Shown in pieces: positions 1-64,000 of a stretch of 64,000 bases of DNA; the first letter of the stretch is position 1, and each line of letters begins with the position of its first letter. Origin of the DNA: Talaromyces rugulosus. Its lineage: Eukaryota; Ascomycota; Eurotiomycetes; Eurotiales; Trichocomaceae. The stretch is taken from assembly GCF_013368755.1 (NCBI RefSeq), contig NC_049563.1, positions 1,302,001 through 1,366,000 on the forward strand, in the 5' to 3' direction. Made by a program: the position numbers and the translations under genes. The notes under the pieces are model-generated. The model had not been told where the DNA came from and searched no databases. It saw only the letters and a list, made by a program, of their open reading frames with translations.

Positions 1-81
1 TGTATGACTGCTGCTGCCCATCGCTTTCTCTCCCCTGGACAAGAAAACAGCGCTAACATGGACTGTTTCTTTCTACTTTAG

Positions 82-2376
82 TTCTGACGCCGATGCCGAT
101 GTCCTGGCCGACTATGTGCTCGCGCTTATTCGATCCGATGCCCCCGATGAAGAAATTCGCCAAGCGTCGATTGAGAATTTGGAGGACTTCTTGAAAGAAA
201 GTTAGTTAGCGAAGCTCAGCGAGTTGTTGTTTTCACATGTTCAGTCCTGATGATTATAGATACTGGTCCATTTGTCGACGAGATCTTTGCGAAATACGGT
301 CCAAAGACCGACGCACCAGCAGCTGCCCCTGCTGCTCCCCAGCAACAGACACAGCCTCAGCCGCAAGCTCAGGGCGTCCCATCCGTTGCGCCTCAACAGC
401 AGCCTTTTGTATTTGAGGGGCAACCCCAAGGCTTCGGGCCTCAGGGAAATGCGCAGGGAGCTTGGAACACCAGCCCACAAAACTCGCGCAAGCGCACGTT
501 CAACGAAGGCTTTCAGCAGGACGACCAGCATGGCGATTCGCAACGAGGCGCGAGGTCTCTTAAAACCCCTCGGACACGTCGGGGTGGCGGTCGCGGCGAC
601 CACATGAATGGAGGGCGAGGCGGCGCGGCGCAGTTTCCACAAGGCATGCCTGGTTTTGGCGGAATGCCGCCAGGATTCCCTGGTTTCGACCAGAACGACC
701 CGATGGGGGCAATGATGGCTATCCAGAGTATGGGATTCCCCCAGATGCCAGGTATGCCGCCGATGCCGATGCCTGGTCAACCAGGTGGCGATCAAGCAAA
801 GTCAAATGAGCCTTGCCCGTTCTACGAAACGAATGGAATTTGCTACATGGGAGCTGCTTGTCCATACACACATGGACAGAGCTCGTTTGTGGTTTCTGGG
901 AACAAGGGAAAGGATGGTAGGCTTTTTCTCTCCTATATTTGATACAATGAACGCTGACATTCATAGAATACGATCCCGCCAACTCTACCATTTTCGATAC
1001 GCAACGCGGCAAAGATTCCAACAGAGGCTCTGACCGAGGTCGAGGACGAGGTCGTGGCCGTGGCGATCGTGGTGGCATGTCTTCAAGAGGCCGTGGAGGA
1101 CGCCCGGAGTTTTCAGCCGTGGGCCCTACAGACGATAAAACAATAACCACTGTTGTCGTCGACAACATCCCAGAGGACAAGTACAACGAAGACGTGATTC
1201 GAGAGCATTTCTCCGAGTTTGGAAACATTACCGAAATCACCATGGAAGGATTCAAAAAGAACCTGTCACTGATCAAATTCGAAGATCACGAGTCAGCTCG
1301 TCGGGCCTGGTCTAGCCCCAAGGCTATATTTGACAACCGCTTCGTCAAGGTTTACTGGTATAAGCCAAAGAAGCCCGAGGGTGACGACCAACAGGCGCCC
1401 AAAGAGCAAGACACTCCTATGTTCGACAAAGACGCGTTCGATGCCAGGCAAGCCGAGGCCCAAAAGGTGCATGAAGAACGCATGCAAAAGCGCAAGCAGG
1501 CTGAAGAGACTCGCCTCGCGCTTGAGAAGCAGCGCGAAGAACTCATGAAAAAGCAAGAGGAAGAAAAAGCCAAACTCTTGCAACGCCTTGGAGCTGCAGA
1601 AGCCGGAACCGAAGCTAATGGCAATGCTGCTGCTAATGGGGCCGGTGCAGCTGCGGACGGCGATTCTAGCGACCAGACCAAGTCTCTACGTGCTCAGCTC
1701 GCCGCGCTGGAAGCCGAAGCCAAGAGTCTGGGAATTGACCCGAGTGCTGGTGCCCAGTCGTTCCGAGGTCGCGGTCGAGGTGCGAGCGGATATCGTGGCC
1801 GTGGCCGTGGTGGCTTTGACCCGTCTTATCGAGGATCATACCGAGGAGCGTATCGCGGTCGTGGAGCTGGAGCTGGACCAGGACGTGGTGGTGTTCTTAG
1901 ACTGGACAACCGTCCACGACGAGTGGCCATTTCAGGCGTGGAATTGAATGGCGACAAAGACGAGGCTCTGCGACAATATCTCATTGTAAGGTTTTTTTTT
2001 AAAATACCCTTTCCCAAGAAAACACCCCTAACTATTGATACAGGGCATCGGTGAATTCGAATCAATCGACCGCAACCCAGACCAACCCGATTCCATGGTT
2101 GTCACTTTCAAGGAACGCTACATTGCCGAAAAGCTTATGTTTGGAACTAGCGAAATCCCATCTGTTGGTAAAGTCGAGCTGAATTGGGTCCCCAACCCTC
2201 CGATCTCTTTCCCAGGAGCAACAACAACAGCAGCAGCAGCGGCTGCTCCTGCTGGTGAGAAGAATGGCGGTGATACGGTTATGGAGAACGTCGAAGGCAC
2301 CAATGGCCACGGCCATGCAGGCGAGGTCGATTACGATGTTGCCGAGGACGAAGACAGCTGGGGTATTGGAATCTAA
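82..2376 (+). CDS. RBM26/27-like RNA-binding protein (PWI-like, CCCH zinc finger, RRM), 5' end missing
   Basis: Probable nuclear RNA-surveillance protein of the RBM26/RBM27 family (fission yeast Rmn1 is the likely counterpart). The four visible exons are 82-200, 260-916, 967-1985 and 2044-2376; all three introns keep the frame. A splice acceptor ends at 81 and GTATGA begins at base 2, so the upstream exon lies just outside the window. Order of domains: a PWI-like helical segment (SDADADVLADYVLALI), a Gln/Pro and Gly/Pro/Met-rich linker, a CCCH zinc finger (CPFYETNGICYMGAACPYTH), an RGG-rich tract, an RRM (TVVVDNIPEDKYNEDVIREH, then FVKVYW), a charged coiled coil, a second RGG tract and a C-terminal partial RRM-like fold (MVVTFKERYIAEKL). 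Family members work with the nuclear exosome; that role is inferred. The last residues are acidic. The translation of 1077-2054 reads through the last intron and is not the real C-terminus. Confidence 0.88.
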
Positions 2377-3383
2377 TCATTCTAAAGATGGAGCGAGGGG
2401 AGAAAATAATATGCTTTCTTGGAGGGGAATGATGGGCTATGAATTGTACAGTTGCACGCAAAAAAAGAAACAAAACAAAACAAAACAAAGTCTTGAGGGG
2501 AAATGCATTACGAGGCGTGGAATGATGTGTTATACATGCTGGAAAAGGAAATGGCGTTGGTGGATTATGCTTTATTTTTACGTACCTTTTTTTTGTATAG
2601 ATTAGTTTACATGTAATATGTGATTGTTCCTACAGTGTTCAAAGCAAATGAACAAAAAGCTGCCAAAGATATCATTATTTATGAAGAAACAAGGAACTGG
2701 AAATTTAAGGCAAGCATACGATATTAAATTCATGTTTAATGTTCATTGTTATGTCGTTTTCCTAATTAGGAAATAAGTATTTAGTGGAGTGATAACTACC
2801 CATGTGGCAATCCACGTAGCGAAAATACAAAAATAAATCAAACCGATAGTTAGCAATTAGGCCGGCATGATTGAATTATACACAAAGATAGAATATTTGG
2901 ACCTAACATGCCGCAAGGCTCTCAAAAACTCAAGATATGATATACTCAAATAACCAAAGGAGGTTCGGTTGTGGATGCCAGGTGGTTCACAAAGTTGAAT
3001 ATCTCGTGTGCGATTCTTTGATCGACCGACAGCGAAGAAGTTGAATCCCAGGGTTTGAAATGACTCTGTGATGTAATACCCAGTATGTCATAAATTTCCG
3101 TACTGGCAATGAAACTGGTTCTGTCGTTCTCAGACTGAACATCTTTTGGAACGCAAAATATCTGGTTGTGTTGGTTAAATAAGGGCCGCGTTGAAGGGGA
3201 GATGTTCAAGTGATGGAAACCCAGTGACAGGTTGCGGCAACTCTCAATAATAGAGTGAGGTGCCAGGCATTGTCGGCGAATTCTCGATGGGATGGTGCTG
3301 CAAATTTCCCTGGTCTGATTGAGCGGCTAGTAATAAAGATGTCCAAACATAGAATTATCCTAATTCTCTTCTTTGAACAGCTT
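2377..3383. other. Intergenic, convergent gene ends
   Basis: AT-rich spacer between two converging genes. It holds both 3' untranslated regions, including A-rich and T-rich runs around 2460-2600 that could serve polyadenylation. A short minus-strand open frame at 2946-3209 shows no family resemblance and no splice partners. I see no other feature. Confidence 0.6.
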
Positions 3384-5083
3384 TCAATCCCTCATCCCTT
3401 TAATGCCGGAAGATTCGTATAGGTTCGGCTCCTGATTGCCAAGAGGAGTAAAACCGTAAGACGATAGCCGCGTCTCCGCGTCGTTTCCGCTCTGCGTTTC
3501 CATTTGGTCAAGAAGCCGGTCGATCTCATCACCTGCTTGGGCCTCCAACCCTATAGATGCTGCTGGTACTGCGCCGGAAGCCCCTGAATTAAAGGAATTC
3601 ACCACGCCTGCGTTTCTCGAATTCGATATATTACTTCCTTGTGAGGAAGTCTGTGTATTTCCATTGAAACTTGATTCTATTTGTGCCTCAATGCTAACGC
3701 TGACGTTGGTTTGCCTCGGTCGCGAGGTCGCATGATAGCCGGAGTTCTCCGGGCTAGACATAAACAACAAAGTCTCGATTGCATCTTGCTCCATAAGAGC
3801 ATTTTGTGAAGGTGTACGTCGTTTCACCGGAGAACGATTGCTAGAACCCATCGGGCTTTCAGCATGACCATGAGATCTTAGAGTGGATGAGTTAAACGAT
3901 GGTGTTCCAGAGATGGTAGACAAGTTAGAGTTGTAAGGATGTCCTTGTTGCTCTGAATGATATCGGCGATGACGTGGATGAGGGTTATAGCCAGGGATGC
4001 CATTTATTTCATTAGGGTTAGGCCGACGTCGCGCAGTGTTAGGATTATTTGCAGGAACGATGTTGACTGGAGGCGCAAGTTTAGGTGGTTGCAGCGAAGT
4101 GGTCTGCGGAGGCATGCTTGAACGAGTACGGTCAGATGTCCCATCCATATGCAAAGCACGCGTAGAGGATGTCTCTGGCGCTGAGAGAACGGTTCCCTCT
4201 GGTGAGCCATTTTGTGATTGACGAGATCCCGCCGCCAAATCCCCCATATTTCGCATATCATTTAGTTTCAGCAATCGGCTTGACGTAGTCGCTGTTTGTT
4301 GCCCCTGCCAGTTCTTTTCGACTTTAGCTGCTGCATATGATAGACGAGCTCGAAGTTGAGCGGACAGCTGATCACACATTATCAGTACAATAACATTGCA
4401 AAACCAAATAGAAAGTGATGGATGACCTCGGCGATTTTACTCCCCGTGGAGTCTAAACTCAATGTTCTTGAATGGCCCTTCACTCCATTGGCACGGAACT
4501 GGTTTTGGGACCCAGACACAGCCATTTTGACGTCGCCTGTCGCAGTCCGTTTATGCCCTCGATTTGGCTGCACTTGCGACTCAACTTGTCTTCTCGCGGG
4601 GCTGGAAGGGGGGCGCACGTGGCCATTTTTCCATGACTCGGAAACCAAGGGTTGCGCAAAGGAAGGGGTAGTTGTTTCCGTGGCATATTCGTTCAACCCG
4701 TTCAAAATTGAGTGTTTTTTGTGAGTTGAAAATGTGCTTGCGGCCGTTGTCCCAGGACTCGGAGGGGTCGCTCTCTCATCCATTGCGATCATGGACGCGA
4801 AACGCGGTACAGCCGAGGGACCTATCTGCGGTGGGCCCAATGAAGGTTCAGAGACACGAAGACTAGATGTATCAAGGGCTGGGATATGATTGTAGTTAGC
4901 ATTCGCTGCGCAACCATCCAGATGGTTCTGGGGTCTGAAGAAGGCACTGCTGGGCTCGGGCATGTTGGCAGACTCGGCATGTAAGGCCTGGCTCTGAAGA
5001 CCCGCCCCAACTCCGCGCGGAGCGACTGTTGCGGAAGTAAACCGCCGTTGCAGATCCACTGCTTGATCTGTGGTGGTGGCCAT
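3384..5083 (-). CDS. Whi5/Nrm1-family G1/S transcriptional repressor
   Basis: Two exons, 4427-5083 and 3384-4367, with a 59-nt phase-0 intron, give 546 residues. The protein is mostly disordered and rich in Ser, Pro and Asn. Just after the splice junction is LSAQLRARLSYAAAKVEKNW, matching the short basic helix by which Whi5 and Nrm1 bind G1/S transcription factors (SBF/MBF). Further on are a conserved-looking block (IETLLFMSSPENSGY), which carries an SP site typical of CDK control, and an acidic C-terminal segment (DEIDRLLDQMETQSGNDAE) typical of fungal members. Other SP/TP sites are present (RTPSQN, SPARR). Known role of the family: repress G1/S genes until phosphorylated by CDK. I cannot tell Whi5 from Nrm1 function by sequence. 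The junction is supported because only the spliced form keeps the helix continuous. Confidence 0.78.
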
Positions 5084-5898
5084 GCAGTTCGCTGGCTCTC
5101 GTCACGTTTAGACACGCTTGAGGGTTAAAACAGGGTCTGGAGCAGCGTCAGGCCTAGACGAAAGGGGGGTTGCACGAGGCAAGTAGGTACCGTGGAGAAA
5201 GCGGCATGTAGCAAGCGAGTAAGTAAGTGAAATTAGGCCCAGCCTGGCCGGGATTGGCCTTGGGATGGCCGGATAATCTAGAGAATGCTGACGGAAGAAT
5301 TCGCAATGGTCTGCTAGGTCGCTGGAGGCTCAAACTAGACAGTAGACCTGCTGTTTCGAATAAGCCTATGTCGTAAATAAGGTGGCATACGCACAAACCG
5401 TTGACAGCGCAGCGAACGTGCAGCAGCTCCACCGCGACACACGAGGCCCGAAACGGAGTGGCGGATCGCCCATGCCAATGGGCAGCTAATTAGTGAGTGA
5501 CGCTCGCGTCTAGTGGCTTTCTTGGAGAATTAGGCGTGTGGCTGCTCCTGGGCTAGGATGACGGGCGCTGCTCTGCGTGAAACGAGACATAACAGAATAT
5601 GAAGTCCATCGCTGCATGTGCTGGTGCAAAAGTCAACACTGGCAGCAGGCGCGCTTCGCTTCACGGTGCAGACGCGACCGTGTCGCGGGTCATGTGACCT
5701 CGGTGCCTTATTCTTCAGGCCCCCGACCATGCCCTAATTAGAATGACTACTCGAACGTTCAGATGATATATATCCTGTGGCATCAATTGATACTGCTAAC
5801 TTTTGGTATCTGCGGCTCATTATATATGTAGACAGACTCTAATAACCCGACGCCAGCAATGCATAACTTTGTACAGGTGAAAACGCATGTCGCCTTGC
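5084..5898. other. Intergenic: promoter of the Whi5-like gene and 3' end of bms1
   Basis: The stretch lies upstream of the Whi5/Nrm1-like start and downstream of the bms1 stop, both on the minus strand. It contains several short open frames on the minus strand (for example 5154-5432) without recognisable products. Nothing else could be supported. Confidence 0.5.
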
Positions 5899-8800
5899 TC
5901 ACCGACGCTTTTTACCACCTCTACCACCACCTTCGCTATCTGTGTGTTTTCTCTTCTTGCCCTCCTGTCTCCAGTAATCTTTCTTCTCGCGCTTCTCCCG
6001 CTCAGCCCTCTTTTCAGCGTTCTCGGCCACCTTGGCACGGTAGACCTGCTTGCGCTCCTCCTGTGCTGCGGCGCGTTTGGCCCGTTTATCGTTGTGCATG
6101 GTGCTGAGCTTCTGCATCAGGTCGCGGGCCTTCTTCTCTTCGCCGCCTAAAACAACTGCACGTTTCTGCACGTAGGTTTGCTCTTTCCGTGGCCGCATCT
6201 GAGTGATTTGCGATTTATAGGGCAATTCCTTTGCAAGCTGACGAGGGACGCGGAGGGGGTTGAAATGCCGTGTTGGCCGCTCAATGGTGCTGTACTGGGA
6301 GTTCTTCTGGAGAGGAGTTGCAATGCCCTCGGCTTTGCGAACCTCGCCAGTCAGACGCATTCTCTGCCATCCGTTCTCACCAGAAGCACTCTCATCCAGG
6401 TCTAACAGGTTGGTAACCGGGTTGTAGAATCGGTGGGGCTTGATGGGATACCAGGCACGCAAGAAGACGATATCGCTCATCAATATCTTGTCTTCAAATG
6501 TGGCTCGGAAATGTCCATCTGGTTTGCTGAGCGCGCGTTTGACCTGACCCCGGATGCCGGACACAGTGCGGATAGATGCGCCTTCGAATTTGGCAATCTC
6601 TAGCGAAGTACCGAACATGTCTCGGATGAATGCCGTGTTGCGGAAGATCTTGTATGGGTAACCGGTCAGTTTCAGCTTTTTCACAATCTCCGTGCTCTCG
6701 TCGACGTTTAGGACTACGCCGGTTGCTGCGATACGGAAACCGGGAAGCTTGTTGGAAAATGACTGAACGCAGCAAAACCCGGTGTTGGGAGCCACCAGGG
6801 GGCCGTAGAATGTCCCAAAACAATGCATATGCTCTGGAGTATATTTCAACATGCGGTTGCGAGTCCGCGAGTCGGAAATGCTGTACATAGGAAGACTCTG
6901 GAAGCGTCGCCAGCCGAGGGAGAAAATGAGCGGGTCGCCGCTCTTGAGGATCTTCTTGTGCCATCGATGCCTTTTGATACGAACTTGTACATAACCAAAC
7001 CGTTCTTCAGTTGGAGCCAAACCACCAACAATGACTGGGAACCGGGGGTTAAATTTGGTTGAGAACTCGCACGGCACCTTTTCGAGCACAATACGTGCAT
7101 AAGTGCCGGCTCGGTATCCTTCGGCTCGTGCGCGAGAGGCTGCATCGAGCGTCTCGAATTCGGCACGGTTGATATCCTGCTGCTTCTGCAGCTGTGCTTT
7201 TTGAGCATCGTACCAGTCATCTTCACCAAACTCGTGCTCGCCTTCGTCCTCGTTACGATCCCCGTTCTTTGCATTGGCGAAACCTTCACGGTCTTCCTCT
7301 TCAAATCGCAATCGTAGTTCTTCCTTCTTTTTGGCGTTTTGCTCACGCTCAGCTTCAAGATTAACCGAACCTTCAGCTTCATCTCCCTCTGCTTCGCTTT
7401 TATCTGCATCTTCTCCTAGCTTTTCATCAAAGCCGTTGAAAACTTCGCCAGTTTCCAAATCTTCGAATGCGCCATCGCCTTCATCATCACCTTCATCTTC
7501 GTCTTCATCTTCGTCGCTATCCGCACCCTCGGAGAGCTTTGCAGAGACAAACCGGCGACGTAAGGCTTCCACCGCATCCTCCTCGGACCATTTGTTCTCT
7601 AATTCTTCATAATCAAAGACGGGGATTGTCCGATCCTCCCATTCTCCCTCATTCTCAATGTCTGCCTTTTTGAAAAAGTCGTCCTCTTCTTCACCATCCA
7701 CATCGTCACCACCAGCCTGATCCTCACCTTTCCATCTCGAGATGACTTCAGCGGGTGTGATGGATTCGTCGTAAAGCATACGGCTAAGGTCGGTGACACG
7801 ATAGCTAGGGCGCTTTCCATGGAGGGCTTTGGCATTTTCAATCATGTTATCTTTCCATCGTAAGGCGCCCTCATTATCGTCATCATCATCTACTTCGAAA
7901 TCTTCGTCTTCGTCTTCGTCCTCGTCTGACCCATCTTCCAGTTCCTGGTCTTCAACCGACGAGATGGAGCCAAGGTCCGAGTCGCTGTCAGCAAAAGCGA
8001 TATCGTCTTCTGCATTTTTAGACTGTCCATTCTGCTTCTCACGGAAGCTAGCTGTAAAGTCTGCCGGTGTTTGAACTTCGTCGTCGCCCTCTTTGTCAGA
8101 TATGTCGTCAGCGGAGTCTCCCTCTACTCCACCATCTAATTCGTCGTCATTTCCGCTTTCAAATCCTTCATCGTCGACCTCCTCCTCGGAAACATGTCCA
8201 ACGCCATCGTCCATGAAACGAACTGATCGCTTATGCTTCCTGCCTGTACCGACTTCTTCGTCTTCTCTTGAGATTGTGTCTCCGTCTTTGAAAAGTCGGA
8301 GGCCGACATCAGCTTCTCCAAGCAGTTTCCGTTCACCTTGCAGACCCATGACGAGCTGCTCTCCTAGTCCCCGATTCTCATCATCTTCTTCATCTTCGTC
8401 TCGATTAAAAGTGGCGGATTTGACGTTGATGTACACGGCATCTTTGTCTATCAGGACACCACCGACGTCGGACATGGGGGCGAACAGTAGTTTCTGCTTT
8501 TCTCCTAGTCTTCTCCGGGCACCTTTACCTGTTGCTTTTGCAACTTGTTGATCCATAAAAGGCGTAGGACAAGGGTCAGGTAGCCCTTCGATGGCAGAAA
8601 CTGTAAGGTCTCCAACACCAGGAACGTGGACGCGGGCACCCTGAGCGGGAAAATTCGTGCCTCGTAGGTATCCATACAGCGCTATTGTGCGGTCACATTT
8701 TTCGTCTTCTTCAATTTCAGTAGGTGGTGTAATATCTAAGAAGCGATCGGCAAGAGCGTAAGGATGTGAGTTGCGCCAGATGAGAGGACGTGGGTTTTTC

Positions 8801-9663
8801 ATAACGGAAAGAAAGCGCGAGAGGTTGTGTATTTCACGGTCTGGATACCGACCATTCAACACTCCGGACAGATAGAAGAGTTTGGCGCCCTGGTAAAGCT
8901 CGCTCCAAAAACGATGCTTTAGTCGCTTCTTTGCGGCTTTTAATGTGCTCTGCTTTTTGAATAGATCGAGGTGGGTCAAAATGCCAAAGACATTTCCCGG
9001 CATCCCACTTGACGCCAACACGTTGAGAAACTCCATTGTCTCCATCTCGAAGCCATAATTGCCGTCGATCATGAGCAAGACGATATCCGCAATCTTGGCG
9101 ACATCGACCATACTGGCCAGGGAATCTGAGGGGCATTCCAAAAACGTGAGGCGCCGGCGCTTGGATGTGACAACTGTAAGAGGCCCTGTTGGAGAGCTGA
9201 GGGTTTGCTTCGAGTATCGTTTAACCAATGACTTGATCAGAGTTGTTTTGCCCACTCCCGGGGGTCCAACGACTGTAACCACAATTGGCGGGGCTTCCTC
9301 TGGGAGACGGTCGACGAGGGGCACATGAAGGCGCTTTTCTTTGAGCTAGATATTCATCCAAAATTTAGTATATTGTGCCTTGAGATTTCATTCCAACTGG
9401 TGGGAGATGCGCTGACATACCTCGTGAGACCTCACAGCTTGTCTTCTACCTTTTCCAGGGTTCGAGAAAGCGAACGCCTTAGGGTTTTGACCTAGAATAA
9501 AAAAGCATTAGCTACTGACCCTTCCACTGTGTGACGAATATTGTCGCGCTGATATCTTGTCTGCAAGTATATTGTCTTCCCGAGCGAGAAAAAAAAAATT
9601 CGCACCTTCATATTTCTTCTTCTCCTTGCCCTTGTGATGGGCGCGATTTTTCTGATCCTCCAT
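5899..9663 (-). CDS. bms1: Ribosome biogenesis GTPase Bms1
   Basis: Nucleolar GTPase needed for 40S subunit assembly; it binds Rcl1 in the U3 processome. Three exons, 9606-9663, 9421-9491 and 5899-9345, give 1191 residues, the usual family size. The start is set by the short first exon ([20 protein letters not shown]), followed by [16 protein letters not shown] and [13 protein letters not shown], all characteristic of Bms1. The P-loop GPPGVGKT is at residues 70-77. A G-domain-like region follows ([27 protein letters not shown], where THLD stands for the NKxD motif). A long central segment is extremely rich in Asp/Glu, then comes the conserved C-terminal domain (DUF663/RIBIOP_C, for example [27 protein letters not shown]) and a basic Lys/Arg tail. 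Long open frames on the other strand are mirrors of the acidic repeats. Confidence 0.96.
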
Positions 9664-10545
9664 CTTGGATCACACAAAAACAGTTTTCGTCCAGGGCGAT
9701 TCTGTTCGCACTCGAGGTGAACTGAATTGGCGTGCTGCGTGACTACTGCTGCGTGCTCATCCAGAAATTATTTCTTCCTCTCCGCTTTATGCGGATCAAC
9801 AAACTTCCGGACGGCAGAAAAGTGGGGGCATCATCCCCTAGTCTATTTGTAGACTAGCCTTTCCCGTGTGCGCTAGTCCGGTAAAAGACTAGCGGGGATC
9901 CGCTTTGCTTTTGCTAATTGTTTCTCAGACGACCATTAAATATTTGCATGTCCAATACTCCCAGCAAGTCTGTCACACATGTACGACTGATTGCAAACGG
10001 TAAAATGGATAAAATACCATTGTGGCGCGGCCTCCTGCGTCAAACGGCCGATGAAGCTACAGGCAGCGGCAAGCATTAATCTTCTACTGTACTTCCAGTA
10101 TCATTGATACCGAGATATGCGGGCATTAATACATGGTACAACAAGAAAGGCAACCCCGAAAGACCGGCGCAGAATGCCATGAGATGTGATTCAGGTCAGG
10201 AGTATAAACGTTGACTTGATTAGCTCGCGATTCTGAGACAAGCCTAGCCTTTAGCATCTATAGGAGTAGAATATTCACTGATACAAGGCAGTAATTACAA
10301 TTACTATGGAATTATATTTTCATGATTATTGTCTACATATATATACACGTAGTAACTGGTCGCAATAATCTGAGCTTAGTGCAAGAAGCCAATGGTATAG
10401 TGACATCTGGAGATTGTTGGGAATAGAATCCGAAATCAAGACAACACACCGCACATGTATGATTGATGCTTTTATTCAAAGCTAGCTCTGCTTTATGGGA
10501 ACTATTTATGCACTATCAGAATATGACCGGGAATTACTCCTAAAT
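9664..10545. other. Intergenic: bms1 promoter and downstream DNA
   Basis: Contains the bms1 promoter and the 3' flank of the DUF1399 gene. Around 9780-9900 are several short inverted repeats (listed separately). The rest, to about 10450, is AT-rich with no coding signal that I could support. Confidence 0.5.
9838..9857. repeat. Perfect 8-bp inverted repeat with 4-nt loop
   Basis: CTAGTCTA and TAGACTAG flank TTTG. The hairpin lies inside a larger imperfect pair: CCCCTAGTC at about 9835 and GACTAGCGGGG ending near 9898. It could be a remnant of a small inverted-repeat element or a structured promoter site; there is no transposase. Confidence 0.5.
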
Positions 10546-12867
10546 TCAACCTCCACCGCATCCACCACCGCCACATCCACCGCTGCCACAACCACCACTA
10601 GTGCAACCCCCTCCTCCACCTCCCCCAATGTCAGAAGCGAGATTCCCCAGACCATCAAAGACACTTCCGCAAGCTACACCTCCGCTTTGAGCAGCACATT
10701 GGCCTACCGCGACAGCATTGGTACATGTCCCCGTAGCACAGTTACCGTATCCCCCAACATTGGCATTCATCCAGCCCGGGTTGCTGGGATAAGGGCCAGT
10801 ACTAATGCTTGGGTCCACCATGTATGGCGAATACAGTGGAAGATAATAGGGATAGCCCCATATCATCGGATGATAAGCATCCATCGTTAAGGTGTTGTTA
10901 CCTTCACCGGCGCTGCCCTCCTTCTCGCGTCGTTTCTGTGCTCGACGACAGGCCTTATCCCACAGTCCTCGGAGACGCATCGTTCTTACGTCCTCTGGGG
11001 CCTCCACTTTGCGGGAGCGCACAGCATTATGTGTAGAAATATGTGGGTTTTTATCCGGCTCTGAGGAGATTGTTGGGTCGTCATGTAAATTTTTGGCTAG
11101 TGTGCGCGCATGTCTTGTTGTTGATGAAACCATGGTGCTACCGGAGTATAAAATGGGTTCCCGTGTGGCCTCACAGTACCAGCAGGTACATTCACTGTAT
11201 ATCTCGCCATTGGTGATGACTTTGTATTCGTTGCTGGTCCATTCGAATGCATCGGAGAGCTTTCCTTCGTCGACTTTATCGTCGTGGTTTGTGAATGTCC
11301 GGGGTCCGGATCGGACTGATCGGTTTGTTGTATAGTAGTAGTATCGAGGCGCAGACATTTGATGTGTGTGCCATGCAAGATCAACATCTAATGTTGGTAC
11401 AGCCATTTTAGTGGGGTTACTGAACATGATTGCGAGAAAAGTCATGTATTTGAGAATCAATCGTTCCATCGTCGTTGAAAGAGCTGGTGAGTGTATCCAG
11501 TCGAGATTATCCATTTTTTGTATAAATGTACCCTGCCGGATAACTGCCCCGACGAGGTCCAGGCCGAACATAGAACTGTTCTCCCAGTAATGGGACATCA
11601 TGCGTCGTATACTTATTTTTTGAATTTTTGTCAATCTGACTTTTCCGCCGTCGCCACTGATAGTTTTGATAAGGTACAAGTTGCCCATTTGTGCTTCAAG
11701 AAGACGTCGCACACCATTCATGTCGTTCACGGTTCCGCCGGGTTCGATGCAATTGTAAACTGTACGTTGACCAGCCTTGATTAGAGCGTTTGGGAATGAA
11801 AGCTCCTGAAGTTGGCTCGGAACACCATTTAGATTCAGATACGTTCCGGGCATTGGATGGTCAAAGGCTAGCAGGTCTTCCACATCTTTATTGAACCGAG
11901 CCACCCTCATCACTTGATGAGTGTGCCTAAACGTGCACTCACAGTAAGCCTCAAAGCCACTGTCGGCATATCCAGTGCACTCTTCAAATGCATAATCTGG
12001 CGAATGTCCAATCTCTCCTGTTGTCCAGGGGACATTCAATTGGCGCGAACACATAAGACACTCGAGAGTCTTCTCTTCGGACTCATCCAGATTATCCCAA
12101 AGACGCCCAGTTATCCCAGTGAAAGTCCTTATTGCTTCGTCACTGGGGTTATAGTTGAAGGTTTGAGTATCTATGGCGTCGTCAATTAACTGCCAGGGAA
12201 AGTCGGTGTTCCACAAGGCCATCTTGGAGACTCGGATGCAGTCTTCTAGGTAAGCACGAGGGTTGAGCATGTGAGCATGCCAAACCATGAGGACATCTGA
12301 CACAATTCATATCAACAAACAATAATTTCTTGCCTTGATATTGCTAGGAAACTTACCAAGAGGGGGCAAATTATTTGCCGACCAGGGCAGTGGGTTGGAC
12401 CCTATAATAGAATATTGAAGTTGTATAATCTGGGAAACAGTAGGGAGTTGTCCAGCGGGCACAATCTTTGTCCACCATTCCACGTAGCGATCCACTGCTC
12501 GGGAGGTGTACACTTCCCAGCGCTTCTCTCTGATACGTATCAAAGCCCTGCATTTGGCCATGTCGTCACCACCACCAAACTTGTCTGCCTGGGAGTCATG
12601 TATCCCAAATAGCCCGTCAACGGTGGAGACCGTGGAGCGCAAGTCGGCGAATGCTGCAAGTAGCTTCAGGTGTAAAATACATTGGTCCTTGGTGACGGTC
12701 TTGTCTGTGGCTGGCCCAAGATCGGGGAACCTGAGAGCCGGGATGTTACTGAAATATTGTCCAACCCGGTGTATATCGTATGGCGGAGGACCATCTTCCG
12801 CTTTGCTTAATGCGAATCCATTATTGCCCTTTTTAGAAATATTTCCTGGAAGCCGTTCAGATGCCAT
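10546..12867 (-). CDS. Glycine-rich domain-containing protein (DUF1399/GRDP-like)
   Basis: Two exons, 12357-12867 and 10546-12296, joined in phase 1, give 753 residues. The junction reads PPLDVLMVWHAHMLNPRAY, with the family signature of paired W-H motifs; a second copy is VDLAWHTHQMS. DUF1399 proteins of plants and fungi carry such WHxH-type repeats followed by a Gly-rich tail; their biochemical role is unsettled. The C-terminus is a Cys/Gly run (GGCGSGGCGGGGCGGG) with Cys spaced every few residues, which could bind metal or form disulfides; this is inference. No signal peptide is evident. Start ATG at 12867 begins MASERLPGNISKKGNNGF. Neighbours suggest no pathway. Confidence 0.82.
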
Positions 12868-13949
12868 GTTGGTATGTAAAAAGGGCGTTAGAGGGGAGTA
12901 TGTTCGGCTAGTTGACAGCTCAGAGCCATGAAAATGGTAGGAACGTGACTATTATATGTCCCACGGACAATAGCTATAGAATCAATTGCCAATAAGTCGT
13001 GAAGAAAAGTAGCTCTGTTGTTGCTATTGTCGTAGTCGGGGTTTTTTCGGAAGCCGAAGTAATACTAGGTCAGCCTTGCACCAGGTGTATTGCGCTAAAG
13101 CTATACTTATTGGCTCGTGATGGACAATTTTGTGTTCGAATGCGTAATTATCACGGAGGCAGTCAATAAATAGAGCTAGCCTCCTCGCTTAGTTCGCGGT
13201 GGTGGCGATGCAGCAAACATTTTAAAGATATGTAGAGCTTAGTTGCATGTGGTAATGGCTGAGCCTCGATGCTTTTCCTGCCATTCAGTGACGGTATGCT
13301 CCCGGCATGGCGGTTACCGCGCTGTTCATTGGCTACATGTAGCATATTTATTATTATACCACCCTATATTCGGGTAACTACCGTTGCGATACCTATTTGA
13401 GGAGTTCCCCCAAAGCGGATTATTCCTTGTAAAATTCAAACCATTTTCAAGACTGGGTTCCAATTTCATTGAAATTGAGAGAACAAGCGCAAACATTCAC
13501 CGGAAAATAAAAGGCACTGATTGGCTGATGGGCCACTATTAAATAGTTCCTTTTAGGGTTAGGGTTAGGGTTAGGCTTCTCCATGGCTGCCCCGGGCAGT
13601 TTAGTTCCTGATTACTTGTCAAAGACACAGGGAAGTTTCACAGATTCTAAAGCAGTAGGGCTAGATGAGAAGATCTACTCCGCACCGAATAACTGTCCGT
13701 CTGTGGTGTTCCCCGGAACCTTGAAACCTTGGGATGACCTTCGATGAATCGTTGACGATTGTCAGGATCATCGACCCCTGATAAGCAACAGGAACCTAGT
13801 AAATTGTGACAAGTCAACTAAATAACTCACTGCATTGTTGCCTTCATCACTTCAAATATCGCTCGAGGATATCCCGATCTCTTACTTCCAACAAGATTTT
13901 AAATATTGATCGCAGATAGCATTATCTTACGAAAAAAACATTGAAGAAA
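12868..13949. other. Divergent intergenic region
   Basis: About 1.1 kb separates the minus-strand DUF1399 gene from the plus-strand F-box-like gene, so it holds both promoters. The notable element is a short TTAGGG tract at 13553-13576. No other feature is supported. Confidence 0.5.
13553..13576 (+). repeat. Short telomere-type tract, three TTAGGG plus one TTAGGC
   Basis: Three exact TTAGGG units are followed by TTAGGC. This is the telomere repeat of most filamentous fungi. Copies this short inside chromosomes often act as binding sites for Tbf1/Teb1-type Myb proteins in promoters. Here it lies about 370 bp upstream of the F-box-like start. Confidence 0.85.
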
Positions 13950-15266
13950 ATGGCCAGCGCATATTCTCGTCTGCCGCCGGAGCTACTGCTAATGATTCTG
14001 CCAAATTTACCGGACCTTCCATCTCTTTATAAATTCATATGTGCATCCTCAATAGCGAGTGCTGCCTTTACCATCGATGCCGCCAATATTTTGAATGACG
14101 TTATTGAGCGATCTATCCCACACTTTAAGACTTTAGCACGCGTTATTGCAGTTATAGGCTCGTTGGATATACAGAGCAAGCCGAAAACATCGCGTTCAAA
14201 GCTTTTCGACTCGTTGATCGCCAAATATGCATCTCTACCTGAAGGCATGCTCGTGAATGACACATTAGGAGCACGGTATTTGTTGCTTACTGCTTATCGT
14301 GTCGAGCATCTTATGCATATCTGCATCACCACTCTCCTTCAGAATATTCATGAACATATATTTACCAGTCAAGTGGACGAAAACACGCCGTTTGATAAAT
14401 TGTGTAAATTAAAAAGTTTACGGCACGGTGTATTTTTCACACCAGCTGCGTGGTGGTCTCCGTCATGGGTTGAGAGATTTCGCGTTGAACGAGCTCTCTG
14501 GAAGTTGTTTATTTATTGGAATATCCGAACAATTTGTTGTGATAACATTCTTGAAGACGATCCTGGCTTGAGTCAGTACAACGAAAAGATCCTGGATATA
14601 AACTCGGACATTGGAGTGGAAAAAGGTCAAGACGGGGTGGGGCCCCGGGAAATAGACGAAGTAAATTGTGTCTCGGAGGCCATTCGGGAATTTCTCGATT
14701 GCAATCCAATGATATTTTTTACGGAATTATTTGCTCACAGACGTCAACTATGCATTGAAAAGGCCTGGTCCAAATGTTCACTCAGTCTGAACGAGACTGA
14801 ATCTTGGAGATTTGAAGAACCACAGCCATTAAAAGGTACTCGTGATGACCCTTGGGGCCAGGGTGCATGCTGGACCACCAAATCTAATTCCAAATTTAGT
14901 GAGTTTGGCTGGCGGTATTGGCACTCTTTTAATAGTGACAATTTGCATCTAGAAAGACATGATCTTTGGTTTCCTGATTACTTAGGGCTCTGCCTTTGGG
15001 ACTACAAGCGACTGCAGTATCTTGGATTAAATGAAACCAGCGCCAGCTCCCTGGATCATTTTCTGGGTCCACCAAGAGAGCCTGATATGAAATTCTCCTC
15101 TCCAAACATCTGGAAACGTTGGGTTGATTTATTTATTCATGAGTTGGCCAGATTACCAGGAGGTGGAAAGCAGAAGCTGTCGAAGGATTGCAAGGAACGC
15201 ATACGGAAATGGAAAGCTGCAGTGAGACTTGCGTCTAAGGATAGAGGTTTATCTAATACTGGGTAA
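13950..15266 (+). CDS. F-box-like hypothetical protein
   Basis: Single exon of 438 residues. I chose the ATG at 13950 because the open frame before it has only a TTG. The N-terminus, SRLPPELLLMILPNLPDLPS, then LYKFICAS, is a clear F-box-like helix set (LPxELLxxILxxLxDLxSL), which normally binds Skp1 in SCF ubiquitin ligases. The remaining protein, about 390 residues, has no repeat or domain I recognise; it belongs to the large and variable set of fungal F-box-like proteins. Trp-rich blocks (FTPAAWWSPSWVERFRVER, WRYWHSF) occur in the middle and end. Role and target are unknown. Confidence 0.75.
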   Translation: MASAYSRLPPELLLMILPNLPDLPSLYKFICASSIASAAFTIDAANILNDVIERSIPHFKTLARVIAVIGSLDIQSKPKTSRSKLFDSLIAKYASLPEGMLVNDTLGARYLLLTAYRVEHLMHICITTLLQNIHEHIFTSQVDENTPFDKLCKLKSLRHGVFFTPAAWWSPSWVERFRVERALWKLFIYWNIRTICCDNILEDDPGLSQYNEKILDINSDIGVEKGQDGVGPREIDEVNCVSEAIREFLDCNPMIFFTELFAHRRQLCIEKAWSKCSLSLNETESWRFEEPQPLKGTRDDPWGQGACWTTKSNSKFSEFGWRYWHSFNSDNLHLERHDLWFPDYLGLCLWDYKRLQYLGLNETSASSLDHFLGPPREPDMKFSSPNIWKRWVDLFIHELARLPGGGKQKLSKDCKERIRKWKAAVRLASKDRGLSNTG

Positions 15267-15548
15267 ATCTCGTACGACGATTCAACATTGAATTGATCAC
15301 CTGCATGGACCAGTCATGCCGAAAATATATCCTATATAATTCATTCAAGAATGTTTTACTGAGCGCTTTTGTGAAATTCTGTTCTTCAAGTATTTTAAAT
15401 GCAATGAAAGTTAATGTAATTTGTACCTATAAATTCTTAATTGTAGCTCAAACTTCTGTGTTCAAGATACTGTTTCATTACGATGTGTATTCATACCTGT
15501 TGATTAGCTAGATGCCCGTAATGTTTGATCTCATCTCGAGTCACCATA

Positions 15549-16244
15549 TCAGTATTTCTTTTTATGTGAAATTACTATATTTCGAAGCAATCCATGGTAT
15601 AAAGGGTCGATGCTTTTCGACCTCGTCGTCCCACCGTGTGAGATACTCTCAGCATTAACCTCACAGTGCTTAGGGTCTTCAACGGGGTCGTCTCCTTGAC
15701 TTTCAAAAAACGGATCTGCAATCCAAGGATGATTCTGGAGTCGACGAATCGACTCAATGTCTCCCGTACCATCATAAAGCCAGATGCCAACATCATAGCT
15801 TCTATGCCAATTAAACAAGCGCGATGTTGCAACCCCCGACAGCTCATCAGCAGCGTGCTGTTCCGCGTATATTTCTACAGAAGATCTTTGCATGAGAAAA
15901 GATTTCGATCTCCCTTTGATGTCGACATTTTTTGGAGGGGACTGAAAAAAAGGAGGGACTTGTTTGAGAAGATTTAAGAATGCATTCATATAGAACGGGA
16001 AAGTGTTAGAGCCTTCTAGGTGTGTTGAAGATGCATACCTCCAGTCATCGAATTTTGACTGAAAGCAGTCATTAAACTGCGCTGTTGATGGACAAACTCC
16101 GTCACCAGGGGACCAATCCACATCGAGGTCGCTGTCGGTCACATCTCTATAGTCGGATGGGCATTTGTATTCAGCACTCATGGAATTTTTCATTTGGGTG
16201 ACTCCGGTGATGGATGGAGGTAGACTTGAGCCTCCGCTTCCCAT
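15549..16244 (-). CDS. Hypothetical protein, unassigned
   Basis: Open frame of 231 residues starting MGSGGSSLPPSITG. I do not recognise the family. It has no obvious signal peptide or membrane segment; there is a Trp/Tyr-rich stretch (LFNWHRSYDVGIWLYDGTGD) and an acidic patch. An upstream exon ending near 16334 could be joined: a GTACGT donor after CAT AT and an AAG acceptor before CGGAGG keep the frame and would add residues such as FTQYCHNWCRVRMMGNEG, but no ATG starts that exon cleanly. The gene may be incomplete or a remnant. It lies between an F-box-like gene and the RiPP precursor; no functional link can be shown. Confidence 0.4.
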   Translation of the reverse strand: MGSGGSSLPPSITGVTQMKNSMSAEYKCPSDYRDVTDSDLDVDWSPGDGVCPSTAQFNDCFQSKFDDWRYASSTHLEGSNTFPFYMNAFLNLLKQVPPFFQSPPKNVDIKGRSKSFLMQRSSVEIYAEQHAADELSGVATSRLFNWHRSYDVGIWLYDGTGDIESIRRLQNHPWIADPFFESQGDDPVEDPKHCEVNAESISHGGTTRSKSIDPLYHGLLRNIVISHKKKY

Positions 16245-16931
16245 GATGATCGTATAGGTTGTTAGTGTCGTCGAATGAGCTGTTGTTCAATAGGGTGTGG
16301 TGGTGTATCGGTTGAAAAGGGCGGTGAAACGTACATATGGGGGTGAAGCTGCCCTTCATTTCCCATCATGCGAACCCGGCACCAATTGTGGCAGTATTGA
16401 GTAAAACAATAGAACACATCATTCGCCTTGGGTATTGCATGAAACGTTCCTAGAATTTCACCATCAAAGGCCAAGGGCAGGAAGGCAATCGGTCAGGTGA
16501 GATAAGTTAGTCTACATGCAACATCTAATTAGTTCTATTATCTAATGCATATATCCAAGATATTATAACTTAGTGTGGAGAAAAGTCATTGATCATATTT
16601 AGACAAGTTTCGTTTTTCTCCGCCACTATTATTAGAAGTTATCGTCTGCGTAGAACGTTTATCTTAAGTTATCTATTGTTACAATATCGCCTTCATGCCC
16701 AAAACGTTCTTACGAGGAGCTAGTAATCCACAAGGTCACCCTCTGTAGATTTCACATATTTGCCGCTTAATTGCGGGAGATAAAAGCATCTCCTACTCGA
16801 TTGATATTCTCATTAAACAAATACATGCAATACGGTGGAGTACTCCACTACTAGCAAAACTAAATCCTCTGAGTCTTTATGTAGACTCCGGAATAATTTT
16901 GTAGATCTATAGATTCATCCACGTGGGAGAC
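16245..16931. other. Intergenic, possible upstream exon of the unassigned gene
   Basis: Bases 16335-16474 could hold an extra coding exon of the minus-strand ORF below it. The rest is AT-rich, and includes the 3' flank of the RiPP precursor gene. Nothing else is seen. Confidence 0.4.
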
Positions 16932-17512
16932 CTAGATCTTTTTCTAAAATGTTCATTAGTAGAGGTAACAGAGCTTTCACACATGAACCTTACGACTGTC
17001 CAGCGGCCACCTCCTCCGAAACCATCTACTTCAAGGTCTCCATCCTCCTCGCGTTTTTTCTAGACTTATATTTAGTGTATATATTCGGCAAAGGAAAGAG
17101 AGTCTCATCACTTACCACTGTCCAGCGACCACCTCCTCCGAAATTACCGCCGAAACCATCTACTTCAAGGTCCCCATCTTCCTCACGTTTTTTCTAATTT
17201 ACATTTAGTGTATAGATCCAACAAGGGAAAATTGCATCACTTACCACCGTCCAGCGGCCACCTCCTCCAAAGTTTCCCCCAAAGCCGTCTACTTCAAGGT
17301 CTCCATCCTCTTCACGTTTTTTCTAAGTTTATATTTAGTGTATATATTCCGCAAAAAAAAGTCTCATTACTTACAACTGTCCAGCGACCGCCTCCTCCGA
17401 AATTACCTCCAAAACCGTCCACTTCGGCATTCCCTGGATTCGGAGATGCCCTTGCTTCACTAATCGAAGCGAGAAAGAGTGTAACCCACGGAAGTATAGT
17501 TGATACTTTCAT
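16932..17512 (-). CDS. Secreted repeat precursor peptide, Kex2-processed RiPP (dikaritin-type)
   Basis: Five exons: 17375-17512, 17245-17322, 17116-17193, 16994-17059 and 16932-16943, all introns phase 0 and 50-56 nt, giving 123 residues. Residues 1-22 (MKVSTILPWVTLFLASISEA then RA) form a signal peptide. Then come four copies of EVDGFGG-NFGG-GGRWTV, the last lacking NFGG. Copies 1-3 are each followed by KKR, at 47-49, 73-75 and 99-101, then EEDGDL. KKR is a Kex2 site, so cleavage plus carboxypeptidase trimming would release peptides running from EEDGDL to RWTV. The protein ends KKI. This is the architecture of fungal RiPP precursors such as those of ustiloxin, phomopsin and asperipin. A UstYa-family oxidase gene diverges 871 bp away, which supports the call. 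Unlike the well-known cores it has no Tyr; Trp and Phe are the likely modified residues (inference). Plus-strand open frames over this region are antisense. Confidence 0.85.
16994..17425 (-). repeat. Tandem exon-plus-intron repeats in the RiPP precursor gene
   Basis: Four imperfect units of about 115-135 bp. Each unit is one coding repeat (78 nt, or 66 nt in the last) plus its intron; the introns are themselves alike (ATACACTAAAT near the acceptor). The array therefore grew by duplication of an exon with its intron. It is not a CRISPR: the units are contiguous and translate in frame. Confidence 0.9.
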
Positions 17513-18383
17513 TTCGGAGATCGAGTTGTATGAATTATGGATAAACGAAATAAAACTTAGCTATGTTGTAAGGTTAGATAAATCGGTATCTGCTGAGGGT
17601 TTTCCCAAGTTTATATACCTTTAGTTTCAGGATAGTTGTCGCCCCGAATCGTCATCCTCCTACGAAAGTAAAACATATAATTGCGTTATCAGCGTGGCTA
17701 CAAGCCTATTCCAGTGTCTCTACCAGGAGGATTACAGGTCACACGAGCACCTTCTATATATATGCTAGTGGTCAGCTCAATCGGGTCTGTTGAACCGCCA
17801 TGAATGCGATATAGTGATCACATGCATGTCTTATTAGCCGATATTAAAAAAAATTGACCTATTGTTATCAAGTAGTATACGCCTCTTGTTGGCTGATGTC
17901 GAATCCCGCCCTAGTTATTCCATTCATGACCACACTCTAGCCCAACCCATATTTTGTCAGAAAAGGTAAGCACCTAGGTATAATCCCCAAATACATGCAA
18001 AGAGATTACCCGCCAGATTGGGCTGTATCAGCAGAATTAATACTCCTTCTCTATTGTCAAGACGCTCAGTATTTTCATACGGATACTCGAGTGAAACAGT
18101 GACTGCTTACTTCGCCGCTGAAGAATTAGCTTTGTATCTTAGCTTGTAGCCCGTGCTATAGCCTTTTATCACGCTATAAAATTCTTGTTGATAACGGGAT
18201 TTAAGCCGATTTTAGCAATGTCATTAGTGCTTATGCCATAACACAATCGGACTCCGATTAAGCCCCGGCCAATAACCAGTCAGATAGCCATACATATACA
18301 AATTTAGAAGTCTGCGCGCGCAATACAACCATTTTAGGGAAAGTTCCGATCATATTCCTAACTTCTGGAATTGTTTCTTAATT
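17513..18383. promoter_or_regulatory. Bidirectional promoter region of the RiPP pair
   Basis: 871 bp between the divergent starts of the precursor (17512) and the UstYa gene (18384). A TATA-like run, CTATATATATGC, lies near 17753. No transcription-factor gene adjoins the pair, so the controlling protein is unknown. Confidence 0.5.
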
Positions 18384-19601
18384 ATGATAACAAAAAGCCT
18401 GCTCATCAAACCTTGTCGCTTGGCTTCAACTCTAGTCAAGATGAAAGAAATGGGCAGTAACACCTCACTGGAGCCGCTTTTGATGGAAGGCGACAGAGAG
18501 TGTGATAACAGCAGCCCTGACTTCAACGAGAAGAATAATCCTCGATCTCCATTTTTCACTCGCAAGTCCCTATCGGTGTTCATTGCGAACTTTCTTCTCC
18601 TCATTCTCTCAGTTGTGATCCTTGTTTTTGCGAAATTCGAGTCCTCCAGGCAATCGAGCCTTTGCACTAAAGAACATTCTTTCTACTGTATGTTATTTCG
18701 CTCATTCCATGGATGCTTTGTATATTATATATTAACTGACTGCTATTCATAAGCACCGGCATTGGAAGGGGTAAAGTATGAAAAGGTTCGATTTGCTGGT
18801 CTCCCGGAGTTGGATTCAAAATGGAGAGGGCCCCCTAGTTCTTTGCTTGATGAGGCATGGGACAACGTCACTTCCAAAGGTAGTCATCCTTTAAAAAGAA
18901 ATAGACATGGTGGGTTTGATAGCTAATATTTTCTCGACAGTCCCAGAGATCCCTGTTGATGAAAGTGTCGTTCATCGAACGCATAACCAACTCGATATAA
19001 ACTCTTTGACACGGTTTCCACCTGAGTTTGGAGGGCAGATATACAGTGAGGTAGAATGGAAACATCAGTTACACTGTCTGGTACGCGGTCTCTATTGGTT
19101 ACATTGTGCAAATAGTCGTTGCTAATACTGTGGATACATAGAATCTCATGCGGAAGTACATACATTTCGATTACTATAAAAATACCACGTCTCTATTCTA
19201 CGCATACTCTTCCGACGAGATTGTAAACCATTTGGGTATGTTCTGCCCCTTGTTCTCTTCCTAAAAAGAGAGAGACAAAAAGCCCTAGAGGCTAATTCGA
19301 TTTTCTATTCATACTAGCTCACTGCATCGATATGCTCCGTCAGTCTGTTATGTGTAACGCCGACACGGGGCTGATATTTTCATATTGGATCGAAGGACAT
19401 GATCACAAGCACGTCGATTTCAATAACGAGCATGTCTGTCGGAATTTTGAGAGCTTGCTGGAATATCAGCAGCAGAATGGTCACCTAATTGCACAGAAAT
19501 TGCTTGTTAGACATCCTGGGGCAGTCGATCTTCCTGACTATCCGGAAAATGTGACTCGACTAATGATGCGACCTGAAGAAAGAAACAAATACTATCTCTA
19601 A
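18384..19601 (+). CDS. UstYa-family (DUF3328) RiPP oxidase/cyclase
   Basis: Five exons: 18384-18687, 18754-18879, 18941-19080, 19142-19235 and 19318-19601, giving 315 residues; a later start at 18441 is possible. One membrane segment lies at residues 62-83 (SLSVFIANFLLLILSVVILV), after a polar cytosolic N-terminus. Two HxxHC motifs, HQLHC at 185-189 and HLAHC at 220-224, followed by IDMLRQSVMCNADTG, are the hallmark of UstYa proteins. These are thought to be metal-dependent oxidases that crosslink, cyclise or otherwise modify aromatic residues in dikaritins such as ustiloxin, phomopsin and asperipin. RGPPSSLLDEAW is also a family block. The gene diverges from the repeat precursor, so the two very likely act together in the secretory pathway. 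No second UstYa gene, tyrosinase or methyltransferase was found next to it. Confidence 0.9.
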
Positions 19602-21421
19602 CAGTAAAATTTACATAATTCATAGCTTATAATTAGATTTGCTAAAAGGGACGTACGGTATATCGATTTCTTCTAGGCTTGATACTGCAGTTTCTTATCT
19701 AATTGGTAGAGCAAGGCTCAATCTTCGCATAACCCATGAAATTGAAATCATGTAATTGACGCCGTGTTTCCTCATCGAAACAGTAGAGCTTCGGCAATAT
19801 TGCTGCATTATGAGTATTTTATTTGTTAATGTCGAGCGATTCAGAGCCCTGAGGAATATTTTTGCGTCTCTCAAGAGGGTCTCTAGCGATCGCTTGTTCT
19901 GTCGGCGATAATGCGTCAAATCTTTGAACGTAATAGAATCGGTGCTGACCAAGTTCTAATTAACGGGAAAGTTATGCATCGGCGATAGTACATGGGGGCT
20001 AAATTAGTACTGCCTGTATGAAGCTCATAACACTAAAAAATGGCATCATTTGGTCATGTTTTTATGCTGTTTGGCTGAAAAGGTCTCTTCAATTCCTTGG
20101 TGTCACTACTGATAGGTGACATGGTTATTTTCATTTAACAGGCGCTTCCTCTCCATCATCAGCAGATATGCACTGCCTTTTGTAAAACCAAATGTGCTGC
20201 ACTTTTTAGTACTTAGTACTCATTAGTTCTCGCCCTGAATATGATGTGTATCATGCAGGCGGTCATGATAATGTGAACCTAAGCAAGGGATTTATTGTAG
20301 ATTATATGCAAAATTTTCTGTGTCTACTCATTATATTCTTCCTTCATTCAATTTTATCCAATACGTTCCTTTATCATCTTCATGCCTGTTTACATGTACC
20401 CACATAAAATAGTGGGTCAGGGGATATTACGTAAACACGCAGGTGAAATCTCTTTTTTTCTCAGCCGAGATTTCTTCTTCAACAAATAAATTTGGCTGAT
20501 GATGTGAATAATGGAAATCATATGATAGGAAGAGACTGAATCCCATTGGGGTCTTGATCTTAACAGAACCATCTACTGAGGCCAACCTTTTCCCATCCAC
20601 TCATAACCTTCAATGTTGAACGTTTGTGACATTGCACTTGCTATAGGTATCTGATTGCTCGACTGCGTATCAATAAGTTCTATATATCTTTCCAATAGAT
20701 GCTAGCTACTATCATAATTAAGCAATCTGGTTTCATTTTTTTGAAAATTTTAATAGAACAAGTCTCTAATTTTATGTTATTTTCTAAAGTTGGCTGATTG
20801 TTATGGTGGCGCGGACTTGGAGCCGACTCGGCGCATCTAATCCTTCATTTTAGTATGAGGATACATTCTAGTTGTAGAGTGAGGCGATCCATTAAGTGAT
20901 GAAAAAATTGGTAAAAATCACCGTCCGCTCTCAACTGTACAAAAAAACGCCTGGTTCATCCAACAATCTTTCAACCGGCGTGACCGGATTTTAATTGTCA
21001 AATCTTGGCAAGGATCAATCATCGCCGTCCCATTGTTAAAATATTAATTAGAGGTGATAAGTATCCTAACTAATAGATATTCTAATTTAATAGTATAATA
21101 CTATAATAACAAATCTAAGCTATTCTAGTCTCTATTACGGCTTACACTAGTTAAGTGGCGGCCAGCGCTACTGAGCTAGATACATGTTCCTTTGAATGTT
21201 GGTTGTATTGGATTACAAGTATTTAGTCAGGGACCGATACCCGTTCAGCTGAAAGATGGTATATCCCCCCCCCCCCCCCCCCCCCCCCCCCCAAAAACGA
21301 GTGAGCGTCACAATTAAGTGATAACTCTTGCTCCAGAAGAAACGCATACATACAGTCCTACCAACCTCTGTTTGGTATTTAGTCTTCGGTCCGGATATAT
21401 ACCACCTCAAGATCCCAAAAC
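19602..21421. other. AT-rich accessory intergenic DNA
   Basis: About 1.8 kb with no gene I can support. A minus-strand open frame at 19695-19952 lacks any family pattern. The most notable element is a 28-nt poly-C run at 21265-21292. Sequence composition differs from the housekeeping parts of the window by eye. Confidence 0.5.
21265..21292 (+). repeat. Homopolymer C28
   Basis: An uninterrupted run of 28 C lies 129 bp upstream of the kinase start codon. The length is prone to replication slippage and to sequencing error, and the G-rich complement could form a G-quadruplex. Confidence 0.9.
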
Positions 21422-22476
21422 ATGGTTTGGCATGCTTCGTGGGCGCTAATCGGCGTTCTTGTCACCATTATTGTCCCGTCTACCGAATCCAATATCCAAT
21501 TCGGATGCACTGTCCATCAAGAAGAAAGGAGAGAAAGAGTGCAACAGATTCTTGCTCCAACATGTGCCGTAGGAACTTGCGACGGCCAATACCGTTATCT
21601 GAAACAGGTGGGCAAGGGTTCGTATAGTGCCGTGATAAAAGCACAGTCATCGACCACTGGCGAGCTTGTTGCCATCAAAATCTTCGACAAAAAGGAAGAC
21701 AAAGAATCCTTCGACGAGTACATTGAGAAAGTCCAGTCCGAGTTTGATTTAGCGTCTCGATTGATACACCCTCATATCATCCGATCGCTCGAACTAAGAC
21801 AGGACGAGGAAACATGGTTATATGTCATGGAGTATTGTGATACTCAATTGATTGCGAAACTGCTCTCCCAAAGCATGACTCAAAACGATATGTCAGACAT
21901 ATTTGTGCAACTTTTGAAAGCTGTACAGTATCTACATACGAGAGAAATTGCGCATCGTGACATCAAAATCCACAATATAATGCTATGTAGCGACGGGAAC
22001 GCCAAGTTGATTGATTTTGGCGAAGCATTGAACGTGACTCGGGCTGAAGATGGGAGCACAGGTTGGTGACATATTTGCCGGTGCCATGCGCATCCCAGTA
22101 TTATGAAGAAAATTTGGATATTGTCCCCTACTAACTTAACTTTTTAGACTTTGTCGGTACATACGAATATATAGCTCCTGAAGTGTATAGGACAGAGCCA
22201 TATAACGCTTTAAAGGCGGATGTCTGGGCATTAGCCATCCTGTTTACGGCACTATCGCTACAGGAATATCCCTGGCAGCGGGCTAAGATGACCGACTCTA
22301 GTTTCTCTGCCTTTGCCCAAGACCCATACGACACTCTCTTAGTCCGTCTTCCAATAGAGTCGCACCGTGTCATCTCCCATATGCTGAAGATTGAGCCTAC
22401 TAGCCGGGCTGATCTTGATGATATATTTGATGATCCTTGGATCCAAGAGGCCAGCAAGAACTACATGTATATTTAG
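21422..22476 (+). CDS. Serine/threonine protein kinase with hydrophobic N-terminus
   Basis: Exons 21422-22061 and 22148-22476, joined in phase 1, give 322 residues. The catalytic core looks intact: Gly loop GKGSYSAV, VAIK lysine, catalytic loop HRDIKIHNIML, metal-binding IDFGEA, GTYEYIAPE, and DVWALAIL. The N-terminus, MVWHASWALIGVLVTIIV, looks like a signal peptide or membrane anchor, which is odd for a soluble kinase; an alternative is that this segment is 5' leader and a first exon is missed, but no later Met precedes the Gly loop. HAL4/NPR1-type and other fungal kinases share this core; I cannot place it more closely. It stands alone in an accessory region between the RiPP pair and a dehydrogenase. 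Confidence 0.8.
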
Positions 22477-22790
22477 TGACTGGAAAGTTTATATATCAAT
22501 AATTTAGAACTCTGTACATCAATCAATAATTACAAATATCTAAGCTAGTAAAGCGTGAATATAATGAATATGAAAGTGTCCTTACTAAAAATATGGATTA
22601 GAAAAGAAACATGTGAATGTATGAAAAATTCATCTAGAAATATCCTTAATAACAACAGCCAATTCATCACGCGAGCTCTATGCCCCTACTAACCTATTAG
22701 TACTTTATCCACAATTAGGACCAATTTTTCTGAATTTAATTTAGCCCTTCTCAATCCCCAATTGAAACTTTCACGGCCACCCTAGTTCAT
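22477..22790. other. Intergenic, convergent gene ends
   Basis: AT-rich 3' flanks of the kinase and of the short-chain dehydrogenase. Nothing else seen. Confidence 0.6.
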
Positions 22791-23917
22791 TTAGAGTCTT
22801 CCAGCATGGATCCCACCGCTAATGACTAGATTACTGCCGGTCGTATATAGCGATGCATCTGACAAAAAGTAGACAGCGGCACCTTTTAGATCTCTGCGGT
22901 CGGCCATTCTCCCCATCGGCACTGCATTCCTCATGACAGTCTCCAGCTCCGGGCGAGTTTTCCACTGACTGACTGACATGTCGGTAATGGTGTGGCCCGG
23001 GGAGATCATATTGACACGAATTCCCTTCGGCGCCAGCTCAACCGCTAGGCTGTGAAGAAGACCCTTGGCTGCACCCTTGGATGCCGAATAGGCTGTTAGT
23101 CCCTGACTCTCAACTCCGCTATCTGTCGCGATGCTCCCGATGAGAATAACGCTGCCCTTTGGTGTGTGATCATCGGGTCCCGGCCGGTTTTGTAGCATCG
23201 CTTTGACGGCTAGTTGTACAGTGAAAAAGAGTCCAACGCTCTGTATATTTGTTATTTGGAGGTTCACGAGATAGAAGTTGATCTACACGTACATTAACCA
23301 TTTGCAATCGAACCACCTCTTCCCATGTATGTTCGACAAATGTCTTTTCGACGCAGATTCCAGCGCAAGCTATCCTGTTGAAGCCTTAGTACTGCTACGT
23401 AAACCGTGCTCTGATACTAGAAAAAGAGAGAAAAAAGCCATCCTAACAAAATGAAAAAGGGAAACCTACACGCCATCAATCCTTCCAAAATCCGACAAGA
23501 TTTGGTCGAATGCTTTTGTCAATAGCGACTCTTGGGCGACATCGGCGCTACATGGTACGGCCTTTATGTTAACAATAGCCAAGAATGGATTTGTTTATAT
23601 TTATAGAATGTCACACCAGAAATATTTCACTTGTATCTTCTCGTGCATGCCTTGGATCTCTTGCAGTTCTGGATGGGGTATCTCCCGCTGACCGATTACC
23701 GCGACATGGCTACCGAACTCTGCGACGGCCTTGACCAAAGCGAGTCCAATACCATCTCCACCTCCTGAAAGACAATGAGCTTTAATTTGTAGCTGTTTAG
23801 AGGGTTGTACTTAACTGTGATTACCACCACTTTGTCGTGTAGACTGTGGAAATCTTGGAGGGAGCTAGTAGTTTTGTATGATTCGAGAGATCGTTGAAGA
23901 GCCGATTGAGAAGCCAT
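22791..23917 (-). pseudogene. Short-chain dehydrogenase/reductase with an apparent frame break
   Basis: Classical SDR fold of about 285 residues: cofactor motif GGGDGIGLAL, IACAGI (NAG-like), Ser in LIGSIA, the YSASK pair Tyr/Lys, and RVNMISPGHT. Exons read as 23816-23917, 23631-23764, 23470-23561, 23293-23374 and 22791-23240. The last four join cleanly. The first (ending KVVVIT) does not: every nearby GT donor falls in phase 0, whereas every usable acceptor before GGGDGIG needs phase 1. The sequence reads ACAGTTAAG where ACAGGTTAAG would splice in frame. Either one G has been lost, or a non-canonical site is used, or the assembly is wrong. The rest shows no stop codons, so any damage would be recent. 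Substrate is unknown. Confidence 0.6.
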
Positions 23918-24416
23918 TATTTACCCAATAGATTATGTTCCGGTCTAATTGGATTTAATAGTACAGGCGTATTCCGACCAATAAATTAGTTATTACCAGA
24001 AACTGTTGAAGTATGCGGCATCGGCTATATCGGATATTTCCGTTTTTGTTCATTCCAGTGATGCCACATATGTTCGGAGATAGACTGAGAGACTTTAAAT
24101 GTTCGTAAAAAGTCAATCCTTAAAATGTTTGTAAGGATTACAAATCGAGCGGAAATTTAGGTGGAAAGAAAGATGAACCCCTTAACGAGCCGGAACAGAT
24201 CCGATGATGCCGAGGAAGCCTGTCTAGACCACTTTTCAAATTAAGCCCTAGTGTCAAGTCTGCAGATTCAGCCCCCTCATTAATAAATGAGAGAGCAATG
24301 CAACTTATGGTCGATTTACGTTTGCATTATTCTTCATCGTGCGCCTTTCTCTACGCAACCCTCCATCAAAGCTCTCGGAGATCGAAAACACCCCAATATT
24401 CGAAACAGTGAGCATC
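23918..24416. other. Intergenic, divergent promoters
   Basis: Between the minus-strand dehydrogenase and the plus-strand SnoaL-like gene. An in-frame extension upstream of 24417 (from about 24339) is open but starts with a less convincing N-terminus, and is left as leader. Confidence 0.4.
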
Positions 24417-24866
24417 ATGGCATCCAGCCCAAAATACACAGCTCGAGAAGTGCTAGACGCCTTCTACAAGGCGGAAAGAGAGTATATGGCAGCCGCACCA
24501 GAAGACCGCGACTTTACCGGCATTGCAGCTACCTTATCCCCGAACGTTAGCATGGAGCAAACATCCGCTTTGCCGTACGCTGGAGTATACGTTGGCCCTG
24601 ATGGAATGCAGGACTGGACACGGCGCATGGCCGACTACTTTGACGTCGTCGACGTACAGAACCCTGAGATCTTCGAGCGTCCAGATTCGGACCGCATCGT
24701 AGTTCTATCGAATGTCCACTTCAAGGTACGCAGTACTGGCCAAGAGATGGACTTCCCGTTTTGCCAGGCAATCACGGTAGACCTGGTGCGAGGCGTGATT
24801 GTCGAACTGAGACCGTTTTACTGGGACGTCGCGGAGGTGAATAAGGCTTTGGGACATGGGCAGTGA
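24417..24866 (+). CDS. SnoaL/NTF2-like protein
   Basis: Single exon; ATG at 24417 gives 149 residues (MASSPKYTAREVLDAFYKAE). The layout of an N-terminal helix pair, a beta sheet (VVLSNVHFKVRSTGQEMDFP) and an end block (IVELRPFYWDVAEVNKAL) matches the cone-shaped alpha+beta barrel of SnoaL-like/NTF2-like proteins. In fungi these act as small isomerases or cyclases in secondary metabolism, or have unknown roles. FYWD in the last strand is common in the group. An in-frame upstream start would add 26 residues. The next genes are the shortened dehydrogenase and the aldehyde dehydrogenase; it may belong to either cluster or to neither. Confidence 0.72.
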   Translation: MASSPKYTAREVLDAFYKAEREYMAAAPEDRDFTGIAATLSPNVSMEQTSALPYAGVYVGPDGMQDWTRRMADYFDVVDVQNPEIFERPDSDRIVVLSNVHFKVRSTGQEMDFPFCQAITVDLVRGVIVELRPFYWDVAEVNKALGHGQ

Positions 24867-25702
24867 TGGGGCATATCTACATGTACAATATATTCTGGGG
24901 CGGCTAAACCAAACCTGTCACTGCTTTGGGGACTGATAAAAATTCACTAAGCGCTCAGTGAACATTATCTGCTGTTTATTGATTACAGTCAACTATCCAT
25001 CCTTTCTAGAGTTCAAAATATTAATTGATAGAGATGAGTGATTACCTGTTGGATACGCGAGACACCCAGGCTAGAACCTATGTTACTAATTTCGGTATAA
25101 ATGGCGAAACTAGCATGTTTCATGGTTAAATTAGTTCAGTCGGGACTAAATGTGATTTTTCTATACTGATCATGTAGTGAGGGCGACTAAATTTACACAT
25201 TAACTGTATTTAGAGAAAATGGCACATGTGGAGTCATTGACAATGCGAAACAGTACATTTTCTCTCATGATTCTTCGTTAGTTATTTAAACATATCAGAA
25301 TTAGACACCCATAGGTTTTGAAACCACAGGACGACATGCGGGGAAATAGTGAGTATTGTTACTCCTTGAACAAATATAGAACCGGCTATATCTTGTTCGG
25401 ATATACGGGGTATAGAAATTGGAGTCTCGAGAATATGTACGGGCATCGGCTTCTGCCGGTCCTCCCGCGGCAGTACTCCGTATGGTCAATGAACCCACGT
25501 AATTGTGGGCTGTTTAGAAGTCAAGCCCCAAGATTAATCGAGAACATGTTAATATAAAGTAATAGTGTACGGATTGACAATAAAACAAAGTGTTGTTTTT
25601 CTGAAAGAATAGTCACGCTGTTGCACAAAATACACTACAGCGTTTTCGCCTCCTCTTTTCAACCACTTTGGACCATCTAAGCGACCAAGAAAAATCCAGG
25701 AA
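24867..25702. promoter_or_regulatory. Upstream region of the aldehyde dehydrogenase
   Basis: AT-rich 3' flank of the SnoaL-like gene, followed by the aldehyde dehydrogenase promoter. It contains CCGCGG at 25465-25470, 233 bp before the start codon. Small open frames at 25318-25557 (plus) and 25301-25498 (minus) look like chance. Confidence 0.5.
25465..25470. promoter_or_regulatory. CCGCGG site upstream of aldehyde dehydrogenase
   Basis: Everted CCG-CGG triplets with no spacer, a form of site that Zn2Cys6 dimers can bind. The same hexamer occurs upstream of the other structural genes in this cluster. Confidence 0.45.
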
Positions 25703-27142
25703 ATGGGCATCCCATTTGACGGCAATTCCCCTGTTCCATTATGGATTGATGGTACACAGCGAGTCACAAAGACTACCTTTGACGTGATTTCACCGGTCAA
25801 CCAGCAGGTTTTGTGGAAAGCCTCTGCGGCTGACGACAATGACGTGCACGACGCGATTGTGTCTGCTGCTGCTGCCTTTGAGACATGGCGATGGAAAAAG
25901 CCCCAGGAGCGTCGAGACATTTTCCTACGTGCTTACCAGCTTTTGAAGGAGCGTCGTGACGAGAGCCAAGCATATAGCACCACAGAGACGGGAGTCCCTG
26001 TGGTGCCGTTCGGGTTTGAATACGGCACTGCGATAGACATGTGCCTCCAGCTAGCTGGACTGACCGCCAATTACGGTACTATAGTAGACCCTGACGAGAA
26101 GAACACTAGTGCAGCATTTATCAGTCAGCCGTATGGCGTGGTGCTGGGTATTGCGCCCTGGAACGCGCCTCATACCCTTGGCATGAGAGCCTGTCTTTTC
26201 CCCCTTGCTGCTGGAAATACGGTCATTCTGAAAGGCCCTGAACTAGCTCCAGCGACTTACTGGCATTTTGTCTCCATTCTGCATGAAGCTGGCCTTCCAG
26301 CTGGCTGCCTGAATACCATATATCATCGACCTGATGATGCTGCTGCGATCACTCGCCAGTTGATAGCGCATCCTGCTATCCGAAAGGTCAATTTTACTGG
26401 CAGCACCACAGTAGGGTCTATTATTGCTGGGATGTGTGGACAGTACCTGAAACCCTGTCTGCTTGAGCTCGGTGGGAAAAGTGCAGCCATCATCTGCGCG
26501 GATGCAGATCTTGGATTGGCAGCGGAGCAGTGCGCCCTGGGAGCCTTCAACCATGCAGGTCAAGTATGCATGAGCACAGAGCGCATCATTGTCAATGTCA
26601 GTGTCGTCAACAACTTCCGCACAGCTTTGAAGGCGGCGATAGATCGTTTCTTTAGCCCTGACAATCTTGCACCCATACTCATCAACGAGAAATCCGCAGT
26701 AAAAGTACGAGCACTTCTTAGTGATGCAGTTAATAAAGGGGCTAGTGTTTTGCATGGCTCTTTGTCAGATGCAAATGGCGGGAACAATCGCCTACGACCT
26801 GTGGTTCTTGAGGACGTCAAGCCAGGCATGAACATCTACCATGAAGAATCTTTCGGCCCCGCCGTGTCGTTATACACAGTTGCAGATGATGAGCAGGCGT
26901 TGCAGCTAGCCAACGATACTGCATATGGCCTAACTGCAGCGGTGTTTACGGAAGATCTGCGAAGAGGATTGAAGTTTGCGAAACAACTAGAGACGGGGGC
27001 AGTGCATATCAACAATATGACCATCCACGACGAGTTGTCTCTTCCTCATGGTGGTGTTGGGGATAGTGGGTTTGGCCGTTTTAATGCGTCGGACGGTCTG
27101 AGAGAATGGTTTAGGACGAAAGCGATTACCTGGCGAGACTGA
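25703..27142 (+). CDS. Aldehyde dehydrogenase, salicylaldehyde/vanillin-type
   Basis: Single exon of 479 residues. NAD(P)-dependent oxidation of an aldehyde to an acid. Motifs in order: APWNAPHT (cofactor region), NFTGSTTVGS, general-base Glu255 in LELGGKS, nucleophile Cys289 in FNHAGQVCMSTERI, and ESFGPAVS. The length and the QVCMSTERI block fit the salicylaldehyde/vanillin dehydrogenase branch of the ALDH family, which acts on hydroxybenzaldehydes. Given the nearby alcohol dehydrogenase and gentisate dioxygenase, I infer that it makes a hydroxybenzoate that enters the gentisate route. ATG at 25703 is the first in frame. CCGCGG lies 233 bp upstream. Confidence 0.92.
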   Translation: MGIPFDGNSPVPLWIDGTQRVTKTTFDVISPVNQQVLWKASAADDNDVHDAIVSAAAAFETWRWKKPQERRDIFLRAYQLLKERRDESQAYSTTETGVPVVPFGFEYGTAIDMCLQLAGLTANYGTIVDPDEKNTSAAFISQPYGVVLGIAPWNAPHTLGMRACLFPLAAGNTVILKGPELAPATYWHFVSILHEAGLPAGCLNTIYHRPDDAAAITRQLIAHPAIRKVNFTGSTTVGSIIAGMCGQYLKPCLLELGGKSAAIICADADLGLAAEQCALGAFNHAGQVCMSTERIIVNVSVVNNFRTALKAAIDRFFSPDNLAPILINEKSAVKVRALLSDAVNKGASVLHGSLSDANGGNNRLRPVVLEDVKPGMNIYHEESFGPAVSLYTVADDEQALQLANDTAYGLTAAVFTEDLRRGLKFAKQLETGAVHINNMTIHDELSLPHGGVGDSGFGRFNASDGLREWFRTKAITWRD

Positions 27143-27692
27143 CCATGTATTTATTTCGGGCAAAAGTAGTACCTGTAACATTTGAGATTCCACCATATTG
27201 ATAAACACAGTCAAATATATGGGAGATGAAAATTCCTTTTAATCCTTAGGCGGAGAGCTGCTCGGCATCAATTATGGCGAGTTTATACTTTTTAGTAAGA
27301 TAGTATTTCGTACTTGTATGAAGTCTATTAGAAATTATTTCCCATCGGGTTATAGGCTATAAAGGTCCTGCGTAACCAGCTACAGTTCTAAAGCACCGTC
27401 GAGTCGAACAAAACCTAGTCCTAACTCGTCAAGAAAATTTGATTTCATTCTCGCTAAAAAGGAATCAATGAGAGATGTATCTGCTTATTCGTTACTTTAT
27501 TTCCATGCGTTCTATAAGAATTTTTGGAATATACGCCGGGGCATTCTAATATGAGTGCCGTCCGACAACATACATCCAAAGAAAACCCTAAGCCTAGACC
27601 TGTAGGACCTTCCCGATTAAGTAATTGACATTTGATCGCCTACCAAAATTTCTGAAATTAGATATGGTACAATAAATGTCTTCCGATTTTAA
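27143..27692. other. Intergenic, convergent gene ends
   Basis: 3' flanks of the aldehyde dehydrogenase and the alcohol dehydrogenase. AT-rich; nothing else seen. Confidence 0.6.
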
Positions 27693-29016
27693 TTATGAAA
27701 TTTTTAGAACTGCTCTTCCCGCTACTGTCGCATGTTCCAACTTCTTCATAACATCAGGTAATTCTGAAAATTCGTAGACCTGAACCGTCGGTCTTACCTT
27801 GCCCTGAAGCACGAGATCCATCAACGATGACATATGTGATTTGTTACCCACAGTTGACCCGATGATTCGCAGGCCTCGGACCAACATCTCGAAAGGGTTG
27901 ACTGCGAGCCGGTATGACGCCGGTGGAATGCCTACACAGACGAGTTTCCCTAGACTCCGTACCATTGCTAAAGCGCTGCCATAAGCCGACGGCGCGCCTG
28001 TGATACATAGAACGGCGTGTGCTCCAATGCCTCCTGTGACAGAGCGTACATCATCCACCAGAGATGTGCCACTTTTCCGAAAATCGAAGAAGTGGCGGGC
28101 CCCGGATTCCCTACAAATGGCCTCCTTGTCCGGACCTGAGTCAATTGCGATGACCTGCAAGCCCATACTGTCCGCAATCTGGACTCCTAAATGGCCTAAT
28201 CCACCGCCGGCTCCGGGAATGACGACGAAATCGCCGACATGGAGGTCGGCTCGCACAAGAGCGCCGTACATAGTGATGCCTCCGCAGAGTAGTGGTGCGG
28301 CTATTGTCGCCGGAATTTCGGTAGGGATATCAAACACGTAGTCGGCGTCGGCTAGGCAGTATTCTTGAGTGTTTGTTAGCGTAGCCACAGGGTAAGAGTA
28401 GCGAAAAGAGATATACCTTGGAAGGTCCCCGATACATTCTATTTGTCATAAGTAGCCAGCCAATCTTGGATTGATGGAGGACTTACTCTTCCTGAGTTAT
28501 CTTGGTGTGGACAGTGAGTATAGTCCACTTTGCAAATTTCGCATTTGCCACAAGCGCGATGAAGCCATCTAGACCTTTTATCAACACTATCAAGTTTATT
28601 TTACGTTGGAGTCAACAAACATACGACACTCCGACCCTTCTGTTCAGAAGATCCTCGGAGACATTAGGTCCAACTAAAGCACTCAACAGTCAGACTCATC
28701 TGCTAGATACATACATCTGTTGAAGTAGAACCAAGGGATCTCCCACCTGCAACGATAGTCCCCACACCTTCATGCCCGGCAATGTGAGTCGTCATTGGCG
28801 TATTCCCGTAAATCGAATGATGATCTGAATGGCTTTATCGATGTCAGACTTGTCCTCGCGGCGTATTTGTCATACTCACCATACCCCAGACACTTCGAGC
28901 TTAACTAGCACCTCACCTGGACCCGTTGTGGGCACTTCGATATTCCGGAATTCTATAGTCGCCTCCGGGCCAGGTGTTTGCACCCAGGCGCATAGTTGCT
29001 TCTGCGGGAGACTCAT
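27693..29016 (-). CDS. Zinc-dependent alcohol dehydrogenase (MDR/Adh1-type)
   Basis: Six exons: 28880-29016, 28747-28832, 28625-28673, 28487-28568, 28417-28438 (only 22 nt) and 27693-28363, giving 348 residues, the usual size. Catalytic zinc ligands: Cys in SGVCHSDHHS and His in AGHEGVGTIV. The structural zinc is held by the four Cys of CGKCEICKVDYTHC. NAD-binding motif: GAGGGLGHLGVQ. I chose the start MSLPQKQ at 29016. A further in-frame exon, 29106-29240, begins MHLRDVPEYPAECF and would make a 395-residue protein; it does not look like the family and it contains a CCGCGG site, so I treat it as leader. Likely role: oxidise an aromatic alcohol to the aldehyde used by the neighbouring dehydrogenase. 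Confidence 0.9.
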
Positions 29017-29561
29017 TGGATGCTAGAGGTATGAAAAATTCAATGTTAGAACGAATGGCCTGTTTCTACCACGAATAATGGTGAATTCTTATAGATGTAT
29101 CTTACCTGCCTTATGACTTTCACTTCATAACTTTCGACCTCCCGGCTTGCAGCCTCGATTGGCTCACGGGTGAATGGGTATATGCGCATATCCGAAGGAA
29201 AACATTCCGCGGGATATTCGGGAACGTCCCGCAGGTGCATGGTCGTTGCTTTTGTATGGTGAAACAAAATATAGCAATCTATTTATTTCCTGGTTGTGGC
29301 AATCAGGTTTACTAATGACTGAAATTATTATTTGTCATTATATCGAGTAGTAGCTATGGCCAGTAGTAGCTCGTCGTTGCTCGCTGCCGTTGCTGGGAGT
29401 TCATTGCACGTAGATCGGAAGGCCTCTAGGTGGGAGGAGTCCGGTTATAGTCTCTAAAGTCAAAACTGTAGTGAAAGGAGTTACCGTATACGTGCAATAC
29501 GAAATTAATAATATCTGGTCTTCTCTATCGTTATCAATAATAACTAGCCCATTCAATCAAA
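29017..29561. promoter_or_regulatory. Upstream region of the alcohol dehydrogenase
   Basis: Includes a possible leader exon (29106-29240, minus strand) and CCGCGG at 29207-29212. The distal part, to 29561, is the 3' flank of the regulator gene. Nothing else is seen. Confidence 0.5.
29207..29212. promoter_or_regulatory. CCGCGG site upstream of alcohol dehydrogenase
   Basis: Same hexamer as the other sites in the cluster, 191 bp before the chosen start codon. Confidence 0.4.
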
Positions 29562-32305
29562 TTAGAAATTTCGACCTTGCAAAAAGTCATCCGTAACATC
29601 AAACAACTCATTAGCCATAAAGTCAAAGTCCAGAAACGACAGATTCTGGTCTGCAATTTGCTCGTCTGGAACCGAGTTGTCTTGATGATAATCATTCGAT
29701 TGGGTAAACATGGTTGTATTTTGAATAATAACTTGGTTGCTGTTTGATTCTATCACGCAGGAGAACGTATTAGTTAAATGGTTTGAGTTTTGATCATCCC
29801 CAAAAGAGAAGAGAGAAAATAATACCCATGAGATTCCATGCATCTGCTAACCTCTGCAAACACCGACAACACTTGTCAATTGTCCGATTGCCCTCATCCA
29901 GCCGCCGCAGTGGTCCTATACAGCTAATGAATGTTTGCTTCATCAAATCCGGGGAGCTACTTGGTATCCAAAGGTTGAGAAAGTCGGAACGTTTCGTAAG
30001 TAAGAAGATGGTAAATAATACTAAGGCTGCATCGAACGCTACGTGAAGCGCGTCAATAACCGATGACATGGTCATTTGAAAAGAAAAGAAAACAAAGCAA
30101 AAATACGTACTGTAATAAAGGGTAAACCACCATGCTCCCAACAAACCCCGCCTCACCAAATCGGATTCCACGACAGTGATGACGATGTTAATTATCTCAC
30201 TTCCAGAGTCGGTAGCAATTTGCATCGTACTCCAGGCGACATCTTGCAAGGCCAGGACATCCTGGCCCCTCGCGTTGAGGTCGTCAAGCGAGTCACAAAG
30301 TCGAACTAGAACTACGCGATGGATAAGAAGCCGGATATTGTGATACCGCAGGGTCAGGATGGTCCGGAATCGGTCGATAGTTGGGTCCTTTCCAAGCTGG
30401 GATGTGCAATTCTGCGCTCGGATGAGCCCCAAATGTTTGGGTAATTGTTCAGTCCACTCCTCGAGTAAATGACGCATACGTAGCACACGGGTTATCAGCT
30501 CGTAGTTGAGAATTTTGTCTTCGCTGCCCAAATTTCCTTCGTAGAGGAGATCGATAGCGTTTCCTAGAATGGAATAAAGGCGACTATAGATGGCCGTAGA
30601 GTAACCACGATCAATATTTCACATTTTCCGCAGTTGGAAATGCATATGTAGATAAGTACTTACATCGTAGCATTGAAAAAGTCAGTGCTATATCGGCATC
30701 GATGGCGTGCCTCGATCACGCGTTCGCGCGGTTCAATTAGATCAAAATAGATAGGTAGTTCGAGTCTAGAATAATTCTCTGGGATCGAGGCAGGACGGCC
30801 AAATGTCATACTCAGAGTTCTAGTATTAAAACATGGTAAGATTTTGACTCCGTGTTTCTACTAGACAACGTACCGGTCAAGGACAATACAGCCAAACCAT
30901 GTCCGCTTGCGAATCTCACGCTCAATAGAGGGAAATCGCTTGGATGCTTCTGCCGAATGTAGCCCGAGTTGTAAAGCCACTTTAACGGCAAGCCCATGTG
31001 TTGCCCAGGTTTGAATAGATGACTTTGTACCTTGCATGTACTGACTGACTAGAAGCAGATACTGAACTACTCGATAATTAACACCATGAAAAAATCAGAA
31101 TCACCGGATGATTCCCATATTGAGAGCACAACTGACCAATTTCTAGGCTTGCCCCATTCATCACATACTCCGCACAAAGTCCGTTAGCGCGGCGATAAAA
31201 TCTTTCTGATTGTGTTTGACGCTTGTCGACTTGGCCTATCTGCAGCACCGTCGTGTGCGTGGCCAAGGCGAGTACCATATTAAGGACCCCAAGCCATGTG
31301 CGCCGTGTAGTCGCGTTGCTATGTTTTAGCTTTGCATATGTTTCACGAAACGTCTCTTCATGGAGATAGGGAAATAGCAATCCTGTGTTGGCAAAGTACT
31401 GGTCGATCAGAGCTGACGTCTCCTGGTCCGGTGGCAGATAGAAGACTGACGACGTCGATACATTGTCTTCTTGATGATCCTCTGCCACCCATGGTGCTGC
31501 ACGGGGAACCGGCGAATTTGGACGCGAGACTCTCGCGATGTGAAACTCTGGTAGCGTGGTGGTCTGTTGGTTGCCTGGTGATAACCGGCCTCGGGTACGT
31601 GACACACGTTTCAACGCCCGAGACAGATCTGACGTGAAGGCGATATTGGATGACGGGCCTACAGGATACATGAAAGCTTCGTCAAATTGTTGAATTACTA
31701 TCCCGAACAACAAGAAAACATACCAAAGTAGGCGCGATCTTCCTCATCGGAAAAAACAAAATGCCCCATTCCATCCGTGGGATCATCCGATCCCATAGAG
31801 CCTGTTAGAGGATCATCACTTGTGGAAATGAGGTTAGGAGTGTTAGAATTGCGATCATTATGCTCGGTCGTGTTTCCAGTGTTCCATGGTTTCATGGAAG
31901 AGCTCTGGACATTTACTGAACCCTCATCAAACAGAGACTCGAGCTGATTTAGACGATCTTCAATCTCTTGAAAGTGTCTACGGTAGTCAAACTGCTTAGC
32001 AGGACGTTAATTCAGGGATCTAAGGATGATTGCTTTACTCTTTTCCGATCAAAACGGTCTGATTGGACTGCCCAGATAAGGCATATTGGCACGTCAGCCC
32101 TAACTCTGTACAGGTGCTGCATTTCGGTCGCTGGCCACTGCACTACTCCCGTTCTTGTTTAGTACAGTATCAAAAGAAATGGGGAAAGCAACCATACGCG
32201 AGATTTCCGTGTTCGACAAGAGATACATGCCTGGGTGACCCGGCGTCGTTTCGGTTGCTGCTCCTGTTGCCGCTCAGGCGGAGTCGCCCGGGAATTCGGG
32301 AGCAT
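29562..32305 (-). CDS. Zn2Cys6 transcription factor, probable regulator of the aromatic-catabolic cluster
   Basis: Several exons. The first, 32198-32305, starts MLPNSRATPPERQQEQQPKR and ends in the cluster; the second starts at 32142. Together they give the binuclear zinc cluster: CISC then CSGQRPKCSTC then Cys (spacing CX2CX6CX6CX2CX6C). A coiled coil follows (FQEIEDRLNQLESL). The middle homology (fungal_trans) domain is clear: NTGLLFPYLHEETFRETY, VALQLGLHSAEASKRFPSIE, REIRKRTWFGCIVLDR, TFGRPASIPENY. The C-terminus is acidic (FLDFDFMANELFDVTDDFLQ), a plausible activation region. The junction between exon 2 and the coiled coil, near 31990-32080, is uncertain. By position, the protein most likely controls the flanking ADH, ALDH, dioxygenase, hydrolase, oxidoreductase and transporter genes. 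Confidence 0.85.
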
Positions 32306-32789
32306 TGCGCTTGGGAACTATTTTCACTTCTTTCCCGAAATAGCCTATAGAAGCCTATACAAAGCCAACGTATAGATTTCGCTTGATGGATGTTGCAGAA
32401 GGAGGGGAAGTTAGCTAAAATTCCAAACCCGCCGGAAAGAAGCCGATAGTTCCGGGAGAACGTGTCCGGCGGTACGAGATTTACGAGGTCCAAGCCCAAG
32501 ACCTCTTGAAAGTTTCTTTTTTTTTTTGAAGATTGTATTGGTCAATCAGTCTTTTATTCTTCAATTTTAGCATCTAGGGGCTCGTAATATATAAAATACA
32601 ATCGTACTAGTAACATAACACGATTAGATATAGGTTGACAAATGCAAGGTTGTTTCTTTATAACTTGTTTCTAGCAATGTAGAAATAGAGTACAATCTTA
32701 TACAGATAACTTGAAGTTACCCACCTGATTAGAGCTAAGTGTCAGTCATAATATCCTGCCCCTCGTCCTTCCATTCAACTTGCATTATC
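32306..32789. other. Upstream region of the regulator, 3' flank of the dioxygenase
   Basis: Promoter of the Zn2Cys6 gene, with CCGCCGG and CCGGCGG near 32430 and 32470 but no CCGCGG. A T-rich run lies near 32516. The distal half is the AT-rich 3' flank of the dioxygenase gene. Confidence 0.5.
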
Positions 32790-33951
32790 TCAATCAGACA
32801 CCAAAGTTTCAACATCGACACCGTCCACACGGTAGAATCCGAGTGCATTCAGCATCGGTTTGTCGTGGAAGCGGTATAGATAAACCTGCTCTCCTTTCAA
32901 GTCTGCAAAATGCTGATATCGCTGCCAGGATGGAATGCAAAAAGTATCCCCGGGTCCCCAGGTAATACGGTTATTCTCTCCAATGATAGAATATCCCCGC
33001 CCTGACACAACATGGTAGACTGATGATGCTGTTTCTCGGATTCCCGGTGAACTTGTTCCTGCGTTGAGTCTCTCGGCGGATCCACCTAAAACTTTGGAGA
33101 CTGGGTATCCCAACTATTAGTTACTTCTTTCACCTTAAATCTGAACAGATGATACTCAAACATACCCTGTCGCCCGTCGCTCTTCAAGTAATCTTTGGAT
33201 GCCCAATTTCCCGGAATCTTGTCAAGAGCCTGCTTCATCTTCACCCAAGGGAACACAATGGGGGAGGTGTTGGAATCCACGTCGTCGGCCGGGTATCGTA
33301 GTTGCTGATAATGCTCAACGAAGTGGACGGGAAAATGTCGGAAATTGGGTAGATCGAGTCCGTCCAGCCATATCATCGGCCCTGACCCATCTTTCCCGTG
33401 GTCGTGCCAGTTCCAGCGTGGTGTTAAAATTACGTCGCCACGCTGCATGGTGATGCGCTGCCCTTGTACCGCAGTAAAACCGCCATGGCCTTCTATGATG
33501 AACCTCATGGCGAATGCAGTGTGTCGATGCGCTCTTGCAACCTCATTAGGCATCACTAGTTGTAGTCCTGCATAGAGAGTATCGGTGGTATAGGGGGCAT
33601 CTGCATGAAACCATTGCCTATTAGCTGTCATATCAAACACAGCGCTTTGTCAATAAATATCCTACCTCGAGCAGGATTCACCAACATCAACACCCTCCGC
33701 TCGGCCTGGCTTTCACCAACCAGCTCACCAGCTTTCAACAGACTGGGTCGGATCAGGTTATAACGCCAGATGTGTGGCACACAGCTAGGATTTGGCAAAG
33801 GCGGGTTCAGTTTAGCCATTTGCGTCCATAGGGGCTTAGTCTGAAGTTTCTCGAGTGATAAGGTTAACTCATCAGATGAATTTATTCCACTGACGGTTTC
33901 CGGCCTCTCGGGGGCCACCGGGTTCGTGACAATCTCTGTTTCGGTAGCCAT
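32790..33951 (-). CDS. Gentisate 1,2-dioxygenase
   Basis: Three exons, 33666-33951, 33166-33624 and 32790-33100, give 351 residues, the usual length. The enzyme is a bicupin Fe(II) dioxygenase that opens gentisate (2,5-dihydroxybenzoate) to maleylpyruvate. The first cupin has His128 and His130 in [13 protein letters not shown], then [15 protein letters not shown], and DGLDLPNF, all family signatures. The second, less conserved cupin has [16 protein letters not shown] and [18 protein letters not shown]. The last intron uses the acceptor CCCAG at 33101-33105, not the nearer AATAG, because only this keeps the frame ([18 protein letters not shown]). The gene diverges from the hydrolase with which it forms the core of the pathway. 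Confidence 0.93.
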
Positions 33952-34264
33952 TCTTGTTCTATATCAATCCAATCCAAGTAATATCACGATCACTGTCTGA
34001 CTACAAACTGTCAATTGACGCAGCTGGACTTGCGTATTATCTACATCTGGAAAAATCACATTTATTACTGATTGGCTATTGGAATCTGCAAGGGTCGTGA
34101 TCAGGATTCGACAGGTCGGATAGATGCCGCGGAAGAGCCCGCGGTGCGATTCCAGCACATCCCGATGACGACTATACCAGCGGGAACTTCGGAGTTTCGA
34201 TGATTAAAATAGACCAAGGAGTGGCAGAGACACTCTTGCCAACCAAACGGAATCGATTATTACA
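33952..34264. promoter_or_regulatory. Bidirectional promoter of dioxygenase and hydrolase
   Basis: 313 bp between divergent start codons. It carries two CCGCGG hexamers, 34127-34132 and 34139-34144, separated by AAGAGC. The shared promoter would co-express both ring-cleavage genes. Confidence 0.6.
34127..34144. promoter_or_regulatory. Paired CCGCGG sites
   Basis: Two copies of CCGCGG, 6 nt apart, about 120-140 bp from the hydrolase start and 175-195 bp from the dioxygenase start. Candidate operator for the cluster's Zn2Cys6 protein. Confidence 0.5.
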
Positions 34265-35336
34265 ATGAAACTCTCGTGGCAGCGACTGATCAGATTTGAG
34301 AGCGTGGATGGCAGAGTTCTTCGGGGCGAGCCCATTCTACCTCGACCGGACTTTGACCTCGGATACGTGACTGAGAAGGATCAACTACAGGCCAAGGTCA
34401 TTTTAGGAGAGGATCCTTTCTGTGAAAGCGGTACGACTCGAGTCTCCGATGAGGTGGTGACTGTAAAAAGGATTCTGTCTCCGCTAGCACCGTCGGAAGT
34501 GCCCACTATTCGCTGCGTCGGCCTGAATTATATGAAACACAGTATGAGATGAGACAATCAGTTGTGAAACATAGTTATAAAACTGACTGTTTTTAGTCCA
34601 GCAAGCAAAGCGAACACCACCACCTTTCCCCTTTATTTTCTTCAAGCCCCAGACTGCGATTTTAGACCATGGCGACAACGTAATGATCCCGAAGATCGCT
34701 CAGGATGACCAAGCTGATTATGAGGGAGAGCTGGTAAGACTCGATATATTTACCTATCTTACTTGATGTACCTATACCTGTCACACTAACTGTGTACTGA
34801 GACCATCGTCATCGGAAAAGACGCAAAAGACGTTTCGCAGGAAGACGCCTTGGATTACGTGAGCGCATATACTGTAGGAAATGATATTTCGTCTCGCAAA
34901 CTACAACGTGACCCAAGTTATGCTGGGCGAATTCCCCAATGGGGCTTTTCCAAAGGGTTCGACACCTACGCGCCAATCGGCCCGTGTCTTTTGGCCAGCA
35001 GTCTAGTCGATGATCCAAAAACTCTGCATCTCAGAACAACCATCGATGGGGAGGTACGACAGGACGAGTCAGTGGCCGATTTGTTGTTTGATTGTCGATA
35101 TCTTATTTCGTACCTGTCACAAGGTACGACTCTGCAAAAAGGCAGTTTGATAATGACAGGCACACCTGGAGGTATGCGTTTTCCTTTCCGTAATATATCT
35201 CAACACTAACCTGGGATCTGGTACAGGGGTAGGAGGGGATATGAATCCTCCAAGATGGTTGCAACATGGTACACAGATGGATGTGTCGATCTCCAAGATT
35301 GGGACTCTGAGAAATGGGGTTGCATTTGTTCAGTAG
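34265..35336 (+). CDS. Fumarylacetoacetase-family hydrolase (maleyl-/fumarylpyruvate hydrolase)
   Basis: Four exons, 34265-34541, 34597-34733, 34802-35171 and 35227-35336, give 297 residues. Motifs of the family: RCVGLNYMKH, FFKPQTAI, the metal-binding Glu pair in DYEGEL, YTVGNDISSRKLQ, FDTYAPIGPCL, and the end block SLIMTGTPGGVGG. Family members split fumarylpyruvate or maleylpyruvate to pyruvate plus a C4 diacid, or act on related 2-keto acids. Head-to-head arrangement with gentisate dioxygenase makes the gentisate ring-cleavage product the likely substrate. No maleylpyruvate isomerase is present, so the enzyme may act on maleylpyruvate directly, or the isomerase is elsewhere. Confidence 0.92.
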
Positions 35337-35525
35337 ATTTTATATCCACATCAATTGATATGTAACACGTATAACCATGTCAACTAATAAACCGTATAAT
35401 ACATGTGATGAAGAATAAATACAATATTGAAGCTAAAAGGAGTATATTTGTATGTTTAATCTTGTGGATTTGGATTTAGTTATGTTGATGGTATGATAGC
35501 GACTATTAACAATGGAAGCGCACTA

Positions 35526-36761
35526 TCACATATCTACATCCAGATAATCTGGCTGACTCCTATGCAATTGTACTGGCCATTTTACTTTAACTCCCAGATC
35601 TAGAGCAATCTTTAGAACTAGACTTGGATTGCGCGCAAATTCCCGAGCGACGAAGACAACATCTGCACTTCCAGAGGCGAGAACATCTTCCGCTGTTTTC
35701 CCGTTACGGATCATGCCCACACTTGCAGTGAGCAACCCCGGGACCTCATCCTTGATGGTTTTAGACAAGTAGGCCTGGTAGGCAGGCTGAAGCGCAGGCA
35801 GATTCTGCTCTGGCACTAAACCACCCGAGCTGACATCGATTAAATCAACGCCGAGATCTTTCAGCAGCCGGCACAGCCGTACTGATTCTTCGAGGGTCCA
35901 GGACTCTCTGTCAGAGATCCAATCCGTGGCACTAATTCGATAAAACAGCAAAGTTGTCTCTGGAATAGCCAGCCTAATTCCTTGCACTACTTCTAATGCG
36001 AATCGCACGCGGTTCTCAAAGCAACCGCCGTACTCATCGGTGCGCATGTTGGTGAGAGGAGAGCAAAATTGATGGATGAGATAGCCATGTGCGCCATGGA
36101 TCTCTATGACATCAAAACCGGCTTCGGCAGCGAGATTAGCTGAATGAACAAAATCACCGACTGCTTTCTGTATCATCTCCTTAGTCATGGCGGTGGGAGT
36201 CGGCCAGACTCCATCATCCTTGTAGGGGATGGCAGAAGGAGCAACAAGATGGTCGGGAAATCCTCCCTCCTCTGGTCTTGCAGGTCGATGGCCAAGCCAT
36301 GGAGCTGTCACGCTAGCTTTACGGCCACAGTGCTGTAATTGAACGCCGGCTTTCTGGCCCTGGGAGTGAATGAAGTTGACAACGCGTCGAAATGACGGGA
36401 TTTGGCCAACAGACCACAGCCCCGCATCCTCACTTGTGTTACGGCCTTCGAAGGAGACGCTTGTAGCTTCAACAATAGTCAACGAAGCCCCTCTGGAGGC
36501 GAAGGAACCAAGTTGAACCAGGTGCCAGTCTGTCAGCTCTCCTGCCTGGTTACAGGAGTACTGGCACATAGGAGAGACCCAGATGCGATTCGAGAAGGTT
36601 GTTGAGCGAATTGTGATTGGTTTAAATAGTTCGGGAACTGGTTTTTCCTGGTCGTACATTGACAAAGCAGCCCCCGCCGGAGGTGACTGGATTGGAGTGA
36701 AGAAACCATGATCTCCTGGCATAGGTTTATTGATGAGCAGCTCTTCAGATTCTGAGTCCAT
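35526..36761 (-). CDS. NADH:flavin oxidoreductase, YqjM-like Old Yellow Enzyme
   Basis: Single exon of 411 residues; ATG at 36761 (MDSESEELLINKPMPGDHGF). FMN-dependent TIM-barrel reductase. Signatures: WVSPMCQYSC (the Cys that tunes FMN in the YqjM class), LTDWHLVQLGSFASRGASL, EIHGAHGYLIHQFCSPLTN, MRTDEYGG (catalytic and loop residues), RISATDW and the phosphate-binding C-terminal half (SGSADVVFVAREFARNP). The family reduces activated C=C bonds, including enones and quinone-like compounds. In this cluster it may reduce an unsaturated intermediate or an oxidised quinone by-product; that is inference. It shares a divergent promoter with the transporter. Confidence 0.92.
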   Translation of the reverse strand: MDSESEELLINKPMPGDHGFFTPIQSPPAGAALSMYDQEKPVPELFKPITIRSTTFSNRIWVSPMCQYSCNQAGELTDWHLVQLGSFASRGASLTIVEATSVSFEGRNTSEDAGLWSVGQIPSFRRVVNFIHSQGQKAGVQLQHCGRKASVTAPWLGHRPARPEEGGFPDHLVAPSAIPYKDDGVWPTPTAMTKEMIQKAVGDFVHSANLAAEAGFDVIEIHGAHGYLIHQFCSPLTNMRTDEYGGCFENRVRFALEVVQGIRLAIPETTLLFYRISATDWISDRESWTLEESVRLCRLLKDLGVDLIDVSSGGLVPEQNLPALQPAYQAYLSKTIKDEVPGLLTASVGMIRNGKTAEDVLASGSADVVFVAREFARNPSLVLKIALDLGVKVKWPVQLHRSQPDYLDVDM

Positions 36762-37254
36762 GATATAAAACAATATAACAAGTTAAAATATTTGATATGA
36801 CGACAATTTTTTGGTGACCTTGTGAAGCAATAAGTTGCAAACATAGAAACTAACCCTAAGGCCATCAACTCCCCGCGACAACAACCATGATCATCGGGAG
36901 CCAATGACCAGCTACTAGCAAGCCATGGTAGTTTTGATTAATAATTAAGTCCACTCTAGCCATCTTTCTTTCTACTGACCCGAATCTTCCAGTCGCCATA
37001 GTGATATACCCGCTGTTCCGCGGCTGGATCGGGATCTTTCCGGTCCAACTTGACATTGGGGAAGAGTAATATTTTTAAAGTTTGGTAAATTGTGGAGAAG
37101 CTTCTGTCTGGGGTCAGAGTCCGGGGCAAATTCTTTTTAAATACCAGCCTGCATATGACCCCTGTAACATGCATAAGTGTAGATATATGGAGCTATCAAT
37201 TGATCCTTTCTATACCTAGTTTTGTCCATCGTGACTCCTGCAGACTCGAGCAAC
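36762..37254. promoter_or_regulatory. Bidirectional promoter of flavin oxidoreductase and transporter
   Basis: 493 bp between divergent starts, with one CCGCGG at 37018-37023, 257 bp from one start and about 230 bp from the other. Confidence 0.55.
37018..37023. promoter_or_regulatory. CCGCGG site between oxidoreductase and transporter
   Basis: Same hexamer as at the other promoters of the cluster; nearly central in the divergent spacer. Confidence 0.45.
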
Positions 37255-39324
37255 ATGCCTCCTACCATCTTGAAAGATGGCGACGTACAGGAGCAGCAGG
37301 TCTCGCACATCGAAACTTCTAGCGACGCTGATGCTATAGAGAAAGCTATTGACAGCGATCGTCGTCCTGAAGCGCAAGGAAAGGATCAAGCTGAGCTTCC
37401 AAAGGGGTATTTCTATAGTCCATCTTTTATCGGCAGTTACTGTGTACGAGACCACACCTACAAGCTGTTATCTGACATCTGCTAACTGTATTTATGTGAA
37501 TAGGCCATAGGAGTCGCCTTTGCCTGTGGAACGGGTGGTTTTGCTCTCGTAGCGCCAATATTAAGTGAGATCAGTCGCGATCTTGGAGGTATGTTCTACC
37601 AAAACATTAAACAATACCTCCCTTTACTAAATAAAATAGCGCAAGGAAATAGCAACGCCAACTGGGTCGGCATTGTATATTCGCTTGCTCAGGCTGTTGT
37701 CCTTATGCTCGTAGGGCGCTTGAGCGACATTTTTGGTCGCCGCTGGTTTTTCATTATCGGGTCTTCCATCGGATTGATTGGGAGTATTGTTGGGGGTACA
37801 GCCACATCACTCGGGCAACTCATTGCAGGGGAAACTTTGATCGGAATCGCAGCTGGGTTTCAATGCTCTTTTTTCTGGGTTGTTGCTGAGATTGTGCCTA
37901 TGAAGAGGCGGTTTATCGCTAATTCCGGTCTATTTCTCTGGACTCTACCAACAGTAACCCCCCTCCCTCTCTCATCACTCATCATTGAGTTCTCAGCTGA
38001 CATATGGTATCTTGATAGAACATTCTAGGGCCGAAGATTGCTGCCACCATTCAGAACAATACCTCCGTGAAATGGCGTGGGTGCTTTTACTACTTGACAG
38101 CGATGAATGCGTTGTCCGTGTTGCTATGGTTTCTCTTCTACCACCCGCCCACATTTAGCCTGCTGCACCGAAACAAAAGAGTAAAACAATTGATTATGGG
38201 ATTTGACTTTGTTGGTCTTTTCCTTTTCTCGGCTGGGATGATTCTTCTACTGATGGGTCTCAACTGGGGAGGTGTAAGTGATTTCCATTAGTCTTATGTT
38301 ACTCGACTAATTAATAAAGTCCTTATATCCCTGGACGAGTGGATATGTTCTCGGAACATTACTATCAGGTTTCGCCACACTTGTCGTTTGCGTGATATAC
38401 GAGCTTCGAGTGTCGCTAGAAGAACCGTATCTGCCACTGGAGCTATTCAAAAACATCAAGTACACCTCGTGCGTAATCTGGTGCTCGATCGAAGCAATGA
38501 CCTTTTATGCATTTGGGTAAGTCCGTTAAAATACGAATAAGATATTCAATCTAACCGTCGTCTCCATCAGTCTTATTTGGCCCAAGGCCGTCCCCATTCT
38601 ATATCCGAACCTCGATCTAGCGAGTAGCGCAACAATATCTAGCTTGGTCACCATGTCGTTTGCGCTGGGCCAAATGTCAGGCCCGTTCTTGGCCAACTGG
38701 CTGCCGGCAAAACCACTGGTGATCATAGGATCCTTTATTGGGACTGGCTTGTTGGCGGCCGTCGCAGCGAACCCTCTAAACATGGACCTTACTCTGGGCA
38801 TGCTCGTCACGGGAAATTTGATCATCGGTATGGCTGATGGGATAGGATTGCCGATGACAACATTCCCAATCAAGAACCAGGAGCGCCTTGGAACTGCTGG
38901 CGGGCTTAGTGGATGCATTCGTCTGGCAGGGACGTCTATTGCGGTTGCGATGTACAGCACCATACTAAGCAATCGACTGAATCAAACTATTCCGGCTGCT
39001 ATCGAGACAGCTGCGTTGTCGACTGGCATTTCCGAATCGGCAGTGCCAGAATTAATCGCGGTGCTGAATGGTGGTGGGTCTCTAAGCAATAACACTGTGA
39101 AAGGACTGACTACGAGTGCGATTCCATTGATTGAGCAAGCATATCGGCTGGGAAATTCACGTGCTTATAGTACCGTGTTTCTTTCCACTTTGGGGTTTGG
39201 AGGGCTTGCGCTCGTTTTGTCTTTCTTCATTGGAGGTGTAGATGAAAGTGATGGAGAGTATGTGGCAGCAGTGATTCAAAATGCGAATGAAGTGAAGGTG
39301 ACTACAGAGAAAGATCAAATATAA
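37255..39324 (+). CDS. MFS transporter, TRI12/DHA14-like
   Basis: Six exons, 37255-37443, 37504-37588, 37640-37953, 38019-38273, 38320-38516 and 38571-39324, give 597 residues. A polar N-terminus of about 60 residues precedes a bundle of about 14 predicted membrane spans. The cytosolic loop motif GRLSDIFGRRWFF after the second span is the classical MFS signature. Other family blocks: CGTGGFALVAPILSEISRDL, ANSGLFLWTLPT, FYHPPTFSLLH, GFDFVGLFLFSAGMILL and the end of the protein (SFFIGGVDESDGEY). The fourth exon starts after TGATAG at 38018, which alone keeps the frame. Members of the TRI12/siderophore-type branch export or import small organics; here aromatic substrate uptake or efflux of intermediates is inferred. 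Confidence 0.92.
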
Positions 39325-39764
39325 GGCTGGAAAATATGTGATTCTAGTTGTCATATTGGTCGTAAAATATCCATTGCCGACTCTTGTTTGTCTTGAATAC
39401 TCAGACCATAGATGATCATATATTGATGGAAGAATTCTGCTGCTATTAGATCTAATTAGTATTTTATAATTTTATAATCTAAGAATAATAGCTGTGGAAA
39501 CCAGCCCCTTCAGACAATACCTAGATGGATTAGAGAACCAATGAAATGTAGATGAGAAAATAAAGGCAGGCTGTAGTCTGAAGCCTGCAGTTATCAATTG
39601 ATGTCCTCCTGGAATATGTTTTTATGTGAATGAGAGAATGCAACAACTTTTTGAAGTGTAAGAGACATAGAGTACGGCGAACAATGGCATGGTCACTTTT
39701 GACCCCCCACAACTAAATTTACACTATCGGTCGACTGAACCCCCCGCTTTATCCCCTTCAAGAA
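39325..39764. other. Intergenic
   Basis: AT-rich transporter 3' flank, then C-runs around 39705-39750 (GACCCCCCAC, GAACCCCCCGC). No remnant of the missing N-terminal half of the next pseudogene was found here. Confidence 0.5.
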
Positions 39765-40314
39765 TTGATGGCATCCCTTAAACCAGTCGAAAAATCTACA
39801 TTATGCAGCCTGATTAAAGACGCAATTACGCAGCTACGGAGCATACCGCCACCAGGTTACTTTGGGATGTTGAATCGCCAGCCTTATCTCGACGGGGTGT
39901 TCTGGACTGAAGATCTAAATCCTAAAATCTCAGGTCCCTTTACAAGTCAGGAAGACATGAATCTTGCTATCATCGAGAGACTTCGCCAGATAGAATCAGA
40001 TCCGTACATTCGACTGTTGCGGAACATGATTCATCAGACTTTGAATGGCCACCGCACTGTCTTCACTCACGGTGACCTTCAGCCAAAGAATATTATAGTT
40101 CAAAGGCTTGGAGACGGTGATGGATCCCCGGATTTTAGGATCACTTTACTCGACTGGGAAAGCGCTGGATGGTATCCGGAGTTTTGGGATTTCTGCAACG
40201 CTACAATCGCCTGTCGGTTCAAACCCGACTGGTGAACTTGTGCCTGATATACTAGATCAGTACCCGGTAGAATTTCTCATGATGCAGGTGGTGTATTCTT
40301 CTGTTTACTACTAG
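39765..40314 (+). pseudogene. Aminoglycoside-phosphotransferase-like (APH) fragment, truncated and frameshifted
   Basis: Only the C-terminal half of a kinase-like APH-family protein remains (usual length about 280-300 residues). It keeps the catalytic block THGDLQPKNI and metal-binding LLDWESAGWYPEFWDF, after LRSIPPPGYFGMLNRQPYLDGVFW. A stop follows GACTGG at 40233-40235. The rest of the family C-terminus (PDILDQYPVEFLMMQVVYSS) continues in another frame to a stop at 40312-40314, so a frameshift lies near 40235. The nucleotide-binding N-lobe is absent. It is therefore a decayed copy, without link to antibiotic resistance that I can show. Confidence 0.8.
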
Positions 40315-41371
40315 CTAGACAAGAAATAAAAAACTAGTAAAGATCTGTCAACTAGAGCTGTCAGAAAAGGGCTTGATTACTGGGGTTTTCGAAAGTAATC
40401 GGATGGGTATATAAGGGGAGCGGGGGAGTTGCCTTCTCCCCGGCCATTGGGGAAGGATTCGTTCATGAATCAGTGCTGACAGAGCCCTATTACAAGGCCC
40501 ACCGACTAAGCATGTAGTTCATGTTCAACTGGTATGTCCTGGAGCGAGTATAAAACCACTCTATATAAGGAAGTATCAAGACCAGTCCCGGTGATGAGTT
40601 TTCCGCACACGAACCAGGCTGTCCTCCTTACCTTGATACATTTTCATTGCAGAAACCTTCCGAAAATGTGAGCTACCACAGCCTTCTTCGCCTTCAGCCT
40701 GACCAGCACGGACTCTTTCAAACATCTTCCTCCACCCGCAGGGGAAGCGTCTGCGACGACAGTGATTCCACCACCGTAGGCGGTAACTACGAAAGTTAGC
40801 GGTTCCGGAAAATATATCAGCATCAATTGATCGGCCAGGACAACTACGATATACATCTGGGCAAGGCTGGACTATGCTGACTGCCGATGATGTGATCGAC
40901 GCGCGTATACGGATGCCCGGGTAGATCATGCAGTTCCGGGACTCGGACTATTCTACTGGTCTGGTGACTCTAGGCTGCGAGAATGCCTCTAATGCGCCTT
41001 GTATTTTGGTCGATGGCGAAAACTTAAATGCGTCTTGCATTGTTTGACGTCTCATTTGATAAGTCTTGTCTTGATCCCGGTCAAATGTGCAGGACGGAAT
41101 ATGAGTCAATTTGATCTAGGGGTAGAAGCAAACCAGGAATGGGTCCGGTTGGACTTATTTGCTTGCTTGATCCTAATTTTGAGATATGTGAATATATTTT
41201 TTTTAATGTTCATCTGAATCAATAAATTTTACGCATCAAAGAAAAAGATTTGCCGAAATCGATACAGACCGCCTTGTGCAACAATACTAACTGTGTACGG
41301 GCAGCGCAGTGGCCACGCAACACAGCAGGCAAAACACCCATCATCCAACAACTATACCTTGTAACTAAACC
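40315..41371. other. Intergenic, about 1 kb without a supported gene
   Basis: A TATA-like run (GGTATATAAGGGG) lies near 40407 and suggests a promoter of a lost or unseen gene. Open frames on either strand around 40576-40930 carry several stops in the alternative frames and no family pattern. Confidence 0.4.
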
Positions 41372-41860
41372 ATGCATCGGACAACTCCCAGACAAAACGT
41401 GCATTCAACAATCGAAAATATACTCAGATTATGGCACAGAAGACTAGCTCTCACCCGACAAACGAAATCGTCCTGGCACCGAGACCGACTCAGGGAAGAA
41501 CTAAAGGAACGTCGACATGCAGACAGCTATTGGAAAAAGCTCAGCGAGACATCAGACGTTCTCTTCTCGATAAGCAGAGCTCGGCATGATGGCCATCCCA
41601 TCAGGACACTTCCCCCTGTGTTGAACCCCTGCTACTTTCCAGCCTACGGGTACATGCTAGCAAAGTTCAGTTCACGGTGGATGTTTTACAGGACAGCTGC
41701 AGCTCTATGCAAAGCGCCACATGTGGGCCGTGTGTGCGAGGTGGTCAATCCAAGCAAAGACGAGAAGCTTGTCGAGGTGGCTTGTCGTCATCAGATTGAT
41801 CCAGTTCTCTTCAAACGAGTTGCTGGTCGTCTGCGCCGGGTGTGGCCTCTTCTTCCGTAA
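41372..41860 (+). CDS. Small conserved-looking fungal hypothetical protein
   Basis: Single exon of 162 residues, basic. Blocks such as SETSDVLFSISRARHDG, YMLAKFSSRWMFYRTAAALC, VREVVNPSKD-like (VCEVVNPSKDEKLVEVACRH) and RVAGRLRRVWPLLP look like those of a widespread unannotated family of filamentous fungi that I recall from such genomes; no function is known to me. There is no signal peptide or membrane segment. Upstream Met codons are not in frame. It lies between the decayed APH copy and the large fusion gene. Confidence 0.6.
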   Translation: MHRTTPRQNVHSTIENILRLWHRRLALTRQTKSSWHRDRLREELKERRHADSYWKKLSETSDVLFSISRARHDGHPIRTLPPVLNPCYFPAYGYMLAKFSSRWMFYRTAAALCKAPHVGRVCEVVNPSKDEKLVEVACRHQIDPVLFKRVAGRLRRVWPLLP

Positions 41861-42235
41861 ACGCGTCAGCTATGTTCCCTGTCACATACTTTCTGGCAAA
41901 TGAACTGCTTAGTGTACTCCGAAATCATCGTTGGTTACACTGGCTGGTTTGGATATATAAAAAACAATCTGTGGTAGATCTCACATGGACCCGCTCATAG
42001 TAACTGGGTATCCATGTTTAGGGTAATCAAAGATCGGATTGATCAGTCTGTCGTTTGTTTTCAGCCTGGAAGAATCAAATCAGACGAAATGTGATTCATT
42101 ATCGGCATGCCATTTACGGTAGTCAAGTTTTTCTTATACAAGTGTCCCTCGCTCGCCATCTACCCACCACAATGTTATTTTGGATATCTATCGTTCCTAT
42201 AACTCGTTATCCTTCAGCAGTCTTTGAACTTGAAT
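41861..42235. other. Intergenic
   Basis: Promoter region of the fusion gene. TTG codons in frame just before 42236 extend the open frame but are unlikely starts. Nothing else seen. Confidence 0.5.
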
Positions 42236-44293
42236 ATGCAAGGCAAAATGTGTGATACAAATCCCTCAAACGCTTCAGGAGCGAACACTCCCGCCATTCT
42301 CATCGGCATCTACGGATTACCTGGATCTGGAAAGACCACGATGATCAACGACTTGAAGCAACAGCTCGACGATACCAAGTATGTATTCTATGAAGGCTCT
42401 GAAGTGATTGACCGGGTTTTTCCCGGTGGCTTGATAGCCTTCCAGCAATCATCAGAAAAGGAAAAAGAAAGACATCGCGAAATCGCAATCAACACTATCC
42501 ATCGCGAATGCACTCAAAGCGGGAAAACGGGCATTTTGGCCGGCCATTTCATGTTCTGGGACAACCAGAATGAGGAACCCAAAACCGTTATGACTGAAGG
42601 AGACCTCAAAGCCTTTTCGCACATCCTCTACTTGGATGTGCCCACCGGCGAGATTTCACGGCGTCGTTCTTGCGACAGTGCCAGAAGACGCGAAGATCTG
42701 CCAATTGCACACTTGGAAAAATGGAAGAAGCAAGAAAAGGAAGGCTTGCAACTGCGTTGTCGCCGTCACAATATTTTATTCATGCGTCTTCCTCCCCACA
42801 TACAATTACCGACAGTTGCAGCACTGATTGAAGACTTCCACTCGCACAACGAGCCTTACAACTTTTCCAAAGCCCGGAAAGTGTTGGATGAAGCCATCAA
42901 TGCTAATAGCGACCATCTGGAGACCATTCTTGTTTTAGATGCGGACCGTACGCTGTCAGCAAAAGACACGGCCGCGTTGTTTTGGGACAAGGCCCTCAGC
43001 TCCCAGAGCATAGCTATGGATGAAAACCCTCTTAAGAAGCTCTTTGATGCATTGAGGTATTCCTACACTGCGTTTCGTCAAGCGACTTTACTGTATGAAG
43101 AAGCGGTAAATGAGGAAACCTTCCATGCGCTATGTCAGGATGTCGCATCGGAGACATCAATTTATGCGGAGTTTGCAGCGCTACTCCGTCTTGTCGCCCA
43201 GCAAAATCGCGTTGGCGCAATAGTCATCACCAGCGGACTGCGCAGTATCTGGGAAAAGGTGATAGAAAAAGTGGGCTTGCCTGAGCAGGTCAAGGTGATC
43301 GGTGGTGGTCGTGTCAAAGATGGATACGTGGTTACGCCTGCTGTTAAACATGATTTGGTCACGCGGTTACAGGACAAGCATGGGCTGTGTGTGTGGGCGT
43401 TTGGAGACAGCCCTATCGATTTGCCGATGCTACGCAAAGCGGACAGGGCTATCGTCGTCGTCGGTTACAAACACGAGAGAAGCAAATCCATGGAGGAGCC
43501 CTTGAACAGCGCCATTAACATCGAGGGCCTTAGAGCACAGCAAGCCCTACTACCTAGTAGTGTCGAGCCACGTTTGGACTTACTTCAGCTTCCCAGCGTC
43601 GATCTGACCCAGGAAGTGTTCCTCAACTCTTTGTTCACGCGGTACAGCCGACCTGACCTGGAATTCTGTCATGCCACAGAGAAGAATGCGGCCAAGATGC
43701 TCATGGCGCAAATGCGGGATGCGAGGAACAAAGGACCACAGCTGAGAACAGTCCATCAGCGTGTTGGTGCGTATTTGGCGACAGAGTATCTGACCGAGGT
43801 AATTGGCCTTGAAAAGTACACCATCCAGCATGTCCAAGGCTACCCGACTGATGGCCACCGGCTGCTTGATGAGTCTCGGACGTTGATCGTGGCACTGATG
43901 CGTGGCGGAGAGCCCATGGCGCTTGGCATCAACGATGTGTTTCCCCTCGCCATGTTTCTTCATGCTCGGATTAGCGAAGATATCAAGGAACATCATTTGG
44001 AAGGCATTGTGAATGTTATTCTTGTTGATTCGGTGGTGAATACCGGCAAGTCGGTGCTAGAATTTGTCGAGCGAATTCGCCAGCTCCATGCTACCGTTCG
44101 CATTGTGGTGGTGGCTGGCGTGGTGCAGGCTCAGAGTGTTACAAAAGGCACTGCATTTTACAAAAAGCTTACCCGTCATACTGGCTATCCCAAGTTTCAT
44201 ATGGTGGCCCTTCGACTATCGGAAAACAAATATAGTGGTCGGGGAGGAACTGACACCGGGAACCGCTTGTTTAACACGACGCAACTGGAGTGA
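42236..44293 (+). CDS. Three-domain fusion: P-loop kinase, HAD phosphatase, uracil-phosphoribosyltransferase-like
   Basis: Single exon, 685 residues from ATG 42236; the next Met, at 42248, is also possible. Domain 1 (about residues 20-215): P-loop kinase with GLPGSGKT at 27-34 and a lid-like RRRSCDSARRRED. Domain 2 (about 225-430): HAD fold with nucleophile Asp235 in LVLDADRT, ITSGLRS and Asp391 in FGDSPIDLPML. Domain 3 (about 480-685): PRTase with the PRPP loop VILVDSVVNTGKS near 598 and the family end GRGGTDTGNRLFNT. It looks like uracil phosphoribosyltransferase of the UPRTase_2 type, so nucleotide salvage or nucleotide turnover is likely. The combination of kinase, phosphatase and transferase in one chain occurs in other filamentous fungi as far as I know. 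Exact substrates cannot be told from sequence. Confidence 0.85.
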   Translation: MQGKMCDTNPSNASGANTPAILIGIYGLPGSGKTTMINDLKQQLDDTKYVFYEGSEVIDRVFPGGLIAFQQSSEKEKERHREIAINTIHRECTQSGKTGILAGHFMFWDNQNEEPKTVMTEGDLKAFSHILYLDVPTGEISRRRSCDSARRREDLPIAHLEKWKKQEKEGLQLRCRRHNILFMRLPPHIQLPTVAALIEDFHSHNEPYNFSKARKVLDEAINANSDHLETILVLDADRTLSAKDTAALFWDKALSSQSIAMDENPLKKLFDALRYSYTAFRQATLLYEEAVNEETFHALCQDVASETSIYAEFAALLRLVAQQNRVGAIVITSGLRSIWEKVIEKVGLPEQVKVIGGGRVKDGYVVTPAVKHDLVTRLQDKHGLCVWAFGDSPIDLPMLRKADRAIVVVGYKHERSKSMEEPLNSAINIEGLRAQQALLPSSVEPRLDLLQLPSVDLTQEVFLNSLFTRYSRPDLEFCHATEKNAAKMLMAQMRDARNKGPQLRTVHQRVGAYLATEYLTEVIGLEKYTIQHVQGYPTDGHRLLDESRTLIVALMRGGEPMALGINDVFPLAMFLHARISEDIKEHHLEGIVNVILVDSVVNTGKSVLEFVERIRQLHATVRIVVVAGVVQAQSVTKGTAFYKKLTRHTGYPKFHMVALRLSENKYSGRGGTDTGNRLFNTTQLE

Positions 44294-44636
44294 GCTTTGG
44301 TTTGGTTATAGATTCCGTTGGCCGTGTTGGTAGACCGTATAGTCATTGTTAGGTGCCATAAAATCGACATTTCAGACTTGGAGAGTGGTCGCTTCGGTAA
44401 ATGAAGATGTCAGCCGTCGGCAAGTCCAGATATTTGCCGAGTTTGAGAACTTCCGCATTGAAACAGAAAAATTGAAACGAAAGCCGGTCGTATCGTATTA
44501 ATAATTATAAGTCATCTAGACGCCTCGTGTCAGCGGAAATTAAGAAGCGGGGGTGGGGCAATGGTATCATCTCTGCTGTGAAAACAAATCTCCAAAATAG
44601 TTTTCTCTTCAACTCATCAATCATACCAACAATACC
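44294..44636. other. Intergenic
   Basis: 3' flank of the fusion gene and promoter of the DUF1989 gene; both genes are on the plus strand. Nothing else seen. Confidence 0.6.
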
Positions 44637-45637
44637 ATGACTTCAGCATCTCCTCGTCGGCCGCCGCCTGCATACACTGCGCCGAGCACGTCCACAGTCC
44701 ACGCATCTTCACAAGTATACCGAGATGTAGCTGCAACAGCCGCTCGGCCAGACGCACGCATTCTCGAAACATCATTCACAATCCGGCCATGCTCCGGCCA
44801 AGCGTGGATCGTGCGGGCAGGCCAGGTGTGCCGACTGACGACGCCACAGGGCCCGCAAGTAGGCGACTTGAACATCTGGAACGCAAACAATCCGCGCGAA
44901 CGCATGTGGGCAGCGCGTACTCGGCAAATCCACAGCTCACACGTCTCCGTCGGGGACCGGCTGTGGTCGAATTTGCCTTATCTGCGGCCGCTGGTCACCA
45001 TCACTGGCGATTCCCTCGGAGGCGGGCAGCTCGACCAGGTGCTGGATGAGGAGGGCAAGCGGCGAGAGGGCACTGAGTTTGGCACGACAAAATGGGGTGG
45101 CCGTGTGCATGACCTGCTGGGCACGCGCTGCGACCCGTATGTCAACCTGCTGATGGGCGGCGAGAGCTTCGACTTTCACTGCCACTCGAACCTGACGCGA
45201 GCGGTAGTGCCGTACAGCTTGACAGAGCTGGATGTGCACGACGTGTTGAATGTCTTCCAGGTGACGGGGCTAGACGAGCAGGGCAAGTATTTCATGGAGG
45301 CGTCGCCGGCCAAGGCGGGCGAGTACTTTGAGTTCTTCGCCGAGGTGGATGTGCTGTGTGCGCTTTCTGCGTGTCCGGGAGGTGAGTAGTATTTCCAAAT
45401 GACAGTATTTTTGTGTTGCTGATGATGTGTTTTGAAGGAGACTTGTCGCAGTGGGGATGGGAGGGCAAAGAGGGAAGCGACATGGCCGCGACGTGTCGTC
45501 CGCTGGGCGTCGAGGTCTACCGCATGGTCAACGCGCGCCTGCTCGATGGCTGGACGCAGCCTGCCTGCGCTCCGTACAAGGGCATGCATGGTCTGAGGAT
45601 GCCTGTCAGAGAAGATGATGGCTATGTGGGGAATTAG
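44637..45637 (+). CDS. DUF1989 (urea carboxylase-associated) family protein
   Basis: Two exons, 44637-45381 and 45438-45637, give 314 residues. After a Pro/Ser/Ala-rich leader of about 45 residues comes the family core: QAWIVRAGQVCRLTTPQGPQ, VGDLNIWNANN, ERMWAARTRQIH, GTRCDPYVNLLMGGESFDFH, CHSNLTRAV, VFQVTGLDEQGKYFMEASPA, EFFAEVDVLCALSACPGGDL. The His/Cys-containing FDFHCHSN block is typical. In bacteria the family stands beside urea carboxylase or allophanate hydrolase and some members act on amines or guanidine derivatives; the fungal role is uncertain. The coding sequence is GC-rich by comparison with the accessory genes to its left. Confidence 0.88.
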
Positions 45638-47103
45638 ATATAAATCTATTCACATTAACTGATATATGGGTGTACATGAACATTTTACTTTTCCTCCAAG
45701 AATGATATGGGGGAAAATCACCCCAAAAGACCCATCAAGAGCGCCCCAAACACAAACAAGACAGGCGTGTAGTTCCAATGATCGTACTGGTCGATGCCAT
45801 GAATCTAACAAGCAATGGCATCTGCAATAGTCACCCAGCCCGTGCCAATATCACGCCTCCCACAGCTATCCGAGTGCCCAGAGACAACGTGATGAGCAGC
45901 GCAGAGCCCATGAAGATATTTCGGGTGCCTTAGATGATCATTATGTAGTCAACTGCTCGTCGCCGGGGGTGCGCAGGTCCTCGAAGTAAAGCTCAGCGCA
46001 TGGCCAGGGTGCAGCATGCAGTTTACACCGAAGGAAGCCGGCGAAGGTGGCGCCAAAGTCAATGGCAACGAGGGCCAGAGGAGGCTATTGGGAGATGGAC
46101 ATTGCGAGAGATCACTTTTCAACGTTCAAGGATGAATATCCAAGATTCAAATGCATTGATGCTCCAGATGTGGAGGAGCAATAAACAAGATTTTATAGTC
46201 AGGCCAGCACAAATAAGACAGTACTATGTACGAGGCAGCTCCACTGTCTCCAGGCAGGCATCGCGCCGATTGGCCATTAGGGCGGCCGAAGTGTCGATCG
46301 CTCACGAGTCATTTCAACGAGAGCAACACAGTAACGCTTCGTGCTGGCTTCAAAGAATGTTGTTGATCGAGGAAGGGAAGAAAGAGCTCTGCGGAAATAG
46401 CCCGACTATATCCGGCGCTATTCCCGATGCGGTTTCACAGCATATTACATAAGGCCTTACTTAAGAACCCCGCTCACGTGACTGTCCCGCCGAGGCTTCT
46501 GGAGCCGCCACGCGCCGCGATGACGACATCGCTGTTACATGAACCGTTTTTACAGTTACTTGTCAGTAGTCTTGTTTTTTTTTCAAGGTGATTATTTAGT
46601 GCTGCATGTAATTGTTGCTTGGAAACTGTTATTCCGCACAAGACTATAGTTCGGAATATCAGCCCCCTGCCGGACTCCGGACTCCGATCTCTTCATTGTT
46701 AGTACTTAGGCAATGCGATTATCACATCGATTGGGGAGATAAGGTTACAGTAGCGTGCGTAGAACAAGGAGTCAGTGTAGCATCACCATCCTCTTAGAGA
46801 TCAGTAATGCGATCACGTCTCCGGCTGTCCTGATTGGGAATGTTCGTTCAACGGTGGCTCTCTCCGGCCCGCCCAGCGCGCAACTATAAGAGCTGCCTGC
46901 CCCTCCTCTCTCTCCGCCTCGTCTCCGCCTCTTTTCCTCTTGCAACCTCTTTGCTTCGTCATTGCTCGACTCGGTCTTCGATCACGCAAGCCTTTTTCTC
47001 TCTTCCACTGCTGCAACGTCCTTTCAGCCCACGCTCTCTCTCTCTCTCTCTGTCACCATTTCAGACCACCGTCAGCACTCATTTACCTAGACACCGTCAC
47101 ATC
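45638..47103. other. Intergenic 1.5 kb with a possible membrane-protein remnant and the pbi2-like promoter
   Basis: On the minus strand, about 45725-46080, a broken reading gives hydrophobic pieces such as GSALLITLSLGTRIAVGG and NYTPVLFVFGALLMGLLG, interrupted by stops: perhaps a decayed membrane-protein gene. The plus-strand open frame at 46000-46452 is not convincing. The promoter of the next gene has TATAAG near 46885 and a pyrimidine-rich leader ending in (CT)9 at 47034-47051. Confidence 0.4.
47034..47051 (+). repeat. (CT)9 microsatellite in the leader of the inhibitor gene
   Basis: Nine CT units lie about 50 bp before the start codon, inside a long pyrimidine-rich stretch common in highly expressed fungal promoters. 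Confidence 0.7.
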
Positions 47104-47529
47104 ATGACTCTCTACAACGTACGTCTACTGTACTTCGTTGCCCACTGCTGGACTCGCTGCTGACTCCTCCTAGGTCACCCTCAAAGACTCTGTTCCTCCC
47201 GAGAAGCTGGAAAAGTACGGGCCCCTGACCATACTCGCTGAGATATTGAGAGACCGCAGACTGACCGATAGTTATCAAAAGAGCCAAGGAGGAAGCCCGT
47301 AATAATGGCGGTACTATCAAGCACGAATATACCCTGATCAAGGGATTCACGTAAGTTGGACCCCCATCTCCTCTCCGTTTACTGAAATCAGATCTGTCCT
47401 GTGTCCACTGAATTCCAGTCTCTAACCAAATGCGCTCTTAGTGTCGAGTACCCCGACGACCACATCTCCGTCCTCGAGACCAACGAACACATCCATGTTG
47501 AGCAGGATGGCAAGGTTTCCACTCAGTGA
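47104..47529 (+). CDS. pbi2: Peptidase inhibitor I9 family protein (Pbi2-like)
   Basis: Four short exons, 47104-47118, 47174-47214, 47282-47350 and 47442-47529, give 70 residues. The joined protein starts MTLYNVTLKDSVPPEKLEKA, continues KEEARNNGGTIKHEYTLIKG and ends with the conserved tail (FTVEYPDDHISVLETN, then HIHVEQDGKVSTQ). This is the fold of subtilisin propeptides and yeast Pbi2, which inhibits vacuolar protease B and helps vacuole fusion. The third exon must start at 47282, after AAAAG, to keep the frame; nearer acceptors do not. No signal peptide, as expected for the cytosolic inhibitor. A TATA box and CT-rich leader suggest strong expression. Confidence 0.88.
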
Positions 47530-48125
47530 TGGTGTCATCGCATGACATGGTCGCCTGAATTTGGACTCGACAAGCACGCCGACCGTGTGTGGAAATGGCT
47601 TTCTCTAATGATGATTACGATGATCTCTGTTTTATTATACCAAGATTCTAGTCGGAATGGATCAACTACCAGTTACTTGACTTGACATGTAAGAATGTGC
47701 GCATAATAATAGTAATTATATATTATGTGGTCGCGATAAGCCAAGGCCCCATCAACACGCCGAGACGGGTTTCTTTGTTCCGCTCTGGCGGGGAGACAAA
47801 GAGACCGCATGAGTCATGGAACATGGAAATAAAATTAAATGAAATAATTAAATAAAAATAACAATTCTCAGCCTTCTGACAGACTGCTGCCTGAGGCATA
47901 CAGAGTATTACGCCAGTCCCAACATGGAGAACTGTCACATGACTCTCGGCCAATCGGAGACAGGCAGCAATAACGTCACTCACTGCCCCGAGCGGTTGGA
48001 CGCGGCGTAAGAAACCATCTTGACCCTCATCACTGACCGACTCTCTTCTCTATTTCCCCCTCTCAAATAACAATAATAATATCCTCGTCCCGGGGCGGCT
48101 TTTGCACCAATATGGACATCTAGCC
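47530..48125. other. Intergenic
   Basis: 3' flank of the inhibitor gene and promoter of the kinase gene. A minus-strand open frame at 47723-47983 has no family pattern. Confidence 0.55.
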
Positions 48126-49560
48126 ATGGCTCGCTCCATCCGCCTCTTATCGCCGAGACGCTGGCCGTCTCCCGTCTCTCGCTTTCACCGCACTTATTCC
48201 ACTACCACATCCTCCAACCCAGCACAGCCATGGAGTTATCCTCCGTCATGGACCAACGTCGCCGAAGATGAAATCGCCAAATTGGCAGCCATGCGGCGGC
48301 TGCCATTGACGCTGGGCCATCTCCTCAAGTAAGTCAGAACCTGTGCAATTCGTCGATACCCGCTGACTTGACAGACACGGCCAACCTCCGTTATCCAAAC
48401 AAGCTCTACTAGATTCTGCCAATTTTACTCTATCTCTCCTGCCAGCGCGTTTGGCATACCGAATCCAATGTCTGCGGAACCTCCCCTTTATCGTTGTATC
48501 CAATCCACATGTTTCGCGAATCTACAACAACTACCTACACTCGCTGTCGACCTTGTTGCCGTATCAACAGCGCCGAATCACCACCCTGGATGAAGAGAAA
48601 CAGTTTGCCGAGGTGATGTCAGACCTCGTCCAGACACACTCCAACACCATCCCCATTCTGGCACGCGGGTTCCTCGAATGCCGGAAATATATCAGCCCGG
48701 AAGAAGTCACCCAGTTTCTCGACTCGCACCTGCGAGCACGCATAGGGACGAGGCTAATTGCCGAGCAACATTTGGCTCTGCATTTTGCGTCACAGCCCAT
48801 CAGCGACGAAAATCCGAACCCGCCCGCCTCTCAGCGAGAGCAGTGTCCGCCAAATTACATCGGCGTCATTGACACAATGCTGCGACCATCGCAAATCATC
48901 AGGTCGTGCGAGCATTTTGTTGGGGAAATCTGTGAGCTAAAATACGGCGTGCGACCCAGCCTCGTGATCGGCGGCGAACCAGACACGGCTTTTGCCTACA
49001 TCCCCGTACACGTAGAATATATCATCACAGAGCTGCTAAAGAACGCCTTCCGAGCGGTCGTAGAGTCTGGCAACGAGCGCGAGCCGATCGAAGTGACCAT
49101 TGCCGCAGCGCCTGACGTACCGGGCAACCATCCGAATCCAATACCCCATCTCCCACACCACGCGCGCGATGGCGACGTCAATGTCGAGATTGGCCAGGAA
49201 GTGCCTGTTGCCAACGAAAACATCCGGCTCACAAACGCTTCGTCGCAGAGCATCACCATCCGCATCCGCGACCGCGGCGGCGGCATTCCGCCCGAGGTAC
49301 TCCCCCAAATCTGGTCGTATAGTTTCACGACATTCTCCGAAAACGACCTGCCCGGGGGAACCAACGGCAATATTGACGCACTAAACACGATATCCGGCAG
49401 TGGTGGGAACACCAGCACGATTGCCGGGCTGGGCTATGGCTTGCCCCTGAGCAGGGCGTATGCTGAATACTTTGGAGGCAGCATTGCCGTGCAGAGCCTG
49501 TGGGGATGGGGGACCGATGTGTACTTGACTCTGCAGGGCGTTGGACGTATTCAAGATTGA
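48126..49560 (+). CDS. Mitochondrial pyruvate/branched-chain keto-acid dehydrogenase kinase
   Basis: Two exons, 48126-48328 and 48375-49560, give 462 residues. The N-terminus (MARSIRLLSPRRWPSPVSRF) is rich in Arg and Ser, a mitochondrial presequence. A helical domain follows (ARLAYRIQCLRNLPFIVVSN), with the family's E-box-like helix, then the GHKL ATPase domain: N-box ELLKNAFRAVVE, G1 box IRDRGGGIP and G2 box GLGYGLPLSRAYAEYFGG. Such kinases phosphorylate the E1-alpha subunit and switch off pyruvate or branched-chain keto-acid dehydrogenase in the matrix. Sequence alone does not tell which complex is the target. An insertion between the N and G1 boxes (VPGNHPNPIPHLPHHARDGD) is longer than in the animal enzymes. 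Confidence 0.92.
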
Positions 49561-50085
49561 TGTTCTGGACATGTTTGATCATTGATCGCATTGTTAGGAC
49601 AACTAAAAGAAGTATTCTAACTGTCATGAAAGCACCTCGTCTAGCACTAGCGATTCAGCCTTACTTAGCATAGCCATAATATTCAATAGTATATTAAACC
49701 ATACTGTTAGCATCATCGAAACTTAAGGCTATCAACCTCATAAATGCACAGATCCATCATTCTACGACTACACATGCAAGTCAGGGGTAAGCACCGACCC
49801 CGCGGAGCCCCGGATCTACCACGGCATTCAGCCTCCGACTATAATAACCAGACGGCCAACCGGGTTTGAGTGATTGTTCAATTTCATAAATGTCGGCATC
49901 GGAGAAATCGAGAGAGACTGTGTAAGATCGAGAGCCGATACAAGGATCCGCGGATCCGCGGAGTCGGGGGATATTAAGTATATAAAGCCATGCACAACAT
50001 CAGTGTCAACTAAATCAATATTTATTCAGATCAATTTTCGAATCAATTTCCGAATCAAAATTTCCACATCACCAGACAATAAACC
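49561..50085. other. Upstream region of the O-methyltransferase
   Basis: Spacer between two plus-strand genes. It holds a 16-bp perfect palindrome at 49947-49962 and a TATA-like run (TAAGTATATAAAG) near 49980. Confidence 0.6.
49947..49962. promoter_or_regulatory. 16-bp palindrome TCCGCGGATCCGCGGA
   Basis: Perfect palindrome with two CCGCGG hexamers, about 125 bp before the O-methyltransferase start and just upstream of a TATA-like run. This is a plausible dimer-binding site for a Zn2Cys6 protein. Confidence 0.5.
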
Positions 50086-50757
50086 ATGGAAGCAATCTTC
50101 AACTACGAAAACTTCCGTCTCGCGCCGCGCTTCGACGCACAAGCACAATCATCCATGCTCCGACCAAACCCTAAACTCGAGCATGCCCTAGCCAACTCCT
50201 CTGCCAACGGACTCCCACCCATCAACGTGCTGCCCATTGCCGGCCAGCACTTATCCATCCTGACACAACTAATCGGCGCCAAATCCGTACTCGAAGTTGG
50301 AACGCTGGGCGGATACTCGAGCATCTGTTTCGCCGAAGCGGGCGCAAAAGTAACCAGTATTGAAATCGACCCGAAACACCGCGAGACAGCGCTGCAAAAC
50401 GTGGCGGGGCTGGATGTCGAAGTCCTGCTGGGGGCTGCGTTGGATGTGATGCCCAAATTGGCAGAGGAAGGGAGGCGGTTTGATATGGTCTTTATCGATG
50501 CGGATATGACCGACCACTGGGAGCAGTTTGATTGGGCTGTGAAGCTGACTCGGGCTGGTGGATGTGTGTTCTTGGATGATGTGGTGGCTGCGATGATCAA
50601 AGATGGGCATCCACAGGAAGGAAAGGAGTCTATTTTGACGCAGGTGGGCAGGGATGAGAGGGTCAAGGCTACGCTGGTGCCGACTGTGGCTTGTCACCCC
50701 ATGGCTCCAAATCCAGTGTTTAATGGATACGTGCTAGCTATAGTGAAGGACCGCTAA
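50086..50757 (+). CDS. O-methyltransferase, CCoAMT-like (family 3)
   Basis: Single exon of 223 residues. Class I SAM-dependent fold: SVLEVGTLGGYSSICFAEAG is the SAM loop, VTSIEIDPKHRETA carries the acidic residue that holds the ribose, and FDMVFIDADMTDHWEQFDWA with GGCVFLDDVV are the metal- and substrate-binding parts of the caffeoyl-CoA/catechol type. Members methylate catechol-like hydroxyls with a divalent metal. The substrate is unknown. It could serve secondary metabolism or detoxification; no neighbouring pathway gene points to either. Confidence 0.9.
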   Translation: MEAIFNYENFRLAPRFDAQAQSSMLRPNPKLEHALANSSANGLPPINVLPIAGQHLSILTQLIGAKSVLEVGTLGGYSSICFAEAGAKVTSIEIDPKHRETALQNVAGLDVEVLLGAALDVMPKLAEEGRRFDMVFIDADMTDHWEQFDWAVKLTRAGGCVFLDDVVAAMIKDGHPQEGKESILTQVGRDERVKATLVPTVACHPMAPNPVFNGYVLAIVKDR

Positions 50758-51100
50758 AGGGGTGTGTTTGTTTACAGTTATCTGGGAAAGTTGTTGAGAG
50801 AATTGGCAACTTGATTGGTATAGAAGTGAAGGATTTTTGTATCTGATGTTGGACATGCATTGTACACAATTTTTAAGACAAAATTGAAGTTTTAGAAAAA
50901 AAAAATGTGGTCGAAGAAGAAGAAATAAAAAGTAAAAAGGCTCATTTCAATCCCATTTCCAAATGGACTAGTATGTTTGGTCACTCGCAAGAATGAATGC
51001 AAGCGGCTCGAAGTCTGTTCACTCCAGTCAGTATCTCCTCTGTGCCAACATAATGGAGTAAAAACTTGAACCCACCTAAACAGTTCAATGTTTTCAACAT
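50758..51100. other. Intergenic, convergent gene ends
   Basis: 3' flanks of the O-methyltransferase and of the cysteine-rich protein gene, with A-rich runs near 50900. Nothing else seen. Confidence 0.6.
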
Positions 51101-51364
51101 CTAGACGATGCAAGCACCCTGCTGGGTGTACCACGGACCAGCAGGCTCCCAGCCGCTCTTGGGCGGGATGTAGCACCGCAAGCCGGCGCAGCAGACAGTC
51201 TGTCCCTGGTCACAGGCACCGCCCTTGGGGCTGCATGACTGGCTCTGGACATTATCGCCGGGGTTGAAGTTGTCGGCGTTGTCGGTGTTGTCACGGGTCT
51301 CGATGGCGGCGCCGAGGGCGAGGGTGGTGAAGAGGAGAGTGGTGAGGCCGGTGAAGAAATGCAT
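51101..51364 (-). CDS. Small secreted cysteine-rich protein
   Basis: Single exon of 87 residues. Signal peptide in the first 18-20 residues (MHFFTGLTTLLFTTLALGAA). A short acidic, Asn-rich pro-like segment follows (IETRDNTDNADNFNPGDN). The mature part has six Cys in the order C-C-CC-C-C (QSCSPKGGACDQGQTVCC, AGLRC, GACIV), the pattern of knottin-like or small defence/effector-like secreted proteins. I cannot assign a function. A Gly/Trp/Pro-rich loop (YIPPKSGWEPAGPWYTQ) lies between the fifth and sixth Cys. The minus-strand open frame just upstream (51380-51589) is probably leader. Confidence 0.8.
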   Translation of the reverse strand: MHFFTGLTTLLFTTLALGAAIETRDNTDNADNFNPGDNVQSQSCSPKGGACDQGQTVCCAGLRCYIPPKSGWEPAGPWYTQQGACIV

Positions 51365-52288
51365 TTTGATGAGTTTTTTTTAGAGCTCTAGCAGGAGAAC
51401 TGTTAGAAGACAAGTTTTGATAGAAGTAGTACTGTGAAAAACAAACCGTGTATTTGGTTGGGGAAGAAAGTTGGAGATGGTGAACTGAATGATTGATTGC
51501 GTGCTTGATGATGAATGGGATAGAACGGAGAACCTCACGCCATCTTTATACTTGCTCATCCAGCCAGATTTTCGCTTTGCTGTTGTCATGGGCGATCTCT
51601 ATTGATGCCGATATCATGATCATCATTGGATTTATCTCAACAATAAGCCAAACAAGCAAGGGGTGATGTTTTTCTAGATACAAAAACCGATATCAAAATG
51701 ACTCGGTGATATGAGCTACACATGCAGCACATCTATGCAGAGTATTTCACTCTAGATATCGAAAGGATCATCGTCAACGATGATAACTGAGGCAAAGAGC
51801 GACTTCTGGAGAGTACGGTGTAGTATCTTCCTTGCTGCTAGATACTGTACTGCATGCGAAAATAATAATATTAGCAGAATAAAACAAATTCTATCTCAGA
51901 TACAGCTAATTTCTCAATGCGCAATAGTCGATCTCAATAGTTCCCCGGATTATCAGCCGAGGCAAGGGGTTTCCGTTTGTCTCAACTCCCTGCAGGCTTG
52001 GCAGGGGTGATCTTCAAAAACAAAAAGACAACAAAAAAACTCAGCCCAACATCAACGTGTCTCTAAAACAGTAGCGGTAGAGATTTATTTGGGTTTGATT
52101 ACCCCGGGCGATCTCCACAAATTATGCACTCGTGTCAATATAAGCACCTGCTCCCTGCTTCTTGTGCGACTTGTTTAATGAAATCTTGCTGATTTCGAGT
52201 GGAAAAAATAATATTAAAAAAAAATGATATCAAAAATTAATTTGTTTTGTCTGGGACATGTTCTACTAATTGATTAATACGTTTGATA
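51365..52288. other. Intergenic
   Basis: Promoter of the cysteine-rich protein gene and 3' flank of the esterase gene; both genes are on the minus strand. AT-rich, with A-runs near 52030 and 52210. No supported gene. Confidence 0.5.
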
Positions 52289-53459
52289 TCAACTCCAGTA
52301 GGTCGCATATTTGCTCTCTCCCTTGAAAACCTCAATATACCTTTGCGCAATATGCGTGTCGGTCTTCTCCGACGGATGCAACGGATTGAACCACATGTAG
52401 GAGTCCGGATTTGAAGGCCGCGGGCAGCTTGGGCTATTCGGATCATCACAGTAGTTGTTGAAGCCAGTGACATTCGGTGGATGCTCAAAGTACTCCTCGG
52501 GGTTAAAGTACATATCCTGGAGCTGGAAAAAGATATTAGCCAAAACTCACATTTTTAGTTTCCTTGATGCAAAACTTACAATATTGTACATATCCATCAC
52601 GGCAAAATGGGCGCCAGGGTAGCGTTTCTGAACCAAAAGCTCAAAAGGAGTTTGGTAGTCGTAGATAGCGTTGGCGGTAGTCACAATCTGCCACATTCTA
52701 TACGAGATCTCGGTGACATTGGTACTGGAATTGCCGTTTTTAAGGTTAAAAACACCGTGCCTCTCCGGCGTCGCATACAGCGGAGCGAGCTGCAAAGGCG
52801 CCAGGTTCTGGAGAATAAAGTACCGTGCTCCGTTTTCGTAAATCTGATCCAGAGCCGAAAAGACACAATCGGTGTAGTCCGGGATTGTCTTGCCTGCTAT
52901 CTGCGAGTCCCTCAGAAAGCCGTCAGAACCCAAGTCGTTGGTGCCGATCCATATCGAATACACCGTCTCCGCCGGTGGGATGTCCAGGAACGGACGACTG
53001 TCGTTGGCGTTGATCACCTTGCTATCGGCCAAGTACGCGGGGACTTCATATTCAAGCACAGATGGGAAATTATTGTTGATGGTACTAAACCAGTGCGGCG
53101 CTACCTTGTTCGAGCACACTGCGCCAGACACGGCGTAGTTGTATAGTTTGACGTTGGCATAGTCGGCAACGTAGCGAGCCCAGATGTAGCCACCGGAGGC
53201 AGTATCATTGTTCTATTCTGGTGTTAAACCACTCGTCATATATCTATATATTCAGTAAGAAAATAGCACTACTCACCACAGGGTCTACCCATCCAGGGGG
53301 CGGCGCCGTGCCGTTGTGCTCGGAGAAATAGTTCAGGCGACTTTCGTCTGTGTAGCTATCACCAAATGTTACAATGCTTTTAAACTGCTGTGATTTCCAG
53401 CGAGAAGCAGAAGCAGCAGCAAGCTGCGCGCACGCAAGAGTAACCCAAAGACGCATCAT
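52289..53459 (-). CDS. Secreted GDSL esterase/lipase (CE16-like)
   Basis: Three exons, 53277-53459, 52580-53212 and 52289-52522, give 349 residues. Signal peptide MMRLWVTLACAQLAAASA. SGNH blocks: catalytic Ser in VTFGDSYTDE, block III IWIGTNDLGS, and the catalytic Asp/His at the C-terminus near NPLHPSEKTDTHIAQ. Several N-glycosylation sites (NGTA, NDSR, NVTE). The blocks match fungal CE16-type acetylesterases, which remove acetyl groups from hemicellulose fragments; other GDSL lipases remain possible. The third exon could start 6 nt later, at GATATGTAC, with no change of frame. Confidence 0.9.
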
Positions 53460-54359
53460 TGTGGTTATGAGGTTCCAATGTTTCCAATGTCAATTTATCT
53501 CAGAGAAAACACCAGGCTTAAAGACTACAAACGAAAAGCGGGGATAGAAGGCCTTATTCTCAACAATGGGGCGTTTATGTACCAGGCTTCCCAGCATCCA
53601 GTTGTGAAATGCACTAATTACTGTAGTGTTGTTGCATCCGCCCAAAGATTGTCCTACCTACAAAAATCAAACAATCATGTTCAAATAATACCTTGGATCT
53701 ACATGGGCTAATTAGCCTAATATAACCGCTATAACTCCCTGCCACTACTCATTGGTGGACACTGTATCTAATTTGTGGCTTGATGCTTTAGCATGCGCGA
53801 TACTCCGCACGGATCTTTTCCGGCAAATATCAAGACCCATTGCTGACGATGGTTTGGAACCACCCAGCAGCTCGTCACCTTTGGGTCGAGCAAGTTTTGC
53901 TGTTTTCCTCAAGTCGTCTCTACTTAAAAATGGCCCATTGGGAAGTCAAAATCCAATTTCAATACTGTCCGGAGGTTTCCGAAGCCATTGATACGAACAT
54001 ATAATTCGTCGGATAATGACACAACTACGTGTCCGCGAGCGACATATGAAGATGCTCTGACATCTGGATGTTAAAGCATAGGTACATGTATCTCAATCTC
54101 AAATGTCACACTTATACCTTTCGAAAATAAACACCTACATTGTCAGTGCCATCATTCTGATTCAATAAAATCAAGTACTCTCGGAACGGCGGAACTTGCC
54201 CAAACTAGTTTATTTTTCGGACAACTTCCAAGTTCCTGCGCAAAAAAATGTCTCATCCCTTGTTCAATTCCACCCGGTATCCATGTCGGGACATGGGTAA
54301 AAAAGGGCCTCTGAATTGGTATTAAAGCTGGTTTATTGCGGTTGAACGCTGGTGATGTG
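53460..54359. other. Divergent intergenic region
   Basis: About 900 bp with promoters of the minus-strand esterase and the plus-strand membrane-protein gene. A minus-strand open frame at 54152-54505 overlaps the next gene's start and looks like chance. Confidence 0.5.
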
Positions 54360-55760
54360 ATGGAAGTCAAGGAAGACGTCGAGAATGTCCACCCTGTTGT
54401 CGAGACAGTCGCCAGCCAAACTACCAGCAGCGAGAATCTCTCAACAAAGCAAGATGTCGCATTCGAGCCGATAATCCTCGCGAAATCGAGAAAAAATGGT
54501 ACCACATACAGACTGCTCGAGGGACAACAACAACCTCAACTACGTAATAACATCAGCTTTGGGGTCGGTTTCCTTGAATTTGCCAATGCGCTCGATTTCG
54601 CAGCGAACATCTGGAACGAGTCACCCCTGCCAAGATTCGTTGTTGCGCTCATGGCCACTGGGGGTTCGGTGACGCTTCTTCTTTCTACATTCGCCTTGTT
54701 CGATTTCCGGCGTAGCTGGAAAAACACGCGCATTTTACGGGACGAACGGAAATACTTGCACAGACTCCGCAGCGAGAATGGCGACCAAGGGGACCTCGTT
54801 CGTGACATCGACCGCGTTCTCAGCGTGAACTATCGGGAACTGACATCGGAGATTGTTGATCGAGTCGCCATGGATTTCCTGCTCGGGTTCGCAGGGCTAC
54901 TTGTCGGCATCGGGACTCTGATCGCTATTCCCGGAGCCCAAAACCACCAGGTCTATCTCGCTTCCAACTTCTTGTCCGGATACATCGGGAATGCCTTTCC
55001 ACTCTTGTGGGGGGTCATCAACTTTGTCACCTCCATGTACATATGGTGGCGGTTCCATCGACAAGCGAGATGTGCAGCCAAGTTCGGCCATTTGGAGCCT
55101 CTGCTGGCAGACATCGTCCTCCGTTGCCGGCAATTCCAGAGACATGCGTGCTTGACTGCTATAAACGGGTTGGTGGCTGGCGTGGCCGGGATGATTACGT
55201 TCAAATACTGGTGGGCATACGTGATTTTGATTCCGTGTATTGTTGCCTCATTGTTCGCCAACTTGTATTACCGAATGAGGATTGGGTATGACCGATATCT
55301 CATGACAAATACGCCAGAGGCGTTTTCCGCGCCGCATAATTTGAGCCTGGAGCTCATGGATGCGCATATCTTCTGTGTCAGTCTTCGACAGCGGGCATTA
55401 CCCACGCAGATCACAGCCCTTGGGAATCTCGAGAAACCAGACATGACCGTGGCCTCAACGCTGCTCGAATCAAACCGCCTTTTTCCGCTCTTCTGCGAGT
55501 GGTTATTCAACAACGACGAACGAATCGGGCAACGGGTGTTTTCGTCGGAGGATCATTCAGACCAAATTGTGATCACGGGGCAGAATTTTGCGCACGCAGA
55601 TGTCGACCGGGGGCGATTCTGCAGCCTCTTCAAGGATTTTCTTCTCGACTGCGGACCGAGACATTTTGAGAGCCGACGAAGGTATCTCTTGGAGTTGATG
55701 GCGTATGACTTGGAGCAGCAGCATAGAGACGAACCGCATGGGGCTCGGCAGGCGTTGTGA
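54360..55760 (+). CDS. Multi-pass membrane protein, uncharacterised
   Basis: Single exon of 466 residues from ATG 54360; the frame upstream opens with TTG only. I do not recognise the family. Visible layout: a polar N-terminus of about 90 residues, then hydrophobic segments around FVVALMATGGSVTLLLSTFA, DFLLGFAGLLVGIGTLIAIP, AFPLLWGVINFVTSMYIWW, GLVAGVAGMITF and AYVILIPCIVASLFANLYY. A charged hairpin (DFRRSWKNTRILRDERKYLH) separates the first two, and a soluble C-terminal domain of about 150 residues follows. The layout suggests an internal-membrane protein with a cytosolic tail. No transport motif is seen. Confidence 0.78.
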   Translation: MEVKEDVENVHPVVETVASQTTSSENLSTKQDVAFEPIILAKSRKNGTTYRLLEGQQQPQLRNNISFGVGFLEFANALDFAANIWNESPLPRFVVALMATGGSVTLLLSTFALFDFRRSWKNTRILRDERKYLHRLRSENGDQGDLVRDIDRVLSVNYRELTSEIVDRVAMDFLLGFAGLLVGIGTLIAIPGAQNHQVYLASNFLSGYIGNAFPLLWGVINFVTSMYIWWRFHRQARCAAKFGHLEPLLADIVLRCRQFQRHACLTAINGLVAGVAGMITFKYWWAYVILIPCIVASLFANLYYRMRIGYDRYLMTNTPEAFSAPHNLSLELMDAHIFCVSLRQRALPTQITALGNLEKPDMTVASTLLESNRLFPLFCEWLFNNDERIGQRVFSSEDHSDQIVITGQNFAHADVDRGRFCSLFKDFLLDCGPRHFESRRRYLLELMAYDLEQQHRDEPHGARQAL

Positions 55761-56300
55761 TCATTGAATATAGACAGGCACAAGGTTCACTAGACCAGAC
55801 AGAGCGATAATTAATGATAATACCTTGATAATAATAGTACCAAGTGTAAACGAGATGCCCAACACAGCTGACTGCGACCGCCACGTGCGACTAATCGGGA
55901 CGCGCCCCGTGACTGCGGACAACAGCGCACAGGAACAGATCGGCTGAAGATCTCGGCGAGATCAAATCGACCTTAAATAATCCTCATCCCATAATTTCCT
56001 TGCCACCATCTACAAACCAAAGACGGCCTTCTTGCAGTACGTTGTGTTGTGTGTGCTTGAAACCCCGCCGGAACAGCTCGACGGGAAACGGACGTCATCG
56101 CTGATCGCTGCCGGACCAGATCTGCCGATAAGGCTGCCCGAACATTCTGCTCATCAACATTTTGAACACCGGCGCAACCGTGTCGTGATCGATGTTCCTT
56201 GCTGGGATAATTTGAGCCCCCCATTTGGTCTTACTACGTGGATTACATATATATAGATTGGAAATTTGTTGGAGCTGAACGGCGAGGACGCCAGATCAAG
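55761..56300. other. Intergenic
   Basis: 3' flank of the membrane-protein gene and promoter of the E2 gene, with a TATA-like run (TACATATATATAG) near 56250. Short open frames on both strands show no family. Confidence 0.5.
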
Positions 56301-57045
56301 ATGTTTGCATCGAAGCGACTGGGCAAGGTACCTTTCACCTCTTCCCTTATTATGTATGTTTGATCTTCAATGCTAATGGTTTAACCTGTCTAGGAGCTCA
56401 TCAAGGTACGCGTCCATACGAGTCTCGCATTTCCTCGTCATTTATATTCCCGCCTAGCTAATGCCATGGAACAAAACTTCAGATGAAAGGCCATCTACCC
56501 CCCGGAATCACAATCGTCCAGTCAGAGAACTTTGAAGAATGGCTTATGGATATTCGCGTTCTCGATTCCAATCCACTATACCAAGATCAGACATTCCGGC
56601 TCAAGTTCAGCTTCAACTCGAAATACCCTATTGGTACGTTAACCGTTCAACCCTGCGCTTGCCAAAGACAAAGAACACAGATACGGAAACAAAAATTGAT
56701 AGCTACCTGGGGGGAAAGCAAAAGAGAAAAAATAAGACTGATAGATATTATTTCGCAACAGAACCCCCAGAAGTCATATTTATTGAGCTTCCTTCCACCT
56801 CCGAGACCCCCCGTCCCATCCCGATTCATCCACATGTCTACTCCAACGGAATTATATGTCTCGACCTCCTCTCGTCAGCGGGCTGGTCACCCGTGCAAAC
56901 GGTTGAGAGCGTTTGCATGAGCATACAAAGCATGTTGACAGCAAACAGCAAGAACGAGCGACCGCCGGGTGACGACGATTTTGTCGTGAGAAACCGACGA
57001 AGACCGAGGGATATCAATTTCGTCTACGAAGATGATAATGTATAG
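56301..57045 (+). CDS. Ubiquitin-conjugating enzyme E2, UBE2W-like
   Basis: Four exons, 56301-56327, 56394-56405 (only 12 nt), 56483-56633 and 56762-57045, give 157 residues. The joined N-terminus MFASKRLGKELIKMKGHLPP matches the first E2 helix. The active-site Cys is in YSNGIICLDLL, preceded by HPHVYSNG; the HPH in place of the usual HPN is also a feature of UBE2W, the E2 that ubiquitinates protein N-termini. The segment GWSPVQTVESVCMSIQSMLT is the last core helix region. The C-terminal tail is charged (RRRPRDINFVYEDDNV). The assignment to the UBE2W branch is good but not certain. Confidence 0.88.
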
Positions 57046-57670
57046 AGAGAGACATTGGATCTTCTTTCCTCTCTACAATGCTTTTTTTCTTTCTTTTTCG
57101 GTTATTACAAGAGTTGGAATATCTGTGCTGGTATCTATTTTTTTTTCTCCCTGTCACATAGCGTGGGTGGATATTTTGGCGGAGTTGTGTTTTGGTCCCA
57201 ACTTTCAGTCCTTCTTTTCGACTCTAACGCATTCGACCCCGGGCGGTGTTTATATTTTGGTATCTATTTTTGGGGTATATATACACATGTATATTTCCCC
57301 CCTGAATTTGCCCTCGAAGGGCGAATAGCATTTTACGAGCTCATTTCATGGGTGAATATTATTGTCAAAAGTTTGATATATTGTGTATTCAATAACCCAC
57401 TCATTCATTCCTTTCTATTCACAATATCTGTACATACAAATAGAAAGAGGAGAAAAAAGTCTAGTAGGTTTAGTCTGACAAAAGGAAAAAGAGAACAATA
57501 TGAAGTCGCGCGTATAAGAACAGGGATGCATCAAGGCTGAAATAAGAAAGCCCAGCTAAGAAAATAGTAAACGCCACCAACATGCTGCCTTCTATGCAGC
57601 TAGAGAGATGTTATTTTTCGGGGGTTATAGTTATTGTGACATGGTGTGTGCGTGCGTGTGGGGGATAAGT
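57046..57670. other. Intergenic, convergent gene ends
   Basis: T-rich 3' flank of the E2 gene and 3' flank of the complex I gene. Open frames at 57032-57328 and 57055-57540 are low-complexity, Phe-rich translations of T-runs and are not genes. Confidence 0.6.
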
Positions 57671-59147
57671 CTATCGGTCGACTTCGCCAAACACAAGATC
57701 CATGGTACCGATAATGGCGACGGCATCGGCAAGCAAGTGTCCACGGGAGACCTGGTCGAAACCTCCGAGGTGAGCAAATCCGGGGGCACGGATCTTGCAT
57801 CGGTACGGGCGTTCACTGCCATCACTGACCACATACACACCCATCTCACCCTTGGGAGCTTCAATGGCCGAGTATGTCTCGCCCGGAGGAACGGTGTAAC
57901 CCTTGGTGAACAAGAGGAAGTGGTGGATAAGGGCTTCCATGTTCTCCTTCATGGCAGCACGGGGTGGGGGGCTGATCTTGTAGTCTTCAACCTTGACGGG
58001 TCCCGCAGGCATCTTGTTCAGGCATTGGTGGATAATCCGGAGGGATTGGCGGAACTCTTCCATACGGCAGAGGTATCGGTCGTAGCAGTCACCGTTGTTG
58101 CCGACGGGAACATCGAATTCGACTTGGTCGTAGGCATCGTAGGGTTGCGACTTGCGGATGTCCCAGGGAACACCGGAACCACGGAGCATGACACCGGTAA
58201 AGCTCATGTTAAGAGCATCGGCAGCGGTGACTACACCAACTCCCTTGGTTCGAGCCAGCCAGATACGGTTATCCGTAAGAAGTTCTTCGGTTTCGTCAAT
58301 GCGATCGCCGAATTGAGTGGCCCATTGGTAGATATCGTCAAGCAACCCGATGGGGATATCCTGAGAAACACCACCTGGGCGGACGTAAGCGGCGTGGAGA
58401 CGGGCACCAGAAACACGTTCGTAGAATTCCTACACCGAATAAGTTAGAAAGGTATATGGCTTCCAAGAACAGGTGACAAACCATAAGCTTCTCTCGCTCT
58501 TCGAAACCCCACAAGAAAGGCGTCAATGCACCAACGTCCATGGCGTGGGAGAGAACAGACATCAGGTGGTTCAGAACACGAGTGATTTCGCCAAACAGGG
58601 TACGAATCCACTTGGCACGTTCGGGGATTTCAACGTTGAGGAGCTTCTCCACAGCCAGGGAGAAACATTGCTCGTTCGTCATCATAGAGACATAATCCAG
58701 ACGGTCAAAGTAGGGCAGGGCCTGCATATACGTCTTGTACTCGATCAATTTCTCAGTTCCACGGTGCAAGAGACCGACATGGGGATCGGCGCGAACAATC
58801 TCTTCGCCATTGAGTTCCAGAATCAATCGCAACACTCCGTGCGCAGCCGGATGCTGAGGGCCAAAGTTGACGGTATAGTGCCGAATCTTGCGACCGCCAA
58901 CCTCTGTCTTGGACTCCAATCCAGATCCCTTGTCGGGGTATTCGGGGGCGCCTTTGTTTGCGAGATGGGCGAAGGACGGATCTGTCGGAATGATTTGGGT
59001 CGCTTGGTACGGCTCAGGCTCTGCAGCTCTTCGTGAGGGGGTGCTGCTCATGGACCGGGCGAAGGGGGTCGACGCTCTGAGAAGCAATTGCTGGCGACCT
59101 AGCGTCTTCGGCACGCGGCCGGCGACGCGAGAGAGGGAAGAAGCCAT
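57671..59147 (-). CDS. nuo49: NADH:ubiquinone oxidoreductase 49 kDa subunit (complex I)
   Basis: Two exons, 58482-59147 and 57671-58429, joined in phase 0, give 474 residues, the usual fungal length. The first 45 or so residues ([20 protein letters not shown]...) are an Arg/Ser-rich mitochondrial presequence. The core is highly conserved: [75 protein letters not shown] (across the splice site), [17 protein letters not shown], and the C-terminal end VFGEVDR. The subunit lines the quinone site in the matrix arm. Start ATG at 59147 gives the presequence. Confidence 0.96.
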
Positions 59148-59635
59148 CGGTGGAGCGGAGAAGAGGCTGAGGGATGGCTGCGAGGACAGGTGCAGAGCGT
59201 CGAAACGGTGAGGTTGCTGGCGTTCTTCTTCCGAGCTTAGCAGGAATTGCCCGTGTGTGGCCTGAGGTGTCGATGACAGAATATCACGTGATACCATCGC
59301 AAAACAGGAAGAATGCAGCGTCTCGACGCATTTTACGAACCGATCAAAAGTCAATTAAACACTAGTGTATTTCACAAACACTTTTATATGCTATTATTTT
59401 CCATACGACAAAATAGAATGCGACAAAACTCGATTTTACTCTTGTTGCGGGCATCTCGGCGACGACTAATCGCGATTTAGTCTGTTCTGATTGGTTGTGG
59501 ACCGTCGGCATGCTGACCGCCCTGGCGATTCCCGTATTTGGCTTAGCGCCGGCAGAAAAGAAAGAGGAGCAAAAAAAGTTCTGGATGAAGAGAGAAATCA
59601 ATCGCACGCAGTCACACACCAGCACGCAAGCAAGG
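59148..59635. other. Divergent promoter region
   Basis: Between complex I 49 kDa (minus) and RNA polymerase AC40 (plus). An in-frame open stretch from about 59495 precedes the AC40 start but does not resemble the family. Confidence 0.6.
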
Positions 59636-60871
59636 ATGGCGCCAAGGATCGTTGCGTCGGCGGAGGAAGCCAGTCGGCGAAAGGTACGGCATGCGTAATT
59701 CCCAGCCCTCAAAAAAAACTCATTGCTAACCCCAGGTAGATCATTAACATCAATGCTGAGACTATAACGAACATTCCTTCGACCGACTTTCCCGGACATT
59801 GGCCTGGCGAGTCTCACGAATGGTCGCTGGAAAAGTTCAAAAACGTACTGGCTCCTTTATCAGTCTTCACAAAAGCCCATTTTGACTGACATCAAATAGA
59901 GTTTCCAAGTCGAGGTTCATACCAACGAGCCACTCGATTCTTCCTTCTCTCTCATCGGTCTTGACGCCGCTATCGCAAACGCATTTCGCCGTATCCTGAT
60001 AGCCGAAGTGCCGACCCTTGCAATTGAATACGTTTATGTCCATAACAACACCTCGGTTATTCAAGATGAAGTCCTTGCCTCTCGACTTGGTTTGATCCCG
60101 CTCAAGGGCTCCATAGAAGGTCTCAACTGGATGCGATGGTTCAAAAAACCAACAGAGGAGGACCCTGCTGGCAGTGACCCCAGTGATTACAACACCGCTG
60201 TGCTGCGCCTCGATATTGAATGCACAAAGAACGTGGATGCATCACCAGATGAGGAAGATCCTCGCATTCGTTACAACCACGCGCATGTGTATGCTCGGGA
60301 TATCGAATTCGTTCCCAGCGGTCGCCAGGACCAGTACTTTGTCGACGAGGGTGAATTAAGACCAGTGAATCCGGATATTCTCGTTGCAAAGTTGCGGCCA
60401 GGGCAGAAACTAGAGTTGGAAATGCACTGCATCAAGGGTATCGGTGGCGACCACACCAAATTTTCTCCGGTTGCAACGGCTTCTTATCGTCTTCTCCCTG
60501 AAATCCGTATTCTGCGCCCTATCATTGGAGAAGACGCAAAGAAATTTGCCAAATGCTTTCCTCGAGGAGTTATTGGCTTCGAGAAGGTCACATCGGCCGA
60601 AGCCTCCCAAAGAGGTAGTGGATACGAAGGCCACGCAGGCGAAGACAAGGCTGTTGTTGTCGACGCATTCAAGGACACCGTCAGCAGGGAATGCTTGCGA
60701 CACGACGAATTCAAGGACAAGGTCAAGCTTGGTCGCATACGTGATCACTTCATTTTCAGCGTCGAAAGCACTGGTCAATTCCCCAGTGATACCCTCTTCC
60801 TGGAGAGTGTCAAGGTACTCAAGCTCAAATGCGCCCGCCTCAAGAGGAACCTGGCCAATTTGATGCATTGA
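59636..60871 (+). CDS. rpc40: RNA polymerase I and III subunit AC40
   Basis: Three exons, 59636-59683, 59740-59844 and 59900-60871, give 374 residues. The protein is the alpha-like subunit that pairs with AC19 in the assembly platform of Pol I and Pol III. Motifs: INAETITNIPSTDFPGHWPG, FSLIGLDAAIANAFRRILIA (the alpha motif), EVPTLAIEYVYVHNNTSVIQ, DEVLASRLGLIPLKGS. The second exon starts after GGTAG at 59739; starting at the earlier CAG would give a stop. I chose ATG 59636 (MAPRIVASAEEASRRK), since the in-frame upstream Met at 59585 begins a segment unlike the family. Confidence 0.95.
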
Positions 60872-61081
60872 TTTTCTTCATTTACTTGATGTCTAGATGA
60901 TGCATTTGCTGGCGTTTGTTTTTACCTATCTGGTCTTACCTGGAACTGAGACGTTCTACGGATTCAAAAAGTGACTGGTTGTATCTAGCGGAGTTGGTTG
61001 TTTGATTCCTGTTGTGTATCTATCTCAAGCACAGCAATTCTGTTCATGATGTATTTGGTTTCCTAATTCTTGTAAACTGGC

Positions 61082-62611
61082 TTATTGGAAGATGAGCTTA
61101 TAACGGAAGTCGATTGTGAATGCAGGGTCGCTGACTGCAACCTCTTGCCCATCGGATACCAGGTCCTTCAACTTCAATCGTAGATGAGGTCGAGTTTGTT
61201 CCTCCAACTGTGGCGGGAAGCGTTGATACAAGGTTTTTTCTTCTGACCGCAAGCTAGGCTTCTTGAGCTGTGCTTCTGGTCGCTCACTTAGACTTTCAAT
61301 AAACGCCTCTAGAGTGACCTCGGGATCAACATGTATCGTGCGGGCCAAGTTACCACAGACCGGGCAGTCGGGTTTCTGCTCCGCTGCAAAGGTATACGTG
61401 TAAACGCCTTCTTCGCCGGCATACATCATGTAATTATCGAGATACGGGTTGCATGAAGTCGCGATCTTCAGGGCTTCGGAGGTTGTCGATGCGGCGATGA
61501 CTGCGTTGGTAGACGCTATGGCAGGAATGATGTTCTTTACCACTCCTTGAGTCATTTGAAAGGTGATCCCTGGGATAGAAAACTGTTTCGCCCGTTCGAG
61601 TGCGTGCTGATAAATCCAAGAAACGTGATCTAGGTCGTCCCCGTCAAAGGGTTCATCTTTGCGTTTTTCTTGCCAAGCAATTTGATGGGCCCATTCGATA
61701 CAGTGCTGTGGTTGTCGAGGGATGGTTGCGATTGTGCAAAGTGGAACGGCAGCGCGAGGTGCGTGCATGTCTAGTTGGCATTCGATGCAAGACGTGAGAG
61801 TGGGTAGAATAACACGAGCTTGTCCTTTGAACCCTGCAAACATTGTTAGACTTTTCAAATATTTATGATCAAAGGAAAAACGAACCTTCAGTGCCACCAT
61901 CTATCAGCGGTTTGAGGCTCTCCGGATTCTCCGGGTCCACCATTCCAATCAGGGTCGAATTAATCCATCGGCGGGCTTCGATACTGTCTAGACCGCAGAC
62001 AACGAGCTTGAACTGCATGTAATAATCCTCGTCTTTATCCTGTATTTTGCCAACATAGGGCGTGATCTTGACTCCCTTGACCCGTTTCTCAACAAACGCT
62101 GCAGCAACGTCCGCTTTGGCTTTCCCCACGTCAGTCTGACGGAACAGAAACTGGCGATTGAGGTTGGAAATATCGATGGTGTCTGGACGATGTTAGTACA
62201 TTGCACGACGACTTGGTTATCATAACTCACCCATGTCTATAACGTGAATGTCTTTAAAGCCTGATAAGGCAAGGTTCTTTAGGATCTCACATCCCAGGCC
62301 TCCCGCTCCACTATCTAATGTTAGTCAAGGATGTCGAATCAAAGTATTGTAAAACATACATGACTCTAATTAGAACGGTCAGTAAGGTTCAGATAAATAA
62401 CAGCTCTGGGGGCATACAGGATCTTAGAAGTCTCAAGTGCTTCTATTGTTTCTGGCCCTGGCACCCAGTCCTCATCGCTAAAGGCCCCAGGCTTGCTCAG
62501 TACATTGTATAAATGCTTCCTGCAACACTATCAGCATCAAGCCTGAAAACCAGCGTCTTTGAATACTCACCATCGTGTGTTGGTGCTTGCCGTGCCCGCT
62601 AGTGAAGGCAT
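61082..62611 (-). CDS. uba3: NEDD8-activating enzyme E1 catalytic subunit Uba3
   Basis: Six exons: 62571-62611, 62418-62519, 62360-62365 (6 nt), 62231-62310, 61886-62182 and 61082-61833, giving 425 residues, as expected. The protein adenylates NEDD8/Rub1 and passes it to Ubc12, with an Ula1-type partner. Sequence across exons: [20 protein letters not shown], then the ATP-binding loop [60 protein letters not shown], the catalytic Cys region around [18 protein letters not shown], and zinc-binding Cys pairs (CIECQ, CPVCGN). The C-terminal ubiquitin-fold domain follows. The 6-nt exon supplies bases for LVI of the ATP loop and is required for continuity. Confidence 0.94.
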
Positions 62612-63001
62612 GTTGAAGGTAGAATGATGCGATAATTCCACGATGATTTCGTGACTGGCTGTCTTGGACAGCGGGGCAAGTGGTTGCTGCCTTGATCCCG
62701 GGCTCTGATGGTTTGCTTCGACACGCTGCGCAGGAAATGCCTGTGTAAGACTCCTCAAAAACAAGCAAATTCTACGTGAAAAGATTGTGTTCTGTTTCTG
62801 GAGGATGTCGTGTGTTGTTTGCTTCTACTTACCTCAGCCAAGGACGGTGCAGGACAATCATTGGGCGGGCCGCGGGCGGAGACACTGCACGTGACCTCGC
62901 GAGTCCCAAAAGGGAAGCATCCACTTGCTTCGTTTCAACTGTTCGACACAGAGGCGAGAGATATTTCTAGTCCACGATCATGTTTTGCAAGTGCTCTCAA
63001 A
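62612..63001. other. Divergent promoter region
   Basis: Between uba3 (minus) and tel2 (plus), with a CCGCGG within GGGCCGCGGGCGG near 62869. An in-frame extension of the first uba3 exon is open upstream but does not resemble the family. Confidence 0.6.
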
Positions 63002-64000
63002 ATGGATGACATACTGACCGCTGTCAAAACAGCACGCAACGATAATCAAACTTCACTACCCGCGGCTAAACCGCTGATTGAACCACTGGACGAAACGCCG
63101 ATCAAGCAAACCACCATCCAGGTTTCTCCGGCACATATACTGGAAATCCTGAAAACTCATCCAGGAGAGGATGAGCTGTATCAAGCTTTGAGATGGCTTG
63201 ATCCGACAAAAAAGAACGGAGAGCGGGGGTCTTTTGACATACGACATGCTAGTCCGCTTACTGCTCCAATTCTTCAAACCCTAGCCAGCAACACGATCCC
63301 TGACCACTGGAAAAACGTGGAAAAGTCATCTTCCAAGACAAGAGGAGCTCTGTTAAGATGTTTGTGTAGTATTGCTGGAGTGCGGGCTCTGGTGACTAGC
63401 CTGCAAATCTCTATCAATGCCTTGCGAACGTCACCGCAGAAAGAGAAAGATTCCGGGAGGAAGCTCGCTATTCAAGACATTGTCTCATTTCTAGCTGCGC
63501 TATTGAAGCCAGCTGACTTTGTCTGTCGAACATATAAGAATAATGCTTCTATGTATGACACTAGCAGCAAACGGCGAGTGAGTTGGTCGGAATTCTGTTC
63601 ATTACTCGCAGGCGGCAAAGTTTTGTCGACTATTGCAGAGGCCCTCTCATTTACAGAGACGATGAAAGGAACGACCTCTGTTTCCTGGATTGGAGAAGGA
63701 GCTAGCTTTTCTGGTTGGCTTGGCCTCAACATGAGCCACATGGTCCTTGAAAGCGGCCAAAAGGACGATGAATTTTGGAAGGCCGCTTCAGTCATGATTG
63801 GTCGTGCGATAGGCCTTGGTCATACAGAAAAGTTTGTTCATGAATTATATACAAACACATTTGAAGGCGATGCACCATCTCGGTCTTGGCATTGCTTTTT
63901 CGATCTTCTCCGGCCTCATGAGCAGGTTGCTATAGTCCAAAGCATTCTCAAGGATCTGCAAGCAACTCACTTTAGCTCATATGAACAAAAGGGCCGTGAT
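63002..64000 (+). CDS. tel2: Telomere length regulation protein Tel2 (Clk2), 3' end missing
   Basis: Open for 333 codons from ATG 63002 to the right edge, without a stop, so the gene continues outside the window. Tel2 is the core of the TTT complex that, with Tti1 and Tti2, stabilises PI3K-like kinases (ATM, ATR, TOR). The alpha-helical repeat layout fits: LPAAKPLIEPLDETPIKQTT then PAHILEILKTHPGEDELYQA, RGALLRCLCSIAGVRALVTS, and in particular SWIGEGASFSGWLGLNMSHM, followed by FWKAASVMIGRAIGLGHTEK, typical of fungal Tel2 N-terminal halves. The assignment rests on this general pattern, so it is good but not certain. Confidence 0.75.
   Translation, partial: MDDILTAVKTARNDNQTSLPAAKPLIEPLDETPIKQTTIQVSPAHILEILKTHPGEDELYQALRWLDPTKKNGERGSFDIRHASPLTAPILQTLASNTIPDHWKNVEKSSSKTRGALLRCLCSIAGVRALVTSLQISINALRTSPQKEKDSGRKLAIQDIVSFLAALLKPADFVCRTYKNNASMYDTSSKRRVSWSEFCSLLAGGKVLSTIAEALSFTETMKGTTSVSWIGEGASFSGWLGLNMSHMVLESGQKDDEFWKAASVMIGRAIGLGHTEKFVHELYTNTFEGDAPSRSWHCFFDLLRPHEQVAIVQSILKDLQATHFSSYEQKGRD

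Follow-up and report, generated by a model that had tools for sequence, protein, structure and literature searches.

The minus-strand gene between positions 17512 and 16932 of the 64,000-base stretch of Talaromyces rugulosus DNA analysed here (the window) encodes, with a probability that we put at about 0.78, a precursor for a secreted RiPP of the dikaritin type. This reading rests on the build of the predicted protein, in which repeats are separated by Kex2 sites, and on the presence of an adjacent, divergently oriented UstYa-family gene with a PF11807/DUF3328 match at E = 1.3e-50. A first-pass annotation had already proposed a RiPP precursor at this position; the proposal gains support from the Kex2-repeat build and from the UstYa gene next to it, which that annotation did not cite. 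Together, the precursor gene and the UstYa gene are the core of a dikaritin-type pathway.

Three-frame reading and joining of the open segments yielded a protein of 123 residues encoded by five short exons, all on the minus strand. Exon 1 (17375..17512) specifies the signal-peptide-like segment MKVSTILPWVTLFLASISEARA, followed by SPNPGNA and by repeat 1, EVDGFGGNFGGGGRWTV. Exons 2 (17245..17322) and 3 (17116..17193) each read KKR EEDGDL EVDGFGGNFGGGGRWTV and constitute repeats 2 and 3. Exon 4 (16994..17059) reads KKR EEDGDL EVDGFGGGGRWTV, which is repeat 4 without NFGG, and exon 5 (16932..16943) consists of the 12 nt for KKI-stop. The four introns (17323..17374, 52 nt; 17194..17244, 51 nt; 17060..17115, 56 nt; and 16944..16993, 50 nt, numbered 1 to 4 in the direction of transcription and lying on the same strand) are all 50-56 nt long, start with GTAAG, end with AG and are in phase 0. 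Introns 1-3 begin GTAAGT, have the branch-site-like CACTAAAT in common and finish with TTAG (introns 1 and 2) or CTAG (intron 3); intron 4 starts with GTAAGG, carries TACTAATG and finishes with TTTTAG. In the unspliced sequence the repeats fall in different frames with stops between them. Retention of intron 1 leads to a stop early in exon 2, retention of intron 2 to an in-frame stop at the end of that intron, and retention of intron 3 to a stop in exon 4. As intron 4 has diverged from introns 1-3, and as its retention would only replace KKI with a longer tail, this final junction is the least secure part of the model. Judged by its sequence, this is a real gene, and its layout, with each repeat on an exon of its own, is unusual.

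All of the differences among the four repeat exons are silent, which argues that the reading frame is real and under constraint. The 16 variable sites all fall at third codon positions (16/16), and none of the six pairwise comparisons shows an amino-acid change. When 16 changes were placed at random on repeat 3, not one of 20,000 trials left every change synonymous, a large margin for a null that ignores transition bias and the shared history of the repeats. Introns 1-3 differ pairwise at 12/51, 5/52 and 9/51 aligned bases, gaps apart, and the exons at 8-20%. Per base, introns and exons thus change to a similar extent, and the constraint on the peptide is seen in the confinement of changes to silent positions rather than in slower change. 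At the DNA level the repeats are spaced 122, 129 and 130 bases apart, indicating that the unit that was multiplied is an exon plus an intron; the units would have arisen by tandem duplication of one exon together with its intron. A scan of the whole window, on both strands, for 5-residue words occurring at least three times in steps of no more than 400 bases met this locus and no other.

The N terminus of the precursor is hydrophobic (over residues 5-15 the mean hydropathy reaches 1.89) and bears an ARA-S motif, after the ARA of which the putative signal peptide would be cut by the (-3,-1) rule. SPNPGNA comes next and precedes repeat 1, and KKREEDGDL precedes each of repeats 2-4. All four units end EVDGFGG(NFGG)GGRWTV, the absence of NFGG from repeat 4 amounting to a 12-nt in-frame difference. 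Three units are followed by KKR, and the fourth ends with KKI-stop. Trp and Phe are the only aromatic residues of the repeats, and no Tyr occurs anywhere in the 123 residues. With the basic residues removed, the computed [M+H]+ is 2349.064 for unit 1, 2370.03 (2370.027) for linear unmodified EEDGDLEVDGFGGNFGGGGRWTV (units 2 and 3) and 1994.87 (1994.873) for linear unmodified EEDGDLEVDGFGGGGRWTV (unit 4). The KEP criteria of Umemura 2020 (PMC7329392) for Kex2-processed repeat proteins ask for three or more tandem repeats, each 8 aa or longer and none above 100 aa, between KR, KK, RK or RR sites, and for a signal peptide by SignalP; the precursor has four such units, with KKR after three of them and KK after the fourth. 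The frame reading and exon joining bear out the coordinates, the strand, the 123 residues and the four repeats given by the first-pass annotation, and its remaining descriptions (a signal-peptide-like start, near-identical repeats with KKR after three, Trp and Phe as sole aromatics in a core without Tyr) agree with the hydrophobic N terminus and the translation. It had also named a match to a known non-RiPP repeat family as grounds for giving up its proposal; Pfam holds none, as the precursor has no match near the cut-off and only two sub-threshold, unrelated ones.

The UstYa-family gene lies on the plus strand at 18441..19601 (exons 18441-18687, 18754-18879, 18941-19080, 19142-19235 and 19318-19601) and encodes an intact protein of 296 aa. 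This protein has a single hydrophobic segment near its N terminus, by eye a probable membrane segment, and two HxxHC motifs, HQLHC and HLAHC, the latter formed across intron 4. An alternative upstream ATG at 18384 is possible, as the annotation of a relative in Talaromyces proteolyticus includes an N-terminal extension of this kind. When 19 relatives are aligned, with the window's own protein left out, 10 residues are invariant and 6 nearly invariant, and all of these, matched by eye, are kept in the window protein. Of the best relatives, a protein on a short contig matches at 67% over the full length. The T. proteolyticus relative, whose model stops short, apparently within an intron, reaches 83% over 69% of the query. 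Two further relatives are partial records, one from Zopfia rhizophila (58% over 68%) and one from Amniculicola lignicola (51% over 65%). A search by sequence returned no related solved structure at E <= 1. The UstYa gene and the precursor gene stand head to head, separated by 928 bases (17513..18440), or by 871 if translation of the UstYa protein starts at 18384; from its position, this intergenic region is a possible bidirectional promoter.

In the frames that were scanned, the neighbourhood of the pair held no recognisable gene for a peptidase, a tyrosinase or another RiPP tailoring enzyme. For tyrosinase (PF00264), 40 open-frame stretches, taken from 154 frames of at least 90 aa, gave no match at cut-offs of E 0.1 for some stretches and E 0.001 for the others. 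The protein encoded at 15549-16244, to the left of the precursor, was rejected as a cluster partner: its two matches with species names, which rank behind two others, are from Aspergillus tubingensis and Penicillium verrucosum, neither of which is among the named UstYa matches. Also to the left of the pair are a frame with a sub-threshold F-box match and proteins of the GRDP-like and BMS1/Tsr1 types. The right-hand side begins with a protein kinase gene with two exons (21422-22473), the open frame of which begins, by eye, with a signal-peptide-like segment. Beyond it, from 22.8 to 39 kb, come SDR, SnoaL-like, ALDH, ADH, cupin, FAA hydrolase, OYE and MFS genes; the segment 27696-39321 includes the ADH, the cupin domains, the FAA hydrolase, the OYE-type oxidoreductase and pieces of a TRI12-like transporter. 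The genes of this segment probably make up a set for the degradation of aromatic compounds, separate from the RiPP pair, and the 22.8-39 kb genes were set aside as tailoring candidates on account of this probable aromatic-catabolism role. An O-methyltransferase at 50.1 kb is too distant to be counted with the pair. The interval 14000-24000, which holds the pair, is AT-richer than the rest of the window, with GC at 0.40-0.44 in 2-kb steps and at 0.44-0.54 in all other steps.

A search of the 8000 candidates with most words in common with the precursor (about 68-215 residues long) gave no relative at E <= 1, and within the same genome the four repeat exons are all that matches it. Four strings taken from the repeat are absent from the open-access main texts searched; the proteins of the published survey sit in its supplementary tables. 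That survey (Umemura 2020, PMC7329392) reports 7878 Kex2-repeat proteins, 1758 of them with DUF3328 neighbours and 2560 standing alone without a homologue, and DUF3328 genes are most numerous in the place directly adjoining the Kex2-repeat genes, which favours the dikaritin-type reading. Since Kex2-repeat proteins with DUF3328 neighbours or without a homologue are this common, the window precursor is best seen as a new repeat sequence of an already known class. According to the same source, Tyr is present in 65.6% of DUF3328-linked repeat sequences, and W in 20.5% of them as compared with 24.5% of those away from DUF3328 (PMC7329392); for the Tyr-free window repeats, both figures count against the dikaritin-type reading. 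Two features of the window system are less usual, namely the gene with one exon for each repeat and an apparent make-up of two genes. In the open-access literature searched, no mention of a one-exon-per-repeat layout was found, which is weak evidence of absence. The layout may explain why such genes get missed, as no single open frame holds the repeats and no match turned up among database proteins.

The 35.76-Mb genome contains at least 43 PF11807 matches, which were grouped by hand into 25 places. Twenty-one of these, including the window locus, were scanned over about 8 kb or more (with a short gap at C1:6.627-6.634 Mb); the others are C2:1.859 Mb, covered for 3.2 kb only, and C2:1.383, C3:0.686 and C4:1.947 Mb. 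By our judgement, repeat precursors occur at 5 of the 21 places, window locus included; the four others lie within about 1-2.2 kb of UstYa genes, in support of the dikaritin-type reading. On the minus strand at C1:2033000-2041000 (L049; also L020), seven VEDYFIGAD units with KR between them form a putative ustiloxin-like repeat precursor; the UstYa match nearby, at C1:2036700, is about 1 kb away. The other arrays are on the plus strand: 14 KR-DELDGDLYNY units at C6:4386700-4396600 (L039, 7486-8026), with a UstYa gene about 2.2 kb away; six SIYTYGVTEYED-type units at C6:4883600-4893500 (L040, 8386-8767), with a UstYa match about 1.5 kb away; and eight ELYPAPDLGR units at C4:1849000-1857000 (L044, 5748-6195), with a UstYa gene about 1.7 kb away. 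The DELDGDLYNY units have the letters DGDL in common with the EEDGDL of the window precursor. Because the SIYTYGVTEYED-type units have a single Arg and no dibasic site between them, and the ELYPAPDLGR units have KR between some units only, these two arrays are a poorer fit to the Kex2 pattern than the window gene. Four other arrays were dropped: an Ala/Ser-rich threefold repeat (L007/L035), a further array in L035, one in L040 that has stops in every frame, and a short run of AYDAYD in L055. The four other precursors all have Tyr in every unit and all of their units in one uninterrupted frame; the window gene is set apart from them by its Tyr-free units and by its one exon per unit.

The repeats might instead give rise to linear, unmodified Gly-rich secreted peptides with a surface-active, signalling or cell-wall role, the UstYa protein being a coincidental neighbour or acting on another substrate. 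The Gly-rich units would suit such an unmodified peptide too, which counts against the dikaritin reading; moreover, 6120 of the 7878 Kex2-repeat proteins of the survey have no DUF3328 gene nearby (PMC7329392), several Kex2-repeat proteins are described as having linear unmodified products, and UstYa genes are many in this genome (the at least 43 matches in 25 hand-grouped places). We nonetheless hold this explanation to be unlikely, for the UstYa gene is divergent at 928 bases with no gene recognised between, and 25 places in 35.76 Mb put the chance of such a neighbour, on a rough estimate, well under 1%.

An alpha-pheromone precursor, described as likewise consisting of a signal peptide and of repeats with KR-type sites between them, is barely credible: no Pfam pheromone model matches the window protein, and its repeat is presumably unlike the alpha-pheromone cores. 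Furthermore, the mating-factor and pheromone repeat proteins of the survey have no DUF3328 neighbours, with three exceptions (PMC7329392). The AT-richer surroundings (14-24 kb, where 2-kb steps have a GC of 0.40-0.44) and the lack of recognised tailoring genes beside the pair would be in keeping with a silent or decaying locus whose genes are no longer expressed. This seems highly improbable in view of the intact splice sites and reading frames of both genes and of repeats that differ at third positions only.

As a dikaritin-type precursor, the protein would be taken into the ER by its signal peptide, to judge from the hydrophobic N terminus. The divergently encoded UstYa protein would then oxidise side chains of the repeats, by crosslinking, dehydrogenation or hydroxylation. 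Adjacency and the literature on DUF3328 proteins suggest this step: the cyclisation of ustiloxins, asperipin-2a and phomopsins is described as requiring such proteins (PMC7329392), and members of the family are described as taking part in chlorination, hydroxylation and dehydroamino-acid formation. Kex2 is predicted from the sites to cut after KKR, and Kex1-type trimming would leave units ending RWTV, the source of the final core. Our guess is that the core would be the C-terminal part with R-W-T-V, as Trp (i) and Val (i+2) are spaced like the Tyr and Ile of the ustiloxin core, Y-A-I-G. If Phe were the oxidised residue there would be a precedent in victorin; Trp is the bolder possibility, Tyr and Phe being the only residues described for UstYa enzymes in the literature examined. 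The pair may be a two-gene system made up of a precursor and one oxidase. It is rather doubtful that a single UstYa-type oxidase yields an indole macrocycle (for example Trp-Val, at the W-T-V end) with a core number that varies through splicing, a variation that could occur in frame since the internal cores are on phase-0 exons with lengths that are multiples of three. A Trp-to-Val indole macrocycle, if true, would be a Trp-crosslinked counterpart of the ustiloxins, and a crosslinked product would offer a direct test of whether a UstYa enzyme can use Trp.

Ustiloxin and phomopsin are described as likewise having a signal peptide, Kex2-cut tandem units and a UstYa-family gene near the precursor, UstA being accompanied by UstYa/UstYb and PhomA by five DUF3328 proteins as against the one UstYa protein here. 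Unlike these, the window precursor has no Tyr in its units, hence lacks the core Tyr crosslinked to Ile that marks their subgroup, and carries its units on separate exons; among the scanned frames, no tyrosinase was recognised. Asperipin-2a (AprA-AprY) likewise has, as described, a single UstYa homologue for its precursor, but its core, FYYTGY, is Tyr-based, and neither a reductase like aprR nor a transporter was recognised immediately next to the window pair. Epichloecyclins (GigA) share the signal sequence and four repeats with KR sites but are, by their description, Tyr-based cyclic peptides. Victorin is a Kex2-repeat dikaritin described as cyclised without Tyr, via a C-terminal Phe and an internal Leu; its core is unrelated to the window repeat, and victorin is chlorinated and has peptidases encoded in its cluster. 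A Tyr-free core is thus not unique to the window system, as victorin uses Phe and 20.5% of DUF3328-linked repeats have W.
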